From Leucobacter sp. UCMA 4100 (GTDB lineage: Bacteria > Actinomycetota > Actinomycetes > Actinomycetales > Microbacteriaceae), in assembly GCF_027853335.1 (NCBI RefSeq), contig NZ_JAFEUS010000002.1:806001-870000 (forward strand): DNA of 64,000 nucleotides. Reading direction: 5' to 3'. Shown piece by piece: positions 1-64,000 of the stretch; positions within the stretch are counted from its first letter, which is position 1; every line of letters begins with the position of its first letter. The position numbers were made by a program, and so were the translations under genes. The notes below the pieces were generated by a model. The model saw only the letters and a list, made by a program, of their open reading frames with translations, was not told where the DNA came from and did not search any database.

Positions 1-98
1 GGGGTGACTCCGCGTTCGGCGAGCGCCGCAACCCTGTCGGTAAGTTCGTGCTTGATCGCTGCTGCTGCAGCCGTTCCGTTGAGCAGGTTTGCGCTCAC
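1..98 (-). CDS. folD: FolD, methylenetetrahydrofolate dehydrogenase/cyclohydrolase, N-terminal fragment
   Basis: Only the first 32 codons lie in the window; the gene runs off the left edge. Reading the minus strand from a GTG at 98 gives a start like SANLLNGTAAAAIKHEL, then a segment ending in ERGVTP. This matches the FolD N-terminus (a short strand, a K-containing helix, then the RGVTPGL region). FolD interconverts 5,10-methylene-THF and 10-formyl-THF in the cytoplasm. The start lies 5 nt after the glyA stop, so the two are probably co-transcribed and translationally coupled. The call rests on a short stretch plus the typical glyA-folD neighbourhood. Confidence 0.8.
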   Translation of the reverse strand, partial: MSANLLNGTAAAAAIKHELTDRVAALAERGVT

Positions 99-103
99 GC
101 GGG

Positions 104-1387
104 CTACCAGTTCTCGAGGCCGGTGTAGAGCGGGAACGCCTCGACGAGCTTCTGCACGCGGGCAGCGAGCGCCGCCTTGTCAGCGCCCGGCTTGAGCGCC
201 TCAGCGATGATGTCGGCAACCTCGGTGAACTCGGCATCGCCGAAGCCGCGGGTCGCGAGGGCAGGGGTGCCGATGCGCAAACCGCTGGTCACCATTGGTG
301 GGCGCGGATCGAAGGGCACCGAGTTACGGTTCACGGTGATGCCGACCTCGTGCAGCGCATCTTCTGCCTGTTGGCCGTCCATCTCTGAGTTGCGCAGGTC
401 GACGAGCACGAGGTGCACATCGGTACCACCGGTGAGCAGATCGACACCGGCCTGCTTCATGTCGGGCTGGCTCAGGCGATCCGCCAAAATCTTCGCGCCC
501 GACAGGGTGCGCTCCTGACGGTTCTTGAACTCTGGCGATGCGGCGATCTTGAAGGCGGTTGCCTTCGCTGCGATCACGTGCATGAGCGGGCCGCCCTGCT
601 GGCCAGGGAACACGCTCGAGTTAATCTTCTTGAAGAGCTCGAGGTCGTTCGTGAGAATGAAGCCCGAGCGGGGGCCGCCGATGGTCTTGTGCACGGTCGA
701 CGAAACAACGTCGGCGTATGGCACAGGGTTCGGGTGCAGACCTGCGGCAACGAGGCCTGCGAAGTGCGCCATGTCGACCCAGAGCGTTGCGCCAACCTCG
801 TCGGCGATGGCGCGGAACTCGGCGAAGTCGAGCTGGCGGGGGTATGCCGACCAGCCGGCGATGATGACCTTGGGCTTGTGCTCGATGGCCTGCTTGCGCA
901 CCACGGCCATATCGATGAGCAGCGTCTCGGGGTCAACCTCGTACGAGACGACGTTGTAGAGCTTGCCCGAGAAGTTCAGGGGCATACCGTGCGTGAGGTG
1001 GCCGCCATGAGCGAGTTCGAGACCGAGAATGGTGTCGCCGGGCTCAGCGATTGACGAGAGCACCGCGGCGTTAGCCGAGGCACCCGAGTGGGGCTGCACG
1101 TTTGCGTACTTCGCACCGTAGAGCTCCTTGGCGCGATCACGCGCGAGGTTCTCGGCAACGTCAACGTATTCGCAACCACCGTAGTAGCGACGGCCGGGGT
1201 AACCCTCGGCGTACTTGTTCGTGAGCACAGACCCCTGGCTCTCGAGCACGGCGCGCGGCACGAAGTTCTCGCTCGCGATCATCTCGAGGGTATCGCGCTG
1301 GCGACCGAGCTCCTGCTCAAGTACCTTCGCAATTTCTGGGTCTACGACCGAGAGGGCGTCATTCATGAAATCGGGCTGGTTTGACAC
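104..1387 (-). CDS. glyA: Serine hydroxymethyltransferase
   Basis: This 427-aa PLP enzyme interconverts serine + THF and glycine + 5,10-methylene-THF. The PLP-binding lysine is K234 in [13 protein letters not shown], the ring-binding Asp is D205 in [13 protein letters not shown], and the N-terminal EMIASENF motif and the [15 protein letters not shown] loop are intact. Length is normal for the family. The start is a GTG at 1387, chosen because AAGGAGG lies just upstream on the minus strand. folD follows after 5 nt. The gene diverges from purU, another folate enzyme, and lies 5 kb from the glycine cleavage operon, so this end of the window is a C1 hub. Confidence 0.98.
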
Positions 1388-1567
1388 CAGGTTCCTCCTT
1401 ATAGTTTTCTCGCAACAATACGAGGTTCACTGACCCAGGCGAGCGGCCTTTATTTCATCGGTGTAGTCGCTCCCCGATGGTATCCATCTATACGCCAGTC
1501 ACGACCACCACAATCATACCCAAGCGCGCGGGGTGCTGCTATATGCGAGCCGTGTGCCTGCGGTGTC

Positions 1568-1581
1568 TACAATAGGTCGGG
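1568..1581 (+). promoter_or_regulatory. Leaderless promoter of purU (-10 TACAAT)
   Basis: TACAAT (1568-1573) is followed after 7 nt by the GTG at 1581. That is the expected -10 to transcription start distance, so transcript and translation probably start together. No good Shine-Dalgarno sequence precedes the GTG, and no clear -35 was found. This favours 1581 over the longer in-frame ORF that begins at 1533. Confidence 0.55.
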
Positions 1582-2489
1582 TGAACGCTTCAACCGATGC
1601 CCCCCGTCCCGCCGCAGCCCGCTCGCACACCCCAACCGAGTGGGTGCTCACGTTTTCTTGCGTTGACGGTCCGGGTATCGTGCACGACATCAGTGGTGCG
1701 GTCGTTCAGGCAAAGGGCAACATTCTCGAGAGCCAGCAGTTTGCGAGCCACGACACCGGCAAGTTTTTCATGCGTCTGCAGGTCGAAGCGACCGAGGCAG
1801 CCGACTCGTTTGAAGAGCGCTTTCGCAGTGCTATCACGAAGGTCGCCGACCACTTCGCGATGGATTGGGCCCTCGACGCCGTCGGCCGTCCCGTGCGCAC
1901 GCTCATTCTCGCGTCGAAGGCAACGCACTGCGTGAACGACCTCCTCTTCCGCAAGCACGGCGGCACCCTTCCCATCGAGGTGCCCCTCGTGCTCGCAAAC
2001 CACGAGACGCCCCGCGATATCAGCGAGTTCTACGGCGCCCCATTCGAGTCGCGCCCCGTGACCAACGCCGCCGAGAAGCAGGCCTTCGAAGATCGCGTGC
2101 GCGAGGTCGTCGCAGAGCACGACATCGAACTCGTGGTGCTCGCCCGCTACATGCAGATCCTGTCGCCCGAGCTCTGCGAGTTTCTCTCGGGCCGCGCCAT
2201 CAACATTCACCACTCGTTCCTGCCCGGGTTCAAGGGCGCCAACCCGTACCGTCAGGCGCACGAACGCGGGGTCAAGCTCGTGGGCGCGACCGCCCACTAC
2301 GTGACGACCGACCTTGACGAGGGGCCCATCATCGAGCAAGACGTGGCCCGCGTCGATCACGGCTACTCACCCGAGCAGCTCATGCAGTTGGGCCAGGACG
2401 AAGAGGCGCGTACCCTTCGCCGCGCGGTGCAGTGGTTTGCCGAGCGCCGCGTGCTGCTCGACGGCGACCGAACCGTCATCTTCCGCTAG
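1581..2489 (+). CDS. purU: Formyltetrahydrofolate deformylase
   Basis: This 302-aa cytoplasmic enzyme hydrolyses 10-formyl-THF to formate and THF, which balances C1 pools and supplies formate for purine synthesis. Residues ~20-95 form an N-terminal ACT domain (WVLTFSCVDGPGIVHDISG). Residues ~105-300 form the formyltransferase fold. The catalytic triad is visible as N208, H210 (AINIHHSFLPGFKG) and D246 (TTDLDEGPI). An in-frame extension to 1533 exists but has no start signal; the GTG at 1581 fits the leaderless promoter. It diverges from glyA. In glycine-fed cells PurU removes formyl-THF that would otherwise inhibit SHMT and the cleavage system. Confidence 0.96.
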   Translation: MNASTDAPRPAAARSHTPTEWVLTFSCVDGPGIVHDISGAVVQAKGNILESQQFASHDTGKFFMRLQVEATEAADSFEERFRSAITKVADHFAMDWALDAVGRPVRTLILASKATHCVNDLLFRKHGGTLPIEVPLVLANHETPRDISEFYGAPFESRPVTNAAEKQAFEDRVREVVAEHDIELVVLARYMQILSPELCEFLSGRAINIHHSFLPGFKGANPYRQAHERGVKLVGATAHYVTTDLDEGPIIEQDVARVDHGYSPEQLMQLGQDEEARTLRRAVQWFAERRVLLDGDRTVIFR

Positions 2490-2551
2490 CCCACCGCACC
2501 CGGGCCAGCACTCTCAGAATCTACTCCGATGCAAGGGATACACTTCATTTC

Positions 2552-2929
2552 GTGATCGAATCCGTACCTCAAACTCAGCGCTTACACGCGATCGTGTTCA
2601 CCACCCGTTCGGTGTGGCACCTCATCGCCGTCATTGCCGTTACCGTATGGGGTTTTACGGCTTGGAATCTGCCCATGCCCGGCATAGCCTTTGGCGTTGG
2701 CGCACTCGTGCTCTCAGTACTCCTCTGGGCTCTGTTCCTCTCACCGAGGCCCGCGCTCAAGGGCGTTGACCGCTTCGCCCAGAGCATGATCGAGCTGTTG
2801 CTCCTGGCCGTTGCCGTGGCAGCCGCCATCGACATGGGAGTGTCGTGGATCATCGCCGCAGCCTACGGCGTTATCGGCGCCGTGCTCGGCTTCATCGCGG
2901 GCTCGCAAGAGTCACACCGCACGGCCTAA
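2552..2929 (+). CDS. Small membrane protein, YrdB/DUF2568-like
   Basis: A 125-aa protein with about four hydrophobic segments (roughly residues 20-37, 40-62, 78-95 and 97-117) and a short polar C-terminus. The pattern, with FLSPRPAL between the helix pairs, resembles the YrdB/DUF2568 family of unknown function. I chose the GTG at 2552 because a TACACT -10-like hexamer (2539-2544) lies 7 nt upstream, as in other leaderless genes here. A longer ORF reaches back to 2432 but would add an arginine-rich stretch overlapping purU in another frame. It lies between purU and a peptidase, with no obvious link to either. Confidence 0.75.
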   Translation: MIESVPQTQRLHAIVFTTRSVWHLIAVIAVTVWGFTAWNLPMPGIAFGVGALVLSVLLWALFLSPRPALKGVDRFAQSMIELLLLAVAVAAAIDMGVSWIIAAAYGVIGAVLGFIAGSQESHRTA

Positions 2930-3016
2930 CACACGCTGCAGGCCTCTCGTCCCGTGGTTTGAGAGGGTATCAACAGCGGTGCCACACGCACCCGTTCCAT
3001 GCGATAGCGTTATCGC

Positions 3017-4354
3017 ATGGAGAAAGATCTGACCCCAAGGCCCGGTATCGCAGATCGCCTCTCGGCGATGATTCAATTGCCCACGGTCTCGGCAGAACGT
3101 GAGACACGTGGCTTTGAACCGTTCGAAGCGTTTGAGGCGCTCATTGCAGAGCTCTACCCGCTCGTGCACGAAAAGCTGAGCCGCGAAAAAATCACCGACC
3201 TCGGTCTCCTGTACTTCTGGCAGGGCAGCGACGAATCGCTCGACCCCGCCGTGCTCATGGCGCACTACGACGTGGTTCCGGTCGACGAGAACGACGACTG
3301 GACCTACCCGCCCTTCGAGGGGCGCATCACCGACGGCTGGGTGTACGGCCGCGGCGCGCTCGATGACAAGGGCCCGCTCGTCGTTGTTCTCGATGCCGTC
3401 GAGAACCTGCTCGCTTCGGGCTTCACGCCGCGCCGCAGCGTCTACCTCTCATTCGGAGGCGACGAAGAGGTGCACGGCAACGCCGCCAAGGTCATCTCAC
3501 AGGCCCTGCACGAGCGCGGGGTCACCCCATGGCTCGTCATCGACGAGGGCGGCGCGGTCGTCGACCCTCCCCTGCCGTTCCTCAAGGGCGACGCCGCCAT
3601 GATCGGTGTCGCCGAAAAGGGCATCGCGACGGTTCGCCTCTCGGCGTTCAGCCAGGGCGGTCACGCCTCAACGCCGAAGGGCCTCACCGCGGTGAGCCGG
3701 GTAACCCGAGCGGTCAACCGGCTACAGCCAAGCACCTTCGCCTCGCGGGCTCCCGAGGGCGTCATTCGCATGCTTGAGGCGTTCGCTCGCAAGGCGCCCG
3801 CGCGCTTCGCAGCCCCGCTTCGCCAGCTCGCGGCGCATCCGAAGGTAGCGGCACGCGTGCTCACCGCTGCGGGCGGCGAGATGCCCGCCATGGTGCGCAC
3901 CACCATCTCACCGACCATGCTCTCTGGCGGCACCGCCCACAACGTGCTGCCCTCAGCTGCGAGTGCGATCGTCAACCTGCGGATCGCCCTCGGCGAGACC
4001 GTCGAGAGCACCGTGCGCCGCGTGCGTGCGCAGGTGCGTGATCCGCTCATCACGGTCGAACTCGTTGAGGGTAGTGACCCGTCGCCAGAGTCGGCCACCG
4101 ATAACGAGCAGTTTGCGTTGATCGAGCAGGCCATCGGCGTCTCACACCCCGGCACGCAGCCGGTGCCCTACCTCGTTATGGCTGCAACCGACTCACGCTG
4201 GTTCCACCGCTTCGCCCCCGCCGTATATCGCTTCGCGCCGCTCAAAATGACCGCGGCGCAACGCGCGACGATCCACGCGGTTGACGAGCAGGTTGAGGTC
4301 GCCGAGCTCGAGCGCGGCGAAGTGTTTCACCGATCTCTCATCAAGGGGCTGTAA
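3017..4354 (+). CDS. M20-family metallopeptidase/dipeptidase
   Basis: This 445-aa zinc peptidase probably cleaves a dipeptide or N-acyl amino acid. M20 signatures are intact: H83 and D85 in MAHYDVVPV, bridging D116 in YGRGALDDKG, general base E150 and metal ligand E151 in GGDEEVHGN. The dimerisation domain spans about 185-310 (GGHASTPKG). A C-terminal WFHRFAP supplies a likely last histidine ligand. The architecture is closest to the carboxypeptidase-S/PM20D-like branch. The ATG at 3017 follows TAGCGT (3005-3010) by 6 nt. The next gene starts inside its stop codon (TAATG), so peptidase and MFS transporter form one unit, perhaps peptide hydrolysis with export or import of the product. The exact substrate is unknown. 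Confidence 0.9.
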   Translation: MEKDLTPRPGIADRLSAMIQLPTVSAERETRGFEPFEAFEALIAELYPLVHEKLSREKITDLGLLYFWQGSDESLDPAVLMAHYDVVPVDENDDWTYPPFEGRITDGWVYGRGALDDKGPLVVVLDAVENLLASGFTPRRSVYLSFGGDEEVHGNAAKVISQALHERGVTPWLVIDEGGAVVDPPLPFLKGDAAMIGVAEKGIATVRLSAFSQGGHASTPKGLTAVSRVTRAVNRLQPSTFASRAPEGVIRMLEAFARKAPARFAAPLRQLAAHPKVAARVLTAAGGEMPAMVRTTISPTMLSGGTAHNVLPSAASAIVNLRIALGETVESTVRRVRAQVRDPLITVELVEGSDPSPESATDNEQFALIEQAIGVSHPGTQPVPYLVMAATDSRWFHRFAPAVYRFAPLKMTAAQRATIHAVDEQVEVAELERGEVFHRSLIKGL

Positions 4355-5814
4355 TGCAAAAGTCACGAATCACGCTAGGAGCGCTCGCCGGTGTTGTCGG
4401 GTTTCTCGCCTTCGTAGAGTTTACGTCGGGCGTGATTCAGGGCTACTACACCCCCATGCTCACCGATATCGCCAGGCACCTGGGCGTTAATGACGCCGAC
4501 GTGAACTGGCTCGAGGGCTCGCAGCTCATGCTGTCGGCCCTCGTCGTGCCCGCATTCGCGAAGCTCGGCGACATGGTTGGCCACAAGCGAATGCTCCTGT
4601 GGTCGACCGCCATCACCGCGATTGCGACGCTCGCTTTGCCGTTCACAGACTCGTTCTGGCTCTTTCTCGCAGCCTGGGCGCTGCAGGGCGTCTACGTCGT
4701 GTGGTTGCCGCTCGAGATCGCCCTCATCTGGTCGCGCACGCGCGGCACCGAGGGGTCGTCGCTGCTCACCGCGAAGGCGGCGGGTCTGCTCGTCGCTGCC
4801 CTCGAGGGTGGCGCCATCATCGGAGCGCTCGTGGGTGGCATGCTCATCGATTCGCTGCCGCTCATGTGGGTGCTGCTCATCCCTGGTCTGCTCGTTGTCG
4901 CCTGTTTCGTCGTCGTGTTCTTCGGCGTGAAAGAGTCGCCCGTCAAGACCGGCGGCGTGCTCGACTTCCAGGGCCTCGTGCTCATCAGCCTCGCGCTTAT
5001 CGCGTTCACGGGCGGGCTCAGCCTGCTGCGCCTCAACGGCCCCGATAGTCTCGCGGCCTGGGCCGTGACGCTGCTCGGCGTGCTGCTCATCGTGCCCTTC
5101 GTGCTCGTCGAACTGCGCAAGGATGATCCGCTCATTGACGTGCGCATGTTCCGCTCACCGAGCCTCGCCCCCGTGTTCCTCACCGCCGGCCTCTTTGGCG
5201 TGAGCGTACTCGGCGCGCAGGCCCCGCTTTCGACCTACGCTCGCACCGACCCGACCGTGTATGGCTACGGGCTCGGCACTGCTGGCTTCGCGACCTCGCT
5301 GCTCATCGGCATGTACCTCATCGGCATGATTGTGGGCGCGCTCGTATTCCCGAAGGTTGCGAGGGCGATCACCCCGCGCAACACCCTCATCATCGCGGCC
5401 TGCCTCGTCGGCATCGGCTACCTACTCTTCGTGCCGCTGCACTCGAGCTACTTGCAGGTGACGACGAACATGTTCATCGCGGGCATCGGCTCGGGCGCGC
5501 TCGTCGCGGCGCTCCCCTCGGCCGCCGCTGCCGCCGCGCCACCCACCCAAACGGGTGTGGCCACCGGCCTCACGAACTCGGTCAAGACCGTCGGCGGCGC
5601 GATCGCCTCTGCCATGTTCGGCATCGCCCTCATCAGCGGAACCTCGGGCGGCACCGCAGGCTCCTTCACCGGTTACCTCACCGTGTGGATCATCTGCGGC
5701 GTCACCGCCCTCATCGCCGCCGCGCTGCTGCTCTTCGTCCCGAAGACGGCTTTCCAGGACCCGGCGGCGCTGCTCGCCGAGGCCGCTGAGCAGGCCGAGC
5801 CCGCCGACCACTAG
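4354..5814 (+). CDS. MFS transporter, DHA2-like (14 TM)
   Basis: A 486-aa polytopic membrane protein with about 14 predicted helices. Residues ~68-80 carry the MFS loop 2-3 motif (KLGDMVGHKRMLL). Length and the helix-rich C-terminus fit the DHA2 drug:proton antiporter group rather than 12-TM families. Its ATG overlaps the stop of the M20 peptidase by one base, with AGGGG just upstream, so translation is coupled. The pairing suggests transport of a compound related to the peptidase substrate, but the annotation cannot separate drug export from metabolite export. Confidence 0.88.
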   Translation: MQKSRITLGALAGVVGFLAFVEFTSGVIQGYYTPMLTDIARHLGVNDADVNWLEGSQLMLSALVVPAFAKLGDMVGHKRMLLWSTAITAIATLALPFTDSFWLFLAAWALQGVYVVWLPLEIALIWSRTRGTEGSSLLTAKAAGLLVAALEGGAIIGALVGGMLIDSLPLMWVLLIPGLLVVACFVVVFFGVKESPVKTGGVLDFQGLVLISLALIAFTGGLSLLRLNGPDSLAAWAVTLLGVLLIVPFVLVELRKDDPLIDVRMFRSPSLAPVFLTAGLFGVSVLGAQAPLSTYARTDPTVYGYGLGTAGFATSLLIGMYLIGMIVGALVFPKVARAITPRNTLIIAACLVGIGYLLFVPLHSSYLQVTTNMFIAGIGSGALVAALPSAAAAAAPPTQTGVATGLTNSVKTVGGAIASAMFGIALISGTSGGTAGSFTGYLTVWIICGVTALIAAALLLFVPKTAFQDPAALLAEAAEQAEPADH

Positions 5815-5889
5815 CCGAGCCTGCCGCCCACCAGCCCAGCCCACCAAGCTGACCCGCCACCCCGGTGGCCCTGCAAAGGAGAACAACTC

Positions 5890-6279
5890 GTGAGTCAGCG
5901 CATCATCGTGAGCGCAGTCGTCATGCACAACGCCGACGGAAACATCCTGCACGTGCGCAAACGCGGCACCTCAAAACTCATGCTGCCAGGAGGCAAACCT
6001 GAGCCGGGCGAATCTTTCGCTGCGGCAGCCATGCGCGAGTTTGCTGAAGAACTCGGCGGATCACTCAGCCCTGAGCACCTCACCGAGGTCGGCACCTTCC
6101 GTGCTCCCGCCGCAAACGAGGCGGGTTTCGAGGTCGAGGGTCATGTCTTCGCGCACCCCCTCATCGACTTCGCAGGCCCCGACGCCGAGATTGAACACCT
6201 CGAGTGGGTCAACCCGGCCCGCCGTGACGACGAGATCGCGGCCATGAGCCAGGCGGTTATGGGCGCGCTCGCGGCGTAG
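5890..6279 (+). CDS. NUDIX hydrolase
   Basis: A 129-aa nucleotide-diphosphate hydrolase. The NUDIX box is complete: G35-x5-E41-x7-R49-E50-F-x-E53-E54-x-G56, which binds the catalytic Mg2+. The start is a GTG at 5890 after a strong AAGGAGAA. The small single-domain form is typical of MutT-like or ADP-ribose-type enzymes; the substrate cannot be told from sequence. It follows the MFS gene by 75 nt on the same strand and may be co-transcribed with it. Confidence 0.93.
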   Translation: MSQRIIVSAVVMHNADGNILHVRKRGTSKLMLPGGKPEPGESFAAAAMREFAEELGGSLSPEHLTEVGTFRAPAANEAGFEVEGHVFAHPLIDFAGPDAEIEHLEWVNPARRDDEIAAMSQAVMGALAA

Positions 6280-6708
6280 GTGTGCGGCTGGCGCGCTCCC
6301 GGTATGGGCGCGTTGCGGGAGCACTCACGGCAGAGGCGTGTGGCTGGCGCACTCTGGGCAGATGCGAGTGTGGTGCCCCGGAGCGGCGCCTTGGCGCCTG
6401 AAAAGGGCGGCGGCGCTTTGCGCCGTCTGTTATTCCCTTTCCGCCTGGGCCCTGGGGTGGTGGCACGCTTGCCGCGCCCTAGCCTGGCCTGCCCTGCCCA
6501 GCCCTGGCCTGCCTGTATGCCTAGGTTTCCCGGCAGATATGCCTGCCAGACCCATGTTTCAGTCCAGCTGGCCCCTGCACCACGAAATTGTTTGCACTTT
6601 TGGGCCAAAAACGGGCGAAAAGCACCGAAAAGTGCAAACAATTTCGCGATTCAAGCTCTCCAGGCCCAAATCCAAGCCATAACCCGGCACCGGAGCCAGC
6701 CGGCCCCC
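6280..6708. other. Gene-free interval between convergent NUDIX and sdaA genes
   Basis: No convincing gene is present on either strand. The left part (about 6255-6365) has two imperfect copies of a ~50-bp segment containing ATGGGCGCG and GTGTGGCTGGCGC. The middle (6470-6545) is pyrimidine-biased low-complexity sequence (CCTGGCCTGCC repeats). The right part carries the long inverted repeat at 6583-6646. ORFs over this stretch are arginine/proline-rich and look like chance readings. Confidence 0.6.
6583..6646. repeat. Palindromic element A, copy 1
   Basis: Two perfect 19-bp arms, 6583-6601 (CGAAATTGTTTGCACTTTT) and 6628-6646, enclose a 26-nt loop that starts GGGCC. A second copy with the same arms and a related loop lies at 41239-41304. 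The A/T-rich arms stand out from the surrounding GC-rich DNA. It sits between two convergent genes, so it could act as a bidirectional terminator, but repeated sequence identity suggests a dispersed element. Confidence 0.85.
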
Positions 6709-8121
6709 TTAACACTCAATAACGTTGACCGCGAGGCCGCCCATCGCCGTTTCCTTGTACTTCGACGACATGTCCTTACCGGTCTCACGCATCGTGATGA
6801 TGACCTCGTCGAGGGTGACGTGGTGATCACCGTCACCCATGAGGGCCATCTTTGCGGCGTTGATGGCCTTTGATGCGGCGATCGCGTTGCGTTCGATGCA
6901 CGGGATCTGCACGAGCCCACCGATCGGGTCGCAGGTGAGGCCGAGGTTGTGTTCCATCGCGATCTCGGCCGCATTTTCGACCTGCTGCGGGGATCCGCCG
7001 AGTACCTGCGCAAGGCCCGCTGCCGCCATCGATGAGGCTGATCCGACCTCGCCCTGGCAGCCCACCTCGGCACCCGAGATCGAGGCCTGTTCCTTGTACA
7101 GCACGCCGACGGCTCCGGCCGCGAGCAAGAAGTCGGCGATCACGGCCTGCTTCTCTTCTTCGTTCCAGGTTCGCGCGCCCGGCGTGTAGTGGGTTGCGTA
7201 GAAGAGCACCGCGGGAATGATGCCGGCGGCGCCGTTCGTTGGGGCGGTCACGACACGGCCACCCGTCGCGTTCTCTTCGTTGACGGCGAGGGCAACAAGG
7301 TTGACCCATTCCTGCCAGAAGATCGGGTTGCGGTCGGGATCGCTCTCTGAGAGCTTGCGGTGCCATTCCGGGGCGCGGCGACGCACGTTCAGGCCGCCGG
7401 GCAGCACGCCGGTGCGCGTGAGCGCCGCGTCCTTGCAGCCCTCCATGACGCGCCAAATGTGGGTGAGGCCCTCGCGCACCTCGGTCTCGTCACGCTTGAC
7501 GAGCTCGTTGGCGAGCATGACGCTCGCGAAGGTCATGTCGTTGCGTTCGCAGTGCTCGAGCAGCTCAGCCCCGGTGGTAAACGGGAAGGGCTTTTCGTTC
7601 ACGGCCTCCTCAAGGCGGTCAGCCACGACGTCTTCGGTGCCTTCGCGCACGATAAAGCCGCCGCCTACCGAGAAGTAGGTTTCGTCGAGCAGGGTCTCGC
7701 CGCGCTCATCGAAGGCTTTGAAGGTCATGCCGTTCGTGTGAAAAGGCAGCACGGTGAGCGGCCTCTGCGTCATGTCTTCGATGCGAAAGTCAATGAGTGT
7801 CGGTGCTGGGGCGACCCTGTCGCCGAGCCGTACAACCCCGGTCTGCTGCATGCGTTCGAGGGCGACTTCGACCTCGTCGGGTAGCACGGTATCGGGGGCG
7901 TAGCCTTCAAGTCCGAGCATCACGGCGGTGAAGGTGCCGTGGCCCGCGCCGGTTGCGGCAAGTGAGCCGTACAAGTCAACGGCGATTGCTGTGGTGGTTT
8001 CGAGAGCGCCTTTGCTCTCAAGGTGCTGAGCGAACGTTTGCGCTGCTCGCATCGGGCCTACCGTGTGAGAGCTGGATGGGCCGATGCCCACTTTAAAAAG
8101 GTCAAACACGCTAACTGCCAT
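6709..8121 (-). CDS. sdaA: L-serine ammonia-lyase, iron-sulfur type, single chain
   Basis: This 470-aa enzyme deaminates L-serine to pyruvate and ammonia with a [4Fe-4S] cluster. The beta-type domain comes first ([15 protein letters not shown] at 13-27), then the alpha-type domain. Likely cluster ligands are C355 ([13 protein letters not shown]), C397 (LTCDPIGG) and C408 (IPCIERN). The protein ends in cysteine (C470, NVIEC), matching the tail Cys that occupies the cluster in structurally known bacterial enzymes. The ATG at 8121 is preceded by GAGGTGAGGG. It is the last gene after gcvP-gcvT-gcvH, but a terminator-like hairpin separates it from gcvH. It completes a glycine to serine to pyruvate route with GlyA. 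Confidence 0.97.
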
Positions 8122-8167
8122 GGTCCCTCACCTCGCTGTCATTAGGGAATGGGTATCAGAAAAGAAA

Positions 8168-8198
8168 GAGGCCGGGGCGACGTACACCCCGGCCTCTG
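8168..8198 (-). terminator. Intrinsic terminator/attenuator between gcvH and sdaA
   Basis: An 11-bp perfect stem (8168-8178 with 8188-8198, GGCCGGGG core) and 9-nt loop are followed on the minus strand by a T-rich stretch (TTCTTTTCT). It should end or reduce transcription after gcvH, so sdaA would depend on read-through or its own promoter. Confidence 0.75.
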
Positions 8199-8206
8199 GG
8201 GGCTCG

Positions 8207-8572
8207 TTAGAGCTGCGCTTCGTACTCTGAAGCCGAGAGCAGCGGGCCTTCGCTCGCTACCTCAACCTGGAAGAGCCAGTTGGCGTAGGGATCTTCGTTG
8301 ACGAGGCCGGGCTCGTCTTCGAGGGCCTCGTTGATCGCGGTGACCTTGCCGGTCACGGGTGAGAAGAGATCTGAAACCGACTTCGTCGATTCGATCTCGC
8401 CACACACCTCACCAGCGGTCACCTCGTCGCCGACCTCTGGCAGCTCGACGTAAACGACCTCGCCAAGCGCGTCTGCGGCGTGGCGGGTGATGCCGATGTT
8501 GGCGGGTGAGGCCTCGTCGATCCACTCGTGCTCAGCGCTGTAGCGAAGGTTTTCGGGAAGGTTCTGGGTCAT
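8207..8572 (-). CDS. gcvH: Glycine cleavage system H protein
   Basis: A 121-aa lipoyl carrier that shuttles the aminomethyl group between the P, T and L proteins. The lipoylated lysine is K64 in [15 protein letters not shown]. Length and the [10 protein letters not shown]-terminus are typical. It lies 48 nt after gcvT and is part of the riboswitch-controlled operon. No L-protein (lipoamide dehydrogenase) or lipoylation gene is in the window, so these are supplied from elsewhere. Confidence 0.98.
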
Positions 8573-8620
8573 GGTTTCTCTTTCTCTACGATTTTGGTAA
8601 AAGGATATGAAGTGTGCGGG

Positions 8621-9715
8621 TTATGCGCGCTTGTAGAACGGCAGCGCGACCACCTCGAAGGGCTGCGGCTTACCGCGCAGGTCGATGTCGAGCTTCGTGC
8701 CGGGCTCGGCGAGGTCGCGCGCGACATACGCGAGCGCGATCGGGTACCCGAGCGTCGGGCTGGGCAGGCCGCTCGTGACGGTGCCCACAACCTCTCCCTC
8801 AGAAACGACATCGTAGCCGCTGCGGCCTGCACGACGGCCGAGGCCCTTGAGCCCGACGAGCACGCGCTCCGGCGCAGCAGCGTTCTCGACCGCACTGCGG
8901 CCAACGAAGTTTTCTTCCTTCTTGAACGAGACGACGGGGCCAAGACCAGCCTGCGCGGGAACAACCTCACGGCTGAGCTCATTCCCGTAGAGCGGCATAC
9001 CAGCTTCGAGGCGCAGTGAGTCGCGTGAGGCGAGGCCGCAGGGCGTGATGCCGTGGGCTTCGCCGGTCTTCATGAGCGCGCTCCAGAGCGCCTCTGCCTT
9101 ATCATTCGTGACGTACAGCTCGAAGCCGTCTTCGCCGGTGTAGCCCGTGCGTGCGAGCAGCACGTCAATGCCGGCAGCGTTCGCCTCGATGGCTGAGTAG
9201 TACTTCATCTCACGCATCGCCTCAACGTCGGCCATGACCTCGGTGAGCACGGCAACCGAGGCCGGGCCCTGCACCGCGACGAGCGCGGTGTCAGCCGAGG
9301 CGTCGGTCAGCGTTACGTCGAAGCCTTCAGCACGCGCCGTAAGCTCAGACGAGACCACGGGAGCGTTGCCCGCGTTCGGCACGACGAGGTAGCGCTCCTC
9401 ACCCATGCGGTACACGATGAGGTCGTCGATGATGCCGCCGTCTTCTTGCAGCATGAGCGAGTACTTCGCGCGACCAACAGCCGTCACTGCGAAGTTGCCG
9501 GCGAAGGCGGTGTTCAAGAAGCGTGCTGCATCGGGGCCATCGACCCAGATCTCGCCCATGTGCGAGAGGTCGAAGATGCCCGCGGCCTCGCGCACAGCAC
9601 GGTGCTCGTCGAGCTCGGAGGCATAGCGCAGGGGCATGTCCCATCCACCGAAATCGGTGAAGTGTGCGCCGAGCGCCTCGTGTGTCGCGTGCAGCGGAGT
9701 GTTTTTCAACGTCAT
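8621..9715 (-). CDS. gcvT: Glycine cleavage system T protein (aminomethyltransferase)
   Basis: A 364-aa enzyme that transfers the methylene carbon from aminomethyl-lipoyl H protein to THF and releases ammonia. The N-terminus (TPLHATHEALGAHFTDFGGWDMP) and the DLSHMGE, YTGEDGFELYV and RDSLRLEAGMPLYG motifs are all characteristic, including the Asp of the folate site (RDSLRLE region). The ATG at 9715 is preceded by GAAAGGAATC. It sits 30 nt after gcvP. Confidence 0.97.
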   Translation of the reverse strand: MTLKNTPLHATHEALGAHFTDFGGWDMPLRYASELDEHRAVREAAGIFDLSHMGEIWVDGPDAARFLNTAFAGNFAVTAVGRAKYSLMLQEDGGIIDDLIVYRMGEERYLVVPNAGNAPVVSSELTARAEGFDVTLTDASADTALVAVQGPASVAVLTEVMADVEAMREMKYYSAIEANAAGIDVLLARTGYTGEDGFELYVTNDKAEALWSALMKTGEAHGITPCGLASRDSLRLEAGMPLYGNELSREVVPAQAGLGPVVSFKKEENFVGRSAVENAAAPERVLVGLKGLGRRAGRSGYDVVSEGEVVGTVTSGLPSPTLGYPIALAYVARDLAEPGTKLDIDLRGKPQPFEVVALPFYKRA

Positions 9716-9745
9716 AGTCTTGATTCCTTTCGGGCCGTCTTTGGC

Positions 9746-12592
9746 CTAGCTTTCAAACGCTTCGGGTGCGGGGCAGCTGCAAACGAGGTTGCGGTCGCCG
9801 TGCGCGCCGTCGATGCGGCCAACCGGAGCGAAGTACTTGTCAACGCGAAGCGAGTCGACCGGGAAGGCGGCCTGTTCGCGCGTGTACTTGCGATCCCACT
9901 CAGAGGTCACGACAGCCTTCGCGGTGTGCGGTGCGAGGCGCAGCGGCGACTCGTCAACCGTGAAGTCGCCCGCGATGACCTGGTCGATCTCGCCGCGAAT
10001 GGTGATCATCGCCTCGATGAAGCGATCCATCTCGGGAATGCTCTCTGACTCGGTCGGCTCAACCATGAGCGTGCCCGCAACCGGGAACGCGAGGGTGGGC
10101 GCGTGAAAACCGAAGTCGATGAGGCGCTTCGCGACGTCTTCAGCGGTCACGCCCGACTGGGCGGTGAGCTCGCGAAGGTCGAGAATGCACTCGTGCGCGA
10201 CGAGGCCCTCGTTGCCCGTGAAGAGCACCGGGAAGGAATCGCCGAGGCGCTTCGAAATGTAGTTTGCGTTGAGAATCGCGGTCTTGGTCGCGTGGGTGAG
10301 CCCCTCGCCGCCCATCATGGCGATGTAGGCGTACGAGATCGGGAGAACGCCGGCCGAGCCGAAGAGGGTCGCGACGATCGGCGTGCCACCGGGGGTGCTC
10401 ACGCGGCCGGTCGGGTCGCCGGGCAGGAAGGGCGCGAGGTGCTCAGCAACACCGATCGGGCCAACACCCGGGCCACCGCCTCCGTGGGGAATCGCGAAGG
10501 TCTTGTGCAGGTTCAGGTGCGAAACGTCGCCACCGAACTTGCCGGGCTGCGCGAGGCCAACGAGCGCGTTCATGTTGGCGCCGTCGATGTACACCTGGCC
10601 GCCGGCGGCGTGCACCTTCTCGCACACCTCACGCACGTCGGCGTCGTAGAGCCCGTACGTCGAGGGGTAGGTGATCATGATGGCGGCGAGCTCGTCGCGG
10701 TGCTTCTCGATCTTGGCGTCGAGATCGGCAATGTCGATGAGCCCCGTCTCGGTGTTCTTCACCACGACGACGCGCATGCCTGCGAGCACAGCCGAGGCCG
10801 CGTTCGTGCCGTGCGCCGAGGCGGGAATGACGCACACGTCGCGCTGCGTCTCACCGTTCGACTGGTGATAGCGGCGGATCGCGAGCAACCCTGCAAACTC
10901 ACCCGTTGCTCCCGAGTTCGGCTGAATCGAGAGGGCGTCGTAGCCCGTGATCTCGATGAGGCGCGCCTCGAGGTCGGCGATGAGCGCACGCCAGCCGGCG
11001 CTCTGATCCGCCGGAACGTACGGGTGAATCCCGGCGAACTCTGGCCAGGAAATCGACTCCATCTCGGCGGCCGAGTTGAGTTTCATGGTGCACGAACCGA
11101 GAGGAATCATCGTGCGGTCGAGCGCGAGGTCGCGGTCTGCGAGGCGGCGCAGGTAGCGCATCATCTGCGTCTCTGAGTTGACCGTGTTGAAGATCGGGTG
11201 CGTGAGGTATTCGCTCTCGCGCACGAGGGCAGCCGCGAAGCCGTAGTCACCGGCGGCGACGGCCGCTGCCGGGCTCGCGCCGAAGACGCGCACGACGGTG
11301 TCGACGTGTTCTGGCGTCGTGGTCTCGTCGGTCGAGATGCCGACGGTGTCGTCGTTCACGAGGCGCAGGTTGACGCCCGCAACCTCTGCGGCACGCACGA
11401 ACTCTGCGGCCTTACCTGGAGCCTTCACGAGCACGGTGTCGAAGAACTCGGTCGAGGCGAGTTCGAAGCCGGCAGCCGTGAGTGACGCGGCGATCGTGCG
11501 GGCGTGTGCGTGCGCACGCTCTGCGATGGCTTTGAGCCCCCGCGGGCCGTGGTACACGGCATACATTGACGCGGTGATCGCGAGCAATGCCTGCGCGGTG
11601 CAAATGTTGCTCGTCGCCTTCTCGCGGCGAATGTGCTGCTCGCGCGTCTGCAGCGCGAGGCGGTACGCGACGTCACCGGCCGAGTCGTATGAGACACCGA
11701 CGAGGCGGCCAGGCATCGAGCGGGTCAGCCCGTCGCGCACCGCGAGGTAGGCGGCGTGCGGGCCACCGAAGAAGAGTGGAACGCCAAAGCGCTGGGTGTT
11801 GCCGACGGCGACGTCGGCGCCCTGCTCGCCAGGCGAGGTGATGAGCGTGAGCGAGAGCAGGTCGGCGATCACGGTGACCATCGCGCCGCGTTCTTTCGCC
11901 TCGGCGATGATGCCGGCGTGATCCGCAACACTGCCATCGTTCCCGGGCTGCTGCAGCACGATGCCCGAGATCTCGCCCTCGGGAAGGCCCTGGGCCAGAT
12001 CGACGATCTCGATCTCGAAGTCAAGCGCCTCAGCGCGGCCGCGAATCACCTCGAGGGTCTGCGGGAAGATGTTGGCGTCGAGCACCGTCTTCGCGGTTGC
12101 CTTCGCCTTGTTCGCACGGCGCATGAGCAGCACGGCCTCAGCCGCGGCCGACGATTCGTCGAGCATCGAGGCATTCGCGATGGGCAGGCCAGTGAGATCG
12201 CTCACCATCGTCTGGAAGTTGAGCAGCGCCTCGAGACGGCCCTGTGAAATCTCAGGCTGGTATGGCGTGTACGCCGTGTACCACGAGGGGCTCTCGAGCA
12301 CGTTGCGCAGAATGACGGGGGGCGTGTGGGTGTCGTAGAACCCCTGCCCGATCATCTGGGTCTTGAGCACGTTCTGCGAGGCGAAGGCGCGCAGGTCTGA
12401 GAGAATCTCGGGCTCGGTGCGGCCCGAGGGCAGCTGCAGCGCGTTATCCATGCGAATATCGCGCGGAACAGCGGTGTCGACCAGGGCGTCAAGGGTTTCG
12501 TAGCCAACGACGCTCAGCAGGTGCTCGGCGTCGGCACCGTGCACGCCGGTGTGACGGTTGGCGAAGTGGGTTGGATCGGCGGTGATGCTCAT
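9746..12592 (-). CDS. gcvP: Glycine dehydrogenase (decarboxylating), P protein
   Basis: A 948-aa fused P protein (both halves in one chain) that decarboxylates glycine and loads the aminomethyl group on GcvH. The PLP lysine is in [18 protein letters not shown] in the C-terminal half, followed by the glycine-rich loop. The N-terminal half has the FANRHTG start and the SLLDEAT-like [12 protein letters not shown]. An in-frame extension to 12688 adds 32 residues but would run into the riboswitch. The ATG at 12592 has GAGGA spaced 7 nt upstream and is preferred. It is the first gene of the operon, directly behind the glycine riboswitch. Confidence 0.98.
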
Positions 12593-12632
12593 TGAGGGTT
12601 CCTCACAGGGGTTGGGCACAACAACTACAGGT

Positions 12633-12825
12633 ACCCTCCCCACTCTGTTGCAGACCTGAGAGATTCCGGCGCTTGCGCGCCATTGCACCGTCGGTGGAGG
12701 CAGAGCTTGCGCCCTACCTCGCTTTCCAGAGTTGCCACGCCCCGCGGTACGGGTGCCTGAGAGATTCTCGGGGAGGAGTTGCTCCTACGGCGCCACACTC
12801 AATCGTGTGGGCTCTCCCGCGAGGG
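12633..12825 (-). promoter_or_regulatory. Tandem glycine riboswitch
   Basis: On the minus strand this leader shows two glycine aptamers in series. Aptamer 1 (~12825-12727) starts GCGGGAGAGCC, then GCGCCGTAGGAGCAA, then GAATCTCTCAGGCA. Aptamer 2 (~12722-12633) has CCACCGACGGTGCAA and GGAATCTCTCAGGTC. The conserved GGAGCAA/GGTGCAA and TCTCAGG cores and the short linker fit the tandem gcvT-type riboswitch. gcvP begins about 40 nt downstream. By analogy with other gcv operons it should switch expression on when glycine is high. A promoter should lie in 12826-12900. Confidence 0.93.
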
Positions 12826-12878
12826 CGTATTGGCCGATATTCACATATGGCATTCATAGTACCACCTCGCGACGACAA

Positions 12879-13718
12879 TCAATGCGCAGCCGTATCAACG
12901 AGCACAGCCGCGGCAACGTCGGGGCGCTCCGGCGAGCCCGGCACGAAGACGACCGGGCCGCCCTGCGCGGGTGCCGCGGGCGTAAGCGTCGCAAGAATCT
13001 CGGCGCGAGAGAGCCCGCACTCGGCAAGAGCCGCGATCTCACGGGTGTTGAACCCCGCGACCGTCGGCCCGTTGCCCATATCAGTGCCGTAGCGCACCAC
13101 CCCACCCGCGCGGTGAAAGCGTCGAAGGTTATCGACCGCGATGCCAAACTCGTCGTCGGGGGTTCCCCAGCCATGAATATCGAGCGTCGAGATCCACACC
13201 ACATGTTCGGCCTGCGCCGCGATCTCGGCGTCATCGAGACGCTCGGTAAACGGCGTGTGGGCGAGCATCGTCGCACCGCACTCCCGTGCCCGCTGCGCCT
13301 CACCGGGCCCCTCGGCGTGCGCGACCACCGGAAGCCCCGCCGCGGCCGCAACGACGGCGCGCACGACGTCGCTCGAAGCCGCCGGCCCAGCGACGCTATT
13401 CATCGCGACCTTGAACACGCTCGCCCCAGCCTCACGCATACTGAGCGCGGCCTCGCGTGCGGCCGCTGCCCCATCGACCTCGATCACGCTGCCGGGGCCG
13501 GCCCACGAACGGTCAGAGGGGTAGCCGCCGGGCGCGGTAATGAAAGCGCCGGCATACGACACCGTGACTCCCCTCAGTCCGTCAGCAATGCCGCGCAGCC
13601 GCTCAACGTTCGAGCCGAGATCGAGCACGCGCGTGACGGGCGAGGGCTCGGGCCGCATGAGCTCGAGGTGCACGTGCCAATCGCGAAACCCGCCGGTGTT
13701 AAAACCCTCAGCGCCCAC
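12879..13718 (-). CDS. Amidohydrolase-family protein coupled to tryptophan dioxygenase
   Basis: A 279-aa protein with metal-hydrolase features: H15 and H17 in DWHVHLEL (first-strand HxH), a lysine in ASVFKVAMN that could bridge metals, a histidine in VVAHAEG, another in LDIHGWG, and a late Asp in YGTDMGNG. The order fits a compact amidohydrolase TIM barrel, though it is short for the superfamily. The GTG start at 13718 lies 3 nt after the kynA stop, so the two are coupled. TDO produces N-formylkynurenine, which needs hydrolysis of a formamide; no classic kynurenine formamidase is nearby. I infer, without proof, that this protein may do that step or a later one. Confidence 0.75.
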   Translation of the reverse strand: MGAEGFNTGGFRDWHVHLELMRPEPSPVTRVLDLGSNVERLRGIADGLRGVTVSYAGAFITAPGGYPSDRSWAGPGSVIEVDGAAAAREAALSMREAGASVFKVAMNSVAGPAASSDVVRAVVAAAAGLPVVAHAEGPGEAQRARECGATMLAHTPFTERLDDAEIAAQAEHVVWISTLDIHGWGTPDDEFGIAVDNLRRFHRAGGVVRYGTDMGNGPTVAGFNTREIAALAECGLSRAEILATLTPAAPAQGGPVVFVPGSPERPDVAAAVLVDTAAH

Positions 13719-13721
13719 GAG

Positions 13722-14579
13722 CTACCCTTTACCGACCTCGGTGCGAACGGCAAACAGCTCGGGAAAGAAGGTGAGGCTCAGTGCGCGCTGCAAGAAATCG
13801 ACGCCCGATGATCCGCCCGTTCCCGTCTTCATGCCGATCGTGCGGGTCACAACGCGCAGGTGCCTGAAGCGCCAAAACTGGAAGTTGTCTTCAATGTCGA
13901 CGAGCTCTTCGCACGCCTCATACAGATCCCAGTGCTCTTCGTGGTTCTCATAGATCGTGCGAAATACGTCAACGAGCCCGTCGTTGTGCTCATACGCCTC
14001 GGTCACGTCACGCTCGAGAATCTCGCTCGGCACGGGCAAGCCGCGACGGCTGAGGTACCGCAAGAACTCGTCGTAGAGCGTTGGCGCGGCAAGCTCGGCG
14101 GCGAGCAAGGCATGGTTCTCTGGCTCGGCCTCGAACACCCTGAGCATCTTCGCGTTCTTGTTGCCGAGCGCAAACTCAATCGCGCGGTACTGCACCGACT
14201 GAAAGCCCGACGAGTTGCCGAGCGAGTCGCGAAACTCTGCGTACTCAGAAGGCGTGAGCGTCGCGAGCACCGACCACTGCTGAATGAGCACCTCTTGAAT
14301 GTGCTTCACCCTCGCGAGCGGCTTGAGCGCCGAGCGCAGGTTGTCGCTCTTCAAGAATTCCCGCGAGGCCCGCAGTTCGTGCAGAATGAGCTTGAGCCAC
14401 AGCTCAGAGGTCTGGTGCTGAATGATGAACAGGAGTTCGTCGTGGTGCTCAGGGCTACTCACGGGGTGCTGCGCTGAAAGGAGCGCATCGAGCCCAAGGT
14501 ACGAGCCGTATGTCATCTTGTCACGCAGATCGGTGACGATGCCTTCTTCAAGCTTGCGGGTATTCTTTTCGACACTCAT
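13722..14579 (-). CDS. kynA: Tryptophan 2,3-dioxygenase
   Basis: A 285-aa haem enzyme that oxidises L-tryptophan to N-formylkynurenine. The catalytic-site histidine is H55 in [18 protein letters not shown]. The haem ligand is H240 in [14 protein letters not shown], followed by the diagnostic KTGTGGSSG. Length is normal. The ATG at 14579 has GAAAGGACC upstream. It is the first gene of a two-gene unit with the amidohydrolase. Neither kynureninase nor other kynurenine genes are seen in the window. Confidence 0.97.
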
Positions 14580-14882
14580 AGCGGTCCTTTCGCCTTCTCG
14601 GCCACTCGGTAATCTACTCGACCCACTCGCAAATTGTCAGAGCGTGGGCGACGAAATGTCTCTTTTGGGTATCATTTCGACACCTGTTGCGGGACCCCTC
14701 ACTGCGTTCGCCTTGATTTTATGCGGATCCCGCAGCTCACCCCACTCCTCAGAGCTATTGTGAGCCGGTTGACACGCGTCAAGAACCGAATATATTTGGC
14801 GAAGTAGTGAGGACTTCCTGGTCTCACACAACGCACAACATGTTTGTTCCGCAACGACGCGAAAGACCATAGGTAACACACC
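14580..14882. other. Divergent regulatory region, kynA / alanine symporter
   Basis: No gene seen. It contains the start signals of kynA on the minus strand and the strong promoter for the symporter at 14769-14796. A short palindrome, TTGACACGCGTCAA (14769-14782), overlaps that promoter. The rest shows no clear structure. Confidence 0.5.
14769..14796 (+). promoter_or_regulatory. Sigma70-type promoter of the symporter with overlapping palindrome
   Basis: TTGACA (14769-14774) and TATATT (14791-14796) are separated by 16 bp, close to consensus and rare in such GC-rich DNA. The -35 forms the left half of the palindrome TTGAC-ACGC-GTCAA (14769-14782), a plausible repressor site. Transcription should start near 14803, leaving an ~80-nt leader before the GTG at 14883. 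Confidence 0.7.
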
Positions 14883-16400
14883 GTGCTCGATACCATTCAG
14901 GGATTTCTTGACAGCGCAAGCTCTGTCATCTGGGGACCCTTTGTTCTGATTCCCCTCCTCTTTCTCACAGGCCTCTACCTCACAATTCGACTCGGAGGCC
15001 TCCAGTTTATTCGCTTGGGCGCTGCCCTAAACCTCGGCATCATCAAGCGCCGAGATGCCGGCGCGAAGGGTGACATTAGCCAGTTCCAGGCGCTCACAAC
15101 CGCTCTCGCCGCAACCGTAGGCGTGGGCAACATCGTGGGCGTGGCCGGCGCAATCGGCATTGGCGGCCCAGGCGCCCTCTTCTGGATGTGGGTGACCGGC
15201 CTGCTCGGCATGGCCTCGAAGTACGCAGAGGCGTTTCTCGGCGTGCGTTACCGCTCGGCCGATGAACATGGCGAGCGCAACGGCGGCCCACAGTATTACC
15301 TCCAGAAGGGCATCAAGGGCCCCGTCGGCAAGATTCTTGCTTGGGCCTTCACCATCTTCACGGTGCTCGCCTGCTTCGGTATCGGCAACATGACCCAGGC
15401 TAATGCGATCGCTGAAAACGCAGAGCGCTCATTCGGCGTTGACCCCTTCTGGGTTGGCATCGTGCTCGCCGTGCTCACCGGGCTCGTACTCGTTGGCGGC
15501 ATTAAGTCAATCGGCAAGGTGACCGCCGGCTTCGTTCCCATCATGATCCTGCTCTACGTGGTCGCCGCCCTCTACATCCTCTTCGTCAATGTCGGCGATG
15601 TTCCTGCCGCTTTCGGCCAGATCTTCTCAGAAGCCTTCACCGGAACGGCCGCAACTGGCGGCTTCCTCGGGTCAGTCTTCATCATTGCTATTCAGTACGG
15701 CTTTGCCCGCGGTATCTTCTCGAACGAGTCGGGCATGGGGTCGGCTGCAATCGCCGCGGCCTCGGCACAGACGAGCCACCCTGTACGCCAGGGCCTCGTC
15801 TCGATGACGCAGACCTTCATCGACACCATCATCGTGGTCACCATGACCGGCCTTGTGATCATCACGACCGGCACCTGGAGCATGGTCGATCCTGACACCG
15901 GAGAGCAAATCTCGAAGGCGCTCATGACCGGCGAGGCATTCTCGCACGGTCTCCCGGGCGAGTGGGGCCACTGGATCGTCACCATTGGCGTCATCATGTT
16001 CGCTTACTCGACGATTCTCGGTTGGTCGTACTACGGCGAACGAAACGCAGTGCGCATCTTCGGCCGTAAAGCTACGATTCCCTTCCGTATCATCTTCTCT
16101 GCCGTCGTGTTCATTGGCGCGACCACGCAGCTCGAGGTTGTCTGGTCATTCTCAGACGTCATGAACGGCCTCATGGCCATTCCGAACTTGATCGGTCTAC
16201 TCATTCTCTCGGGTCTCATCGCCCGTGAGACGAAGGCGTACATCAAGTTCGACCCGAAGCTCACGGCCACCGCAGATCAGGTCGCCGAGCACTTCAAGAA
16301 CGATCCTGCGTACCTCGAGTGGAACACGCAAGAGATCGCCCTTGAATCGCGCAAGGAAACGTACCTCAATACGAAACGAAACGCGGTAATCCCGAGCTAA
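14883..16400 (+). CDS. Alanine/glycine:cation symporter (AGCS family)
   Basis: A 505-aa membrane protein with about ten or eleven helices that imports alanine or glycine with Na+ or H+. Family signatures include GDISQFQALTTALAATVGVG near residue 65-85 and the GIFSNESGMGSAAIAAA motif near 275-290. The GTG at 14883 is the start. Behind it a long hairpin serves as terminator. Nearby genes handle glycine (gcv) and amino acid oxidation (DadA-like), which agrees with uptake of small neutral amino acids, but substrate preference cannot be read directly. Confidence 0.94.
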   Translation: MLDTIQGFLDSASSVIWGPFVLIPLLFLTGLYLTIRLGGLQFIRLGAALNLGIIKRRDAGAKGDISQFQALTTALAATVGVGNIVGVAGAIGIGGPGALFWMWVTGLLGMASKYAEAFLGVRYRSADEHGERNGGPQYYLQKGIKGPVGKILAWAFTIFTVLACFGIGNMTQANAIAENAERSFGVDPFWVGIVLAVLTGLVLVGGIKSIGKVTAGFVPIMILLYVVAALYILFVNVGDVPAAFGQIFSEAFTGTAATGGFLGSVFIIAIQYGFARGIFSNESGMGSAAIAAASAQTSHPVRQGLVSMTQTFIDTIIVVTMTGLVIITTGTWSMVDPDTGEQISKALMTGEAFSHGLPGEWGHWIVTIGVIMFAYSTILGWSYYGERNAVRIFGRKATIPFRIIFSAVVFIGATTQLEVVWSFSDVMNGLMAIPNLIGLLILSGLIARETKAYIKFDPKLTATADQVAEHFKNDPAYLEWNTQEIALESRKETYLNTKRNAVIPS

Positions 16401-16412
16401 GCTCGCGGGCTG

Positions 16413-16450
16413 AGGTGTGGGGTGGCCAGTTCGCTGGTCGCCCCACACCT
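16413..16450 (+). terminator. Terminator-like hairpin after the symporter
   Basis: A 10-bp stem AGGTGTGGGG/CCCCACACCT (16413-16422 with 16441-16450) continues inward through GGCCAG/CTGGTC with few mismatches and a TTCG-type loop. It lies 12 nt after the stop. A run of T is weak (TCTTTCTTCTC further on). Confidence 0.7.
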
Positions 16451-16503
16451 GTCTCAGCATCCCTCACAGTCTTTCTTCTCGCCACAGTTGTAAGGTTTCT
16501 GCC

Positions 16504-17367
16504 ATGCAGCCAGCAACGATCGCCACACTTGCCCAGGTGATAACAGACTCGCGCCCCGTCGCGATCCTCACCGGCGCGGGCATCAGCACCGACTCGGGCA
16601 TTCCCGACTACCGCGGCGCTGGTACCCCGCCCCGCACACCCATGAACATCGCCGAGTTCATGAATGACCCGCTGTACCGCAAGCGCTTTTGGGCAGGGGC
16701 GAGCGTGAACGCGAGGCGCGGCTGGAATGTCTCGCCAAACCCCGGCCACTTCGCGCTCGCAGCCCTCGAGGCGCAGGGCTACGCCGAGGGGGTCATCACG
16801 CAGAACGTCGACGGGTTGCACCGCGACGCAGGCACGAAGCACCTTGTCGAGTTGCACGGCAGTGGCGCTTCCATTCGTTGCACCTCGTGCACGGGCCGCT
16901 TCTCGCGAGCCGCCGTCATCGACTGGTTTGAGCAGGCGAACCCGGGGTACGTGGAGTCCCAAGAAGCCGCCGAGATCGCGCCCGACGGTGACGCTCAGGT
17001 GACCGGGATCGAGCACCTCACGGTGCCGGTCTGCCCCATCTGCACCGGGGTGCTGCGCCCCGAGGTCGTGTATTTCGGCGAGACCGTGCCGAAGCCCGTT
17101 TTTACCGCCGCAGCCGATCTCGTCGAACGCGCGGGGGCTCTCGCCGTCATCGGCTCATCGCTGGCGGTCAACACGGGCATTCGCCTCGTTCGCATTGCCG
17201 AGCAGCGCGGCGTACCCCTCATCGTCATCAACCGTGGCCCGACCGCGGTCGATCACAAGGCTGACCTCCGCATCGAGTCGGGCGCGACTGAGGCGTTAGG
17301 CGCACTTGTCGAGGCTCTCGGCGTTGTGCCGGGCGAAGGGTTCGACGCGGGCACGCAAGCTTCCTAA
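16504..17367 (+). CDS. Sir2-family NAD-dependent protein deacetylase
   Basis: A 287-aa sirtuin. NAD-binding motifs GAGIS (24-28), GIPDYRG and TQNVDGLH (99-106), catalytic H118 in ELHGS, and four zinc cysteines (C126/C129 in CTSC, C177/C180 in CPIC) are all intact. The zinc module insert is somewhat long. An in-frame extension to 16417 exists but runs through the preceding terminator; the ATG at 16504 is 7 nt after TAAGGT (16491-16496), consistent with a leaderless start. Likely targets are lysine-acylated metabolic enzymes, but none can be named from sequence. It faces a small minus-strand gene across a strong bidirectional terminator. Confidence 0.94.
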   Translation: MQPATIATLAQVITDSRPVAILTGAGISTDSGIPDYRGAGTPPRTPMNIAEFMNDPLYRKRFWAGASVNARRGWNVSPNPGHFALAALEAQGYAEGVITQNVDGLHRDAGTKHLVELHGSGASIRCTSCTGRFSRAAVIDWFEQANPGYVESQEAAEIAPDGDAQVTGIEHLTVPVCPICTGVLRPEVVYFGETVPKPVFTAAADLVERAGALAVIGSSLAVNTGIRLVRIAEQRGVPLIVINRGPTAVDHKADLRIESGATEALGALVEALGVVPGEGFDAGTQAS

Positions 17368-17410
17368 CCCGGCGGATCGCGCAGGCTTTCACTTGCCCAG
17401 GCCGCAGGCC

Positions 17411-17443
17411 GGGCTCTGCTCTCAATCATCGAGAGCAGAGCCC
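17411..17443. terminator. Bidirectional terminator
   Basis: A perfect 13-bp stem (GGGCTCTGCTCTC at 17411-17423 with 17431-17443) and a 7-nt loop AATCATC lie between the convergent sirtuin gene and the small acidic gene. It can fold the same way on either strand. No U-tract. Confidence 0.75.
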
Positions 17444-17461
17444 GTGGCCAGCCGCCCTTCG

Positions 17462-17638
17462 TTACCGGCCGTCGTGCTCGCGATGCCGGGTATTATCGAT
17501 GCCGTCAACCTCGTCGGCAACGTCGGTGTCTTCTGCGGTGAGCGGTGACTCGTTTTGCCACGTCTCTTCGAGCTGGGCACGAAGTTCTTGCTCACCCTGC
17601 GGATCGTCATACTGGGGTTTCTTATCTGCTTCGCTCAT
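17462..17638 (-). CDS. Small acidic hypothetical protein
   Basis: A 58-aa, very acidic, charged protein (MSEADKKPQYDDPQGEQEL start, many D/E through the middle, HREHDGR end) with no hydrophobic segment. I do not recognise a family. The ATG at 17638 has GGAAG upstream and TACCCT 6 nt before it, the same leaderless pattern as its neighbours. The upstream extension of this frame to 17848 runs into dadA and the terminator and looks spurious. Being flanked by terminators on both sides suggests a genuine independent gene. Confidence 0.55.
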   Translation of the reverse strand: MSEADKKPQYDDPQGEQELRAQLEETWQNESPLTAEDTDVADEVDGIDNTRHREHDGR

Positions 17639-17710
17639 GCTTCCAGGGTACGCTTCGCGCCCGGCGGCATCAAGTGCGCCGCGTTCAGGCAGAGTCCTTT
17701 GAAAACACAG

Positions 17711-17748
17711 AGCGGGCGCCCCAACGCCGAAACGTTGGAACGCCCGCT
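17711..17748 (-). terminator. Terminator of the DadA-like gene
   Basis: Stem of AGCGGGCG/CGCCCGCT (17711-17718 with 17741-17748) plus inner CCAACG/CGTTGG (17721-17726 with 17733-17738). Read on the minus strand it is followed by CTGTGTTTTC. It lies about 20 nt past the stop at 17769. Confidence 0.8.
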
Positions 17749-17768
17749 GTGAGCAGAACCCGGAGGTG

Positions 17769-19052
17769 CTAGCGCTGAACCGCGAACGGTGCGATATCGA
17801 GCGGCTTGCCGTCTGAGGTCGGGGTGCGGCCTGCAACGAGGTCGGCAACCACTTCGCCCGTGATGGGGCCGAGTGAGAGGCCGTGCATGTTGTGGCCAGT
17901 TGCGACGATCGTGTTCGGGCGGCCCTTGACCGCGCCGAGCAGGGGCAGACCGTCAGAGGTCATCGGGCGAGGCCCAACCCACTCTTCGTACTTGTTATCC
18001 CAGTCGGCACCCTTAATCACGGTGCGGGCAGCCTTCTCAAGAACCTCCATGCGGCTCTTGTTGAACTGGTCTGGCTTCTCGTCGAACTCCATCATGCCGA
18101 CGATGCGCAGACGCTCGTGCATCGGAATGATGACGGCGTTGCGGTCCTTCGAGTGGATGAGGTGACGGGGCATGGTCTCGACCGGAACCGAGAAGCTGTA
18201 GCCCTTGCCCGAAACAACCTTCTTGTGCTTCACGCCTGACTTGCGCAGAATCGGGGTGGTGTAGGCGCCTGCAGCGACCACGACCTTGTCGCCTGAGAAG
18301 GTGTGCTCGACGCCGTTGGCGTCAACGGCGATGATGCCGCGGCCATCGGCCGTGAGGCGATCGCCCTTGTAGCCAACCTTGAAGTCAACACCCTGCTTCT
18401 TGAGGTCTTCGACGAGGCTCGCCACGAAGGTGACGGGGTCGAGTGAACGCTCAGCGGGAAGCAGGTAGCCGCCGGTGATGCCAGGCTGGAGAGCCGGCTC
18501 GAACTCGTGCAGCTCCTTGCCGCGCATGATCGGTCCGGGTGCGGTGCCCCAGCCCTTCTTTGCGCGCTCCTGATAGGCACGGTGTGAACCAACGAGCAGA
18601 TCTTCGTCTGACGCCGTCATGAGGAAGCCGTCACGCTGCTGACCGGTCGTGTCGATGCCGGCCTCGGTGAGGCGGTCGAGCGACGGGAAGATACCGTCGG
18701 CAAACTGCGCGAGGGCAGCGCTACCACTGGCCATGCGCTTCTTGCCCGAGGCGAAGATGAAGTCGAGGCCCCAGAAGGCCAGGTAAGGAATCTTCGAGAG
18801 CGCGATCGTGAGGTAGTGGGTCGGGGTAAAGACGCCCTTGACCACATCTTTCACCATGTTGGGTGAAGCGAGTGGGGCTACCTGCTGAGGGGTGATCTCA
18901 CCCGCGTTTCCGATCGCAGCGCCCGCACCGGGGTGGTCGCTCTCAACGATGGTCACGGTGTGGCCTTCGCGCAGCAGCGCGTGAGCCGAGCACAGACCGA
19001 TGAGACCGCCGCCTACGATGACGACATGCTGTTTGGGTGGCGTTTCAGCCAT
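17769..19052 (-). CDS. FAD-dependent D-amino-acid dehydrogenase-like protein (DadA family)
   Basis: A 427-aa flavoprotein of the DAO/DadA family that would oxidise a D-amino acid (or glycine/proline derivative) to the oxo acid plus ammonia and pass electrons to the membrane. The dinucleotide motif VVIVGGGLIGLCSAHALL sits at the N-terminus. The C-terminal WVGPRPMTSDGLPLLGAV and ATGHNMHGLSLGP segments are typical. The longer ORF to 19085 adds 11 residues; the ATG at 19052 has AGGAGG upstream and is preferred. It is monocistronic with its own terminator. The nearby AGCS symporter makes alanine a reasonable substrate guess. Confidence 0.9.
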   Translation of the reverse strand: MAETPPKQHVVIVGGGLIGLCSAHALLREGHTVTIVESDHPGAGAAIGNAGEITPQQVAPLASPNMVKDVVKGVFTPTHYLTIALSKIPYLAFWGLDFIFASGKKRMASGSAALAQFADGIFPSLDRLTEAGIDTTGQQRDGFLMTASDEDLLVGSHRAYQERAKKGWGTAPGPIMRGKELHEFEPALQPGITGGYLLPAERSLDPVTFVASLVEDLKKQGVDFKVGYKGDRLTADGRGIIAVDANGVEHTFSGDKVVVAAGAYTTPILRKSGVKHKKVVSGKGYSFSVPVETMPRHLIHSKDRNAVIIPMHERLRIVGMMEFDEKPDQFNKSRMEVLEKAARTVIKGADWDNKYEEWVGPRPMTSDGLPLLGAVKGRPNTIVATGHNMHGLSLGPITGEVVADLVAGRTPTSDGKPLDIAPFAVQR

Positions 19053-19137
19053 TTCGATGATCCTCCTGGATTTTCTTGAGCACAACGAGCACGAGTGTAC
19101 TCTCTTTTAATCCAGTTTTCCTAGCCGAAAAAGGAAG

Positions 19138-19839
19138 TCATCCGAAACGGTAACCGACACCTCGAACCGTGTGCACGATCTGCGGTTGTTTTGGGTTTTC
19201 TTCGATGCGTGCGCGAATGCGTTTAATGTGCACGTCGAGGGTCTTCGTGTCACCGAAATAGTCACTTCCCCAGACCCGATCAATGAGCTGCCCGCGGGTG
19301 AGCACGCGGCCCTGGTTGCGCATGAGCAGGCTCAGTAATTCGAACTCGCGCAGGGGCATCTGGGTGCGCTCACCGCGCACGTGCACCTCGTGTCGTTCGG
19401 TGTCGAGCGCGATGCCGTGGCCCTCGATCACGCTGTCGTCGAGTGGCTCTGCCTCGACACTCTCGGGTCGCGGCGTGTCGCTGCGTCGCAGCATTGCCCG
19501 AACGCGTGCGAGTAGCTCGCGCGACGAGTAGGGCTTCGTAATGTAGTCGTCGGCACCGAGTTCAAGCCCCACCACGATGTCAATCTCGGTGTCTTTGGCC
19601 GTGAGCATGATGATGGGCACCTGCGAGGTCTGGCGGATCTCGCGACAGACCTCGGTGCCCGGCACGAAGGGCAGCATGAGGTCAAGCAGCACGAGATCAA
19701 ACGTGTCTTTCGCGAACTCCTCGAGAGCGGCTCGCCCGTCTCGAGCAATACGTACGCGGTAGCCCTCGCGTTCGAGCAAGAACGCGAGCGGGTCGGCGAT
19801 CGAATCTTCGTCTTCGACGAGCAAGATGCGTGCGGTCAC
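19138..19839 (-). CDS. regX3: OmpR/PhoB-type response regulator, RegX3-like
   Basis: A 233-aa DNA-binding response regulator. The receiver has the acidic pocket E9/D10, phospho-acceptor D53 (LLDLMLP), T80 and K102 (TKPYSSREL). The C-terminal winged helix (about 135-232) ends HIKRIRARIEENPKQPQIVHTVRGVGYRFG-like, diagnostic of the OmpR family. The GTG start overlaps the kinase stop by 4 nt (GTGA). Divergence from phoU, the downstream pst operon and GTTCAC repeats in both promoters identify it as the phosphate-starvation regulator. Confidence 0.95.
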   Translation of the reverse strand: MTARILLVEDEDSIADPLAFLLEREGYRVRIARDGRAALEEFAKDTFDLVLLDLMLPFVPGTEVCREIRQTSQVPIIMLTAKDTEIDIVVGLELGADDYITKPYSSRELLARVRAMLRRSDTPRPESVEAEPLDDSVIEGHGIALDTERHEVHVRGERTQMPLREFELLSLLMRNQGRVLTRGQLIDRVWGSDYFGDTKTLDVHIKRIRARIEENPKQPQIVHTVRGVGYRFG

Positions 19840-21062
19840 GCGTCACTCTCCTTCACGTGTGTAGCCTGTCCGGCTTGACGCGCCCTATCGACGCGATTCT
19901 TCTGTGTCTTTTTCTTCTTCCGCATCGTCGCTGAAAGCGCGAGCGGAAAACTCAGTTCAAAGGTCGCGCCCTCGCCGGGCACCGACCTCACGGTCACGTC
20001 GCCGCCGTGCGCTCGCATGGTGTTGCGAACGATGCTCAGCCCGAGACCCGATCCGCCAAGTTTGCGGCTTCGGCCCTCGTCGACGCGAAAGAAGCGCTCG
20101 AAAATGCGCGATTGAAACTCCGGGTCAATGCCGGGCCCGTCGTCGCTCACGCTCACCGCGAAGGCCCCGTCGTGGTCGCCGATCACCACGCGCACCTCGC
20201 CGCCCTCGGGAGAGTAGGCGATCGCGTTGGTGATGAGGTTTGCGACGGCGACGCCAATCGCAGAACGGCGGCCGAAGATCACGGTTTCTTGCGGCTTACG
20301 GGTGTTGTCTTCAAGCACAATGCTCACACCGTGGCCGCTCGCGAGTTCGGTGTGCTGCTCGACCTGCTCGACGACGAGCTCGCGCAGGTCGATGCGCTCG
20401 CGCGCCTCTTTTGAGAGCGAGGCCTGGGCCTCAGAGAGGCGGATCACGTCGCGCGAGAGTTCGCCAAGGCGCCGGCTCTCGGCCCCGAGCTTCTCTGCGA
20501 AGTTCTTCACCATCGCCGGGTCGTCGGAGGCCTCGCCAATCGCTTCGGAAAGGAGACCGATGGCCGCGATCGGGGTTTTGAGCTCGTGGCTCATGTTCGC
20601 GATGAAGTCACGCCGCAGGGCGTGCACGCGCTGCGCCTCACCCTGATCAGCCGCAAACACCACAACGTGATAATCGTCGAGTGGCGCGATGCGCAGGCTC
20701 ACCGCGTCGGGAGCATCGGGGCGTTTCGGGTCGCGCATGTAGGGTTCGCCGGTCGCGAGCACGCGAAAGACCGTCGACTGAATGCGTGGTTGGCGCAGCA
20801 GCCGGTCAAGGTCGGTCGAACCGTCATACTCTCTCGCGGCGTGATTCGCGTACACGGGGTTGCCGGTCTCGTCGAGAATGAGGCAAAACATGTCAATCTC
20901 TTCGAGAATGCGCTTCGCGACCTTGAGCGTTTCGGCACTGTCGGCGCTCGTGTAGGTCATACGGGTTTGCTGCACCCTCGTCGCCCAGACGATAAAGAGC
21001 ACGACGATGGCACCCAGGAGAATGCCTACTCCAAGCTCTACGTGCGGTGTCATGTTGCCCAT
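19836..21062 (-). CDS. senX3: Phosphate-sensing histidine kinase, SenX3-like
   Basis: A 408-aa membrane kinase: one helix at about 10-28, a PAS-like segment (~50-140, LDETGNPVYANHAA), HisKA with H159 (FIANMSHELKTPIAAIG), and an ATPase domain with N box (LITNAIAYSPEGG), DDGPGIDPEFQSRIFERFF and GGSGLGLSIV. The single helix fits SenX3 rather than PhoR with a large sensor loop; phosphate status is probably read through PhoU and the Pst transporter. The ATG at 21062 follows CAGGTG; an in-frame extension to 21131 would run across the PHO-box region. Alternative ATG at 21053. Confidence 0.94.
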   Translation of the reverse strand: MGNMTPHVELGVGILLGAIVVLFIVWATRVQQTRMTYTSADSAETLKVAKRILEEIDMFCLILDETGNPVYANHAAREYDGSTDLDRLLRQPRIQSTVFRVLATGEPYMRDPKRPDAPDAVSLRIAPLDDYHVVVFAADQGEAQRVHALRRDFIANMSHELKTPIAAIGLLSEAIGEASDDPAMVKNFAEKLGAESRRLGELSRDVIRLSEAQASLSKEARERIDLRELVVEQVEQHTELASGHGVSIVLEDNTRKPQETVIFGRRSAIGVAVANLITNAIAYSPEGGEVRVVIGDHDGAFAVSVSDDGPGIDPEFQSRIFERFFRVDEGRSRKLGGSGLGLSIVRNTMRAHGGDVTVRSVPGEGATFELSFPLALSATMRKKKKTQKNRVDRARQAGQATHVKESDA

Positions 21063-21092
21063 CGTATTGCACCTGCCGAACCGTTGTTCGCT

Positions 21093-21136
21093 GTTCACAC
21101 AGTGTTCACCGAGGCGCCGCACCGCGTTCACGCGAG
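21093..21136. promoter_or_regulatory. PHO-box-like repeats between senX3 and phoU
   Basis: GTTCAC occurs at 21093, 21104 and 21126, offsets of 11 and 22 nt, so all three are on the same helical face. This matches the 11-nt direct-repeat layout of actinobacterial PhoP/RegX3 sites. A reverse-oriented GGTGAACCC follows at 21151. The site can control both senX3-regX3 and phoU. Confidence 0.75.
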
Positions 21137-21188
21137 GGCTTCACACTGTCGGTGAACCCACTCAACACAGTGTATGCGAAAGGACACC

Positions 21189-21821
21189 ATGCGCACCGTT
21201 TTTCAACACGAGCTCTCAGAGCTCAGTGACGCCCTCGTCGAAGTGGGTGAACTTGTACAGTTAGCGATCACCGACGCGACCACCGCGTTTCGCAACACTG
21301 ATATCGAGCTCGCCGAAGAGGTGCTCACTCTTGGCTCGCGCATCGACGAGAAGTGCCGCGCGCTCGACGAGACCGCGATCGACATTCTCGCGAGGCAGGC
21401 CCCGGTCGCGAGCGATCTGAAGCTCGTGGTCACCGCGCTGCGCATCTCATCGTCCCTTGAGCGCATGGGTGACCTCGCGCTGCACATCGCGAACCTCGCC
21501 CGGTACCGCTTTCCTGAGCGAGCGATTCCGAAGGGCCTCAAAAAGATTTTCACCGAGATGGGCGCGATCGATGTCGAGATCGCGGGCCTGCTCGTACAGA
21601 TGCTCAGCGAACAGCATCCGGCACTGCTCACCGAGATCGACGAGCTCGACGACAAGGTCGACAACCTGCACGTACGCGTCTTCGAGAAGGTGCTGAGCGA
21701 CGGTATGGAAGACACCGCGAGCATCGTCGACGCGACCCTCGCGAGCCGTTACCACGAGCGCTTTGGCGACCACGCGGTGTCGATCGCGCAGCGCATCATC
21801 GAACTCATTCCTTCTGAATAA
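21189..21821 (+). CDS. phoU: Phosphate signalling protein PhoU
   Basis: A 210-aa all-helical protein that links the Pst transporter to the sensor kinase and represses the regulon at high phosphate. Two three-helix bundles are recognisable by their repeated metal-binding E/D motifs: LEEVLTLGSRIDEKCRALDE-like in the first half and LLTEIDELDDKVDNLH in the second. The ATG at 21189 follows AAAGGA; five extra codons upstream are possible but lack a start signal. It diverges from senX3-regX3, the arrangement seen in other actinobacteria, and precedes pst. Confidence 0.96.
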   Translation: MRTVFQHELSELSDALVEVGELVQLAITDATTAFRNTDIELAEEVLTLGSRIDEKCRALDETAIDILARQAPVASDLKLVVTALRISSSLERMGDLALHIANLARYRFPERAIPKGLKKIFTEMGAIDVEIAGLLVQMLSEQHPALLTEIDELDDKVDNLHVRVFEKVLSDGMEDTASIVDATLASRYHERFGDHAVSIAQRIIELIPSE

Positions 21822-21881
21822 CGAGCATCGACGCTGGGCGCTGAGACCCTCAGTCGCACCGCGGCCAAGATGACAACAACC

Positions 21882-21925
21882 GTTCACCTCGCGTTCACCG
21901 TCACGCCTCTGCCTCGTCACCCGGG
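21882..21925 (+). promoter_or_regulatory. PHO-box-like repeats upstream of pstS
   Basis: GTTCACC occurs at 21882 and 21893, exactly 11 nt apart, with a degenerate third unit CGTCACCCGGG at 21915, again on an 11-nt register. They lie 77-120 nt before the pstS start, a usual position for activation by the phosphorylated regulator. Confidence 0.85.
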
Positions 21926-22001
21926 GCTCCTAGCTTTGACGGTGTGAGGTGGTACACCACACACCCGAAACCAACATCGAACATCGATTGGAAAAACACA
22001 C

Positions 22002-23105
22002 GTGAAACTCAAGACCTCACTGCAGATCGGCGCTCTGACCGTTGCAGCGCTCGTAGGGCTTACCGGCTGCGCAACGAACGAGTCGACTCCCGACACCGAC
22101 AGCGACGCCAAGGCTCCCGAAACCTCACTCTCGGGGTCACTCGTCGGCGCGGGCGCTTCGTCACAGGGCGAGGCACAGACCGCCTGGATCGCCTCGTTCC
22201 TCGAGGAGCAGCCAGACGTCACGATCAACTACGACCCGGCTGGCTCGGGCACAGGCCGCGAAAACTTCCAGCAGGGCGCTGCATCATTCGCCGGCTCAGA
22301 CCGCGCATTCAAGCTCGAAGAGATCGAGGCGGGTCCCTTCGCAACGTGTGCTGCCGACAGCGGCCTCGTCGAGCTGCCCCTCTACATCTCACCCATCGCC
22401 GTGATCTTCAACCTCGACGGTGTTGACTCGCTCAACCTCGACGCCGAGACCCTCGCGAAGATTTTCGTGGGCGACATTACGAAGTGGAACGACCCGGCAA
22501 TCGCCTCGCAGAACGAGGGAACCGACCTTCCTGACCTCGCAATCACCCCGGTGCACCGCTCAGATAAGTCGGGCACGACCGGCAACTTCACCGACTACCT
22601 CGGTGCCGCGGCAGCCGACGTCTGGACTCACGGTTCAGTCGAGGAGTGGCCGGTAGACGGCGGCGAGGCAGCCGCACAGACCTCGGGTCTCGTGAGCGCG
22701 GTCGAGGGCGGCAACGGCACCATCGGTTACGCTGACGCATCGCGCGCTGGCGACCTCGGCACCGTAAGCATCAAGGTCGGTGACGAGTACGTTGCCTACT
22801 CACCCGAGGCAGCAGCCGCGGTTGTCGACGCATCACCGCTCGAAGAGGGCCGCAGCGATGCCGACCTCGCGATCGCTCTCGACCGCACCACCGAGGCAGC
22901 GGGCGTATACCCGATCGTGCTCATCAGCTACCTCATCGGTTGCGAAACCTACGATGACTCGGCTGTCGCACCCCTCGTGAAGGAGTACTTCTCGTACGCA
23001 GCGAGCGAGGCAGGCCAGAAGATCGCGGCCGACAACGCAGGCTCGGCACCGATCTCGAGCGAGCTTCGCACCCAGATCGAAAAGGCAATCGACACCATCA
23101 AGTAA
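22002..23105 (+). CDS. pstS: Phosphate-binding lipoprotein PstS
   Basis: A 367-aa extracytoplasmic phosphate receptor. The signal peptide ends in the lipobox LTGC with C23 as the lipidated residue, followed by a short acidic linker. Phosphate-site motifs are visible: GAGASSQGEAQTAW (~48-62), YDPAGSGTGRENF, FAGSDRAF and HRSDKSGTTGNFTDYL. The start is a GTG at 22002. PHO boxes precede it and a stable hairpin follows it, so more PstS than permease should be made. The first gene of pstSCAB. Confidence 0.97.
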   Translation: MKLKTSLQIGALTVAALVGLTGCATNESTPDTDSDAKAPETSLSGSLVGAGASSQGEAQTAWIASFLEEQPDVTINYDPAGSGTGRENFQQGAASFAGSDRAFKLEEIEAGPFATCAADSGLVELPLYISPIAVIFNLDGVDSLNLDAETLAKIFVGDITKWNDPAIASQNEGTDLPDLAITPVHRSDKSGTTGNFTDYLGAAAADVWTHGSVEEWPVDGGEAAAQTSGLVSAVEGGNGTIGYADASRAGDLGTVSIKVGDEYVAYSPEAAAAVVDASPLEEGRSDADLAIALDRTTEAAGVYPIVLISYLIGCETYDDSAVAPLVKEYFSYAASEAGQKIAADNAGSAPISSELRTQIEKAIDTIK

Positions 23106-23111
23106 GCCGTA

Positions 23112-23145
23112 GGGGGAGCGCACCTGAGACCGGGTGCGCTCCCCC
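23112..23145 (+). terminator. Hairpin between pstS and pstC (attenuator)
   Basis: A perfect 13-bp stem (GGGGGAGCGCACC at 23112-23124 with 23133-23145) without a U-tract, starting 6 nt after the pstS stop. It may stabilise the pstS message or partly terminate transcription. Confidence 0.75.
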
Positions 23146-23199
23146 ACACGCTTCGCCAACACCTCACGCTCTCACTACCACTACGATCACGAGGGACCG

Positions 23200-24123
23200 A
23201 TGACAACCGTGAATACCCCGAAGATTCCGCGCCGCATGGGCGACCGGGTCTTCCAAGGAGCGGCGAAGGCCGCGGGAGGTGCGATTCTCGTCACCCTCGC
23301 CGCAGTAGCGCTGTTCCTCCTCGCGAATAGCCTGCCGGCATTCACTGCCACCAATGAGGACGCTTCGATCCTCACCACAAATTTCTGGAGCTACGTACTC
23401 CCCCTCATCTTCGGCACGGTCTGGGTCTCGATTCTCGCCCTCGCTCTCGCCGCCCCCGTCGCGCTCGGCATCGCGCTGTTCATCACGCACTACGCCCCGC
23501 GCCGCCTCGCCGGCATGCTCGGCGCCGTGGTCGATCTGCTTGCCGCGGTTCCCTCGGTCGTCTTCGGCCTGTGGGGCATCGGCGTTCTCGCACCCGCGAT
23601 TCAACCGGTCTATGCGTGGTTCACCGAACACCTCGGGTGGATCCCCATTTTCCAAGGCCCGGTCTCTGGCACCGGGCGCACCATTCTTACCGCGGCAATC
23701 GTTCTCGCCGTCATGGTGCTTCCCATCATGACCGCCCTCAACCGCGAGGTCTTTCTGCAAACCCCGAAGCTCACTGAAGAGGCCGCTTACGGCCTCGGTG
23801 CGACGAAGTGGGAAACCATTCGCATGGCCGTCATTCCGTTTGGCCGCTCTGGCATCATCTCAGCGGCGATGCTCGGTCTCGGCCGCGCGCTCGGCGAGAC
23901 GATGGCCGTCGCCATGGTGCTCTCGGCAACCGGCACCGTCACGTTCAACCTGCTCACCTCGCAGAACCCATCGACGATCGCAGCGAACATCGCGCTCACG
24001 TTTCCCGAGGCTTACCAAACCAACATCAACGTTCTTATCGCGACCGGCATGATCTTGTTCATCGTGACCTTCGCGGTCAACGCGGCCGCTCGCTGGGTCG
24101 TGAGGAGGCTTTCAGTTGACTAA
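23200..24123 (+). CDS. pstC: Phosphate ABC transporter permease PstC
   Basis: A 307-aa inner-membrane permease with about six helices. The ABC coupling (EAA) loop is visible as EEAAYGLGATKWETI in the C-terminal half, and AAVPSVVFGLWGI is the typical PstC/A membrane motif. The ORF extends to 23134, but the ATG at 23200 has GAGGGA 4 nt upstream and is preferred. Its last 8 nt overlap pstA. Confidence 0.96.
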   Translation: MTTVNTPKIPRRMGDRVFQGAAKAAGGAILVTLAAVALFLLANSLPAFTATNEDASILTTNFWSYVLPLIFGTVWVSILALALAAPVALGIALFITHYAPRRLAGMLGAVVDLLAAVPSVVFGLWGIGVLAPAIQPVYAWFTEHLGWIPIFQGPVSGTGRTILTAAIVLAVMVLPIMTALNREVFLQTPKLTEEAAYGLGATKWETIRMAVIPFGRSGIISAAMLGLGRALGETMAVAMVLSATGTVTFNLLTSQNPSTIAANIALTFPEAYQTNINVLIATGMILFIVTFAVNAAARWVVRRLSVD

Positions 24124-25054
24124 CACGCTCACGCCACAGGCAGCCGGCAAGGCGCCTGCCCCGAAGCCGACTTCGACCGGTCTCGGCAAGGGCATCTCGT
24201 TCAGGCGCAAGTTCTCGAACAGTCTCGCGACCGTACTCGTCTCGTTCGCCTTCTTGCTCGCCCTCGTGCCCCTCATCTCGGTCATGATCACGACCATCTC
24301 TGGCGGCGCGGCACGCTTCGACCTCGAGTTCTTCACGCAGTCAATGCGCGGCGTCATCGGCGAGGGCGGCGGTGCACTCCACGCCCTCGTGGGCACGCTG
24401 CTCATCACCCTCACCGCGACGGTTATCTCGGTGCCGCTCGGCCTCTTCACCTCGATTTATCTCGTCGAGTACGGCCGTGGCCGGGCCGCCAAGGTCATCA
24501 CTTTCCTCGTCGACGTCATGACGGGTATTCCCTCGATCGTCGCGGGCCTCTTCGCTTACGCGCTCTTCGCCCTCATTCTGGGCCCCGGCACGAAGCTCGG
24601 CATCGCGGGCGCGATCGCCCTCACCGTGCTCATGATTCCGGTCGTCGTGCGCTCGAGCGAAGAAATGCTGCGCCTCGTCTCACAGGATCTGCGCGAGGCT
24701 GGTTCGGCGCTCGGCGCCCCGCAGTGGGTCGTCATCACCAAGATCGTGCTGCCCACCGCGCTGCCAGGCATCGTCACCGGTGTGCTGCTCTCAATCGCGA
24801 GGGTGATCGGCGAGACCGCTCCGCTGCTCGTCGCTGCCGGATACACGGCAAACATGAACTACAACATCTTCTCTGAACGCATGCAGTCGCTGCCCGTATA
24901 CGTCTACTCGCAGTACACGAACCAGGGCAACCCGGCGCACGCGTTTCTCGACAGGGCCTGGGCCGCAGCCCTCGTGCTCATTCTCATCGTGCTGTTGCTC
25001 AACATCGTGGGCCGCGTCATCGCCAAGAAGTTCGGCGTCAAGACCGGCCGCTAG
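24116..25054 (+). CDS. pstA: Phosphate ABC transporter permease PstA (TTG start)
   Basis: A 312-aa permease partner of PstC with six helices. The coupling loop is REAGSALGAPQWVVI; TGIPSIVAGLFAYALF is the PstA membrane motif. The start appears to be TTG at 24116 inside the pstC tail: GAGGAGG lies at 24102-24108, a 7-nt spacing, and the first codons (MTNTLTPQ) are in frame. No ATG or GTG with a comparable site is near. The 8-nt overlap suggests coupling to pstC. Confidence 0.95.
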   Translation: MTNTLTPQAAGKAPAPKPTSTGLGKGISFRRKFSNSLATVLVSFAFLLALVPLISVMITTISGGAARFDLEFFTQSMRGVIGEGGGALHALVGTLLITLTATVISVPLGLFTSIYLVEYGRGRAAKVITFLVDVMTGIPSIVAGLFAYALFALILGPGTKLGIAGAIALTVLMIPVVVRSSEEMLRLVSQDLREAGSALGAPQWVVITKIVLPTALPGIVTGVLLSIARVIGETAPLLVAAGYTANMNYNIFSERMQSLPVYVYSQYTNQGNPAHAFLDRAWAAALVLILIVLLLNIVGRVIAKKFGVKTGR

Positions 25055-25130
25055 GCAGCCACCCATACTCGCCCCACGCGTGCTGCCCCTGGCACCGCGC
25101 ACAGGCCCCAAAACGTAGAAAGAACCCACC

Positions 25131-25910
25131 ATGTCAAACCGCATCGACATCACCGACCTCGACATCTACTACGGCAAGTTTCACGCCGTCGAAAAGGTCA
25201 CGGTCAACATCGAACCCAAGTCGGTCACCGCGTTCATCGGCCCCTCGGGCTGCGGCAAGTCAACCCTCTTGCGTTCAATCAACCGCATGCACGAAATGAC
25301 CCCCGGTGCCACCGTGACCGGCTCGCTCGAGCTCGACGGCCAGAACCTCTACGCCTCGGGCATCGACCCGGTCGAGGTTCGTAAGCAGATCGGCATGGTG
25401 TTTCAGCGCGCAAACCCCTTCCCGACCATGACCATTCGCGAAAACGTGCTCGCCGGCGTACGCCTCTCGAACAAGCGTCTCTCGCGCAGCGACGCCGACG
25501 ATCTCGTCGAGCGTTCACTGCGCGGAGCCAACCTGTGGAACGAGGTCAAAGACCGCCTCGATTTGAGCGGATCGGGCCTCTCTGGCGGCCAGCAACAGCG
25601 TCTCTGCATCGCGCGCGCCATCGCCGTCGAGCCGCAGGTGCTACTCATGGACGAGCCTTGCTCGGCCCTCGACCCCATCTCGACCCTCGCGATCGAAGAC
25701 CTCATCTCGCAGCTGCGCGAAAACTACACGATCGTCATCGTGACCCACAACATGCAGCAGGCGGCTCGCGTCTCTGACCGTACCGCCTTCTTCAACCTCG
25801 CTGGCGTCGGCCAGCCTGGCCGCCTCATCGAGGTCGACGAAACCTCGACGATCTTCAGCTCACCCAAGGTGCAGGCGACCGAAGACTACATCTCGGGCCG
25901 CTTCGGGTAA
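25131..25910 (+). CDS. pstB: Phosphate ABC transporter ATP-binding protein PstB
   Basis: A 259-aa ATPase that drives the Pst importer. Walker [10 protein letters not shown] (37-45), Q-loop VFQRANPFP, signature [14 protein letters not shown], Walker B VLLMDEP and switch H ([13 protein letters not shown]) are all present; the PFPM-type Q-loop and the CSALDPIST box are PstB-specific. It follows pstA by 76 nt and is followed by a strong hairpin, so it ends the operon. Confidence 0.98.
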
Positions 25911-25952
25911 CGCGCGGCTTCCGGCGCACAGGCGGCACCGGGCACGAGCACC

Positions 25953-25985
25953 GTCGCGGGGCGAGCGCGATTCTCGCCCCGCGAC
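25953..25985 (+). terminator. Terminator of the pst operon
   Basis: A perfect 13-bp stem (GTCGCGGGGCGAG at 25953-25965 with 25973-25985) and 7-nt loop. It lies 43 nt after pstB and before the next promoter. No U-tract. Confidence 0.75.
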
Positions 25986-26042
25986 GAGTTCATGTACACT
26001 CGAGAACGGTATGTAGTTTTGACTGGAAGGTTGGCGCATCAC

Positions 26043-26288
26043 ATGGCATCGTCACAGAAGAACGCCGAGAGCAACGGCCAAGAGCAGCTGTTCGCCGAGG
26101 TTCAGGGCGGTGGAGCGAGCTTCGTCATGCTCGTGCAGCTGCTTTTCGCACTCGTGCTGGTATTCGGCGGTTTCTACGTCTTCAGCCTCGCATTCTCGCA
26201 CCCTGAGCAGGGCATCGAGCTGTTCGTGGGCGGCCTCCTCGCGGTAACCATTGGTTTCATCACCGCGTTCACCTCGCGCACGAAGTAA
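26043..26288 (+). CDS. Small two-helix membrane protein, hypothetical
   Basis: An 81-aa protein: a polar N-terminus (ASSQKNAESNGQEQLF) then two hydrophobic segments (about 27-48 and 57-75) and a basic end (TSRTK). I do not recognise the family. The ATG at 26043 is preceded by GGAAGG at some distance; the frame is open to 25992, so a longer form cannot be ruled out. TACACT (25995-26000) may be its -10. It stands alone between the pst terminator and a 40-bp palindrome. Confidence 0.65.
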   Translation: MASSQKNAESNGQEQLFAEVQGGGASFVMLVQLLFALVLVFGGFYVFSLAFSHPEQGIELFVGGLLAVTIGFITAFTSRTK

Positions 26289-26321
26289 CGAGTTTTTGAT
26301 GGCCCACTCAGGGGCCGCACC

Positions 26322-26361
26322 CCGAAGGGGCCCTACACCACGTGGTGTAGGGCCCCTTCGG
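26322..26361. terminator. 40-bp perfect palindrome
   Basis: The left arm CCGAAGGGGCCCTACACCAC (26322-26341) is followed directly by its exact reverse complement (26342-26361) with no spacer. It lies 33 nt after the small membrane protein gene. As RNA it would form a very stable hairpin, so a terminator is likely, but there is no U-tract. Confidence 0.75.
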
Positions 26362-26403
26362 TCGTTCATCGCCCGTTGTTTTGAGCGCGGGGTTCAGATT
26401 CAT

Positions 26404-26481
26404 CGACTGAGCACCGGTTCGTCGAATGAGCATCGGTTCCGCGCGGTTTGCATGTACTTTCGGTGAATCGGTGCTCAGTCG
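26404..26481. repeat. Long inverted repeat (element D)
   Basis: Arms 26404-26420 and 26465-26481 match over 17 bp with one mismatch (CGACTGAGCACCG core); the 44-nt loop contains a second degenerate copy of the left arm (ATGAGCATCGGTTC at 26427-26440). It lies between convergent genes, 22 nt from the stop of the amine oxidase. Single copy in this window. Confidence 0.75.
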
Positions 26482-26502
26482 GCGAGAAGAAGGGCGCCTT
26501 CG

Positions 26503-27858
26503 TCACCCGAGAATTTCGGCGGCAGCCCGCTCCCCCGAGCGGATCGCGCCATCGATATACCCGTTCCAGACCGATGCGGTCTCGGTACCAGCCCAGTGCA
26601 GCCGGCCAACGGGCTCGCGCCAGCCGGCTGCGGCGTGCTCGATCCACGTTCCTGGTGCTGGCGTCGCGGCATAGCCGCCGCCAGCGAACTCGTCGTTCGA
26701 CCAGTTTTTCTCGGTGTACCAGAGCGCCGCCCTGGCCTCTTCGCCAAACATGCGCACGAGGGTCGCGATGACCTCTTCACGCCGAGCTTCTGCGTCGAGT
26801 GCCTGCCACTCGCGCAACCGGTCGGCGTAAACGAAGCAGACGAGCACCCCGCTCGCCGCGTCATCTGGGGAGTTATCGAAGATCACTCCGACCATGGGTG
26901 CGCCGTAGGTGACGGCCTCGCCCGAAAATCCCTTCGTGCGCCAGAACGGGGTCTGGTAACCAACGTGGATCTTCGCCACGTCTCCCATCACGCTCTTCGC
27001 GACGAAGCGACGCTTCGCAAGCGGAAGCTCTGGCGTAAACCGCACGCGCGAGGCAGCCTGGGGCGGCAACGTCGAGATGACGTGCTGCGCCGTGTACTCA
27101 CCCTGGTCGGTAACCACACGAACCCGGTCGTCTTCTTGGTGCACCTCGAGCACGCGGGTGCCGAGCCGCACGGCGTCACCGAGGTGAGCGGCGATACGGT
27201 TGGCGGGCTCCTGTGCGCCGCCAAAGAAGCGGCTGTCCTGGGCGCAGTTCTCGGCCTCCATAAGCTGCTCGAAATCTCCCGCCGCCGCAACGTAGAAGAG
27301 CAGGTGCAGCATCGAGAGGTCTCTCAGCTCGACCGTCCACACCCCCTGCACGGCGAGTGCGAGACGCAGGCGTGCATCGGGGTCGGCGACGGTGCGCTCG
27401 AAGTACGAGTGCGCCGTCTCACTGTCGAGCGCCTCGGCGTTCGGGGTGAGGGCCGGCTGTTCGAGGTTCACGGTTCGGGCAAGCTCGTCGATTCGAGCGG
27501 TGGCCTCGGCGTAGGCCTCAATGCCCGGGCCATCTTCTGGGCCCACGAGCCCGAAGCCACGAACCGTTCCATCGTGCCAGAGCTCAAGATTCGCGCCACC
27601 CGTGTAGGTCTTGAAACGCCCCACATCGAAGCGGTCGGCGTAGGCGTGCAGGCGGTGTTGGGTGGGCCCGATCCACTGCCCTCCGTGGTCAACGATAGTG
27701 CCGTCGGGCTGGGCCTCTGAGAAGATGCGCCCGCCCACGCGATCGTTCGCTTCGAGCACGAGCACGCACGTTCCCGCGTCGTGCAGGGTCAGTGCACTCG
27801 CGAGCCCGGCGTAGCCCGCACCAATAACGATCACTTCTGTCGACTTCGTTGTCTGCAT
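26503..27858 (-). CDS. Flavin monoamine oxidase family protein
   Basis: A 451-aa FAD amine oxidase, similar in layout to bacterial putrescine/tyramine oxidases. The nucleotide motif VIGAGYAGL lies at 11-19, then ANDRVGGRI and GGQWIGP (59-65), and the C-terminal FAD contact LHWAGTETASVWNGYIDGA. It would oxidise a primary or secondary amine to an aldehyde, ammonia and H2O2. The frame is open to 27906, but the ATG at 27858 sits 7 nt from TACGAT and is chosen. It diverges from the NCS1 permease unit, and a palindromic operator overlaps its -35. The substrate is unknown. Confidence 0.92.
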   Translation of the reverse strand: MQTTKSTEVIVIGAGYAGLASALTLHDAGTCVLVLEANDRVGGRIFSEAQPDGTIVDHGGQWIGPTQHRLHAYADRFDVGRFKTYTGGANLELWHDGTVRGFGLVGPEDGPGIEAYAEATARIDELARTVNLEQPALTPNAEALDSETAHSYFERTVADPDARLRLALAVQGVWTVELRDLSMLHLLFYVAAAGDFEQLMEAENCAQDSRFFGGAQEPANRIAAHLGDAVRLGTRVLEVHQEDDRVRVVTDQGEYTAQHVISTLPPQAASRVRFTPELPLAKRRFVAKSVMGDVAKIHVGYQTPFWRTKGFSGEAVTYGAPMVGVIFDNSPDDAASGVLVCFVYADRLREWQALDAEARREEVIATLVRMFGEEARAALWYTEKNWSNDEFAGGGYAATPAPGTWIEHAAAGWREPVGRLHWAGTETASVWNGYIDGAIRSGERAAAEILG

Positions 27859-27865
27859 GAGAGCA

Positions 27866-27894
27866 ATCGTAGGCAATCTTGACTGGCTAGTCAA
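27866..27894 (-). promoter_or_regulatory. Leaderless promoter of the amine oxidase with TetR-type operator O1
   Basis: On the minus strand, TTGACT (27889-27894) and TACGAT (27866-27871) are 17 bp apart, and the ATG follows the -10 by 7 nt. The -35 is one half of the palindrome TTGACT-GGCT-AGTCAA at 27879-27894, so a repressor bound there would block RNA polymerase. Three related palindromes occur at 27946, 34947 and 41133. Confidence 0.75.
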
Positions 27895-27906
27895 TATTAT
27901 GCTCAC

Positions 27907-27961
27907 TTGACTTTGAGCGGGGGCGACCCTAGCGTTAACTATTAATTGACTACTCAGTCAA
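27907..27961 (+). promoter_or_regulatory. Promoter of the small protein-NCS1 unit with operator O2
   Basis: TTGACT (27907-27912) and TAGCGT (27930-27935) are 17 bp apart. The palindrome TTGACT-ACTC-AGTCAA (27946-27961) lies just after the expected start site. The two operators O1 and O2 have centres 67 bp apart and would coordinate the divergent genes. Confidence 0.7.
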
Positions 27962-27978
27962 TAAGTTACGGAGTCAAT

Positions 27979-28140
27979 GTGGACAACGAATTTGAAGAAG
28001 AACTCGAGCGACGCCTTACCCGAATGGAATCAGAGGGCGGCGGCGGAATGCTGCAGCAAGACCTGCCCCTCTCAGACATTCTCATCACCGTTGGCACGCT
28101 CGCTGCGGCGAGCGCCCTGCTCATCTGGTGGGCGTGGTAA
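27979..28140 (+). CDS. 53-aa single-TM protein paired with the NCS1 permease
   Basis: A charged N-terminal part (DNEFEEELERRLTRMESE) with predicted helix character, a GGGG hinge, and one C-terminal hydrophobic segment (about residues 33-53, ending LIWWAW). No known family comes to mind. The GTG at 27979 has CGGAG 5 nt upstream; the longer reading from 27946 would place the start in the operator. It ends 2 nt before the permease ATG, so the two are made together. I infer a small accessory subunit, by analogy with small partner proteins of some solute symporters. Confidence 0.7.
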   Translation: MDNEFEEELERRLTRMESEGGGGMLQQDLPLSDILITVGTLAAASALLIWWAW

Positions 28141-28142
28141 CC

Positions 28143-29618
28143 ATGGTTGAAAAGATTCACACAACGAGCGTCAAAGTCGCGTCGGTTCCCGAAGACGCAA
28201 CCCTCAACGAGCTCCCCCTCCTACCCAAAGAGCGCATCTGGGGATTCTGGAAGTTTAGCTGGGTCAACATCGGCCTCGCCATCGCTACCTGGGCGTTTTT
28301 GCAGGGCGCGACCGTCGCCTACTATGTCGGCGCGAAGCAGGCCATCGCGAGCGTCATCATCGGATACGGCGTGAGCACACTCCTCGTCTCGCTCGCGCCG
28401 GTCATTCCCTCGGCAAAGTACGGTGTCGAGCAGTTTGTCATGCTGCGCACGATCTTCGGAACCCACGGGGCCAGACTCGTCATGGTCACCATGTCGACCA
28501 TCTTCGCGGCCGCCTGGGCCGCCATTCTCGCCATCATGCTCGGCCACGGCCTCGTGAACGCGCTGAACGCCACCTTCGGGCTCGAACTGAGTAAGACGAG
28601 TGCGGCCGTCAGCGTTCTCGCGCTTATCGCGGTCGTTGCCTCGTGGGCGATCCTCTCGCGCGGCCCCATCTCGGTCGAACGGGTGAGCATGATCGTTGCT
28701 CCGCTGCTCATTATTGTGCTCACCGCCATCACCATCTTTATCTTCACCAACATCACCTGGGACGAGCTCACCGCGATTCCCCCGCTCGACCCCGAAGAGA
28801 ACCCGCACACAAGTTTCATGGTCGCGATCGAACTCGGCATCGCGGGCGGCTTCGCCTGGTGGCCCAACATGGGTAACCTCGCGCGCCTCACCGACAGCCC
28901 CCGCTCGGCCTACTGGCCCAACTGGCTCGGCATCTTCTTCGCCTCAGTGTTCGCGGCAATCGTCGGCACCTTCGCCGCCCTCACGCTCAAGATCACTGAG
29001 CCCACCGACTGGCTGATTCCGCTGCTCGGCGCCGGCGCGGGCGTCGTTGCCCTCTGCGTGATCATTTTCGCGAACATCACCGCCATCCTTTCGCAGGGCT
29101 ACGGATCAATGGTGGCCCTGCGCTCTGGCGGCGGCCGCATTTTCAGGGGCCTTCCCTGGGCCGTCATGGGTCTCGTCATTCTCGGGCCCGCGGCCGTGCT
29201 CGTCTTCTTTCCCGAGGTCGTCTACGAAAACTACGGCCGCTTCCTCTCGTGGGGTGCCATCTTCGTGGCACCCCTCACCGGCATCGGAATCGTCGACTAC
29301 TTCGTGCTGCGCCGCGGCAAGGTAAAGGTGCGCGAGCTCTACACCCCCGTCGCGACCTCGGCCTACGGCTACGTGCGCGGCTGGAACCCCGTCGCCTTCG
29401 TCGCCCTCGCCCTCGGCGCCCTTACCTACGCGCTGCTCCTGCACCCGATCACCTACGTGCCGTCGCCGCTGTTCCCGTACACGACCGCCTCGATGCCATC
29501 GTGCCTCGTCGGCGCCCTCGTCTACTACATCCTCACGAAGCTCGTCTCGCAGCCCCTCGGTTGGGGCGGCTACGGCCTCGAGGTGCCCACCTCGACGGGG
29601 CTCACCCGGGTGCCGTAG
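28143..29618 (+). CDS. NCS1-family permease (purine/cytosine/allantoin type)
   Basis: A 491-aa membrane protein with about 12 helices of the nucleobase:cation symporter-1 fold. Features include the N-terminal KERIWGFWKFSWVNIGLAIATW, GGFAWWPNMGNLARLT in the middle, and GIGIVDYFVLRRGK near the end, where NCS1 proteins carry a DYF/DY-x-L motif. It imports a small nitrogen compound; members take up cytosine, uracil, allantoin, hydantoins, thiamine or other heterocycles. The partner amine oxidase suggests an amine or N-heterocycle. The ATG at 28143 is preferred over the GTG at 28128. Confidence 0.9.
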   Translation: MVEKIHTTSVKVASVPEDATLNELPLLPKERIWGFWKFSWVNIGLAIATWAFLQGATVAYYVGAKQAIASVIIGYGVSTLLVSLAPVIPSAKYGVEQFVMLRTIFGTHGARLVMVTMSTIFAAAWAAILAIMLGHGLVNALNATFGLELSKTSAAVSVLALIAVVASWAILSRGPISVERVSMIVAPLLIIVLTAITIFIFTNITWDELTAIPPLDPEENPHTSFMVAIELGIAGGFAWWPNMGNLARLTDSPRSAYWPNWLGIFFASVFAAIVGTFAALTLKITEPTDWLIPLLGAGAGVVALCVIIFANITAILSQGYGSMVALRSGGGRIFRGLPWAVMGLVILGPAAVLVFFPEVVYENYGRFLSWGAIFVAPLTGIGIVDYFVLRRGKVKVRELYTPVATSAYGYVRGWNPVAFVALALGALTYALLLHPITYVPSPLFPYTTASMPSCLVGALVYYILTKLVSQPLGWGGYGLEVPTSTGLTRVP

Positions 29619-29700
29619 GCGGCGGCTGGCCGGCTCGCGAGGCGCGCGGCTTGGCTAGGGCACGGCTCGTTGCCGGCGGATCCGCGGCTTCCCGCGACCA

Positions 29701-29853
29701 CGGCCGGTGACGGGCGCGGTTCTCGGCCGGTGACGGGCGCGGTTCTCGGCCGGTGACGGGCGCGGTTCTCGGCCGGTGACGGGCGCGGTTCTCGGCCGGT
29801 GACGGGCGCGGTTCTCGGCCGGTGACGGGCGCGGTTCTCGGCCGGTGACGGGC
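29701..29853. repeat. 23-bp tandem repeat, 6.7 copies
   Basis: The unit CGGCCGGTGACGGGCGCGGT + TCT begins at 29701, 29724, 29747, 29770, 29793 and 29816, with a 15-nt partial unit at 29839. Copies are identical. The unit is not a multiple of three and no gene is present. It lies in the 400-nt space between convergent genes (29619-30018), just before palindrome B1. Likely a variable-number repeat. Confidence 0.95.
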
Positions 29854-29864
29854 AATAACGCGTC

Positions 29865-29918
29865 TACTTGACGAAAAGCAGGGTGTTTTCAGCGAAACAC
29901 CCTGCTTTTCGTCAAGTA
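29865..29918. repeat. Palindromic element B, copy 1
   Basis: Perfect 24-bp arms (29865-29888 and 29895-29918; core ACGAAAAGCAGGGTGTTT) around the loop TCAGCG, flanked by TAAAC on the right. Three more copies occur at 47632, 52097 and 57696. It is in a convergent intergenic region, 100 nt from the hydroxyacid dehydrogenase stop. Confidence 0.95.
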
Positions 29919-30018
29919 AACCGCAAACGCGAGGCCCAAACCGCGGAGGCGAGCAGCCCAAGGAGCGGCTCACCCGCAGAGATGGCCCACCCGCCAAAGC
30001 CGAGCCCGGCCACCTCGC

Positions 30019-31008
30019 CTACACAAACGGCGTGACGGGACGACCCGTTTGCGCGAACTGCACGACGTTCTCGGCCTGGTGCACGACGTAGTCGAGCAGG
30101 CTCTGGGGCGAGAGGTAGGCCGCATGGGGCGTCGCGAGCACGCGCTCGTGCTGCCAGAGCGGGTCACCGGCTTCGGGCGGCTCTGTTTCGAAGACGTCGA
30201 GGCCAGCGCCCGAGATGGTTCCACGGTCGAGCGCAGCGACGAGGGCCGCGGAGTCGATGAGCGCTCCGCGTGACACGTTGACGATGCGTGCGCCGGGCCG
30301 CATCTGCGCGAGGCGCGAGGCCTCGAGCAGGTGGTGCGTTTCAGCGGTAAGCGGGAGGTGCAGGCTCACGATGTCACTCTGCGCGAGCACCTCGTCGAGG
30401 CTCACGCGACGCACCCCGGGCACCTCGAAGTCGATCGGGTCGTAGCCGAGCACCTCGCCATACACCGAGCCAGCGAAGGAGGCGAAGGCCCGGCCAATGC
30501 GCCCGAGACCGAGCACGCCGACGGTGAGCGTCGAGGGGCGTGACAGGTCGGCGATGCCAGCGTTCCACTCGCTCGAGCGGCTTGATCGGTCGAAGGTATG
30601 CAGGCCTCGCACCAGCGCGAGTGAGAGGGCAAGCGCGTGGCTCGCGACCTCCTCGGTCGCCGACGCCGGGAGGTTGGCAACCGTAATGCCGCGAGCCTTG
30701 CACGCCTCAAGGTCGATCATGTCGACGCCGACCGACTGTGTCGCGACGATGCGCAAACGGGGCAGCCGATCAAGCAGGGCTGCGGTGATCGGCGAGTAGC
30801 CGATGAGCAGCGCCTCGGCCTCGGCAGCGACGCCCGCGATCACCTCGGGGTCATCGCTGCGAGCGACCTCGACACGAAACCCCGCGGCTTCGAGCAGCGT
30901 GATGCCAGGCCCCGGGTCGGTGTCAACGATGTCAGTGTAAACCGCGAGCGGGGCGGCGTCTGAAGGAGACGCTGCCCCGCTTCCGGGAGCCGCACCTGGC
31001 GCCCCCAT
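30019..31008 (-). CDS. D-isomer-specific 2-hydroxyacid dehydrogenase
   Basis: A 329-aa NAD(P)-dependent dehydrogenase that interconverts a 2-oxo acid and the D-2-hydroxy acid. The nucleotide motif VGVLGLGRIGRAFA lies in the middle; the catalytic triad is Arg in IVNVSRGALID, Glu in LDVFETEPPE and His in LATPHAAYLS. The first ~20 residues are alanine/glycine/proline-rich and atypical. The ATG at 31008 shares a base with the ABC ATPase stop (TGATG), so it is the last gene of the importer operon. This placement suggests the imported compound, or its product, is a 2-hydroxy or 2-oxo acid. Confidence 0.93.
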   Translation of the reverse strand: MGAPGAAPGSGAASPSDAAPLAVYTDIVDTDPGPGITLLEAAGFRVEVARSDDPEVIAGVAAEAEALLIGYSPITAALLDRLPRLRIVATQSVGVDMIDLEACKARGITVANLPASATEEVASHALALSLALVRGLHTFDRSSRSSEWNAGIADLSRPSTLTVGVLGLGRIGRAFASFAGSVYGEVLGYDPIDFEVPGVRRVSLDEVLAQSDIVSLHLPLTAETHHLLEASRLAQMRPGARIVNVSRGALIDSAALVAALDRGTISGAGLDVFETEPPEAGDPLWQHERVLATPHAAYLSPQSLLDYVVHQAENVVQFAQTGRPVTPFV

Positions 31009-32114
31009 CAGTCCTCCTTGATGAGACGCGCGTGCGCCGCATCCCACGAGAATACGACCTTAGCGCCAAACACAACTCCCTGTGTTTCGCTCGACACGGG
31101 AGCGCGCGCGATGAGGCGCTTGCGGCCCGCCGTCTGGCCGTACACAATCATGTCGGTGCCAATAAAGACGGTGTCTTGCACCACGGCCTCGACGCTGTCG
31201 CGACCGGCGATCGGCGTGTAGCGATCAGCGGTTTCGACCCGCATGTGCTCGGGCCGAATGAGAATGGTCTCGCCCCCGCCCTCGGGTACCCGAAAGTGTT
31301 CGCCTCCCTCAGCATGGGCAAAGACGTCGCCCTGCACGGTGCCCGTGAGCAGGTTCGACTCGCCGATGAACTCTGCCGCGTAGCGCGACGTCGGCGCCTG
31401 ATAGAGCGTCTTCGGGTCGTCGAGCTGAACGATGCTGCCGCCACGAAGAAGCGCGATACGGTCAGACATTGTGAGTGCCTCGTGCTGGTCGTGCGTCACG
31501 AAAATGAACGTGATGCCGAGTTCGTAGTGAATGTTGCGAATCTCGAGCTGGAGCTCTTCGCGCAGCATCTTGTCGAGTGCGCCGAGCGGCTCGTCCATGA
31601 GCAGCACTCGGGGCTGAAACACGATGCCGCGTGCGAGCGCGACGCGCTGCTGCTGGCCACCCGAGAGCTGGTCGGGCCGGCGGTCGGCGAGGTGGCGCAT
31701 CTGGATGAGGTCGAGCACCGAGTTCACGCGCTCAATGATTTCCTCCTTCGCGACCCGCTGGCGTCGAAGCCCAAAGGCGACATTCTCGAACACCGTCATG
31801 TGAGGAAACAGCGCGTACTGCTGAAACACCATGCCGAGCCCGCGATTGTGGGGCGGCGTTCGGGTGATGTCGACGCCATCAACCTCGATCTTGCCTCCGT
31901 CGGCCTTCGTGAAGCCGGCGATGATGTTGAGCAGGGTTGACTTGCCCGATCCGCTGGCTCCAAGCAGGGTAATGAACTCACCCGCGTTGATATCGAGGCT
32001 CACCTCGTCGAGAACCGTGTGCTCGCCGTAGCGCTTGGTCACATTTTTGATGCGGATCGCGGCACCCGTCTGTTCGGCTGCCGTTGCAATCTGCTGCGTG
32101 TAAGTGGCGGTCAT
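31008..32114 (-). CDS. ABC transporter ATP-binding protein, spermidine/putrescine (PotA) type
   Basis: A 368-aa ATPase. Walker A is GASGSGKST, Q-loop VFQQYALFPHMTV, signature [14 protein letters not shown], Walker B VLLMDEPLGALD, switch H VTHDQHEALTMSD. The C-terminal TOBE domain (about 290-365) is present, as in PotA/MalK. The long ORF to 32276 is wrong: the ATG at 32114 overlaps the permease stop by 4 nt (ATGA). With two permeases and a lipoprotein it forms a complete importer. Confidence 0.95.
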   Translation of the reverse strand: MTATYTQQIATAAEQTGAAIRIKNVTKRYGEHTVLDEVSLDINAGEFITLLGASGSGKSTLLNIIAGFTKADGGKIEVDGVDITRTPPHNRGLGMVFQQYALFPHMTVFENVAFGLRRQRVAKEEIIERVNSVLDLIQMRHLADRRPDQLSGGQQQRVALARGIVFQPRVLLMDEPLGALDKMLREELQLEIRNIHYELGITFIFVTHDQHEALTMSDRIALLRGGSIVQLDDPKTLYQAPTSRYAAEFIGESNLLTGTVQGDVFAHAEGGEHFRVPEGGGETILIRPEHMRVETADRYTPIAGRDSVEAVVQDTVFIGTDMIVYGQTAGRKRLIARAPVSSETQGVVFGAKVVFSWDAAHARLIKED

Positions 32115-32941
32115 GAGAGCGTTCCTTTCTGAATGCGCTTCGCCTGCATGTTGCGACGCAGCGTACCGAAGGCCTTTCCAATGCCCGAGGCAGCGAATGC
32201 CGCGAGAATAATAAACAGTGAGATGGTCGAGATGGCCGCGATGGTCGGATCGATCTGCACGCGAATGCCCGACCACATCTTGACCGGGAGGGTCGTGAGG
32301 TCAGCACCAGACAGGAAGATCGCGACGACGACCTCGTCCCAGCTCGTGATGAACGCGAAGAGTGCGCCCGCGAGCATGCCGGGCAAAATGAGCGGCATCG
32401 TGATGCGAAAGAACGTTTCGATCGGCCCAGCGCCGAGGTTCATGGCCGCCATCTCGAGCCGGCGGTCAACCGACGAGAGTGAAGCAATGACGTTGATCAT
32501 GACGTATGGCACCCCGAGCGAGGTGTGTACGAGCACGAAACCGATCATCGTTTCAGTGAGGCCGAGACCCAAAAAGGTGATGTAGACGGCAAGCCCGACG
32601 ATGACGAAGGGCACGATGAGCGGCGAGAGCAGAATCGCCATGACGGGCCCACGAAAGGGAATCTTGCCGCGCACGATCGCGAGGGCCGCGAGCGTTCCGA
32701 GTACCACCGAGCAAAGCGCCGAGAGCAGCGCGATGGTGAGGCTGTTGAGGGCAGATTCGATCCACGAATAATCATTGATGAGCGCTTCGTACCACTGCAG
32801 CGTGAAGCCGCTCGGTGGGAACGCGAGAAACGAGCTCTCTGAAAACGACATCGGCACGATGACGAGAATCGGCGAGAGCAGGTAGAGCCCGATGAGCGCC
32901 GCGAGCACGACGAGCCCGGTGCGAGTGAGAATCTTGGTCAT
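32111..32941 (-). CDS. ABC transporter permease, PotC type
   Basis: A 276-aa permease with six helices. The coupling loop is EMAAMNLGAGPIETFFRITMPLI-like, spaced normally from the C-terminus. SFSESSFLAFPPSGFTLQWY near the start is characteristic of PotC-like subunits. It overlaps both neighbours by 4 nt. Confidence 0.94.
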   Translation of the reverse strand: MTKILTRTGLVVLAALIGLYLLSPILVIVPMSFSESSFLAFPPSGFTLQWYEALINDYSWIESALNSLTIALLSALCSVVLGTLAALAIVRGKIPFRGPVMAILLSPLIVPFVIVGLAVYITFLGLGLTETMIGFVLVHTSLGVPYVMINVIASLSSVDRRLEMAAMNLGAGPIETFFRITMPLILPGMLAGALFAFITSWDEVVVAIFLSGADLTTLPVKMWSGIRVQIDPTIAAISTISLFIILAAFAASGIGKAFGTLRRNMQAKRIQKGTLS

Positions 32942-33849
32942 GACTGCCTCAACAATGCTTTCTCAAGGTTCAGGAACTTCGATGCGATGCCGAGCAGCAC
33001 GAGCGTTGTCGCGAGCAGCAGGGTCGCGAGGGCAGCCGCAAAGCCGTAGCGCAAGACGGCCGAGACCTGTTGCACGATCAGCTCACCGATCATCATGTTC
33101 TCGGGGCCGCCGAGCAATGCCGGGGTGATGTAGTAGCCAAGAGCCTGAATAAACGTGAGCAGCAGGCCAGCGGCAACGCCAGGCAGGCTGAGCGGCACGA
33201 AGATGCGCCAGAAGGCACCCGAGGGGCGCGCGCCAAGGTTCTGCGCCGCGAGGCCGAGCTTTCGATCGATGCCCGACATGGCCGCGTACATGGGCAGTAC
33301 GGCGAACGGGAGTGAGACCTGGACCATGCCGAAGACAACGCCGCCTGCGGTGCGCAGCATCGTGACGGGGTCGTCGATGATTCCAGCGTCGATCGCGAGC
33401 GTGTTAAGCACCCCGGTGTCGCGCAGGAGAATCACGAGCGCGAAGCTGCGCACGAGCACACTCGTCCAGAACGGAATGAGCACGAGCACGAGCATCACCT
33501 TGCGCCAGAAAGGCTTTGCGAGCGTCATGAGGTACGCGTAGGGGTACGCGAGCACGAGCGTCACCGCCGTCACGAGAAAGGCGATGAGAAAGGTGTTGAG
33601 CAGAACCCTCGTGTAGAGCGATTCTTGGAAGATCGCGACGTAGTTGCCGAACCCGGGTTCGGGGTCGACGAAGCTACGCCACAGCATCGCGATCAGGGGA
33701 ATGAGAAAAACGAGAACGAGAAAAAGCACGAGCGGGAGCGCGAGGGCGCCCCACCCGTCGATGCGAAAGAGTGATCGCATCGACCGGCGGGGCTGAGCCT
33801 CTGGCATGGCAGCCACGCCCGGCTCGTGCTGCAGTGTTGGCTGTTTCAC
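32938..33849 (-). CDS. ABC transporter permease, PotB type
   Basis: A 303-aa permease with six helices, preceded by a ~30-residue polar N-terminal extension (QHEPGVAAMPEAQPRRSMRS). The coupling loop is LAAQNLGARPSGAFWRIFVPL. The loop after the first helix (WRSFVDPEPGFGNYVAIFQE) fits PotB/opine-type permeases. Its stop overlaps the PotC-type ATG by 4 nt (ATGA). Confidence 0.94.
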   Translation of the reverse strand: MKQPTLQHEPGVAAMPEAQPRRSMRSLFRIDGWGALALPLVLFLVLVFLIPLIAMLWRSFVDPEPGFGNYVAIFQESLYTRVLLNTFLIAFLVTAVTLVLAYPYAYLMTLAKPFWRKVMLVLVLIPFWTSVLVRSFALVILLRDTGVLNTLAIDAGIIDDPVTMLRTAGGVVFGMVQVSLPFAVLPMYAAMSGIDRKLGLAAQNLGARPSGAFWRIFVPLSLPGVAAGLLLTFIQALGYYITPALLGGPENMMIGELIVQQVSAVLRYGFAAALATLLLATTLVLLGIASKFLNLEKALLRQS

Positions 33850-33850
33850 G

Positions 33851-34915
33851 TTACTTGGCTACCCAGACGTTGAACTGTTCGGTTGCAGGGCCGTAGTTCT
33901 CGGCCCAGTAGTTGTAGTCGATCACCGCGGCTGAGACTCCGTTGACCGCTTCGCTACCAGCGAGGTCGTTGCTCACCTCGTCGTCGAGGTACTCGAGCGC
34001 ATCGGGTGAGGCGGTTCCGTACCCTGACTCGATGGCCTGCTTCGACTGCGCTTCGGGGTGCGTGAGGAACCACAGCATCCACTCCTGAGCCTTGTCAGCG
34101 TTGGCGTAGCCGGCCGGAATCACAACGTGGTCATACGAGATGAGGTTTTCGTTGTACTCGTTGGCAACCGGGAGTCCTTCACCCGCGGCCTGGGTGATGC
34201 GGCCGTTCCATGCCTGCACCAGGGGTGCCTCGCCACTCGAGACAAGCTGTACCTGCTCGTCACCGGTGTCGTACCAAACAATGTTGTCTTTGATCGTGTC
34301 AAGCTTCGCAAAGGCACGGTCGAGATCGAGCGGGTACAGATCTTCGGGTGCGACGCCGTCGGCGAGCAAAGCAGCTTCGAAAGCGCCGCCGGTCACATAG
34401 CGCCAGAAGCCGCGCTTACCCGGAAACTTCTCAACGTCAAAGAATTCTTCCCATGTCGTGGGGTGCGCGTCGGTAAAGGTCTCGGTGTTGTAGGCAATGC
34501 TGAAGGTGTACTGGAGAATCGGGATGCCACACTCGTTGACCTGCACATCAGAGACGTTGGCTTCCTTCGCGGCTGCGACAACCTCGTCGCTCAGCTTCTC
34601 GAGTTTGCCCTCGGCGCAGGCGGTTGCCGAGTAGTTCGGCTCAACCTCGACGACGCCCCAGCTCGGTTTTCCCGCATCAACCATCGCATCGAGTTTTGCG
34701 TAGTCGGTCGGCTGATCCTGGCGGATCGTCATGCCCGCTTCTTTGGCCCAGGGCTCGAACACGGTCGAGACGTGTGCCCGCTGAGCACCGCCGCCCCACA
34801 TGGTGACGGTGAGGGCATCTTCCGACTTACCTCCCCCGCCACCGCTGCAGCCGGTGAGCGCGAGAGCGCCGGCTGCGATGAGCGCCGTGCCCGAGAGAAA
34901 TCTACGTACTGACAT
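33851..34915 (-). CDS. Substrate-binding lipoprotein, polyamine/ABC type (PotD-like)
   Basis: A 354-aa extracytoplasmic binding protein. The signal peptide ends LTGC with C23 lipidated, followed by SGGGGGK. The sequence has the type II binding fold of the PotD/Fbp group (VTMWGGGAQRAHVSTVFEPWAKEAG, then VEVEPNYSATACAEGKLE). The acidic residues that define polyamine specificity cannot be assigned with confidence, so the ligand may be an opine, amino acid or other amine. AAGGAGG precedes the ATG. It is the first gene of the importer operon; the operator at 34947-34962 lies just upstream. Confidence 0.93.
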   Translation of the reverse strand: MSVRRFLSGTALIAAGALALTGCSGGGGGKSEDALTVTMWGGGAQRAHVSTVFEPWAKEAGMTIRQDQPTDYAKLDAMVDAGKPSWGVVEVEPNYSATACAEGKLEKLSDEVVAAAKEANVSDVQVNECGIPILQYTFSIAYNTETFTDAHPTTWEEFFDVEKFPGKRGFWRYVTGGAFEAALLADGVAPEDLYPLDLDRAFAKLDTIKDNIVWYDTGDEQVQLVSSGEAPLVQAWNGRITQAAGEGLPVANEYNENLISYDHVVIPAGYANADKAQEWMLWFLTHPEAQSKQAIESGYGTASPDALEYLDDEVSNDLAGSEAVNGVSAAVIDYNYWAENYGPATEQFNVWVAK

Positions 34916-34946
34916 GGTTCGTCCTCCTTGACGTTCCAGTAAATGA

Positions 34947-34962
34947 TTGGCTGACCAATCAA
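34947..34962 (-). promoter_or_regulatory. TetR-type operator O3 upstream of the ABC importer
   Basis: The palindrome TTGGCT-GACC-AATCAA has the same 6-4-6 layout as O1 and O2, with one paired change in each half (TTGACT to TTGGCT). Wider arms TGATTGG/CCAATCA (34944-34961) are perfect. It is 32 nt before the binding-protein ATG. Confidence 0.65.
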
Positions 34963-35061
34963 CTTATTAGCTATCATGCCCAAGCAAGAAGCAATGCGCA
35001 ACTGAAAAATACAACAATCACACAACCACTCACCCCGCCCGGGCTCTGCAGCGGGTACCAG

Positions 35062-35097
35062 GGGGTGGCCCGAGATTCACGCGTCTCGCGCCACCCC
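35062..35097 (-). terminator. Terminator of the acyl-CoA synthetase operon
   Basis: Stem GGGGTGGC/GCCACCCC (35062-35069 with 35090-35097) plus inner CGAGA/TCTCG, one mismatch. It lies 9 nt after the nitronate monooxygenase stop, without a U-tract. Confidence 0.65.
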
Positions 35098-35105
35098 GAC
35101 TGGTC

Positions 35106-36128
<1,023 letters not shown>

Positions 36129-37769
36129 TCAGGCGTCTCGTGACGCGAGCATGTCGGCGGCGGCACGGCCGCCCTCACGAAGGTGGATCACGGTCGGCCG
36201 ATCGGCTGCGAGCGCCTCACGCACCGCCTCGCCCAGCTGCTCGTCGCGGTCGACGCGCACGCCGTGGCAGCCGAGCGCTTGGCCGAGCTGCACGAAATCG
36301 GGGCCGCCGAGCGCGACCGAGTGGATCGGTTCGTCACGATCGGCCATCTCGTTGCGAATCTCGCCGTAGCCTCCGTTATCAGAGATGATCACGGGCAACG
36401 CAATACCAAGCTCAGCGGCCGTTGCGAGCTCCTGCACCGTGAACATGATGCCCCCGTCACCCTGGATGACGACGACGGGTGCGTCAGGCTGAGCAAGCTT
36501 CGCGCCGATACCGGCGGGAAGCCCGAAACCAAGGGTGCCGACGCCGGTGGGAAACATGAAGGCGTTCGGTCGCCTCAGCCGCAGCTGGCCGAGGGCCCCG
36601 TAGTAGGCCACCATGGCGTTGTCGGCCGCGATGATCGCGTCGTCGGGAAGCGCTTCGGCGAGCGACTGCATCGCCGCGAGCCAGGTCCCTCCCTCGGCGG
36701 CACGCTCCTCGCGTGCCCCCACGAGAGCGCGCTCGAACCAAGCGGCTGCCGCCCCTGAGCGGCCGCGCTCTGCGACCGTCTCCGTGAGCGCGGCGAGCGT
36801 CGCGGCCGCGTCGCCCACGAGCGCGACACTCGGGGTGATATTCGTGACGACGGCGGCCGGGTCGATGTCGACGCGCACCAGTTTCGCGGCGCAGTCGGGC
36901 ACGCCGATCCACCAGTCTGAGGGGGCGAACTCGGTGCCGACCGCGATAACCGCATCGGCGCTTTCGGCGGCGGCAACGATCGACGGGTGCTGTAGGCCCG
37001 CGCCGAGCGCGAGCGGGTGACGCTCGTCGAAGTTGCCCTTGCCGTTGGTCGTCGTCGCAACGCCCGCACCGAGCTTCTCGGCGAGCGCCTGCACCTCGCC
37101 GGTCGCGCCACGGGCTCCCCCGCCCACGACGAGCAACACGCGCTCGGCCCCGTCCAGGAGCGCTCGAGCGCTCTCAAGCTCGGTCGCTGCCGGGGTGAGG
37201 GGAGCGGGTGCTGGCACCGGCGCAACGAGCGCAATCTCGCCTACGGCATCGAGCAGGTCGAGCGGCACTTCGAGGTATTCAGAACGGGGCCGCCCAGCCG
37301 TCATTCGCGCGAAGGCCTGCGCCACCGCCCCGGGAATCTCTTGCAGGGACTCAACCCGGTGGCTCTCGGCGACGAGGCCTGAGAACACCGCCCGCTGGTT
37401 TTTGAGCTCGTGCAACAGCCCGTTGCCGTGGCTCGGATGCCCCGTCGGCATGCCCGGCGCAATGAGCAGCGTGGGCACCGAGTCTGAGTTCGCTTGGGCG
37501 AGCGCCGCGGCCGCGTTTAACGCGGCAGGGCCCGTCGTCGTGATGACCACCCCAACGCGGCCCGAGGCACGCGAGTAGCCATCGGCTGCGTAGCCGGCGC
37601 CCTGCTCATGCCTCGGCGTCACGTTGCGAATGCCGTGGGCCGGCATCGCCGCGAACACCGCGAGGTTGTGGGTGCCGGGAATGCCGAACACCGTGTCGAC
37701 CCCGTGGGCGGCGAGCGCCCTCACGAGCGCCTCACCACCCGTCATGGTGGCTGCGGTTGGGGTGGTCAT
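36129..37769 (-). CDS. ThDP-dependent 2-oxo acid decarboxylase (acetolactate-synthase-like)
   Basis: A 546-aa thiamine diphosphate enzyme: PYR domain, central domain, PP domain. The activating glutamate is E55 in TPRHEQGAGYAADGYSR. The cofactor motif GDGGIMFTVQELATA ends at SDNGGYGEI in the C-terminal part. The GIPGTHNLAVF start resembles proteins annotated as 5-guanidino-2-oxopentanoate decarboxylase or benzoylformate decarboxylase-like rather than a true biosynthetic acetolactate synthase; no small regulatory subunit is present. Context favours decarboxylation of a 2-oxo acid in a catabolic route feeding the acyl-CoA enzymes. The substrate is not readable. Confidence 0.9.
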   Translation of the reverse strand: MTTPTAATMTGGEALVRALAAHGVDTVFGIPGTHNLAVFAAMPAHGIRNVTPRHEQGAGYAADGYSRASGRVGVVITTTGPAALNAAAALAQANSDSVPTLLIAPGMPTGHPSHGNGLLHELKNQRAVFSGLVAESHRVESLQEIPGAVAQAFARMTAGRPRSEYLEVPLDLLDAVGEIALVAPVPAPAPLTPAATELESARALLDGAERVLLVVGGGARGATGEVQALAEKLGAGVATTTNGKGNFDERHPLALGAGLQHPSIVAAAESADAVIAVGTEFAPSDWWIGVPDCAAKLVRVDIDPAAVVTNITPSVALVGDAAATLAALTETVAERGRSGAAAAWFERALVGAREERAAEGGTWLAAMQSLAEALPDDAIIAADNAMVAYYGALGQLRLRRPNAFMFPTGVGTLGFGLPAGIGAKLAQPDAPVVVIQGDGGIMFTVQELATAAELGIALPVIISDNGGYGEIRNEMADRDEPIHSVALGGPDFVQLGQALGCHGVRVDRDEQLGEAVREALAADRPTVIHLREGGRAAADMLASRDA

Positions 37770-37801
37770 CGTTGACTCCTTCGCTTGAACGGTTTCAGTG
37801 T

Positions 37802-38965
37802 TTACAGGTTGCGCGAGATGATGAGGCGCATGATGTCTGAGGTGCCCTCTTCGATCTCTTCGAGCTTCGCATCACGCATCCACTGCTCGACCGGGAACTC
37901 ACGCGAGTAGCCCCACCCGCCGAGCGTTTGCACGGCAGCCCAGGTGCAGAACGCCGCGGTCTCTGACGCCTGTAGCTTCGCCATCGCGGCGACCTCGCCG
38001 ACAGGTTTGCCCTGGTCGAACATGGTTGCGGCCTGCAGGGTTTGCAACCACGCCGCGTTGATGCGCGTCGCCATGTCAGCGAGACGGAACGAAACAGCCT
38101 GGTTCTCAATGATCGGCTTGCCGAAGGTCTCGCGCTCACGGGCGTAGTTCGTCGCGTACTCGAGTGCAGCACGGGCAATGCCGGTTGCCGCCGCCGCGAG
38201 CACGATACGCGAAGCGTCAAAGGTCTTCATGAGGCCGAGGAAGCCCTGCCCCTCTTCACCGAGGCGGTTCGCTTCGGGAATGAACACGTCGTCAAAGAAG
38301 AGCTCGCGGCACTGAATCGCGCGCTGCCCCATCTTCTTCATGGGCTCGCCGTAGCTAAAGCCCTCTGCATCGCTGTGCATCAGGAATGCGCTGACCCCGC
38401 GCGAGCGCTGCGACGAGTCGGTCTTGGCGAAGACGACGTACTGGTCGGCGATACCAGCGTTCGAGATCCACACTTTCTGGCCCTTGAGTAGGTAACCGCC
38501 CTCGGTGCGGGTCGCGGTCATCGTCATCGACGCCGCGTCAGAACCAGCGCCAGGCTCGGTCGTCGCGAGCGCCGTGTAGAGGGGGTTGTCTCCCGTGAGC
38601 GGGCGCAGCCACTCCTCCTTCTGCTCGTCAGTGCCGAGCACGAGCAGAGGGTCGGCGAAGAACCCGTTCGAGCACAAGAAGTTGCCGATACCGAGGTCGC
38701 CCCAGCACAACCGCTCCTGCACGAGGCACTGCGTGAAGAGGTCGGTGTAGCCGCCACCGCCAAACTGCTCGGGAATCATGAAGTCGGTGATGCCGACCTT
38801 CGCAGCCTCCTGAAACAGGTCGACCGGTGAGCCGCTGTCAGCCTCATCAACCGACTTCGCAATCGGGCGAATTTTCTCTTTTGCGAACGTATCGCACAGC
38901 TCGACAATGGCTTCTTGCTCGTCGGTGAGCGTGAAGATTGAGCGAGTGACATCCATCAAATCCAT
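37802..38965 (-). CDS. Acyl-CoA dehydrogenase
   Basis: A 387-aa flavoenzyme that makes 2-enoyl-CoA. FAD/substrate motifs: ALATTEPGAGSDAASM, KVWISNAGIADQYVVFA, RETFGKPIIENQAVSFRLADM-like segment, and TLGGWGYSREFPVEQWMRDAK. The catalytic base is E373 in IEEGTSDIMR. The ORF begins at 38980, but the ATG at 38965 has AAAGGA spaced normally. It lies 26 nt after the acyl-CoA synthetase, which should supply its substrate. Normal length; likely short-chain. Confidence 0.95.
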   Translation of the reverse strand: MDLMDVTRSIFTLTDEQEAIVELCDTFAKEKIRPIAKSVDEADSGSPVDLFQEAAKVGITDFMIPEQFGGGGYTDLFTQCLVQERLCWGDLGIGNFLCSNGFFADPLLVLGTDEQKEEWLRPLTGDNPLYTALATTEPGAGSDAASMTMTATRTEGGYLLKGQKVWISNAGIADQYVVFAKTDSSQRSRGVSAFLMHSDAEGFSYGEPMKKMGQRAIQCRELFFDDVFIPEANRLGEEGQGFLGLMKTFDASRIVLAAAATGIARAALEYATNYARERETFGKPIIENQAVSFRLADMATRINAAWLQTLQAATMFDQGKPVGEVAAMAKLQASETAAFCTWAAVQTLGGWGYSREFPVEQWMRDAKLEEIEEGTSDIMRLIISRNL

Positions 38966-38991
38966 GAGGGATCCTTTCATTACAGAGCGTG

Positions 38992-41070
38992 TTAAGCAGT
39001 TTCGGTGGGTTCTAGGGTTGGCAAAGCAAGGCAGTCGACGGCGAGCGAGCCCTTCACGCCGACCCGCACCGGGTTGAGCTCAATCTCGGCAACATCGGGT
39101 GATGCTGCGAGTGTATAGCTGAGCACCGACACGGTACGGGCGAGGGCGTCGACGTCGAGCGCATCGCGCCCGCGCCACTCGCCAAGCAGGGGAGCGCTCG
39201 TGAGACCGAGAATCATGCCGCGTGCATCAGCAACGCTCACGGGGCCGAGCTCGATCGCGATGTCACCCCAAATCTCGGTTGCGGTGCCGCCGGTCCCGAC
39301 GGTCGCGACGATGCCGAAGCCCGGGTCGCGGCGCACCGAGACAATGTACTCGGCCACGTCGAGGCGCGTATCTTGAAGTTCGAGCGTGTAGGGCCCATCG
39401 CCCAGCCGCTCATGCATCTCTTCAAACGCTTCGGCAGCAGCCTCGCCGGTATCGAGCCCGAGTCGCACGCCATCGTGCTCGGTCTTGTGTGCGAGCCACG
39501 CGGCCTTCAGCACCACGGTCGCGCCAAACTCGATCGCAGCGAGTGCCGCTTCATCGCGAGTTCGCACGATCCGCATCTCGGGAAACTCAATGCCGGCGGC
39601 CGCGAGCTCTTCACGCACCTGAATATTGTCGGCGCCCTTCGTGATGCGCTTCGCGTCACGATCGCGCACATCAGGCCGCGGATCCTGCGAAGCCGTACAC
39701 GAGAGCGCGATCGCCGAGAGCACGTCTTCGATGCGATCGGTCACGGGCACCCCGTTCGCGCGCAGCTGCTGCGACACGACCGACTGGGCCTCCATCGCGT
39801 GAATGAGCACGGGGGCGGAATCTCCCGTCGCATCGCTCATCATCTGCTCCGCGACCGCGAGCTCTGCCTCGAGCAGCGCAGGGGTGTCGAAGCCGTAGCT
39901 CCCGAAGTAGCCAGAGAGCACGACCGCATCGACCTCACCGCTCGCTGCGAGCACGTTCGTGAGTTTGGCGTAGAGCGTCATGTCGGCCTCGCCTGCCCCG
40001 GCAAGATCGATGGGATTGCGCGTCGATGCCCCCTCGGGCAGCACCGCGGCGAGATGCTCGCGCAGTTGGGCGCTGAGGGCCGGAAGTTCGAGCCCGAGAC
40101 GAGCCGCCTCGTCGGCCGCAATGCCGCCCTGGCCGCCGCTATCACTCACAACCGCAACTCGCGGGCCCCGGCACACGACGCCCTTCTCAACGAGCTCGGC
40201 AAGCCGCACGAGCTCGCTCGGGGTACTCACTCGCACCGCGCCGACCTGGCGGCAAGCCGCATCAACGAGCTCGATAGCCGAGGTCATGGCTCCGGTGTGT
40301 GACTGGGCGAGGTCGCGGCTTGCGTCGCTGTTGCCGGTCGTGAGCACTGCGACGGCGGTTCCCCGCTCGCGCACCTCGCGAATCGCGGCAAAGATCTCTT
40401 CACCGCGCGAGAAATCTTCCATGTAGATCGCGAGGGTTCTCGTCTGCTCATCATTGGCAAGCGAGCGGATCACGTCTGCCGCATGTACGTCGCTCTGGTT
40501 ACCGAGCGACACGAAGCGCGAAATACCCACTCCGGCCTTGCGCCCGAGTGCGGCGATCTCGCTCCCGAGCTGCCCGCTCTGCGAGATCACGGCGAGCGAG
40601 CCCGGCATCATTTCACCCCACATGAGTTGCAGCTGCGATGCTCCCGAGAAAATGCCAAGGCTGTTCGGGCCGATCATGCGGGCGTTGTGCTCGCGCATCA
40701 GGGCAACGAGCGCCGCCTCATCGGGAACCCTCGCCGTGATGATGAGAAACGAGCGCGCCCCCATCTCGAGCGCCTCGGTGATGGTCGAGTGCACGAGGTG
40801 CCCCGGCACAACAACCACGACCAGCTCGGGAACCTCCGGCAGCCCCTGCAGCGAGGTGAAGGTATCGTAGCCCGCGATTTGATTGCCGCTCTTATTGACG
40901 AGATACACCCCACGGCGGTCAACCCCGGTGAGTGCACCGCGGGCAATCCAGTGCCCCCATTTGGCGGCATCGTTCGAGGCGCCCACGACCGCCACCGACG
41001 ATGGCTCGTGGAATGACTCAAGCCCACGACGCACCGCTTCTGGCGCGTTGGGGGTTGCAGAAAACTTCAT
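38992..41070 (-). CDS. NDP-forming acyl-CoA synthetase (acetate-CoA ligase family)
   Basis: A 692-aa fused-subunit ligase: CoA-binding Rossmann domain (SSVAVVGASNDAAKWGHWIARG at the N-terminus), two succinyl-CoA-ligase-like flavodoxin domains with the phospho-histidine in LAQSHTGAM, and a C-terminal ATP-grasp domain (from ~490; VLKAAWLAHKTEHDGVRLGL). It activates a carboxylic acid to its CoA thioester with ADP and phosphate as products, or works in reverse. First gene of the four-gene operon; AAGGAGAACG precedes the ATG. Operator O4 lies ~60 nt upstream. Confidence 0.93.
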   Translation of the reverse strand: MKFSATPNAPEAVRRGLESFHEPSSVAVVGASNDAAKWGHWIARGALTGVDRRGVYLVNKSGNQIAGYDTFTSLQGLPEVPELVVVVVPGHLVHSTITEALEMGARSFLIITARVPDEAALVALMREHNARMIGPNSLGIFSGASQLQLMWGEMMPGSLAVISQSGQLGSEIAALGRKAGVGISRFVSLGNQSDVHAADVIRSLANDEQTRTLAIYMEDFSRGEEIFAAIREVRERGTAVAVLTTGNSDASRDLAQSHTGAMTSAIELVDAACRQVGAVRVSTPSELVRLAELVEKGVVCRGPRVAVVSDSGGQGGIAADEAARLGLELPALSAQLREHLAAVLPEGASTRNPIDLAGAGEADMTLYAKLTNVLAASGEVDAVVLSGYFGSYGFDTPALLEAELAVAEQMMSDATGDSAPVLIHAMEAQSVVSQQLRANGVPVTDRIEDVLSAIALSCTASQDPRPDVRDRDAKRITKGADNIQVREELAAAGIEFPEMRIVRTRDEAALAAIEFGATVVLKAAWLAHKTEHDGVRLGLDTGEAAAEAFEEMHERLGDGPYTLELQDTRLDVAEYIVSVRRDPGFGIVATVGTGGTATEIWGDIAIELGPVSVADARGMILGLTSAPLLGEWRGRDALDVDALARTVSVLSYTLAASPDVAEIELNPVRVGVKGSLAVDCLALPTLEPTETA

Positions 41071-41132
41071 CGTTCTCCTTGGCTCGGCATCATTGCTCTG
41101 AGGGGCTTAGCGCCCCAGGATTTGAATCTTAT

Positions 41133-41148
41133 TTGACTCTTCAGTTAA
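41133..41148 (-). promoter_or_regulatory. TetR-type operator O4 upstream of the acyl-CoA synthetase operon
   Basis: The palindrome TTGACT-CTTC-AGTTAA differs from O1/O2 by one base in one half. On the minus strand TAAGAT (41127-41132) abuts it and can act as the -10, so the operator would sit in the spacer. Confidence 0.65.
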
Positions 41149-41238
41149 TTAAATAGTTGCGGGGGCATTCTGTCAAGAGCGTGGCCCTGAAATTTTTGCC
41201 GCCCGCCGAGCCCCGCGCCTCCGCGGGCGCGTTGACTC

Positions 41239-41304
41239 GCGAAATTGTTTACACTTTCGGGCCGTTTTCGGCTGATTTCACCTCAAAAGTGCAAACAATT
41301 TCGC
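41239..41304. repeat. Palindromic element A, copy 2
   Basis: Arms 41239-41257 and 41286-41304 (GCGAAATTGTTTGCACTTT type) match over 19 bp with one mismatch. The loop begins CGGGCC and shares positions with the loop of copy 1 (6583). It lies between the TetR gene end and the operon promoter. Apart from this and O4, 41071-41405 (335 nt) shows nothing recognisable. Confidence 0.85.
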
Positions 41305-41405
41305 TTCCACGGGTGCTCAGGTAGGTACCGGCAGTCGCGAGCACAGCATTGCGGGTGATCCGCCGCCCTCAAGAACTCGCGCCGCGATGCGAATTCGCTC
41401 GCGCG

Positions 41406-42008
41406 CTACCCCGCCTCGACCGCGAGCAGCGTATCAACGTACTCGTCGCACAGCCGCGCCATCTCGTCGGGCGTGATCTCGCCCGATTCGAGTAGCACCT
41501 GCACCGCGAGCCCATCGATCATGCTGATGAGCTGGTTCACCACAAGCGCCGTGTCTGGACACGCGAACACGCCGGTCTCGATGCCCTGCGCGATGACCGC
41601 CCCGATGAGCCCTCGCCATTCGCCGTACGCTCGCTCATTGATGCTGCGCAGGTCGGGATCTTGCAGTGCGCCCGTCCACAGCTGAAGCCACACGTGCCAC
41701 GACTCGACGGTGCGCTCATCCCGAGGAACGTACGTGCGCAACAGCGCGTGCAGCTTCACGTCGGCAGGCTCGTCTCTGGCGATGATCGATTTGCGCCGGT
41801 CGAGCGACGAGTGAAACGCGTCGTCGAACGTGGCCCGCAGCAGCTCTTCCTTGCTGTCGAAGTAGTAGTGGATGATGCCCGGCGAGAGGCTCGCGGCCTT
41901 CGCCACGTCAGAAACCCGCAGCAGCGTCAAGCCGCGCGTCACGAGTACTCGCCTCGTCGCGGCCATGATCTGCTCGCGGCGTTCAGCCTCAACACTCGGT
42001 CGCGCCAT
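41406..42008 (-). CDS. TetR-family transcriptional regulator (probable regulator of the 26.5-41 kb cluster)
   Basis: A 200-aa repressor. The N-terminal helix-turn-helix (about 10-55) reads QIMAATRRVLVTRGLTLLRV, VAKAASLSPGIIHYYFDSKEEL; the GIIHYYF recognition turn is typical of the BetI-like branch. The C-terminal ligand domain is not diagnostic (WHVWLQLWTGALQDPDL). The gene lies next to the acyl-CoA operon, and the same palindrome precedes all four units of the cluster. I infer that it binds these sites; its own promoter shows no copy, so it would not be autoregulated. Confidence 0.9.
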   Translation of the reverse strand: MARPSVEAERREQIMAATRRVLVTRGLTLLRVSDVAKAASLSPGIIHYYFDSKEELLRATFDDAFHSSLDRRKSIIARDEPADVKLHALLRTYVPRDERTVESWHVWLQLWTGALQDPDLRSINERAYGEWRGLIGAVIAQGIETGVFACPDTALVVNQLISMIDGLAVQVLLESGEITPDEMARLCDEYVDTLLAVEAG

Positions 42009-42183
42009 CGCCTAGGCTCCTTCTGTGCAAGCGGTTATTTCTGCTCATCTTAGCCCTCGAAAGAGTGATAGCCCCGCTTTCGGTTGAGCTCTGCGGTTGA
42101 CGGCCAACATTTCGCGGGGTTGCGCGGTGAAGATTTGTGCGGATCCTCGCAGTCTCGTCCCCGGCTCCTCTCCCACCTCACCC

Positions 42184-42236
42184 TGTGGTCAAAAAGTGTC
42201 GATTCCCGACATGGTTTTCGACACTTTTTGACCACA
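42184..42236. repeat. Palindromic element C
   Basis: Perfect 18-bp arms TGTGGTCAAAAAGTGTCG (42184-42201) and complement (42219-42236) around a 17-nt loop. Only copy seen in the window. Similar in size and position to families A and B but different in sequence. Confidence 0.85.
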
Positions 42237-42361
42237 CAGCGGGGGAAAGTGACCACACGGGGGCGCGGAGGCCGGAACCCCGGGGCTGGGCGAGCCGGAA
42301 CCCGGAGCCGGAACCCCAGGCGGGGCCGGCCGGCGGGCGGCGGCGCACGTGCGCAACGCAA

Positions 42362-42402
42362 AACCCCCGCCGATCCGCTCGGGGCGGGATCAGGCGGGGG
42401 TT
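42362..42402 (-). terminator. Terminator of tRNA-Ser(GCT)
   Basis: Stem AACCCCCGCC/GGCGGGGGTT (42362-42371 with 42393-42402), starting 3 nt after the encoded CCA, with TTTTG at its 3' end on the minus strand. Confidence 0.75.
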
Positions 42403-42404
42403 AT

Positions 42405-42496
42405 TGGCGGAGACGGGGGGATTTGAACCCCCGGTCGAGTTTAACCCCGACCCTTCATTAGCAGTGAAGTCCGTTCGGCCGCTCCGGCACGTCTCC
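42405..42496 (-). tRNA. tRNA-Ser (anticodon GCT)
   Basis: Acceptor stem GGAGACG (42490-42496) pairs with CGTCTCC (42409-42415), followed by discriminator G and an encoded CCA (42405-42407). The anticodon arm CTTCA-CTGCTAA-TGAAG gives anticodon GCT. A long variable arm (GGTCGGGGTTAAACTCGACC region) and the T arm GGGGGTTCAAATCCCCC confirm a class II serine tRNA. Reads AGC/AGU codons. Confidence 0.97.
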
Positions 42497-42582
42497 TTGT
42501 GCAAAATGCACGCTTTCCATCTTAGGCGAAAACGAAGCACTTACGAAATCGATTTCGCCCGCGAGGGAGTTTTTGGGCTAGA

Positions 42583-43860
42583 TCACCACTGGGTGCGACC
42601 CTGCGAACAGGTCACCTGTGCGGCGTTTTGCCCTGAGATATTGTCGTTTACCTTGGCTTTGCCACCGTTCGCGGGGTCGGTTGCTTCACCCTCGGGCGAA
42701 GTTTCGCCTTCGCCAGCCTCCGGCGCGTCGGGCACGGGCGCTTCGCCCTCGGTTGCGGGGTCGGTGCCCTCGCCCCCGGCCTCATGTACGCCCTCGCCCA
42801 GCGTGCCGACCTCGAACGACTGGCCTGCGCGCACGAACTCCATGAGCTCTTCGGCTGCGGCCCAGTCTGGGGTGAGACGGTTCACGTCGTACTGGTGTTT
42901 GAAGGTCGGGTACTGCACAAAGTTGATGTTCTCGAGGTCGAGGTCTTTGACCGCGAACGCGAGCGACTGCAGCACATCAATTTGCACGAGTGAGTCTGAG
43001 AGCTTCACGTTCTCGACCGTGGCCTTCGCGAGGCGGAACACCTTGGTCGGGTCGCCGAGCGTATCGGCGCTCTTGAGCTTGCGCATCATCGCCGCCATGA
43101 ACACCTGCTGGTTACTGATGCGGCTCTGGTCACTGCCGTCGCCAACGCCGTGGCGGGTGCGTAAGAACTGCAGTGCGTCGGTGCCCACGAGGGTCACGTC
43201 GCCCGCGGGAAGGTCGAGGTCGGCCTTCGGGTCAACGATGGGTTCGGTGAGGCACACGTCGACACCGCCGATGGCGTTCGACATGTTGATCACGCCGTCG
43301 AAGGTCACTTCGCCGGCGAACTCGATCTCAAGGTCGAGTAGGTCTTGGAGGGTGCGCACGACGCAGGCGAGCCCGCCCGTTTCGAGCGTCGAGTTGATCT
43401 GCCGTTCGCTCGCGGCAGGGTAGTAGTCGGCCTCGCCGTTGGGCCCCGGGCACGTTGGCGTTGGAACCATGAGGTCACGCGGAACGCTGATCACGGTCGC
43501 GTTCTTGTGGGCCTCGTCAACGTAGAGCACGAGGTTCACGTCGTTGAGTTCGCCCTCGTTGTCGTCTTGAACCGCATCTTGGCCGTCACGGGTATCGGAG
43601 CCCACGAGCGCGATCGCGAAGTCTCCGTCGATTGCTGAGCCGTCAATGCGGGCTTCCCCGTCGGGACCATTCGAGAGCGAGACTGTTTCGAGCCTGCCGG
43701 CCATGTCCCACCACGCGTAGGCGGCGACCCCAACGCCGCTCAGTCCGAGAACGAGCACACCAGTAAGGATCCCCTTGAAAACATTGCGCACGGCACTTGA
43801 GCGTCGTAGCTCGCCGTGCCTCGCCCCGAAAAAACTCGGGGCTTTCTTGGTTTTCTTCAT
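42583..43860 (-). CDS. LytR-CpsA-Psr (LCP) family protein
   Basis: A 425-aa membrane-anchored enzyme that attaches polymers such as teichoic acid or polysaccharide to peptidoglycan. A basic cytoplasmic tail (KKTKKAPSF...) precedes one helix (about 28-50). The extracellular LCP domain (~80-300) has IALVGSDTRDG, VNLVLYVDEAHKNATVISVPRDL, and FLRTRHGVGDGSDQSRISNQQ with its conserved arginines. The last ~75 residues are acidic and G/P/E-rich and likely disordered. Position between two tRNA-Ser genes looks incidental. Confidence 0.95.
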   Translation of the reverse strand: MKKTKKAPSFFGARHGELRRSSAVRNVFKGILTGVLVLGLSGVGVAAYAWWDMAGRLETVSLSNGPDGEARIDGSAIDGDFAIALVGSDTRDGQDAVQDDNEGELNDVNLVLYVDEAHKNATVISVPRDLMVPTPTCPGPNGEADYYPAASERQINSTLETGGLACVVRTLQDLLDLEIEFAGEVTFDGVINMSNAIGGVDVCLTEPIVDPKADLDLPAGDVTLVGTDALQFLRTRHGVGDGSDQSRISNQQVFMAAMMRKLKSADTLGDPTKVFRLAKATVENVKLSDSLVQIDVLQSLAFAVKDLDLENINFVQYPTFKHQYDVNRLTPDWAAAEELMEFVRAGQSFEVGTLGEGVHEAGGEGTDPATEGEAPVPDAPEAGEGETSPEGEATDPANGGKAKVNDNISGQNAAQVTCSQGRTQW

Positions 43861-44050
43861 ACTTCTTCCTGGGCAGATGGTAGATAACCTTCGTAAATGT
43901 ACCTTGTTCGCCTATGAAGGTGCTGAGATCTCGCCGCGCCTCGGCCATTTCTCAGGAGTTTGCACACCGAGCAAAGTGGCAATGTTGCGTAATTTCCCGC
44001 TCCTGCCTGCCTCTCTGATTGCGGATCGCGGCTTTCCCGGCAAACAAAAG

Positions 44051-44085
44051 AAGCCCCCGCCCGGCTGAACACCGGTCGGGGGCTT
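44051..44085 (-). terminator. Intrinsic terminator of tRNA-Ser(TGA)
   Basis: Stem AAGCCCCCGaCCGG/CCGGgcGGGGGCTT (44051-44064 with 44072-44085) followed on the minus strand by CTTTTGTTTG. A textbook factor-independent terminator directly after the tRNA. Confidence 0.9.
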
Positions 44086-44086
44086 G

Positions 44087-44172
44087 TGGCGGAGGGTAAG
44101 GGATTTGAACCCTTGAGGCTTTCACCTGCTAGTTTTCAAGACTAGTTCCTTCGGCCGCTCGGACAACCCTCC
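44087..44172 (-). tRNA. tRNA-Ser (anticodon TGA)
   Basis: Acceptor GGAGGGT (44166-44172) pairs with ACCCTCC (44091-44097), then G and encoded CCA (44087-44089). The anticodon arm CTAGT-CTTGAAA-ACTAG gives TGA. The variable arm and the T arm AAGGGTTCAAATCCCTT are class II. Reads UCA and related serine codons. It lies 914 nt from the serS stop. Confidence 0.97.
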
Positions 44173-44232
44173 GCGAACAATCTTAGTGGGTTTGCGGCCC
44201 GCACGCATAATTCGCCCGTGTCGTGAACCGCG

Positions 44233-45078
44233 TTAGCCCTCGGCGAGCCAGGGGAACGACTCGGTGAGTGCGGTAAACAGGCCGTTCTCGTCGATCGTTC
44301 CGGTCACGCGGGTCGCGTGCGACTTGACCCGGTCATCGGCCTGCCCCATGACGATCGCGGTGCCGTAACGGCCTGCCCAGTCGAGCATTTCGATATCGTT
44401 TGAGCCGTCACCCGCGGCGAAAACATGCGAGAGTGAAACCTCCTCGATACCGCGAATACGTTCGAGCGCACTGGCCTTCGAGATGCCGACGGGGGCGATA
44501 TCGAGCCAGGTCGCGGTGCCCACCGAGTAGCTCACGTTCTTGAGGCCAGCGGTGCTCGCCGCATCGATGAACTCTTCGAGGCGGTGATTTGGCGACACCA
44601 CGATCACGCGTGAGGCCGGGACCTCGAGCAACTCGTCGAAGGTGACGCGCAGCTGTTTTGAGGGCAGCGTTCCCGCGGGAATCGGCTCGGTGTAGTAGAA
44701 CGTTCCCTCGGCGCTCTCGACCGCGTAGCGCGCGCCGGTGAGCTGCGGGCTGATGGTCGTGAGGAGCTTGCGCGGGTCAAACGACTCGACGTGTTCGCGG
44801 CGGTAGGCACGGTGCGCGAGCGCATCGCGCTTCAGCGTGACCGCCCCGTTAGCAGCGACGACCCAGGTCGGGTCGATCTTGAGCGCTTCAACGACGGGCA
44901 GCGTCGCGTCGACCGAACGCCCGGTCGCGATGACCACCTCGTGCTCTGAATCGTGAAGCTCGCGAATGGCTCTCACCAACTTCGCGTCGATCTCAAGCTG
45001 CTCATGGCTGTTTTGGCCGAGCGAGCCGTGGTTTAAGACGGTTCCGTCGAGGTCAAGAGCAATGAGGTGTTTGGTCAC
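44233..45078 (-). CDS. Cof-type HAD hydrolase
   Basis: A 281-aa phosphatase of the HAD IIB (Cof) group. The nucleophile and acid are D9 and D11 in LIALDLDGTVL; motif II is VVIATGRS; the metal-binding motif is FAAGDGSNDIEML in the C-terminal part; the cap domain lies between (~85-195). Usual substrates are sugar phosphates, FMN or pyridoxal phosphate; none can be assigned. It starts 27 nt after the serS stop and is probably co-transcribed. Confidence 0.94.
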   Translation of the reverse strand: MTKHLIALDLDGTVLNHGSLGQNSHEQLEIDAKLVRAIRELHDSEHEVVIATGRSVDATLPVVEALKIDPTWVVAANGAVTLKRDALAHRAYRREHVESFDPRKLLTTISPQLTGARYAVESAEGTFYYTEPIPAGTLPSKQLRVTFDELLEVPASRVIVVSPNHRLEEFIDAASTAGLKNVSYSVGTATWLDIAPVGISKASALERIRGIEEVSLSHVFAAGDGSNDIEMLDWAGRYGTAIVMGQADDRVKSHATRVTGTIDENGLFTALTESFPWLAEG

Positions 45079-45105
45079 GGTTTCCTTGAATCGCTTGGCG
45101 GTCGG

Positions 45106-46377
45106 TTACTTCTTCGTGATCGGCTGCAGCACTTCGAGCCCGCCCATGTACGGGCGAAGGGCCTCGGGAACGATCACGCTACCGTCGGCTTGTTGGTGAG
45201 TTTCGAGCAGAGCGACGATCCACCGCGTTGTTGCGAGTGTGCCGTTGAGCGTCGCAACGGGCTCGGTCTTGCCGTTCTCGCCGCGAAAACGCGTCTTGAG
45301 TCGGCGCGACTGGTAGGTCGTGCAGTTTGAGGTCGAGGTGAGCTCGCGGAACGCCTCTTGGGTAGGCACCCAAGCCTCGATGTCGTACTTGCGGGCGGCG
45401 CTCGAGCCGAGGTCGCCGGCGGCCACATCGATCACGCGGTAGCTGAGGCCGAGGGCCTGCAGCATGTCTTCCTGCCAGCCGACAAGGCGGTCGTGCTCTG
45501 CCTCGGCTTCTTCGGGGCTCGTGTACACGAACATCTCGAGCTTGTTGAACTGGTGCACGCGAATGATGCCGCGGGTGTCTTTACCGTGCGAGCCGGCCTC
45601 TCGGCGGTAGCAGGTCGACCAGCCGGCGTAGCGCAGCGGCCCCTCGTCGAGGTCGACGATCTCGCCCGAGTGGTAGCCCGCGAGTGCGACCTCGCTCGTG
45701 CCGGTCAGGAAGAGGTCGTCGGCAGGAAGGTGGTACACCTCGTCGGAGTGCTCACCGAGAAAGCCGGTGCCGCTCATAATCTCGGGGCGCACGAGCGTCG
45801 GCGTGATCAGCGGCACGAAGCCGTTCGACATTGCCTTGTCGAGCGCGAGGTTCATCAGCGCGAGCTCGAGGCGGGCACCAACGCCACGCAAGAAGTAGAA
45901 GCGTGCGCCAGAGACCTTCGTGCCACGCTCCATGTCGATCGCGCCGAGCATCTCGCCCAGTTCAAGGTGGTCGCGTGGCTCAAAGTCGTACTGTGGCACC
46001 TCGCCGTGCGTGCGCAGGGTCACAAAGTTGTCTTCGCCACCGGCGGGAATGCCGTCGATGATGACGTTGTCGATCTTCATGAGCAGCTCGTCGAGCTCGG
46101 CCGCGCGCTGCTTCGAGAGCGCCTCTGCCTCTTTAACGCGCGCCGCAAGCTCGCTCGCCGCGGCGATCGCGGCCGGGCGCTCTTCAGGCGTGGCCTTCTT
46201 CACGAGGTCGCCAGCCGCCTTCTGCTGCGATCGAAGCGACTCGAACGCGGTCAGCGCCTCTCGCCTCGACACGTCGGCAGCCTGGGCCTGCTCGACGATT
46301 GCCGGATCGGCACCGCGAGCTGCCTGAGACGCCTGAATAACTTCTGGGGTATTGCGCAGCAGCTGAAGATCAATCAC
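45106..46377 (-). CDS. serS: Seryl-tRNA synthetase
   Basis: A 423-aa class IIa synthetase charging tRNA-Ser. The N-terminal coiled-coil arm (about 30-105), which binds the long variable arm of tRNA-Ser, is clear. Motif 2 is [19 protein letters not shown] and motif 3 is [33 protein letters not shown] forms the serine pocket. A frame open to 47988 would give 960 aa, but it runs antisense through the next gene. The GTG at 46377 begins [12 protein letters not shown], the normal SerRS start, and lies 7 nt after TAGACT. Two serine tRNAs lie downstream. Confidence 0.98.
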
Positions 46378-46384
46378 ACACGCC

Positions 46385-46424
46385 AGTCTACCCGTCGCAT
46401 CTGACAGGAGCGAGAGGGTAACGT
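46385..46424. promoter_or_regulatory. Divergent leaderless promoters, serS and diacylglycerol kinase-like gene
   Basis: On the minus strand TAGACT (46385-46390) is 7 nt before the serS GTG. On the plus strand TAACGT (46419-46424) is 7 nt before the ATG at 46432. Only 54 nt separate the two start codons, so both transcripts must start at or very near the codon. Confidence 0.65.
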
Positions 46425-46431
46425 TGACCAT

Positions 46432-47511
46432 ATGCGTGATTTGGCCGACCCGCCCTCTTCGAGGCACCGAGCGACGGTGCTTTTTCACCCCCTGAAAACC
46501 GATCTCCCGGCACTCAGGGCACTCATGCGCGTCGAAGAAGAGCGTGCTGGCTGGGCTCCAAGCGAGTGGATCGAGACCACTCCCAATGACGGCGGATCGG
46601 AAGCGCTCAGACAGGCACTTACCCGCGAACCTCACCTCGTCTTCGCCTCGGGCGGCGACGGAACCGTGCGCGCGGCCGCCGAAGCGCTCCGCGGCACGGG
46701 GGTGCCCCTCGCGATCATTCCGCAGGGCACCGGCAACATTCTCGCCCGCAACGTCGGCCTCGCCCCAGGCCGCACCGACGAGGCCGTGCGTGCAGGCTTC
46801 GAGGGCGTCGACCGCCCCATCGACCTCGGAATCGCAACAATCGTGCGCCAGGACGAGAGCGAAGACGAACACGTCTTCCTCGTGCTCGCCGGCATGGGCC
46901 TCGACGCCCGCGCCATTCGCGCAACCCGCAGCTCGTGGAAAAAGGCCGTCGGGTGGCTCGCCTATATCGATGGCGGGCTGCGAACGATGATCCGCGATAA
47001 ACCGCTGCGCATTCACTATTCGTACGATCGGCACTCGGCCCGCGAACTCGAGGTATACACCGTCATGATCGGCAACTGCGGCCTCTTGCCCGGCGGCGTG
47101 CTGCTCATTCCCGACGCGCGCATCGACGACGGCGAGCTCGACGTCGTCGCGCTTCGCCCCCAGGGCGCCTTCGCGTGGCTCAAGATCTGGAACAAAATCG
47201 GCTGGGAAAACGGCGTGCTGCGCAAAACCCGCACCGGCCGCCGCATCATCGACCTCGTGCACGACACCAAGAACGTGGTGTACCTGCGCGCCAAGAAGTT
47301 CGCGCTCACCGTGCCTGGCGTCGAGCCCGTGCAGCTCGACGGCGACGACCTCGGCCTCGCGATCGCGGTCAAGGGCGCGGTCGACCCGGGCGCGCTCGTG
47401 CTGCGCGTCGCCGAGCACTGGACCACGACGGCGTTTGGGGCTGATGCGGGTGCGGCGGGTGCTGGGGCGGGTGCCGTTTCGGCGCCAAAGGCGGCATCGG
47501 CGGGCCGGTGA
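46432..47511 (+). CDS. Diacylglycerol/lipid kinase family protein
   Basis: A 359-aa lipid kinase of the DagK/YegS catalytic fold. The ATP-binding motif is [16 protein letters not shown] (G74-T78), with [15 protein letters not shown] following and [23 protein letters not shown] in the C-terminal half. It would phosphorylate diacylglycerol or a related lipid for phospholipid recycling. The last ~25 residues are an alanine/glycine run of no clear function. Transcript starts at the ATG. Confidence 0.93.
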
Positions 47512-47631
47512 GGTCGGCCGACTGGTGAGTGAAGTCGGCCGGCAGCCCGCTGAGGTCGGCCGATAGGCCGCTGATGCCGGCAGGCGCGCGAACTGCGCGA
47601 GCCGACCGTCTTGTGCGACTTTTCCGCGTCC

Positions 47632-47683
47632 ACTTGACGAAAAGCAGGGTGTTTCGCTGAAAACACCCTGCTTTTCGTCAAGT
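47632..47683. repeat. Palindromic element B, copy 2 (inverted)
   Basis: Perfect 23-bp arms (47632-47654 and 47661-47683) with loop CGCTGA, the reverse complement of the loop in copy 1. So the element is inserted in the opposite orientation. It lies between convergent genes, 88 nt from the acyl-CoA dehydrogenase stop; the flanks (47512-47631) show no gene. Confidence 0.95.
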
Positions 47684-47770
47684 AAACCTCGAAGCGGCAG
47701 GCAGCGCCGCAGCGCCGCACGACAGCAGCGCACGCACCGCGGGTAGCGCCGCAGCGCCGGCCGCAGCAAC

Positions 47771-49393
47771 CTACGCGCGAGCCGCCACCGCCGCCGCATC
47801 GACGCCACGAGGCAGCGCACCGTAGAGGTGCCCGAACCCGGCACCCTCGCCAAGGCGCGAAGCCACGAAGGCGTCAGCCACCGCATCGGGGGCCGTGCGC
47901 AAGAGCAGCGACGCCTCGAGCAAGGTCGCGAGCGCGCCGACGAGTTGTCGGGCACGGGCATCGGGTTGCGGATCCGCCGCGATGTCACGGGCGAGCGAGC
48001 GCGTGCGCGCGAGGTGCTCGTCGAAGACGGGGTTCACGCCAGCGGCGAGCGCGACCTCGGCGTCGAAGGCTTCGAGCGATTCGGGCTCGCGGGCGATGGC
48101 GCGCAGCACGTCGAGGGCGATGACGTTGCCTGAACCTTCCCAGATGGCCATGACGGGCTGCTCGCGGTAGCGCATCGCGAGCGGGAAGTCTTCGATCGCG
48201 CCGTTACCGCCGAGGCACTCGAGCGCTTCGCCCGCGTGGCTCGTGGCGCGCTTGCACACCCAGTACTTGCCGACGGCGGTGGCGAGGCGGCGAAACGCGA
48301 CGTCTTCGGCCGGGGCATCGTCGTCGTAGGCGCGGGCGACGCGCATGGCGAGCGAGGTTGCGGCCTCGGTCTCGAGCTGCAGGTCGGCGATCACGGCGGT
48401 CATGGCCGGCTGGTCGATGAGGGTTTTGCCGAAGGCGGCGCGGTTGCGCACGTGCCAGGCTGCCTCGGCCGTGGCCTGGCGCATGCCAGCGAGCGACCCG
48501 AGCATCGAGTCGAGGCGGGTGCGGGTGACCATGTCAATGATGGTGCGCACGCCGCGGCCCTCTTCGCCGATCAAGAAGCCGACGGTGTTCTCGTACTCGA
48601 TCTCGCTCGACGCGTTGGCGCGGTTGCCGAGCTTGTCTTTAAGGCGCATGATGTGCAGCGTGTTGCGGCTGCCGTCGTCGAGCACGCGCGGCACGAGAAA
48701 GCATGAGAGGCCTCCTGGCGCCTGGGCGAGCACGAGAAATCCGTCGCTCATCGGAGCCGAGCAGAACCACTTGTGGCCCGTGAGCCGGTAGCTGCCATCA
48801 CCCGCGGGCTCGGCATGCGTCGTGTTCGCGCGCACGTCTGATCCGCCCTGCTTCTCGGTCATGGCCATGCCAAAGATCGCGCCGGGTTTGCCCGGGCGAA
48901 GCGCGCCGTCGTACTCGGTCGAGAGCAGCCGCGGCATCCACTGCTTGGCAAGCTCGGGGTGCTGCGCGATGACGGGCGCCGAGGCGTGGGTCATCGAGAC
49001 GGGGCAGGCGTGGCCGGGTTCGATCTGCGCGAAGAGCATAAAGTGGGCCGCGCGAGCGACGCCAGCGCCTGGCCGCGGATCGGCGAAAGCACTCGTGTGC
49101 GCACCCGCCTTGACTGCCGCCCCGATAACCCGGTGGTACGAGGGGTCGTACTCGACCTCGTCGATGCGATTGCCCCAGCGGTCGTGCGAGTGCAGTACCG
49201 GCTCGTTGCGGTTCGCGCGGCGAGCATCGGCCTGGAACTCGGCGGTGCCGACGTGGGTTCCGGTCTCGTGCAGAGCCTCGGTTGCCCAGCCCGCGTCATA
49301 GCGTTCGACGGCTTCCCGCAGCGCAACGTTGGCCTCGTATTCGTCGAGGCCTACCCGCTCGGGTGACTGGTTGGTGACGGTGTGAGTGTTCAC
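47771..49393 (-). CDS. Acyl-CoA dehydrogenase, AidB-like
   Basis: A 540-aa flavoprotein, longer than usual acyl-CoA dehydrogenases because of an AidB-type N-terminal region ([22 protein letters not shown]). FAD motifs [18 protein letters not shown] and [16 protein letters not shown], then [41 protein letters not shown], place it in the AidB/isovaleryl-CoA group; the EGSGNV glutamate is the likely catalytic or equivalent residue. The GTG start overlaps the TetR stop by 4 nt (GTGA), so it is controlled with that repressor. Substrate unknown; in AidB it may be DNA-associated. Confidence 0.93.
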
Positions 49394-50037
49394 TCTTCGC
49401 TCCTTTGCTGTGTGGTGTGCGCGGCGCCTGCGCCGACCGCCCTCATGCAGAGGGTGTGGATCGACGAAACGAGCCTCGTTTCGTCGCGCCCGATATTCGC
49501 GTCGTGGGTATCGATGGGCGGCAGCGGCGAGAGGGGGCCAGTGAGCGCTTCACTGATGGCCCCGACGATGCCGGCCGCGGTGACTCTCGCGTCTTGCTCG
49601 GGGAACTCGCCCTCGGCGATGCCCCGTTCGACGATGTCGATGAGCAGGCTCGCGTAGCTGAGCCGGTAGGTGAGGCGCTCGGCCTCGATCGCTTTGCCGA
49701 CGGGCTCGACGAGCAGCGACCACGCAAGCCGGCGCCCCCTGAGCGCGCGTCCCGTGAAGGCGTCGATGAGCGCGGTGAGTTGCGCGGAGGATCCGCCTGG
49801 GCCTGCCGCGTCAACCGCCTCGGCGACGTGCGCGAGTTCCTGGCCAGCGCATCGGCGGAACACCTCGGTGAGCAGCTCGTCGGCGTCGGTTGCGTAGCTG
49901 TAGAGCAACCCGGCGCTCATGCCGGCTCGGCCGGTGATCGCTTTGACCGAGGCGCCGCGGAAGCCCGCTTCGCTCACGATCTCGGTTGCGGCCTTCACGA
50001 GCGCAGAGCGGCGGTCGTGCTGAACGGGGGTGTTCAT
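49390..50037 (-). CDS. TetR-family transcriptional regulator of the acyl-CoA module
   Basis: A 215-aa regulator. HTH about 10-58 with ALVKAATEIVSEAGFRGASVKAI and GMSAGLLYSYATDADELL. The frame is open to 50184, giving 49 extra low-complexity residues; the ATG at 50037 with AAGGGAG upstream is preferred. It is first gene of a unit with the acyl-CoA dehydrogenase and diverges from the acyl-CoA ligase, with two operators between. It probably represses both sides and itself, induced by an acyl-CoA. Confidence 0.92.
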   Translation of the reverse strand: MNTPVQHDRRSALVKAATEIVSEAGFRGASVKAITGRAGMSAGLLYSYATDADELLTEVFRRCAGQELAHVAEAVDAAGPGGSSAQLTALIDAFTGRALRGRRLAWSLLVEPVGKAIEAERLTYRLSYASLLIDIVERGIAEGEFPEQDARVTAAGIVGAISEALTGPLSPLPPIDTHDANIGRDETRLVSSIHTLCMRAVGAGAAHTTQQRSEE

Positions 50038-50201
50038 GCCGTGCTCCCTTCGCTGGTCGGTGTGCTCGCGGTTGCTGGTGTTGCGGTGCTTCGGTGTGCG
50101 GTGCTGGGCTGCGCAGCGTTCTGGTTTGGGTTGGCTGGTGTTGCCAAGCTGCCCTTTGGGGTCGCCGCCTCTGAGAAATGACATGTGTCTAGATTCTCAC
50201 A

Positions 50202-50239
50202 TTGAATTGTGATTCAATAGGCATTGAACCACGATTCAA
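50202..50239. promoter_or_regulatory. Double TetR operator
   Basis: Two palindromes, TTGAAT-TGTG-ATTCAA (50202-50217) and TTGAAC-CACG-ATTCAA (50224-50239), have centres 22 bp apart, two helical turns. The 6-4-6 layout mirrors the TTGACT sites of the other cluster but the inner bases differ. Confidence 0.8.
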
Positions 50240-50278
50240 GTCGTGAAACAAGCCCCGCCACAGTGAAGTGAGGAAACC

Positions 50279-51796
50279 GTGAATCTCAATTGGATGCTCG
50301 AACGTGCTGCGCGTACCTTCCCCGAGAAAGAAGCGATCGTGAGCGATCTACAAACGCTCAGCTACCGAGAATTGCTTGACACGACGAAGCGCGCGGCGCA
50401 GGTGTTTCGCGATCTTGGGGTTTCCCCCGGCGACCGCGTGGGAGTCATGACCTACAACACTCCCGCCTTCATCATCGCGGCGTTCGGCCTCTGGCGTGCT
50501 GGCGCGGCCCTCGTTCCCATCAACCACAAGTTCACCGCAACCGAGGTGAAGTACGTGGCCGAGCACGCATCGCTTCGCCTCATCGTGGGCGACGCCGACT
50601 TCGAGGCGCAGATCACGAAGGGTGCGCCTGACGCACGCCTGCTCACGACGACCGACGACGCGAGCGGCGAGTTCGACACGCTCGTCGCTGCGGCCACGCC
50701 GTGGGATGGCGTCGAGGTGACCGGCGACATGATCGCCCAGGTGCTGTACACCTCAGGAACAACGAGCAGCCCCAAGGGCTGCCTGCACACCCACGCAGGC
50801 CTCTCGGGCGTTCCCGCCTACACGACCGCGGCCGTTGGGCTGCGCCGCGAAGACCGCTTCTTGATCGCGATGCCCATCTGGCACGCCTCACCCCTCAACA
50901 ACTGGATGCTCTCGATGGTCTACCTCGCGGGCACCATCGTGCTGCTCAAGGAATACCACCCCGTGCACTTTCTCGCGACCGTCGAGAAGCACCGTGCGAC
51001 CGCCTTCTTCGGTGCGCCCATCGCGTACCTCGCACCGCTCAAGGTGCTGCCGACCATCGACAAGCAGCTGAGCGACTTCGACCTGACGAGCATGCGCCTG
51101 TGGGCATACGGCGGCGCCCCGATGGGCGCTCAGACCGTGCAGATGCTGCAGCAGGCTTACAACACCGACAACTTCTACCAGGTCTACGGCATGAGCGAGA
51201 TGGGCCCCGTCGGCTCGGCCCTCTACCCCGAGGAGCAGGTAGAGAAGGCTGGAGCGATCGGGGCCGGCGGCATGCCGGGCGTCGACATTCGCGTCGTGAA
51301 GGAAGACGGCGAGCCCGCCTCAGCCGGCGAGGTCGGCGAGATCTGGATTCGCTCGAGCACCCGCATGCAGGGCTACCTCAACAACCCCGAGGCCACCGCC
51401 GACGTCTTCGACGGCGAGTGGTACCTCTCGGGTGACCTCGCCCGCATCGACGAAGACGGTTACCTCACGATCGTCGACCGCCTCAAAGACGTCGTGATCA
51501 CGGGCGGCGAGAACGTCTACTCACCCGAGGTCGAAGAGGCGCTGCGCCAGCACCCCGAGATCATCGATGCCGCCGCTGTCGGGCGCCCCCACGAAGAGTG
51601 GGGCGAGACCCTCGTCGCCGTCATCGAAGCAACCGAGGCCGGCGCCTCACTCACCATCGAAGAGCTGCGCGAATTCTTGAGCACCCAACTCGCGAAGTAC
51701 AAGATGCCGCGCGAGCTCGTGTTCAGCACCCAGCTGCCGCGCAACCCATCAGGCAAGATCATGAAGCACGTGCTGCGGGCGGAGCTGACGGCGTAG
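50279..51796 (+). CDS. Acyl-CoA synthetase (AMP-forming, class I adenylate enzyme)
   Basis: A 505-aa ANL-family ligase that activates a carboxylic or fatty acid to acyl-CoA through an acyl-AMP. P-loop LYTSGTTSSPKGC (156-168), the YGMSEMGPVGSALYP adenine motif, YLSGDLARIDEDGYLTIVDR hinge region, and catalytic lysine K493 in RNPSGKIMKH are intact. Chain length cannot be predicted. The GTG at 50279 has TGAGGA upstream. It diverges from TetR and shares the double operator. Confidence 0.95.
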   Translation: MNLNWMLERAARTFPEKEAIVSDLQTLSYRELLDTTKRAAQVFRDLGVSPGDRVGVMTYNTPAFIIAAFGLWRAGAALVPINHKFTATEVKYVAEHASLRLIVGDADFEAQITKGAPDARLLTTTDDASGEFDTLVAAATPWDGVEVTGDMIAQVLYTSGTTSSPKGCLHTHAGLSGVPAYTTAAVGLRREDRFLIAMPIWHASPLNNWMLSMVYLAGTIVLLKEYHPVHFLATVEKHRATAFFGAPIAYLAPLKVLPTIDKQLSDFDLTSMRLWAYGGAPMGAQTVQMLQQAYNTDNFYQVYGMSEMGPVGSALYPEEQVEKAGAIGAGGMPGVDIRVVKEDGEPASAGEVGEIWIRSSTRMQGYLNNPEATADVFDGEWYLSGDLARIDEDGYLTIVDRLKDVVITGGENVYSPEVEEALRQHPEIIDAAAVGRPHEEWGETLVAVIEATEAGASLTIEELREFLSTQLAKYKMPRELVFSTQLPRNPSGKIMKHVLRAELTA

Positions 51797-52307
51797 GGGC
51801 GGCGGGGGCGCGCGGCGGCCGACGCATGGGCGGGCGCCTCCGGGGCGCACGGCCGAGTGGGCGCGCTGCAGAGCGGGTGCGCTGCCTGCGGGGTGCGTGG
51901 CGGTACTCGCTTGCGTGGGCTGGTACCCGATCCGCGCCCTTCGGCACTCCACCCAGCGTGGGCTGGCGTTTGATCCGCCGCTTCGGTCTGTAGCTGCGCG
52001 TGCTGGCGCTCAGCCTGCGTGCGCTGGCACTCCGTCGCGTGTGATGGCACCCCACCTGCGCGTTTCGGCATCGCGCTACCCCGCTTCGGCGTTTACTTGA
52101 CGAAAAGCAGGGTGTTTTCGGCGAAACACCCTGCTTTTCGTCAAACCAGCACCGCCAGTGTCATCGGGCGCAACGAAACGGCCGCGGGCTTGCGCAAAGT
52201 GGCAGTGAAGCGCGACAGCGACAGAGCGGCGGAGCGACAGCGACAGCGAGGGCGACAGCGAGGGCGGCGGAGCGACAGCGACGACAGCGACAGCGCCGCA
52301 GCGCCAC
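51797..52307. other. 511-nt gene-free interval with GC-rich repeats and element B3
   Basis: No convincing gene on either strand. The left part (51797-51880) is very GC-rich. Element B copy 3 sits at 52097-52144. The right part, 52211-52307, is a purine/C repeat of GCGACA and GCGGAG hexamers (for example 52213, 52233, 52271, 52283), running up to the pheA stop. ORFs crossing the interval owe their length to GC bias. Confidence 0.6.
52097..52144. repeat. Palindromic element B, copy 3
   Basis: Perfect 21-bp arms (52097-52117 and 52124-52144) with loop TCGGCG. The left flank continues as GTTTAC as in other copies, but the right end is cut short (CAAACC instead of CAAGTAAAC). It lies between convergent genes, 164 nt from the pheA stop. 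Confidence 0.95.
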
Positions 52308-53261
52308 CTAGGCGCGCGGCGAACCCGCCCCCAGCACGCCGTCGAGCCACGCGCGCGCATCGCGGAACGACGCGTCGTCAGTGCTCGGCTGGGCGATGGC
52401 GCGAATGCCGTCGGCGCGGGGGTACGAGCCCAAAAACACGACGCGGGGGCTGAAGCGCTTCACACCGAGCAGGGCGTCGGCCACCCGTTCGTCGAGCACG
52501 TGGCCCTCGGCGTCGATGACGAAGCGGTAGCGGCCCATGCGGTCGCCGATGGGGCGTGAGGCAATGAGGGTGAGGTTCACTCCACGGGTTGCGAACTGTT
52601 CGAGGAGTTCGAGCAGCGAACCCGACTCGTCGCGGGGCAGCTCGACGATGAGGCTCGTCTTGTCGGCACCGGTGCGGGCGGGCAGCGGGCCCGCGGGCGC
52701 GACCAGCACGAAGCGGGTGACGGCGTCGCGGTTCGAGGCGAGGTGCTCGGCGAGCACGGTCACGTCGTAGTGTTCGGTGATGCTCGGCGGGGCGATCGCC
52801 GCGTCAATCTGCTCACGCTCGAGCAAATCAGCGGCGGCCTGCACGTTCGATGCAGCCGGAAAGTGCACGTGCCCCGGCAGCCGCTCATCGAGCCATTCGC
52901 GGCACTGGCCGTAGGCGACGGGGTGCGCCGCGACCGTGCGAATGTCATCGAGGCTCGCACCGTTTCGCACGACGAGCACGAAGTCGACGGGCACGAGGTA
53001 CTCACCGACGATGTGCAGGCCCTGCGTCGTGGCGAGGGCGTCTTGCGCGACGGTGACTCCGCCGTCGACCGAGTTCTCGATCGCGATCATGGCGGCGTTG
53101 CTGCGCCCGCCGACCACGTCGGCAAGCGCCTCGCCAATGTTGGCGACGGGGATCCACTCTTGACCGGCGGCCTCTGGCGCGAGTTTGAGGGCCGCCTCGG
53201 TAAACGTTCCCGCGGGCCCAAGATAGGAGTACCGGCGCAGGGGCGTTTGAGAAGCAGTCAT
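52308..53261 (-). CDS. pheA: Prephenate dehydratase
   Basis: A 317-aa enzyme converting prephenate to phenylpyruvate in phenylalanine synthesis. The catalytic domain (~8-190) has YLGPAGTFTEAAL, IAIENSVDGGVT and VTRFVLV (T182-F184). The ACT domain (~200-285) contains DESGSLLELLEQFATRGVNLTLI. The feedback motif normally ESRP reads ASRP (234-237), so phenylalanine binding may be altered. The ATG at 53261 lies 6 nt after TAGAAT, a leaderless start. No chorismate mutase domain is fused. Confidence 0.97.
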   Translation of the reverse strand: MTASQTPLRRYSYLGPAGTFTEAALKLAPEAAGQEWIPVANIGEALADVVGGRSNAAMIAIENSVDGGVTVAQDALATTQGLHIVGEYLVPVDFVLVVRNGASLDDIRTVAAHPVAYGQCREWLDERLPGHVHFPAASNVQAAADLLEREQIDAAIAPPSITEHYDVTVLAEHLASNRDAVTRFVLVAPAGPLPARTGADKTSLIVELPRDESGSLLELLEQFATRGVNLTLIASRPIGDRMGRYRFVIDAEGHVLDERVADALLGVKRFSPRVVFLGSYPRADGIRAIAQPSTDDASFRDARAWLDGVLGAGSPRA

Positions 53262-53295
53262 GCGGCCATTCTACGCGAGGGCGAACCCATCAGGC

Positions 53296-54966
53296 TCACG
53301 CAAGTGCCCGCGCCACCAGCGCCTGCGCCTCGGCAAGCACCTGTTCGAGGTGCTGCTCGCCCAGGAAGGATTCGGCGTAGACCTTGTACACGTCTTCGGT
53401 GCCCGAGGGGCGCGCCGCGAACCAGGCGTTCTCGGTCATGACTTTGAGCCCGCCAATGGCAGCCCCGTTGCCCGGAGCCTCGGTGAGCACGGCGGTGATC
53501 GCCTCGCCGACGAACTCGCCCGCGGTGATGTCGGCGGCGGTGAGCTTTTTGAGGCGTGCCTTCTCGTCGGGCGTCGCGGCGGCGTCAACGCGGCGGTACA
53601 CGGGGGTGCCGTGCTCGCGCGTGAGCGCCCGGTAGCGTTCGTCGATGCTCTCGCCCGTCACCGCGGTGATCTCAGCGGCGAGCAGGCACATGATGATTCC
53701 GTCTTTGTCGGTCGACCAGGGACGCCCGTCGGTGCGCAAGAACGAGGCGCCCGCGCTTTCCTCGCCGCCGAACGCGACGCTGCCCTCGTGCAGCCCGGGC
53801 ACGAACCACTTGAACCCGACGGGCACCTCGAGCAGTTCGCGGCCGTGGCCCGCGACAACTCGGTCGATGATCGCCGATGACACGAGCGTTTTGCCGATGG
53901 CCGCGTGTTTCCAGGCGGATCCTTCCGCGCTGCCCGCCCCGGCACGGTGCGCGAGCAGGTAGTCGATCGCAACGGCGAGCACGTGGTTCGGCTGCTGCAG
54001 CCCTGCCCCGCGGGTGATCACGCCGAAGCGGTCGGCGTCGGCGTCGTTCGCGACGAGCAGGTCGTAGTGCTCGCGTTCGGCGAGGGCGCCCGCCATGGCG
54101 TGGGGCGACGAGGGATCCATGCGAATCTTTCCGTCCCAGTCGAGTGTCATGAACGACCAGGTGGGGTCGATTCCGGGCCCGAGCACGGTGAGGTCGAGCT
54201 TGTGCACGCGGGCGATCTCAGCCCAGTACTCGACGGCGGCACCGCCGAGCGGGTGGGCGCCGATGCGCACCCCCGCCTCCCGAATCGCTTCGACGTTCAC
54301 AGTCTCGCCGAGCGCGGCGACGTAGGGGCCCATGAAGTCATGGCGTGCGGGCTCCGCTCCGACGGCGCGGGCGATGTCGGCTCCCTGTTCGAGCAGCTCG
54401 TTCGCTCGAGCGGCGATCCAGTCGGTCGCGTCGGTGTCGGCGGGACCGCCGTGCGGTGGGTTGTACTTGAACCCGCCATCCTGTGGCGGGTTGTGGCTCG
54501 GGGTGACGACGATGCCGTCGGCGAGGCCATCGGCCGGGGTGCCGGCGGCTGCGCGATCCGCTGCGGCATGCATCGCTTCGTTGTGGCTGAGAATCGCGTG
54601 GCTGAGCGCGGGCGTGGGCACGAGCGCGTCGCCGGCGCTCGCACGAACCTCGACGCCCGCGGCGAGCAGCACCTCGACGGCGGTCGCGAGAGCCGGGGCT
54701 GAAAGGGGGTGCGAGTCGGCTCCGATGAAGAGCGGGCCGGTGATGCCCTGCCCTGCGCGGTACTCGGCGATCGCGAGCGAGATTGCGGCGATGTGCGCCT
54801 CGGTGAATGAGGCGTTGAGCGAGGTTCCGCGGTGTCCTGAGGTGCCGAAGGCTACCCGCTGGGCCGGATTGCTGAGATCTGGCCGAGCCTCGTGGTACGC
54901 GGCGATGACTGCCGCGACGTCGATGAGGTCTTCGGGGGTGGCAGCGAGGCCTGCGCGTTCATGCAT
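53296..54966 (-). CDS. pgm: Phosphoglucomutase (alpha-D-glucose phosphate-specific)
   Basis: A 556-aa enzyme interconverting glucose 1- and 6-phosphate. Active-site serine loop VTPSHNPPQDGGFKYNPPHG, metal loop VANDADADRFG, sugar loop GGEESAGASF and phosphate loop ARPSGTEDVYKVYAES are all present. Length matches the long bacterial pgm type. The frame opens at 54984; the ATG at 54966 (MHERAGLAATP) fits the family N-terminus. It is divergent from the NagD-like gene and feeds glycogen and cell-wall sugar synthesis. Confidence 0.96.
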   Translation of the reverse strand: MHERAGLAATPEDLIDVAAVIAAYHEARPDLSNPAQRVAFGTSGHRGTSLNASFTEAHIAAISLAIAEYRAGQGITGPLFIGADSHPLSAPALATAVEVLLAAGVEVRASAGDALVPTPALSHAILSHNEAMHAAADRAAAGTPADGLADGIVVTPSHNPPQDGGFKYNPPHGGPADTDATDWIAARANELLEQGADIARAVGAEPARHDFMGPYVAALGETVNVEAIREAGVRIGAHPLGGAAVEYWAEIARVHKLDLTVLGPGIDPTWSFMTLDWDGKIRMDPSSPHAMAGALAEREHYDLLVANDADADRFGVITRGAGLQQPNHVLAVAIDYLLAHRAGAGSAEGSAWKHAAIGKTLVSSAIIDRVVAGHGRELLEVPVGFKWFVPGLHEGSVAFGGEESAGASFLRTDGRPWSTDKDGIIMCLLAAEITAVTGESIDERYRALTREHGTPVYRRVDAAATPDEKARLKKLTAADITAGEFVGEAITAVLTEAPGNGAAIGGLKVMTENAWFAARPSGTEDVYKVYAESFLGEQHLEQVLAEAQALVARALA

Positions 54967-55035
54967 GCCTCTAGTCTGCCGCATCTCGGTCCGTTAACCT
55001 TGCGTTTACGCTGTCGAGGTAAAGTAAAGGCACCA

Positions 55036-55872
55036 ATGAAAAATACAGAAGAACTGAAAAATCAGCCGGCCAGCGAGGCCGGAGCTTCACCGGTGGGCCG
55101 AGACGCAATTGAGTGCTGGCTCACCGACATGGATGGTGTCTTGGTGCACGAGAACCACGCCATTCCCGGTGCTGCCGAGGTCATTGCCCAGTGGCAGGCC
55201 AACGATCAGCCGTACCTCGTGCTCACGAACAACTCGATCTTCACCGCGCGAGATCTGAGCGCCCGGCTTGCCGATGCGGGCCTCACGGTTCCCGAAGAAC
55301 GCATTTGGACGAGTGCGCTCGCGACCGCCGCTTTCTTGAAGCAGCAGAAGCCCGGCGGATCGGCGTTCGTGCTCGGCGAGGCAGGAATTCTCACGGCCAT
55401 GCACGATGCGGGGTACGTGATGACCGAAACCGACCCCGACTTTGTGGTGATTGGCGAGACCCGCAACTACTCGTTCGACGCGATGACGAAGGCGATCCGC
55501 CTCATCAACGGCGGCGCGCGTTTTATCGCAACGAACCCTGACGCGACCGGGCCGAGCCCCGAGGGCCCGCTGCCCGCGACCGGTGCGGTCACGGCGCTCA
55601 TCTCGAAAGCGACGGGCCGTACACCCTACGTCGTGGGCAAGCCGAACCCGATGATGTTCCGCTCGGCGCTCAACCGTCTGGGCGCGCACTCGCACAACAC
55701 CGCGATGATCGGCGACCGCATGGACACCGACATCGTCGCGGGCATGGAGGCCGGCCTGCACACGATTCTCGTCATGACGGGCATCGCCGATAACGCCGAG
55801 ATCGAGAAGTACCCGTTCAGGCCGAACGAGAAGCTGCCCTCGATCGCTTCGCTGCTCGAGAAGAAGCGCTAG
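55036..55872 (+). CDS. HAD-IIA family hydrolase (NagD-like)
   Basis: A 278-aa phosphatase. Nucleophile and acid are D31 and D33 in CWLTDMDGVLVHE; TNNS (motif II) follows; the C2 cap lies in ~95-190; the lysine is in VVGKPNPMMF and the metal motif in MIGDRMDTDIVAGMEAG. The first ~25 residues are polar. NagD-type enzymes act on nucleotides or glycerol phosphates. An ORF in the same frame begins at 54892, but the ATG at 55036 has AAAGG and starts where the family does. Confidence 0.93.
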   Translation: MKNTEELKNQPASEAGASPVGRDAIECWLTDMDGVLVHENHAIPGAAEVIAQWQANDQPYLVLTNNSIFTARDLSARLADAGLTVPEERIWTSALATAAFLKQQKPGGSAFVLGEAGILTAMHDAGYVMTETDPDFVVIGETRNYSFDAMTKAIRLINGGARFIATNPDATGPSPEGPLPATGAVTALISKATGRTPYVVGKPNPMMFRSALNRLGAHSHNTAMIGDRMDTDIVAGMEAGLHTILVMTGIADNAEIEKYPFRPNEKLPSIASLLEKKR

Positions 55873-55900
55873 CGGGAGCCACCCCGGCAAAACGCGGTGC

Positions 55901-56164
55901 TCAGAAGCCGACGATGAGACTTCCTGCGACGGCGATGAGCATCGCGATATCGAGGCCAACGAGAACCATGAAGGGTGTCGGCGAGCCCGCGGTGCGTGCC
56001 GCAGCCCGAATGTGCAGCGCGGCCGCGCCCAGCACGAACGGAATCGCGAGCCAAGCCATCATCGGGACGAGCAGCGCCACAATCGTGAGCACAACGCTTG
56101 TCACGAAGATGATGATGCCCGCGCCGGGAACTGCCCTGCGCTCTGGCTGTGATGGTGGTGTCAT
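55901..56164 (-). CDS. Small membrane protein, hypothetical
   Basis: An 87-aa protein with a short polar start (TPPSQPERRAVPG) and three hydrophobic segments (about 15-35, 37-55, 66-86). AAGGAGG lies upstream of the ATG at 56164, so translation is well supported. No family recognised. It follows the TSUP gene by 49 nt in the same direction and may belong to the pyrE unit. Confidence 0.7.
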   Translation of the reverse strand: MTPPSQPERRAVPGAGIIIFVTSVVLTIVALLVPMMAWLAIPFVLGAAALHIRAAARTAGSPTPFMVLVGLDIAMLIAVAGSLIVGF

Positions 56165-56213
56165 AGTGCCTCCTTGCCCTCAACCGTAGCGGGGGCCACT
56201 GACATTGAGGGCC

Positions 56214-57014
56214 TCACGCCGCGTTGCGCCGCATGCGCACTTCGCGCACGAGCATCTGGCAGAGCAGGAAGAGCAGGTACGCCGAGAAGGCGAGGTTGCC
56301 CCAGAACGGATCGAGCAGCCCGGCGAGCGTCGCACCGACGGGAACGAAGACTGCCGCCGCGACGCCAACGAAGGCTGCTGCACGAAGGTCGACGTTGCCA
56401 CGGCGCATGTTGCCGAGCGTTCCCGAAATTGACCCGGGAATCATCATGAGCAGCGAGGTTCCCTTCGCCACGAGGTCGCTCGCGCCGAAGAAGAACATGA
56501 GCACGGGCACCACGACCACTCCGCCGCCGACGCCCAGAAGCCCCGAAAGAATACCGGTGATGAACCCGGTCACCACGAGCAGCAGCGCCGTCAAGATCGT
56601 CAGCGAAATCGTGTCTTCACGCTGCGGAACCACGAACCACAGGCTCACGATCACCACCGCGAGAAAGCCCATGAACACCCAGCGCACAACGTGCACGGGC
56701 ACCCGGCTCAGCAGCCAACTGCCCACCTGCGCCCCGATGATGATACCGACCGCGAGCGCGATCGCGGCAGCCCAGTCGACGTTCGAGTGGATCGCGTAGG
56801 TCGTCGCACCAACGATTGCCGTGGGCAAGATTGCGGCGACCGAGGTGCCGGCCGAGAGCTTTTGCGGCATGAGAAGCCACAGCGCGAGGGCCGGAACGAT
56901 GATCGTGCCACCGCCGATACCGAAGAGCCCCGAGAGGGTTCCGCCGGCAACCCCGATGAGCATGAGCGAGAGGGCTGCCGGGCGCACGGGGGCCTGGCTG
57001 ACTGGCTGCTGCAT
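56214..57014 (-). CDS. TSUP-family permease (TauE/SafE, DUF81)
   Basis: A 266-aa membrane protein with 7-8 helices in two similar halves. Each half starts with the GxxGxGGG motif: GGTLSGLFGIGGGTIIVP (~25-42) and GILSGLLGVGGGVVVVP (~155-172). Members move sulfite, sulfonates or organic anions. It begins 8 nt after the pyrE stop, with no strong ribosome site, so it may be coupled to pyrE. The substrate is unknown. Confidence 0.92.
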   Translation of the reverse strand: MQQPVSQAPVRPAALSLMLIGVAGGTLSGLFGIGGGTIIVPALALWLLMPQKLSAGTSVAAILPTAIVGATTYAIHSNVDWAAAIALAVGIIIGAQVGSWLLSRVPVHVVRWVFMGFLAVVIVSLWFVVPQREDTISLTILTALLLVVTGFITGILSGLLGVGGGVVVVPVLMFFFGASDLVAKGTSLLMMIPGSISGTLGNMRRGNVDLRAAAFVGVAAAVFVPVGATLAGLLDPFWGNLAFSAYLLFLLCQMLVREVRMRRNAA

Positions 57015-57022
57015 ACGGCGCG

Positions 57023-57577
57023 CTACTGGGGGTCGAGCCCGAGGTCGCTGAGGCCGATGGCGTAGCGGTATTCGTACCCCGCCTCTTCGATGCGCGCCTT
57101 CGCGGGAGCCTGGCGGTCGACCACAACGGCGACCGCGACAACCTCGGCGCCCACGCGCTTCAGGGCCTCGATGGCGGTGAGGGGCGATCCGCCCGTTGTT
57201 GAGGTGTCTTCAACCACGACGACGCGCTTGCCCTCGAGGTCTGGACCCTCGACCTGTCGACCGCGGCCGTGGTCTTTGGGCTCCTTGCGAACGACGAATG
57301 AGTCGTACACCTTGCCGCGCGCGACGCCCTGGTGCATGATCGCCGAGGCGATCGGGTCGGCCCCCATCGTGAGGCCGCCAACCGCAACAACCCCGTCGAT
57401 GTCGTCGATGAGGTCGAGCATGACCTGCCCGATGAGCGGAGCCGCGCGGTGGTCGAGGCTCAGGCGGCGAAGGTCGATGTAGTACGTCGCCTTCTTTCCG
57501 CTGGTGAGGGTAAAGTCACCGTGAAACACGGCCTCGTTCTTAATGAGCTCGATGAGCTGTTCGCGCGCTGCTGACAT
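57023..57577 (-). CDS. pyrE: Orotate phosphoribosyltransferase
   Basis: A 184-aa enzyme that makes OMP from orotate and PRPP in pyrimidine synthesis. The PRPP loop is VVVVEDTSTTGGS (119-131) and the orotate/PRPP contact KKATYYIDLRRLSLDHRAAP (28-47); FVVRKEPKDHGRG contains the catalytic lysine flexible loop. The ORF extends to 57745 through palindrome B4 and is spurious there. The ATG at 57577 is 7 nt after TAACAT, a leaderless start. Confidence 0.97.
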   Translation of the reverse strand: MSAAREQLIELIKNEAVFHGDFTLTSGKKATYYIDLRRLSLDHRAAPLIGQVMLDLIDDIDGVVAVGGLTMGADPIASAIMHQGVARGKVYDSFVVRKEPKDHGRGRQVEGPDLEGKRVVVVEDTSTTGGSPLTAIEALKRVGAEVVAVAVVVDRQAPAKARIEEAGYEYRYAIGLSDLGLDPQ

Positions 57578-57695
57578 GGGTTCTATGTTACCGGGTGTGC
57601 GGCGCGGCCGGTGGCGGGCTGTCGATCGCCCGCCGCGAGACGCTCTGTCGGCCGACGCAGGCGCGCCGATCCGCCCGCCGCTCGCGCAGCGATCC

Positions 57696-57747
57696 ATTTG
57701 ACAGAAAGCAGGGTGTTTTCGCCGAAACACCCTGCTTTGCGTCAAGT
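57696..57747. repeat. Palindromic element B, copy 4 (diverged)
   Basis: Arms 57696-57718 and 57725-57747 match in 20 of 23 positions, with loop TCGCCG. The core GCAGGGTGTTT and its complement are intact; the outer TTGAC(G) part has drifted (TTGACAGAAAG on the left, TTTGCGTCAA on the right). Unlike the other copies it lies between two same-strand genes, upstream of pyrE and 47 nt after the reductase stop. The flanks 57578-57695 carry no gene. Confidence 0.9.
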
Positions 57748-57793
57748 AAACGCCACATCGGCAAGCACAGCCGAGGAACAGGCGTCAAACGCC

Positions 57794-59185
57794 CTACGCG
57801 CCCCGCGAAATCTGCGTCATCTCGTCGCGCGGCACAACCTTCATGCGCTCGCGCCCCGACGCCTCGCCGAGCGAGCGCTCGTGCTCGTCAAGCAGGTGCC
57901 AGCCGTCGACGGTCGTGTACTCGACGCCGCGCTCGTCGAGCAGCGCGGTGATCGCGGCCTCGTCGGCGTTCTCGGGCTGCCACAGGCTGCCGCCCGTCGC
58001 TTCGTCGGCGATGAGCTGTTCGAGGGTCTCCATCGCGTCGCTCTTCGTGTGGCCGATGAGGCCGACTGGGCCGCGCTTGATCCACCCGGTCGCGTACACG
58101 CCGCCGATGTGCTCGCCGGCTTCGTCGAGCACGCGGCCCTTCACGTTCGGGATCACGCCGCGGGCAGCGTCGAACGGAATCTCGTCGACCGCCGAACCGA
58201 AGTAGCCGACGGCGCGGTAGAAGGCCTGCACGGGAATCTCGCTGATCTCGCCGGTGCCGATGATGCCGCCCTGGCCGTCGGGCTTTGTGCGTTCGATGCG
58301 GATCGCGGTGATGCGTCGCTCGTCGCCCTCCCCCTCGGTCACGAGAGCGAGTGGTTTCGACCAGAAGTGCATGACGAGCTTGCGCGATGCCGGCTCGCGT
58401 TCTTCGGTCTGATTCTTGCGCCAGGTATCGAACACACGGTTGATGACCTTGCTCTGCTTGTTGGCGGCCGCGAGCTCTTCAGCGTGCGGATCTTCGACGA
58501 GAAAGTCTGCTTCGTTCAGCACGATGTCGACGTCGCGCTGTTCGCCGAGTTCGCGCAGTTCGAGCGGGGTGAACTTCACCGAGGCTGGACCGCGGCGACC
58601 GAAGAGGTGCAGTTCGCGAATGGGGCTCTGCGTGAGGCCCTCGTAGACGTTGTCGGCGATCTCGGTCGTGAGCAGGTCTTCGGGGTGCTTGATGAGCATG
58701 CGCGAAATGTCGAGTGCGACGTTGCCGTTGCCAATGACCGCGACCGACTCGGCCTCGAGCGGCCAGGTGCGGGGAACGTCGGGGTGGCCGTCGAACCAGC
58801 TCACGAAGTCGGCGGCACCGTATGAGGCGGGCGCGTCAACGCCCTCGATGTCGAGTGATGCGTCGCGGGCTGCGCCGGTCGAGAAGATGACGGCGTTGTA
58901 GTGGTGCTTGAGGTCGTCGAGCGTGAGGTCTTTGCCGTACTCGACGTTGCCAAAGAACCGTACGGTGCCGTTGTCGAGCACCTCACGCAGCGAAGTCACG
59001 ATGCCCTTGATGCGCGGGTGGTCGGGAGCAACGCCATAGCGCACGAGGCCATAGGGGGCAGGGAGTTTTTCGAAGAGATCGATCGAAATGTCAAAGTCGC
59101 GTTCGGCTTTTCGCAGCAGATCAGCGGCAAAAATACCCGCCGGGCCGGCACCAACAATTGCGAGGCGAAGAGTCTTCTTGGTCAT
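57794..59185 (-). CDS. Ferredoxin/adrenodoxin-NADP+ reductase, FprA type
   Basis: A 463-aa FAD enzyme passing electrons between NADPH and ferredoxin. FAD motif LAIVGAGPAGIFAADLL (about 7-23), then FEKLPAPYGLVRYGVAPDHP, the second nucleotide motif VIGNGNVALDISRML, and VYATGWIKRGPVGLIGHTKSDAMET near the C-terminus are diagnostic of the adrenodoxin-reductase-like group. The frame opens at 59347 but the ATG at 59185 has AAGGAAG and is chosen. It may feed cytochrome P450s or Fe-S assembly; no ferredoxin gene is in the window. Confidence 0.95.
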   Translation of the reverse strand: MTKKTLRLAIVGAGPAGIFAADLLRKAERDFDISIDLFEKLPAPYGLVRYGVAPDHPRIKGIVTSLREVLDNGTVRFFGNVEYGKDLTLDDLKHHYNAVIFSTGAARDASLDIEGVDAPASYGAADFVSWFDGHPDVPRTWPLEAESVAVIGNGNVALDISRMLIKHPEDLLTTEIADNVYEGLTQSPIRELHLFGRRGPASVKFTPLELRELGEQRDVDIVLNEADFLVEDPHAEELAAANKQSKVINRVFDTWRKNQTEEREPASRKLVMHFWSKPLALVTEGEGDERRITAIRIERTKPDGQGGIIGTGEISEIPVQAFYRAVGYFGSAVDEIPFDAARGVIPNVKGRVLDEAGEHIGGVYATGWIKRGPVGLIGHTKSDAMETLEQLIADEATGGSLWQPENADEAAITALLDERGVEYTTVDGWHLLDEHERSLGEASGRERMKVVPRDEMTQISRGA

Positions 59186-59285
59186 GCTTCCTTTTCCTGG
59201 CGCGCGAAGGTGGGCGCGACACACGCGTCTAACGGTAGCGAACAAGCCCGTATGACCTCTGAGAACCCTGTTATTCTGAGTCACT

Positions 59286-60077
59286 ATGGCCACCCCAGAA
59301 ATGGTACTTCCTGAACCCGAGCGAAACTCTTTCGTGCACGGCGGCAATGAGCTGTTGAGCTACCGCTGGCCGGTGAACGGCAGACCGCGGGTCTTGCTCA
59401 TTCACGGGATCGGCATGGGGCACTGGGTGTACGAATCGTTCATCACCGCATTGCTCGACGGCGACACCCCATTTGACGTCACGGCGGTCGATCTGCCGGG
59501 CTTTGGCGATGCACCGAAACCACAGCGTGCCCTCTCGATGGAGCACACGGCCGACCTCGTCGCGCTCTCGCTCACTGAGCACGAGGCCCAGAGCCCGCTC
59601 ATCGTGGTCGGCCACTCGATGGGCTCGCAGGTCGCGGCCGAGCTCGCCGCCCGGCACCCACAGCTCGTCGACGCGCTCATCTTGGTCGCGACGACCGTCA
59701 ACCCCGCAGAACGCTCGGTGCACCAGCAGGCCAAGCGCATGCTGCAAGACCTCGGAACCGAGAGCATCAGTGTGCTCGCCAGAGGAGCCCTCGCCTACGC
59801 GCAGGCGGGGCCGCGGTGGTTTATCGAGAAGCTGAAGCCCACGCTCGAGCACCACATCGAACGCACGCTGCCGCGCATCGATCAGCCGACGCTCGTCATC
59901 AGGGGATCACTCGACCGCGTGAGCCCTGCCGTGTGGGCACGGCAAATCACGGGTCTTGTTCCTGACGCCGCGCTCCTTGAGCTTGAGGGCCATGGGCACG
60001 AGGCCATCATCGCGCACGGTGAGCCCGCGGTGCGGGGCATCGAGCGCTGGCTGTCGCAGCTACCGCCGCGCGCCTAG
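59286..60077 (+). CDS. Alpha/beta hydrolase
   Basis: A 263-aa serine hydrolase. Oxyanion turn LLIHGIGMG (38-45), nucleophile S111 in VGHSMGSQVAAE, acid Asp in RGSLDRVSPAVW and base His in LEGHGHEAII. The ATG at 59286 is 8 nt after TATTCT, so it is probably leaderless. Substrate not readable. It ends 2 nt before the polyprenyl synthase stop on the other strand. In several actinobacteria an alpha/beta hydrolase of the MenH class sits near menaquinone genes; this could be such an enzyme, but that is inference. Confidence 0.9.
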   Translation: MATPEMVLPEPERNSFVHGGNELLSYRWPVNGRPRVLLIHGIGMGHWVYESFITALLDGDTPFDVTAVDLPGFGDAPKPQRALSMEHTADLVALSLTEHEAQSPLIVVGHSMGSQVAAELAARHPQLVDALILVATTVNPAERSVHQQAKRMLQDLGTESISVLARGALAYAQAGPRWFIEKLKPTLEHHIERTLPRIDQPTLVIRGSLDRVSPAVWARQITGLVPDAALLELEGHGHEAIIAHGEPAVRGIERWLSQLPPRA

Positions 60078-60079
60078 CT

Positions 60080-61135
60080 CTAGCCCTCGCGGGTGACGAT
60101 CGAATCGGCGAGGCGCTCGAACGCGTCTTTCACGGTCGAGTTTGGCAACGGGGCGATCGCGGCTACCGCGTCTGATGCCCACTGCTTCGCTGTTGCGAGC
60201 GTCTCTGCGGTCACCTCGTGTTCGCGCAGCTCAGCGACCTCGCGGTCGAGCAGCGTCGCGGGTTCGCCGGCCTGAATGCGCGCGGCGCCCTCTTCGATGC
60301 GAACGAGAAGATCCTTTGCCGCACGGTCGGTCTCGGCACGCCTTTGCAACAGCAGCACCGGCAGCGTCTGCACGCCAGCGCGCAGATCGGTGCCAGCGAG
60401 CTTGCCCGTCTGCTCTTTGTCTTCTGAGAGGTCGAGCACATCATCGATGAGCTGGAAGGCAACGCCGATGCGCTCACCGTACTCCTGCACCATGTCGGCG
60501 TATTCGGCCTTGGCCCCGCCAAACATGACGCCCATGCGTGCGGCGGTCGCGATGAGCGCGCCCGTCTTGTCGGCCAGCACCTGCATATAGTGCTCAATAC
60601 GGTCGTCGCCCTCCTGGGGCCCGACCGTCTCGTGCAGCTGGCCGAGGCACAGACGCTCGAACGTTTTCGCCTGAAGCACGATCGCTTCTTCACCCATGCC
60701 AGAGACGAGCGATGAGGCACGCGCAAAGAGCAGGTCGCCCGCGAGAATCGCGACCGAGTTTGACCAGACGGTGTGGGCGGCGGGAACGCCGCGGCGCAGT
60801 GTCGCCTCGTCCATGACATCGTCGTGGTACAGCGACGCGAGGTGGGTCAGTTCGACCGAAACGGCAGCGCGGTGTACGAGCTCGTTCGGGCCGTCGCCGA
60901 GCTGGCTCGCAAGCAGCGTGAGCAGCGGGCGAATACGTTTGCCGCCGGCCTCAGCGAGGTAGCGCGCCGGGGCATCAGCAACCGGCGAGGCAAACGAGAG
61001 CTGCTCGACGAGCTGGGCTTCGACGTGCGCCATCTCTTTTTCAAGCTTTTTGGCGTGCAGCTTGTCGCGAGCCCCCTTAAAGAGGTTCGTTGGGAGCATC
61101 TGCGTCGCGGTGTCTTCAGCGATGGGAAGGCTCAT
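60080..61135 (-). CDS. Long-chain polyprenyl diphosphate synthase (menaquinone side chain)
   Basis: A 351-aa trans-prenyltransferase. First Asp-rich motif HDDVMDEATLRRG (D105, D106, D109), second motif LIDDVLDLSEDKEQTGK; GGKRIRP (63-69) binds the diphosphate. The bulkier chain-length region upstream of DDVMD (ELTHLASLYH) fits a C35-C45 product. The ATG overlaps the menG stop by 4 nt (ATGA), so they are made together, as expected for menaquinone assembly. Confidence 0.95.
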   Translation of the reverse strand: MSLPIAEDTATQMLPTNLFKGARDKLHAKKLEKEMAHVEAQLVEQLSFASPVADAPARYLAEAGGKRIRPLLTLLASQLGDGPNELVHRAAVSVELTHLASLYHDDVMDEATLRRGVPAAHTVWSNSVAILAGDLLFARASSLVSGMGEEAIVLQAKTFERLCLGQLHETVGPQEGDDRIEHYMQVLADKTGALIATAARMGVMFGGAKAEYADMVQEYGERIGVAFQLIDDVLDLSEDKEQTGKLAGTDLRAGVQTLPVLLLQRRAETDRAAKDLLVRIEEGAARIQAGEPATLLDREVAELREHEVTAETLATAKQWASDAVAAIAPLPNSTVKDAFERLADSIVTREG

Positions 61136-61887
61136 TTTTTGGTCTCACCCTCAATGATGTCTAAGTTCTGAACGGCTTTTTCGCCTGGCACGAACCCGCG
61201 GTGCAGGGCCACGATACCGGCGGTGAGGTTGCGGTAGCCGACCTGCTCGAAACCGGCCTCGGTCATCCATGACGCGAGCTCGGCCTGCAGCGGCCACTTC
61301 TCAATTGATTCAGTCAGATAGTCGTAGGCTTCGCCCGGGCCGCCCACGAGGCTCGCAAGCTTTGGCAGCACGTTCTTCGAGTACCACGAGTACGGCCCGC
61401 GAATGAGAGCGAGAGGCGGCTGTGAGAACTCGCAGATGACGAGTCGCCCACCGGGCTTCGTCACGCGCAGCATCTCGCGAAGCGCCTTTTTCGGGTCGTT
61501 AACGTTGCGCAGGCCGAACGAGATCGACGAGGCGTCAAAGCTGTTGTCTTCAAACGGCAGGTCTGTCGCGTCGGCCCACACGAAGTCGATGAGCTCGTTG
61601 CCAGCCTGGCGTTTCTCGCCCTCGGCGAGCATGCCGCGCGAGAAGTCGGCCGCGGTCACGTGAGCGCCCTGGGCCGCGAAGGCCGCACTCGACGTGCCGG
61701 TGCCGGCTGCGAGGTCAAGCACCCGCATTCCCTTGCGCGGGGCGACGGCCTTCACCGTGGCGATTCGCCACAGGCGCGACTGGTACGCAGAGAGCACGTC
61801 GTTAATGATGTCGTAGCGAGGGGAGACCTCGTCGAACATGCTCGAAACGTCGCTCGCTGGTTTTTCGTTTGCATTGGGGCGAATCAC
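61132..61887 (-). CDS. menG: Demethylmenaquinone methyltransferase
   Basis: A 251-aa SAM-dependent enzyme doing the last step of menaquinone synthesis. Motifs MFDEVSPRYDIINDVLS, RVLDLAAGTGTSSAAFAAQG (SAM-binding) and FGLRNVNDPKKALREMLRVTKPGG are characteristic. The start is a GTG at 61887. The hexamer TAGCAT lies 6 nt upstream, so the message may be leaderless; GGAGG overlaps the same position. Coupled to the polyprenyl synthase and divergent from menF. Confidence 0.96.
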   Translation of the reverse strand: MIRPNANEKPASDVSSMFDEVSPRYDIINDVLSAYQSRLWRIATVKAVAPRKGMRVLDLAAGTGTSSAAFAAQGAHVTAADFSRGMLAEGEKRQAGNELIDFVWADATDLPFEDNSFDASSISFGLRNVNDPKKALREMLRVTKPGGRLVICEFSQPPLALIRGPYSWYSKNVLPKLASLVGGPGEAYDYLTESIEKWPLQAELASWMTEAGFEQVGYRNLTAGIVALHRGFVPGEKAVQNLDIIEGETKK

Positions 61888-62021
61888 CCCTCCATGCTAC
61901 CTGCAACGGCTGACGTTACCCTCATGAGTCATGTTTTTGCCCCGTAAGGCCCGTGCAGCGCACCGCCGTCACCTGTGAATCAGGCCACGCTCCCCCACCC
62001 CACAGCGGGTAGATTGGAACC

Positions 62022-63344
62022 GTGAACACCGTTTCTCTGCCCCGCTTTCGTGTCGTCTCTCGGCCGCTCAGCCGGGTGCCCGACCTCGTTCAGCTTGCCG
62101 ATTCCCAAAACCCGTTGCTCTGGGTGCGCAAGCAACGCGGCTTCGTGGGCCTCTGTGTCGCGTACCGCCTCGATACGCACGGCGGCGAGCGCTTCGCAGA
62201 CGCTTCACGTGCTTGGGCGGCGATGCAAGAAAACGCCGTCGTCGACGACCCGATCGCCGGCCCAGCAACGGGCCTGATCGCCCTCGGAACGTTCTCGTTC
62301 GCAAGCAACAGCCAGACCCCCTCGACCCTCATCGTGCCGCGCGTCATTGTCGGCAAGAAAGATGGAGAGGCGTGGATCACGTACGTGGGCGACGACTCGG
62401 TCGATCCGCACCCCGCGGCAGCGTCGCTCGCGAGCGTCGACGTCTTCGACGTCGCTCAGCTCGATGACCTTCTCGCGCTTGCCGGCGTGAGGGCTGGTGG
62501 GGCCGCGACTGCGGCATGGCAGCCGCTTCAGTGGGAGGCTCCAGAGGGCGAGACCGAAGCGTACCGGGCAGGCGTCGCCGAGGCGGGCCGCAGGCTTGAC
62601 GCTGCCGCCATCGAAAAGGTGGTGCTCGCGCGCAGGCTCCAGGCGCCGCTCGCTGAGGGCGCCGATTTGCGGGTTCCGCTTGGCAGGCTCGCACACCGTT
62701 ACCTCGACTGTTGGACCTTTGCGGTCGACGGCATGATCGGTGCAAGCCCAGAGACGCTCATTCGGTCAATTCACGCAAAGGTCTCGGCGCGCGTGCTCGC
62801 TGGCACCCGCAGGCGCGATGAGAATGAGGCGCGCGACGAGGCGCTCTCTCGCGAGCTCATTGCGAGTGAAAAGGAGCAGCTCGAGCACCGCTTCGCGATC
62901 GAGAGCCTCGTCGAGACGCTCTCGCCGCACGTCACCGATCTGCAGCACGACGCCGAACCTTCGCTCTTGCAACTGCCAAACGTGTGGCACCTTGCGACCC
63001 GGGTGACGGCGCAGCTCGCCGACGGGGCCGACGCGTTCGAGCTCGCTGAAGCGGTGCATCCGACGGCCGCGGTCGCCGGAACCCCGACGCCGCTCGCGAT
63101 GGACACGATTGATGAACTCGAGCCATTTGACCGCGGTCGCTACGCGGGTGCCGTAGGCTGGGTAGGAGCAGGCGGCAACGGTGACTGGGCCATCGCACTA
63201 CGGAGTGCGCAGGTCGACCACAGCCAAAGCCCTGCCACCATCACCGCTTTTGCTGGAGGGGGTCTCGTTGTAGGGGCCGACCCCGAGCATGAACTCAGCG
63301 AAACGGTCGCGAAGTTTCGACCGATGATGGAGGCATGTAGCTAG
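62022..63344 (+). CDS. menF: Isochorismate synthase
   Basis: A 440-aa chorismate-using enzyme that starts menaquinone (or siderophore) synthesis. The C-terminal chorismate-binding domain (~180-435) carries EKVVLARRLQ, GASPETLIRSI, LAGTRRRDENEARD, HLATRVTAQLADG, and HPTAAVAGTPTPLA; these are MenF/EntC-type residues rather than those of anthranilate synthase. The start is a GTG at 62022, 6 nt after TAGATT. Divergence from menG supports a role in menaquinone rather than siderophore. Confidence 0.93.
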   Translation: MNTVSLPRFRVVSRPLSRVPDLVQLADSQNPLLWVRKQRGFVGLCVAYRLDTHGGERFADASRAWAAMQENAVVDDPIAGPATGLIALGTFSFASNSQTPSTLIVPRVIVGKKDGEAWITYVGDDSVDPHPAAASLASVDVFDVAQLDDLLALAGVRAGGAATAAWQPLQWEAPEGETEAYRAGVAEAGRRLDAAAIEKVVLARRLQAPLAEGADLRVPLGRLAHRYLDCWTFAVDGMIGASPETLIRSIHAKVSARVLAGTRRRDENEARDEALSRELIASEKEQLEHRFAIESLVETLSPHVTDLQHDAEPSLLQLPNVWHLATRVTAQLADGADAFELAEAVHPTAAVAGTPTPLAMDTIDELEPFDRGRYAGAVGWVGAGGNGDWAIALRSAQVDHSQSPATITAFAGGGLVVGADPEHELSETVAKFRPMMEACS

Positions 63345-63401
63345 TCGTCGCTTGCGCTCAGAAGTGAAGAGACGCGTAAACGACGAGAGGGGACGATCAC
63401 C

Positions 63402-64000
63402 GTGGAGGATGCTTCGACAGGCGTCATTCCCCTTCCACACCGAAAGCCCACACTTCGCGACATGGTGAGCGCGCTCACCGTTCGCAACTACCGCATCTAC
63501 GCGATCGCGCAGATTCTCGCGCTCACCGCGGTGTGGACCCAGCGCGTCGCCCAGGACTGGATTCTCTTTCAGCTCACCGGCAACGTGAGCACGGTCGGCT
63601 TTCTCGTCGTTATGCAGTTTGGCCCGGTACTGCTGTTCGGCATGCTCGGCGGAGTGATCGTCGACCGGTATTCAAAACGCACCCTCATCATCATCTCGCA
63701 AACCGTGGTGATCATCTCTGGGGCCTCGCTTGCGACCCTCGCCTTCACCGGCGCGCTCGAGGCATGGCACATTTTCGCGCTCGCTGGTCTTGTCGGCCTG
63801 TTCTCGGTCATCGACCAGCCGGCCCGTCAGGTGTTTGTTTCTGAGCTCGTCGGCCGCCAGTTGCTCTCGAACGCGGTGAGCACCAACTCGGCAATCTTCC
63901 AGACCTCTGCGCTCATCGGCCCCGCCGTCGCGGGGCTCATGCTCGCGAACTGGGGCGGTGGCTGGGCCTTTCTCGTCACCGCGATTGGCGCCTCGCTCTC
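63402..64000 (+). CDS. MFS transporter, DHA3/EntS-like, N-terminal fragment
   Basis: An open frame starting at a GTG at 63402 (GAGAGGGGA upstream) runs off the right edge after 199 codons. The translation begins EDASTGVIPLPHRKPT and then shows the helix series of the MFS: FRVRNYRIYAIAQ-like entry (LTVRNYRIYAIAQILALT), the loop motif GGVIVDRYSKRTLII and VGLFSVIDQPARQVFVSELV. This layout is typical of the enterobactin-exporter-like MFS_3 group. It lies 57 nt after menF and may be co-transcribed. The substrate is unknown. Confidence 0.9.
   Translation, partial: MEDASTGVIPLPHRKPTLRDMVSALTVRNYRIYAIAQILALTAVWTQRVAQDWILFQLTGNVSTVGFLVVMQFGPVLLFGMLGGVIVDRYSKRTLIIISQTVVIISGASLATLAFTGALEAWHIFALAGLVGLFSVIDQPARQVFVSELVGRQLLSNAVSTNSAIFQTSALIGPAVAGLMLANWGGGWAFLVTAIGASL

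What the first reader, a model, noticed from the sequence alone, without database searches (positions are those of the whole stretch)
12879..14579. Amidohydrolase as possible missing kynurenine formamidase
A compact amidohydrolase (HxH at 15/17, Asp in YGTDMGNG) starts 3 nt after tryptophan 2,3-dioxygenase. TDO's product needs a formamide hydrolase, and no classical KynB is visible. Coupled translation makes a shared pathway likely, but the family is not the usual one.
Basis: inference. Interest (0 to 1): 0.55.

Follow-up and report, generated by a model that had tools for sequence, protein, structure and literature searches.

The report
Third type of kynurenine formamidase (predicted)
Many actinobacteria that break down tryptophan by the kynurenine route appear to do the second step with an unrecognised metal-dependent amidohydrolase instead of either known enzyme, which would fill a gap in the pathway and can be tested with one simple assay.

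Summary
In detail: a 279-aa amidohydrolase (AMH, 12879-13718, minus) starts 3 nt after the stop of tryptophan 2,3-dioxygenase (TDO). Of 80 relatives found by AMH sequence alone, 75 have TDO within 500 nt upstream, 66 kynureninase downstream, 63 both. Of 199 genomes of the family, 48 hold AMH and TDO, 8 AMH only, 20 TDO only, 123 neither. KynB passes its curated cut-off in 0 of 394 class genomes; this genome's one cyclase scores 82.6 bits against 223 (a real KynB 319). In AMH-less genomes 20 of 60 TDO loci carry an alpha/beta hydrolase related to a solved kynurenine formamidase; no examined locus has both. AMH keeps a full HxH-K-H-H-D metal site and folds like amide hydrolases such as ochratoxinase. 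Best reading, without assay: AMH hydrolyses N-formylkynurenine, a third non-homologous kynurenine formamidase; ten literature searches listed no such report. Against it: eight AMH genomes lack TDO. A TDO-less branch has lost the otherwise conserved Arg70, which hints at a changed substrate.

The parts
12879..13718 (-). AMH, predicted N-formylkynurenine hydrolase (amidohydrolase superfamily, 279 aa)
13722..14579 (-). kynA, tryptophan 2,3-dioxygenase (285 aa)
   Evidence: TIGR03036 1.1e-119, 398.7 bits, cut-off 390.7
13719..13721 (-). 3-nt gap between TDO stop and AMH GTG start; AAAGGG at the TDO end as possible ribosome-binding site
   Evidence: read; inference
13668..13676 (-). codons of H15-V16-H17 (HxH metal ligands)
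   Evidence: invariant in the 35 rows; in 75 of 75 of the 80 relatives with a letter there
13410..13412 (-). codon of K103, position of the carboxylated lysine of binuclear amidohydrolases
   Evidence: aligned with the Lys of solved amide hydrolases; 79 of 79 with a letter; carboxylation inferred
13317..13319 (-). codon of H134 (metal ligand)
   Evidence: 79 of 79 with a letter
13257..13259 (-). codon of H154 (metal ligand)
   Evidence: 80 of 80
13080..13082 (-). codon of D213 in YGTDMGNG (metal ligand and likely proton shuttle)
   Evidence: 79 of 79 with a letter; shuttle role inferred
13509..13511 (-). codon of R70 in GGYPxxRxW, candidate substrate carboxylate contact
   Evidence: Arg in all TDO-adjacent copies with a letter there except the decaying G336 copy; Ala or Ser in six copies without TDO beside them; role inferred

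Best explanation
AMH is the second enzyme of the kynurenine route. TDO oxidises L-tryptophan to N-formyl-L-kynurenine. AMH, a short (beta/alpha)8 metal hydrolase with a binuclear site made by H15, H17, carboxylated K103, H134, H154 and D213, activates a water that attacks the formyl carbonyl; D213 shuttles the proton, and kynurenine and formate are released. Kynureninase (next gene in most relatives, elsewhere in this genome) then makes anthranilate and alanine. AMH thus replaces KynB (cyclase fold) and the animal-type alpha/beta-hydrolase formamidase, to neither of which it is related. Shown here: gene order, co-occurrence, absence of the alpha/beta hydrolase from AMH loci, intact metal site, predicted fold. 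Inferred: substrate, metals, lysine carboxylation, catalytic steps.
For: TDO within 500 nt upstream in 75 of 80, kynU within 500 nt downstream in 66 of 80, both in 63 of 80 relatives found without using the neighbours (with a 400-nt limit and profile bounds alone 70, 63 and 56). Co-occurrence in 199 family genomes: 48 both / 8 AMH only / 20 TDO only / 123 neither. In the class sample all 30 AMH genomes are among the 236 TDO genomes of 394 (10 of the 30 are distant homologues); the 16 AMH and 16 TDO genomes of the 21 from this family are the same ones. kynU at E up to 1e-40 in 75 of 76 family genomes with TDO or AMH, 10 of them over the curated cut-off. KynB over cut-off in 0 of 394 class genomes and 0 of the 76, with a positive control at 319 bits. 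In 60 TDO loci of AMH-less genomes 20 carry an alpha/beta hydrolase (ABH), 7 of which supplied my profile and 13 of which come from the 40 loci fetched afterwards; its profile matches a solved kynurenine formamidase (4e11) at 6.5e-27. None of 99 AMH loci has ABH above 150 bits. Inside one genus (g211) two genomes have TDO-AMH-kynU; a third has TDO-kynU without AMH but with an ABH elsewhere. Full HxH-K-H-H-D site. AF2 model pLDDT 90.7, pTM 0.89; nearest solved folds are Zn carboxypeptidases (3be7 Z 26.1, rmsd 3.0, 267 aligned), ochratoxin amidohydrolases (8ihq Z 24.6, rmsd 3.2, 266 aligned) and phenylurea hydrolase B (Z 22.0, rmsd 3.2, 272 aligned).
Against: No biochemical data. Eight family genomes hold AMH without a TDO match; IDO was also not found, but that profile rang in no control, so it shows little; in three of the eight (g172) AMH is not beside kynU either. 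20 TDO genomes lack AMH, and for most of these I do not know the formamidase; 40 of 60 AMH-less TDO loci show neither AMH nor ABH. ABH above 150 bits is in 0 of 48 TDO+AMH+ and 6 of 20 TDO+AMH- genomes, but five of those six supplied rows of the profile, so the Fisher value of 3.5e-4 flatters the contrast; 15 of the 22 ABH genomes have neither TDO nor core AMH, so ABH is not specific to the route. The ABH profile's two best solved matches are called carboxylesterase (9x6a, 1.1e-101) and lipase (9n8r, 9.5e-28), ahead of kynurenine formamidase, and its members hit only lipase-type NCBIfam models below cut-off. This genome holds one cyclase about as similar to solved KynBs as to other cyclases, which could act on N-formylkynurenine. 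The AMH searches scored only 5 or 11 candidates a genome. Genome counts are not independent of phylogeny.
Confidence: 0.8

Rival explanations
1. AMH works after kynureninase: KynU cleaves N-formylkynurenine directly and AMH deformylates the N-formylanthranilate that results.
For: Gene order TDO-AMH-kynU does not fix the order of reactions; AMH sits with kynU in the TDO-less genera g142 and g173; both substrates are N-aryl formamides. That KynU can use N-formylkynurenine is recalled, not from a call.
Against: The alternative gene in AMH-less clusters is related to a solved kynurenine formamidase, whose substrate is N-formylkynurenine; the simplest reading is the same step. AMH is nearly always the gene directly after TDO (75 of 80).
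Confidence: 0.07
2. Another hydrolase of the genome (the PF04199 cyclase at C2:1113699 or an unlinked alpha/beta hydrolase) makes kynurenine, and AMH serves a side task in the cluster, such as hydrolysis of another amide or dipeptide of tryptophan or kynurenine.
For: One cyclase is present; 28 of 76 TDO or AMH family genomes have a sub-cut-off cyclase; the nearest fold relatives include dipeptidases and carboxypeptidases.
Against: The cyclase model finds nothing at E 1e-12 in 48 of those 76 genomes, and here the cyclase lies away from TDO and kynU; its KynB model score is 82.6 against 223. No ABH match at 1e-20 in this genome (12 of 38 candidates scored). AMH tracks TDO far better than either.
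Confidence: 0.11
3. Chance neighbourhood: an unrelated amidohydrolase happens to follow TDO.
For: None beyond the broad spread of amidohydrolases.
Against: 75 of 80 relatives, by record title from several families of Actinomycetota, share the neighbour; AMH and TDO distances over 76 loci correlate at r 0.92, 0 of 2000 permutations as high (shared ancestry contributes).
Confidence: 0.02

Closest known systems
KynB, bacterial kynurenine formamidase (TIGR03035, PF04199; structures 4cog, 4cob, 4co9)
   Same: Predicted reaction; place in the tryptophan-to-anthranilate route; two-metal hydrolase chemistry (AMH side inferred)
   Different: Different fold and motif (KynB has HxxxHxDxxxH, passage in PMC5341072); AMH has no hit to TIGR03035 at E up to 1
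Animal/yeast kynurenine formamidase (alpha/beta hydrolase; 4e11, recalled as Drosophila) and the actinobacterial ABH found here
   Same: Predicted reaction; same TDO/kynU cluster
   Different: Serine hydrolase with HGG and GHSAGG motifs; unrelated fold
Zn-dependent carboxypeptidases / Xaa-Pro dipeptidases / ochratoxin amidohydrolases of the amidohydrolase superfamily (3mtw, 3be7, 2qs8, 8ihq, 4c5y)
   Same: Fold (VIA Z 23.5 to 26.1, rmsd 3.0 to 3.4, 18 to 26% identity, rows 1-17) and the metal-ligand positions
   Different: AMH is some 100 to 156 residues shorter and lacks the N-terminal part of those chains; it has its own GGYPxxRxW and YGTDMGNG motifs; NF051886 matches at 23.3 bits against a cut-off of 500
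Phenylurea hydrolase B, molinate hydrolase (4whb, 4ub9)
   Same: Same superfamily fold (Z 22.0 and 21.5, rmsd 3.2 and 3.3); cut N-aryl or carbamoyl bonds (recalled)
   Different: Larger; xenobiotic substrates

Membership tests
Amidohydrolase superfamily (Amidohydro_1) | Profile match over the curated cut-off | tested here: met
   28.4 bits, cut-off 25
Amidohydrolase superfamily, binuclear Lys-carboxylate type | HxH, Lys, His, His, Asp ligands in order on the barrel (definition recalled) | tested here: met
   H15, H17, K103, H134, H154, D213 invariant; aligned with the same residues of solved relatives
Amidohydrolase superfamily, binuclear Lys-carboxylate type | Two metals bound and lysine carboxylated | not testable with these tools
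   Needs a crystal structure or metal analysis
Amidohydrolase superfamily | (beta/alpha)8 barrel fold | tested here: met
   AF2 pLDDT 90.7, pTM 0.89; Z up to 26.1 to superfamily members
KynB (TIGR03035 / PF04199) | Equivalog match over 223 bits | tested here: not met
   AMH has no TIGR03035 hit at E up to 1; control KynB 319 bits
Animal-type kynurenine formamidase (alpha/beta hydrolase) | Alpha/beta hydrolase fold with GHSAGG nucleophile elbow | tested here: not met
   AMH has no alpha/beta hydrolase Pfam hit at E up to 1 and its model matches amidohydrolases instead
Xaa-Pro dipeptidase equivalog NF051886 | Score over 500 bits | tested here: not met
   23.3 bits; 32 of 35 family members hit it weakly, best 8.7e-12
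Kynurenine formamidase as a function (EC 3.5.1.9) | Genomic link with TDO and kynureninase | tested here: met
   63 of 80 relatives with both neighbours; in this genome TDO is adjacent and kynU is elsewhere
Kynurenine formamidase as a function (EC 3.5.1.9) | Hydrolysis of N-formyl-L-kynurenine | not testable with these tools
   Needs an enzyme assay

The most novel reading that the evidence does not exclude
AMH founds a third, structurally unrelated class of kynurenine formamidase, spread as a TDO-AMH-kynU unit across Actinomycetota, and a side branch has been re-tasked: in two genera of the window's family without TDO (g142, g173; AMH-kynU pairs) and in one further copy without TDO beside it (L061), the otherwise conserved Arg70 is Ala or Ser and Glu136 is Gln, so these copies may hydrolyse another N-acyl kynurenine-like compound that is taken up or made by an unknown oxygenase.
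Probability: 0.45. Interest if true: 0.65.

Novelty: new variant of a known kind. Interest (0 to 1): 0.56.

Why it matters
If true, a pathway gap in many actinobacterial genomes closes, a protein family without a named NCBIfam model gets a function, and one reaction of central amino-acid catabolism is seen to be solved three times by unrelated folds (cyclase, serine hydrolase, metal amidohydrolase), with two of them trading places around the same genes. It would also correct metabolic models that call kynurenine production absent where no kynB is annotated.

Tried and rejected
KynB elsewhere: PF04199 and TIGR03035 searches found one sub-cut-off cyclase in this genome. None of the 14 named control genomes passes the TIGR03035 cut-off, so one search is the only positive control. 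That cyclase is about equally close to solved KynBs (E 7e-13 to 1.3e-11) and to two other cyclase-type chains (1.2e-13 and 5.6e-13), so it stays a weak rival.

AMH without TDO: eight genomes were searched for IDO and for Pfam TDO; both gave 0 of 8. The IDO profile rang in none of 14 control genomes, so its absence is not shown.

Distant AMH homologues (94 to 178 bits; f18, f21, f36 and G191; 10 of the 30 class genomes): seven were fetched and none has TDO or kynU nearby. The seven keep the metal ligands but lack E136 and W175, and five lack H182. I treat them as another subfamily and do not count them as operon evidence. Dropped before the family count: G400 and G412, whose only AMH matches are 79 and 76 bits.

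Other fillers: a patatin-like gene lies between TDO and kynU in one small-genome relative (L106); not followed further. ABH in G402 appears as two pieces of 114 and 94 bits in different frames and is not among the six counted.

A phylogeny-corrected test of co-occurrence was not run; only Fisher counts, within-genus comparisons and a distance correlation. One Fisher line (97 AMH loci against 60) used a rounded locus number and is not used here. My first gene caller gave wrong frames in high-GC loci and was replaced. Positive-control hunts in plasmid records gave alpha/beta hydrolases beside kynA in Azospirillum and Deinococcus, kynU-kynA without an adjacent hydrolase in Thalassospira, Bradyrhizobium and Caballeronia, an Arthrobacter alpha/beta hydrolase beside kynA that does not match the ABH profile, and no KynB.

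Literature: ten searches were answered, in a library without most subscription journals.

Full report
The observation. The minus-strand ORF 12879-13718 encodes 279 residues from a GTG start and follows the stop codon of tryptophan 2,3-dioxygenase (TDO, 13722-14579) after 3 nt. It passes Pfam's Amidohydro_1 cut-off narrowly (28.4 against 25 bits). The only NCBIfam match is Xaa-Pro dipeptidase at 23.3 bits against a cut-off of 500; TDO passes the TIGR03036 cut-off. I call the amidohydrolase AMH.

Conservation of the neighbourhood. A scan of the GTDB species genomes with peptides of AMH alone, without using the neighbours, gave 80 relatives, the most that one call returns; by record title all are Actinomycetota: Leucobacter, Microbacterium, Salinibacterium, Aurantimicrobium, Promicromonospora, Myceligenerans, Nocardioides, Thermomonospora, Kineosporia, Conexibacter, Solirubrobacterales and others. 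Most are Microbacterium, so they are not 80 independent cases. TDO lies on the same strand within 500 nt upstream in 75 of 80, kynureninase within 500 nt downstream in 66, both in 63; with a 400-nt limit on profile bounds alone the figures are 70, 63 and 56. The five without TDO are L006, L061, L073, L080 and L082; L082 begins inside the AMH. One of the 75, L083, has its AMH in two pieces 1.6 kb apart. Of the 14 without adjacent kynU, L008 and L061 end at the contig end, six (L058, L065-L068, L077) have kynU 3.7 to 4.3 kb further down and L072 0.6 kb further down; L004, L015, L057, L082 and L083 show none in the stretch held. AMH and TDO distances over 76 loci correlate at r 0.92, 0 of 2000 permutations as high, though shared ancestry contributes.

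Co-occurrence in whole genomes. In a spread sample of 394 class genomes TDO is found in 236 (E up to 1e-10) and AMH in 30 (E up to 1e-25), all 30 within the 236. Of these 30, 20 belong to the core family (19 above 290 bits plus the G336 remnant) and 10 are distant homologues; the seven of these that I fetched have no TDO or kynU nearby. In the core, 19 of 20 lie next to TDO by their coordinates; in the twentieth, G185, AMH lies next to kynU and TDO on another contig. Among the 21 genomes of the window's own family in this sample, AMH and TDO occur in the same 16. In 199 genomes of that family: 48 both, 8 AMH only, 20 TDO only, 123 neither; G400 and G412, with AMH matches of only 79 and 76 bits, are counted as without AMH. 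In 47 of the 48 the coordinates are adjacent (the exception is G555, on two contigs). kynU is found at E up to 1e-40 in 75 of the 76 genomes that hold TDO or AMH, 10 of them over the curated cut-off; in the exception, G402, kynU lies beside TDO in two frames. The AMH searches scored only 5 or up to 11 candidates a genome, so misses are possible.

No canonical KynB. TIGR03035 passes its cut-off of 223 bits in 0 of 394 class genomes and 0 of the 76; weaker matches occur in 70 and 28 of them. A real KynB scores 319 by the same model. This genome's only match (C2:1113540-1114154) scores 82.6. kynU is at C2:1924785, over its cut-off, beside a divergent gene that I read as an AsnC-type regulator and a gene that I read as an aromatic amino-acid permease (sequences; no family search was run on them). 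Known KynR regulators are Lrp/AsnC-type (reference title in PMC4349456).

What lies there when AMH is missing. I fetched 60 TDO loci from AMH-less genomes (20, 40), chosen by family spread and listed coordinates, not at random. 20 carry an alpha/beta hydrolase (ABH) above 150 bits within the fetched stretch; none carries AMH. Seven of the 20 supplied the profile; the other 13 are among the 40 loci fetched afterwards. ABH hits the Pfam BD-FAE and Abhydrolase families and has invariant HGG and GHSAGG motifs. Its profile matches a solved kynurenine formamidase (4e11, recalled as Drosophila) at 6.5e-27, behind a carboxylesterase (9x6a, 1.1e-101) and a lipase (9n8r, 9.5e-28); in NCBIfam all 16 members hit a hormone-sensitive lipase model, and the one printed score is far below its cut-off (64.5 against 320). 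So ABH as a formamidase is itself a prediction, though a natural one beside TDO and kynU: an actinomycin cluster has an arylformamidase next to TDO and kynureninase (passages of PMC6521150). In 99 AMH loci (93 core, 6 distant) no ABH above 150 bits occurs; eight have 45-55-bit matches, which I take for other hydrolases.

Over whole family genomes ABH above 150 bits is in 0 of 48 TDO+AMH+ and 6 of 20 TDO+AMH- genomes (Fisher 3.5e-4). That value is neither corrected for kinship nor fair, since five of the six genomes supplied rows of the profile. One AMH+TDO- genome (G536) also has ABH, and so do 15 genomes without TDO or core AMH, so ABH is not confined to this route. The clearest case is genus g211: G467 and G575 have TDO-AMH-kynU, whereas G526 has TDO and kynU 34 nt apart as called, no AMH match, and an ABH of 172.7 bits elsewhere; G467 has only an 88-bit match and G575 none. 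Outside the phylum, kynU-kynA-alpha/beta hydrolase clusters are annotated on Azospirillum and Deinococcus plasmids and match the ABH profile weakly (72 and 61 bits). In G336 AMH has lost its C-terminal half and His15 while TDO and kynU are intact: a decaying copy. 40 of the 60 AMH-less loci have neither AMH nor ABH; what they use is open.

Structure and mechanism. Over 35 members H15, H17, K103, H134, H154, H182, Y210, D213 and N216 are invariant. The ligand positions align with those of solved amide hydrolases. The AlphaFold model (pLDDT 90.7, pTM 0.89) is nearest to Zn carboxypeptidases (3be7, Z 26.1, rmsd 3.0, 267 aligned; 3mtw, Z 25.6, rmsd 3.1, 271 aligned), ochratoxin amidohydrolases (8ihq, Z 24.6, rmsd 3.2, 266 aligned) and phenylurea hydrolase B (Z 22.0, rmsd 3.2, 272 aligned); rows whose Z differs by less than 1 are tied. 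Several of these cut amides or ureas (substrates by title or recalled), which suits a formamide. I infer a carboxylated Lys103, two metals, a bridging hydroxide that attacks the formyl group, and D213 as proton shuttle. None of this is shown.

A possible specificity residue. In the core family Arg70 (GGYPxxRxW) is kept in every TDO-linked copy with a letter there except the decaying G336 copy. The other exceptions are the five AMH-kynU copies of TDO-less genera g142 and g173 (Ala or Ser, always with Gln136) and L061 (Ser, Gln136, no TDO in the 5 kb held upstream). Gln136 without loss of Arg70 occurs in ten TDO-linked copies. Other copies without TDO beside them (L006, L073, L080, L084-L086) keep Arg70. 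Arg70 is therefore a candidate contact for the amino-acid part of N-formylkynurenine, and the branch without it may have another substrate.

Literature. PMC4243253 (passages, one from the abstract) says that kynurenine formamidase differs between eukaryotes and prokaryotes and that KynB matches no known amidase or amidohydrolase. PMC5341072 (passages) gives the KynB motif. PMC13151070 (passages) names AFMID for this step. The searches listed no paper that, by title, start of abstract or the passages I read, assigns this step to an enzyme like AMH; the library lacks most subscription journals and I read only passages of five papers, so this is weak evidence of novelty. Kurnasov 2003 was seen only as a reference.

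Verdict. I rate formamidase function at 0.80 and the case as a new variant of a known kind.

Noticed in passing
window 12635-12829 (-): Two glycine riboswitch aptamers in tandem (Rfam RF00504, 63.0 and 38.7 bits) between AMH and the gene I read as gcvP; they suggest that TDO-AMH and the glycine cleavage genes are separate units.
   Followed up: partly
window 14883-16400 (+): 505-aa transporter gene divergent from TDO, which I read as a sodium:alanine symporter (no family search); it is kept in the same place in Leucobacter chinensis (L004; L176 seems to be the same contig). Alanine is a kynureninase product, so a functional link is possible.
   Followed up: no
L174 4059-7444 (own genome C2): kynU sits with a divergent gene that reads as an AsnC-type regulator and one that reads as a permease, far from TDO-AMH; this kynU is only about 36-42% identical to the operon kynU of other genera, as if the original operon kynU was lost and replaced.
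   Followed up: partly
L087-L091: TDO-less genera carry AMH-kynU pairs with Arg70 changed to Ala/Ser and Glu136 to Gln; source of their substrate unknown.
   Followed up: partly
L084-L086: Genus g172 keeps an intact AMH with all motifs but no TDO match in the genome and kynU elsewhere.
   Followed up: no
L106 7269-8120 (-): In small-genome relatives kynU and a divergent TDO pair without AMH or ABH nearby; in L106 a patatin-like gene lies between them. Their formamidase is unknown.
   Followed up: no
L181 (G106): TDO and kynU both appear in pieces around an AMH in one genome: a decaying operon or assembly errors.
   Followed up: no
L083 3207-5429: AMH of Promicromonospora kroppenstedtii matches in two pieces about 1.6 kb apart; what lies between was not examined.
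   Followed up: no
L001 1333-1956 (-), own genome C2:1113540-1114154: Cyclase-family protein (82.6 bits on the KynB model) with an HSGTHLDAPSH motif, near a gene I read as a permease; function unknown.
   Followed up: partly
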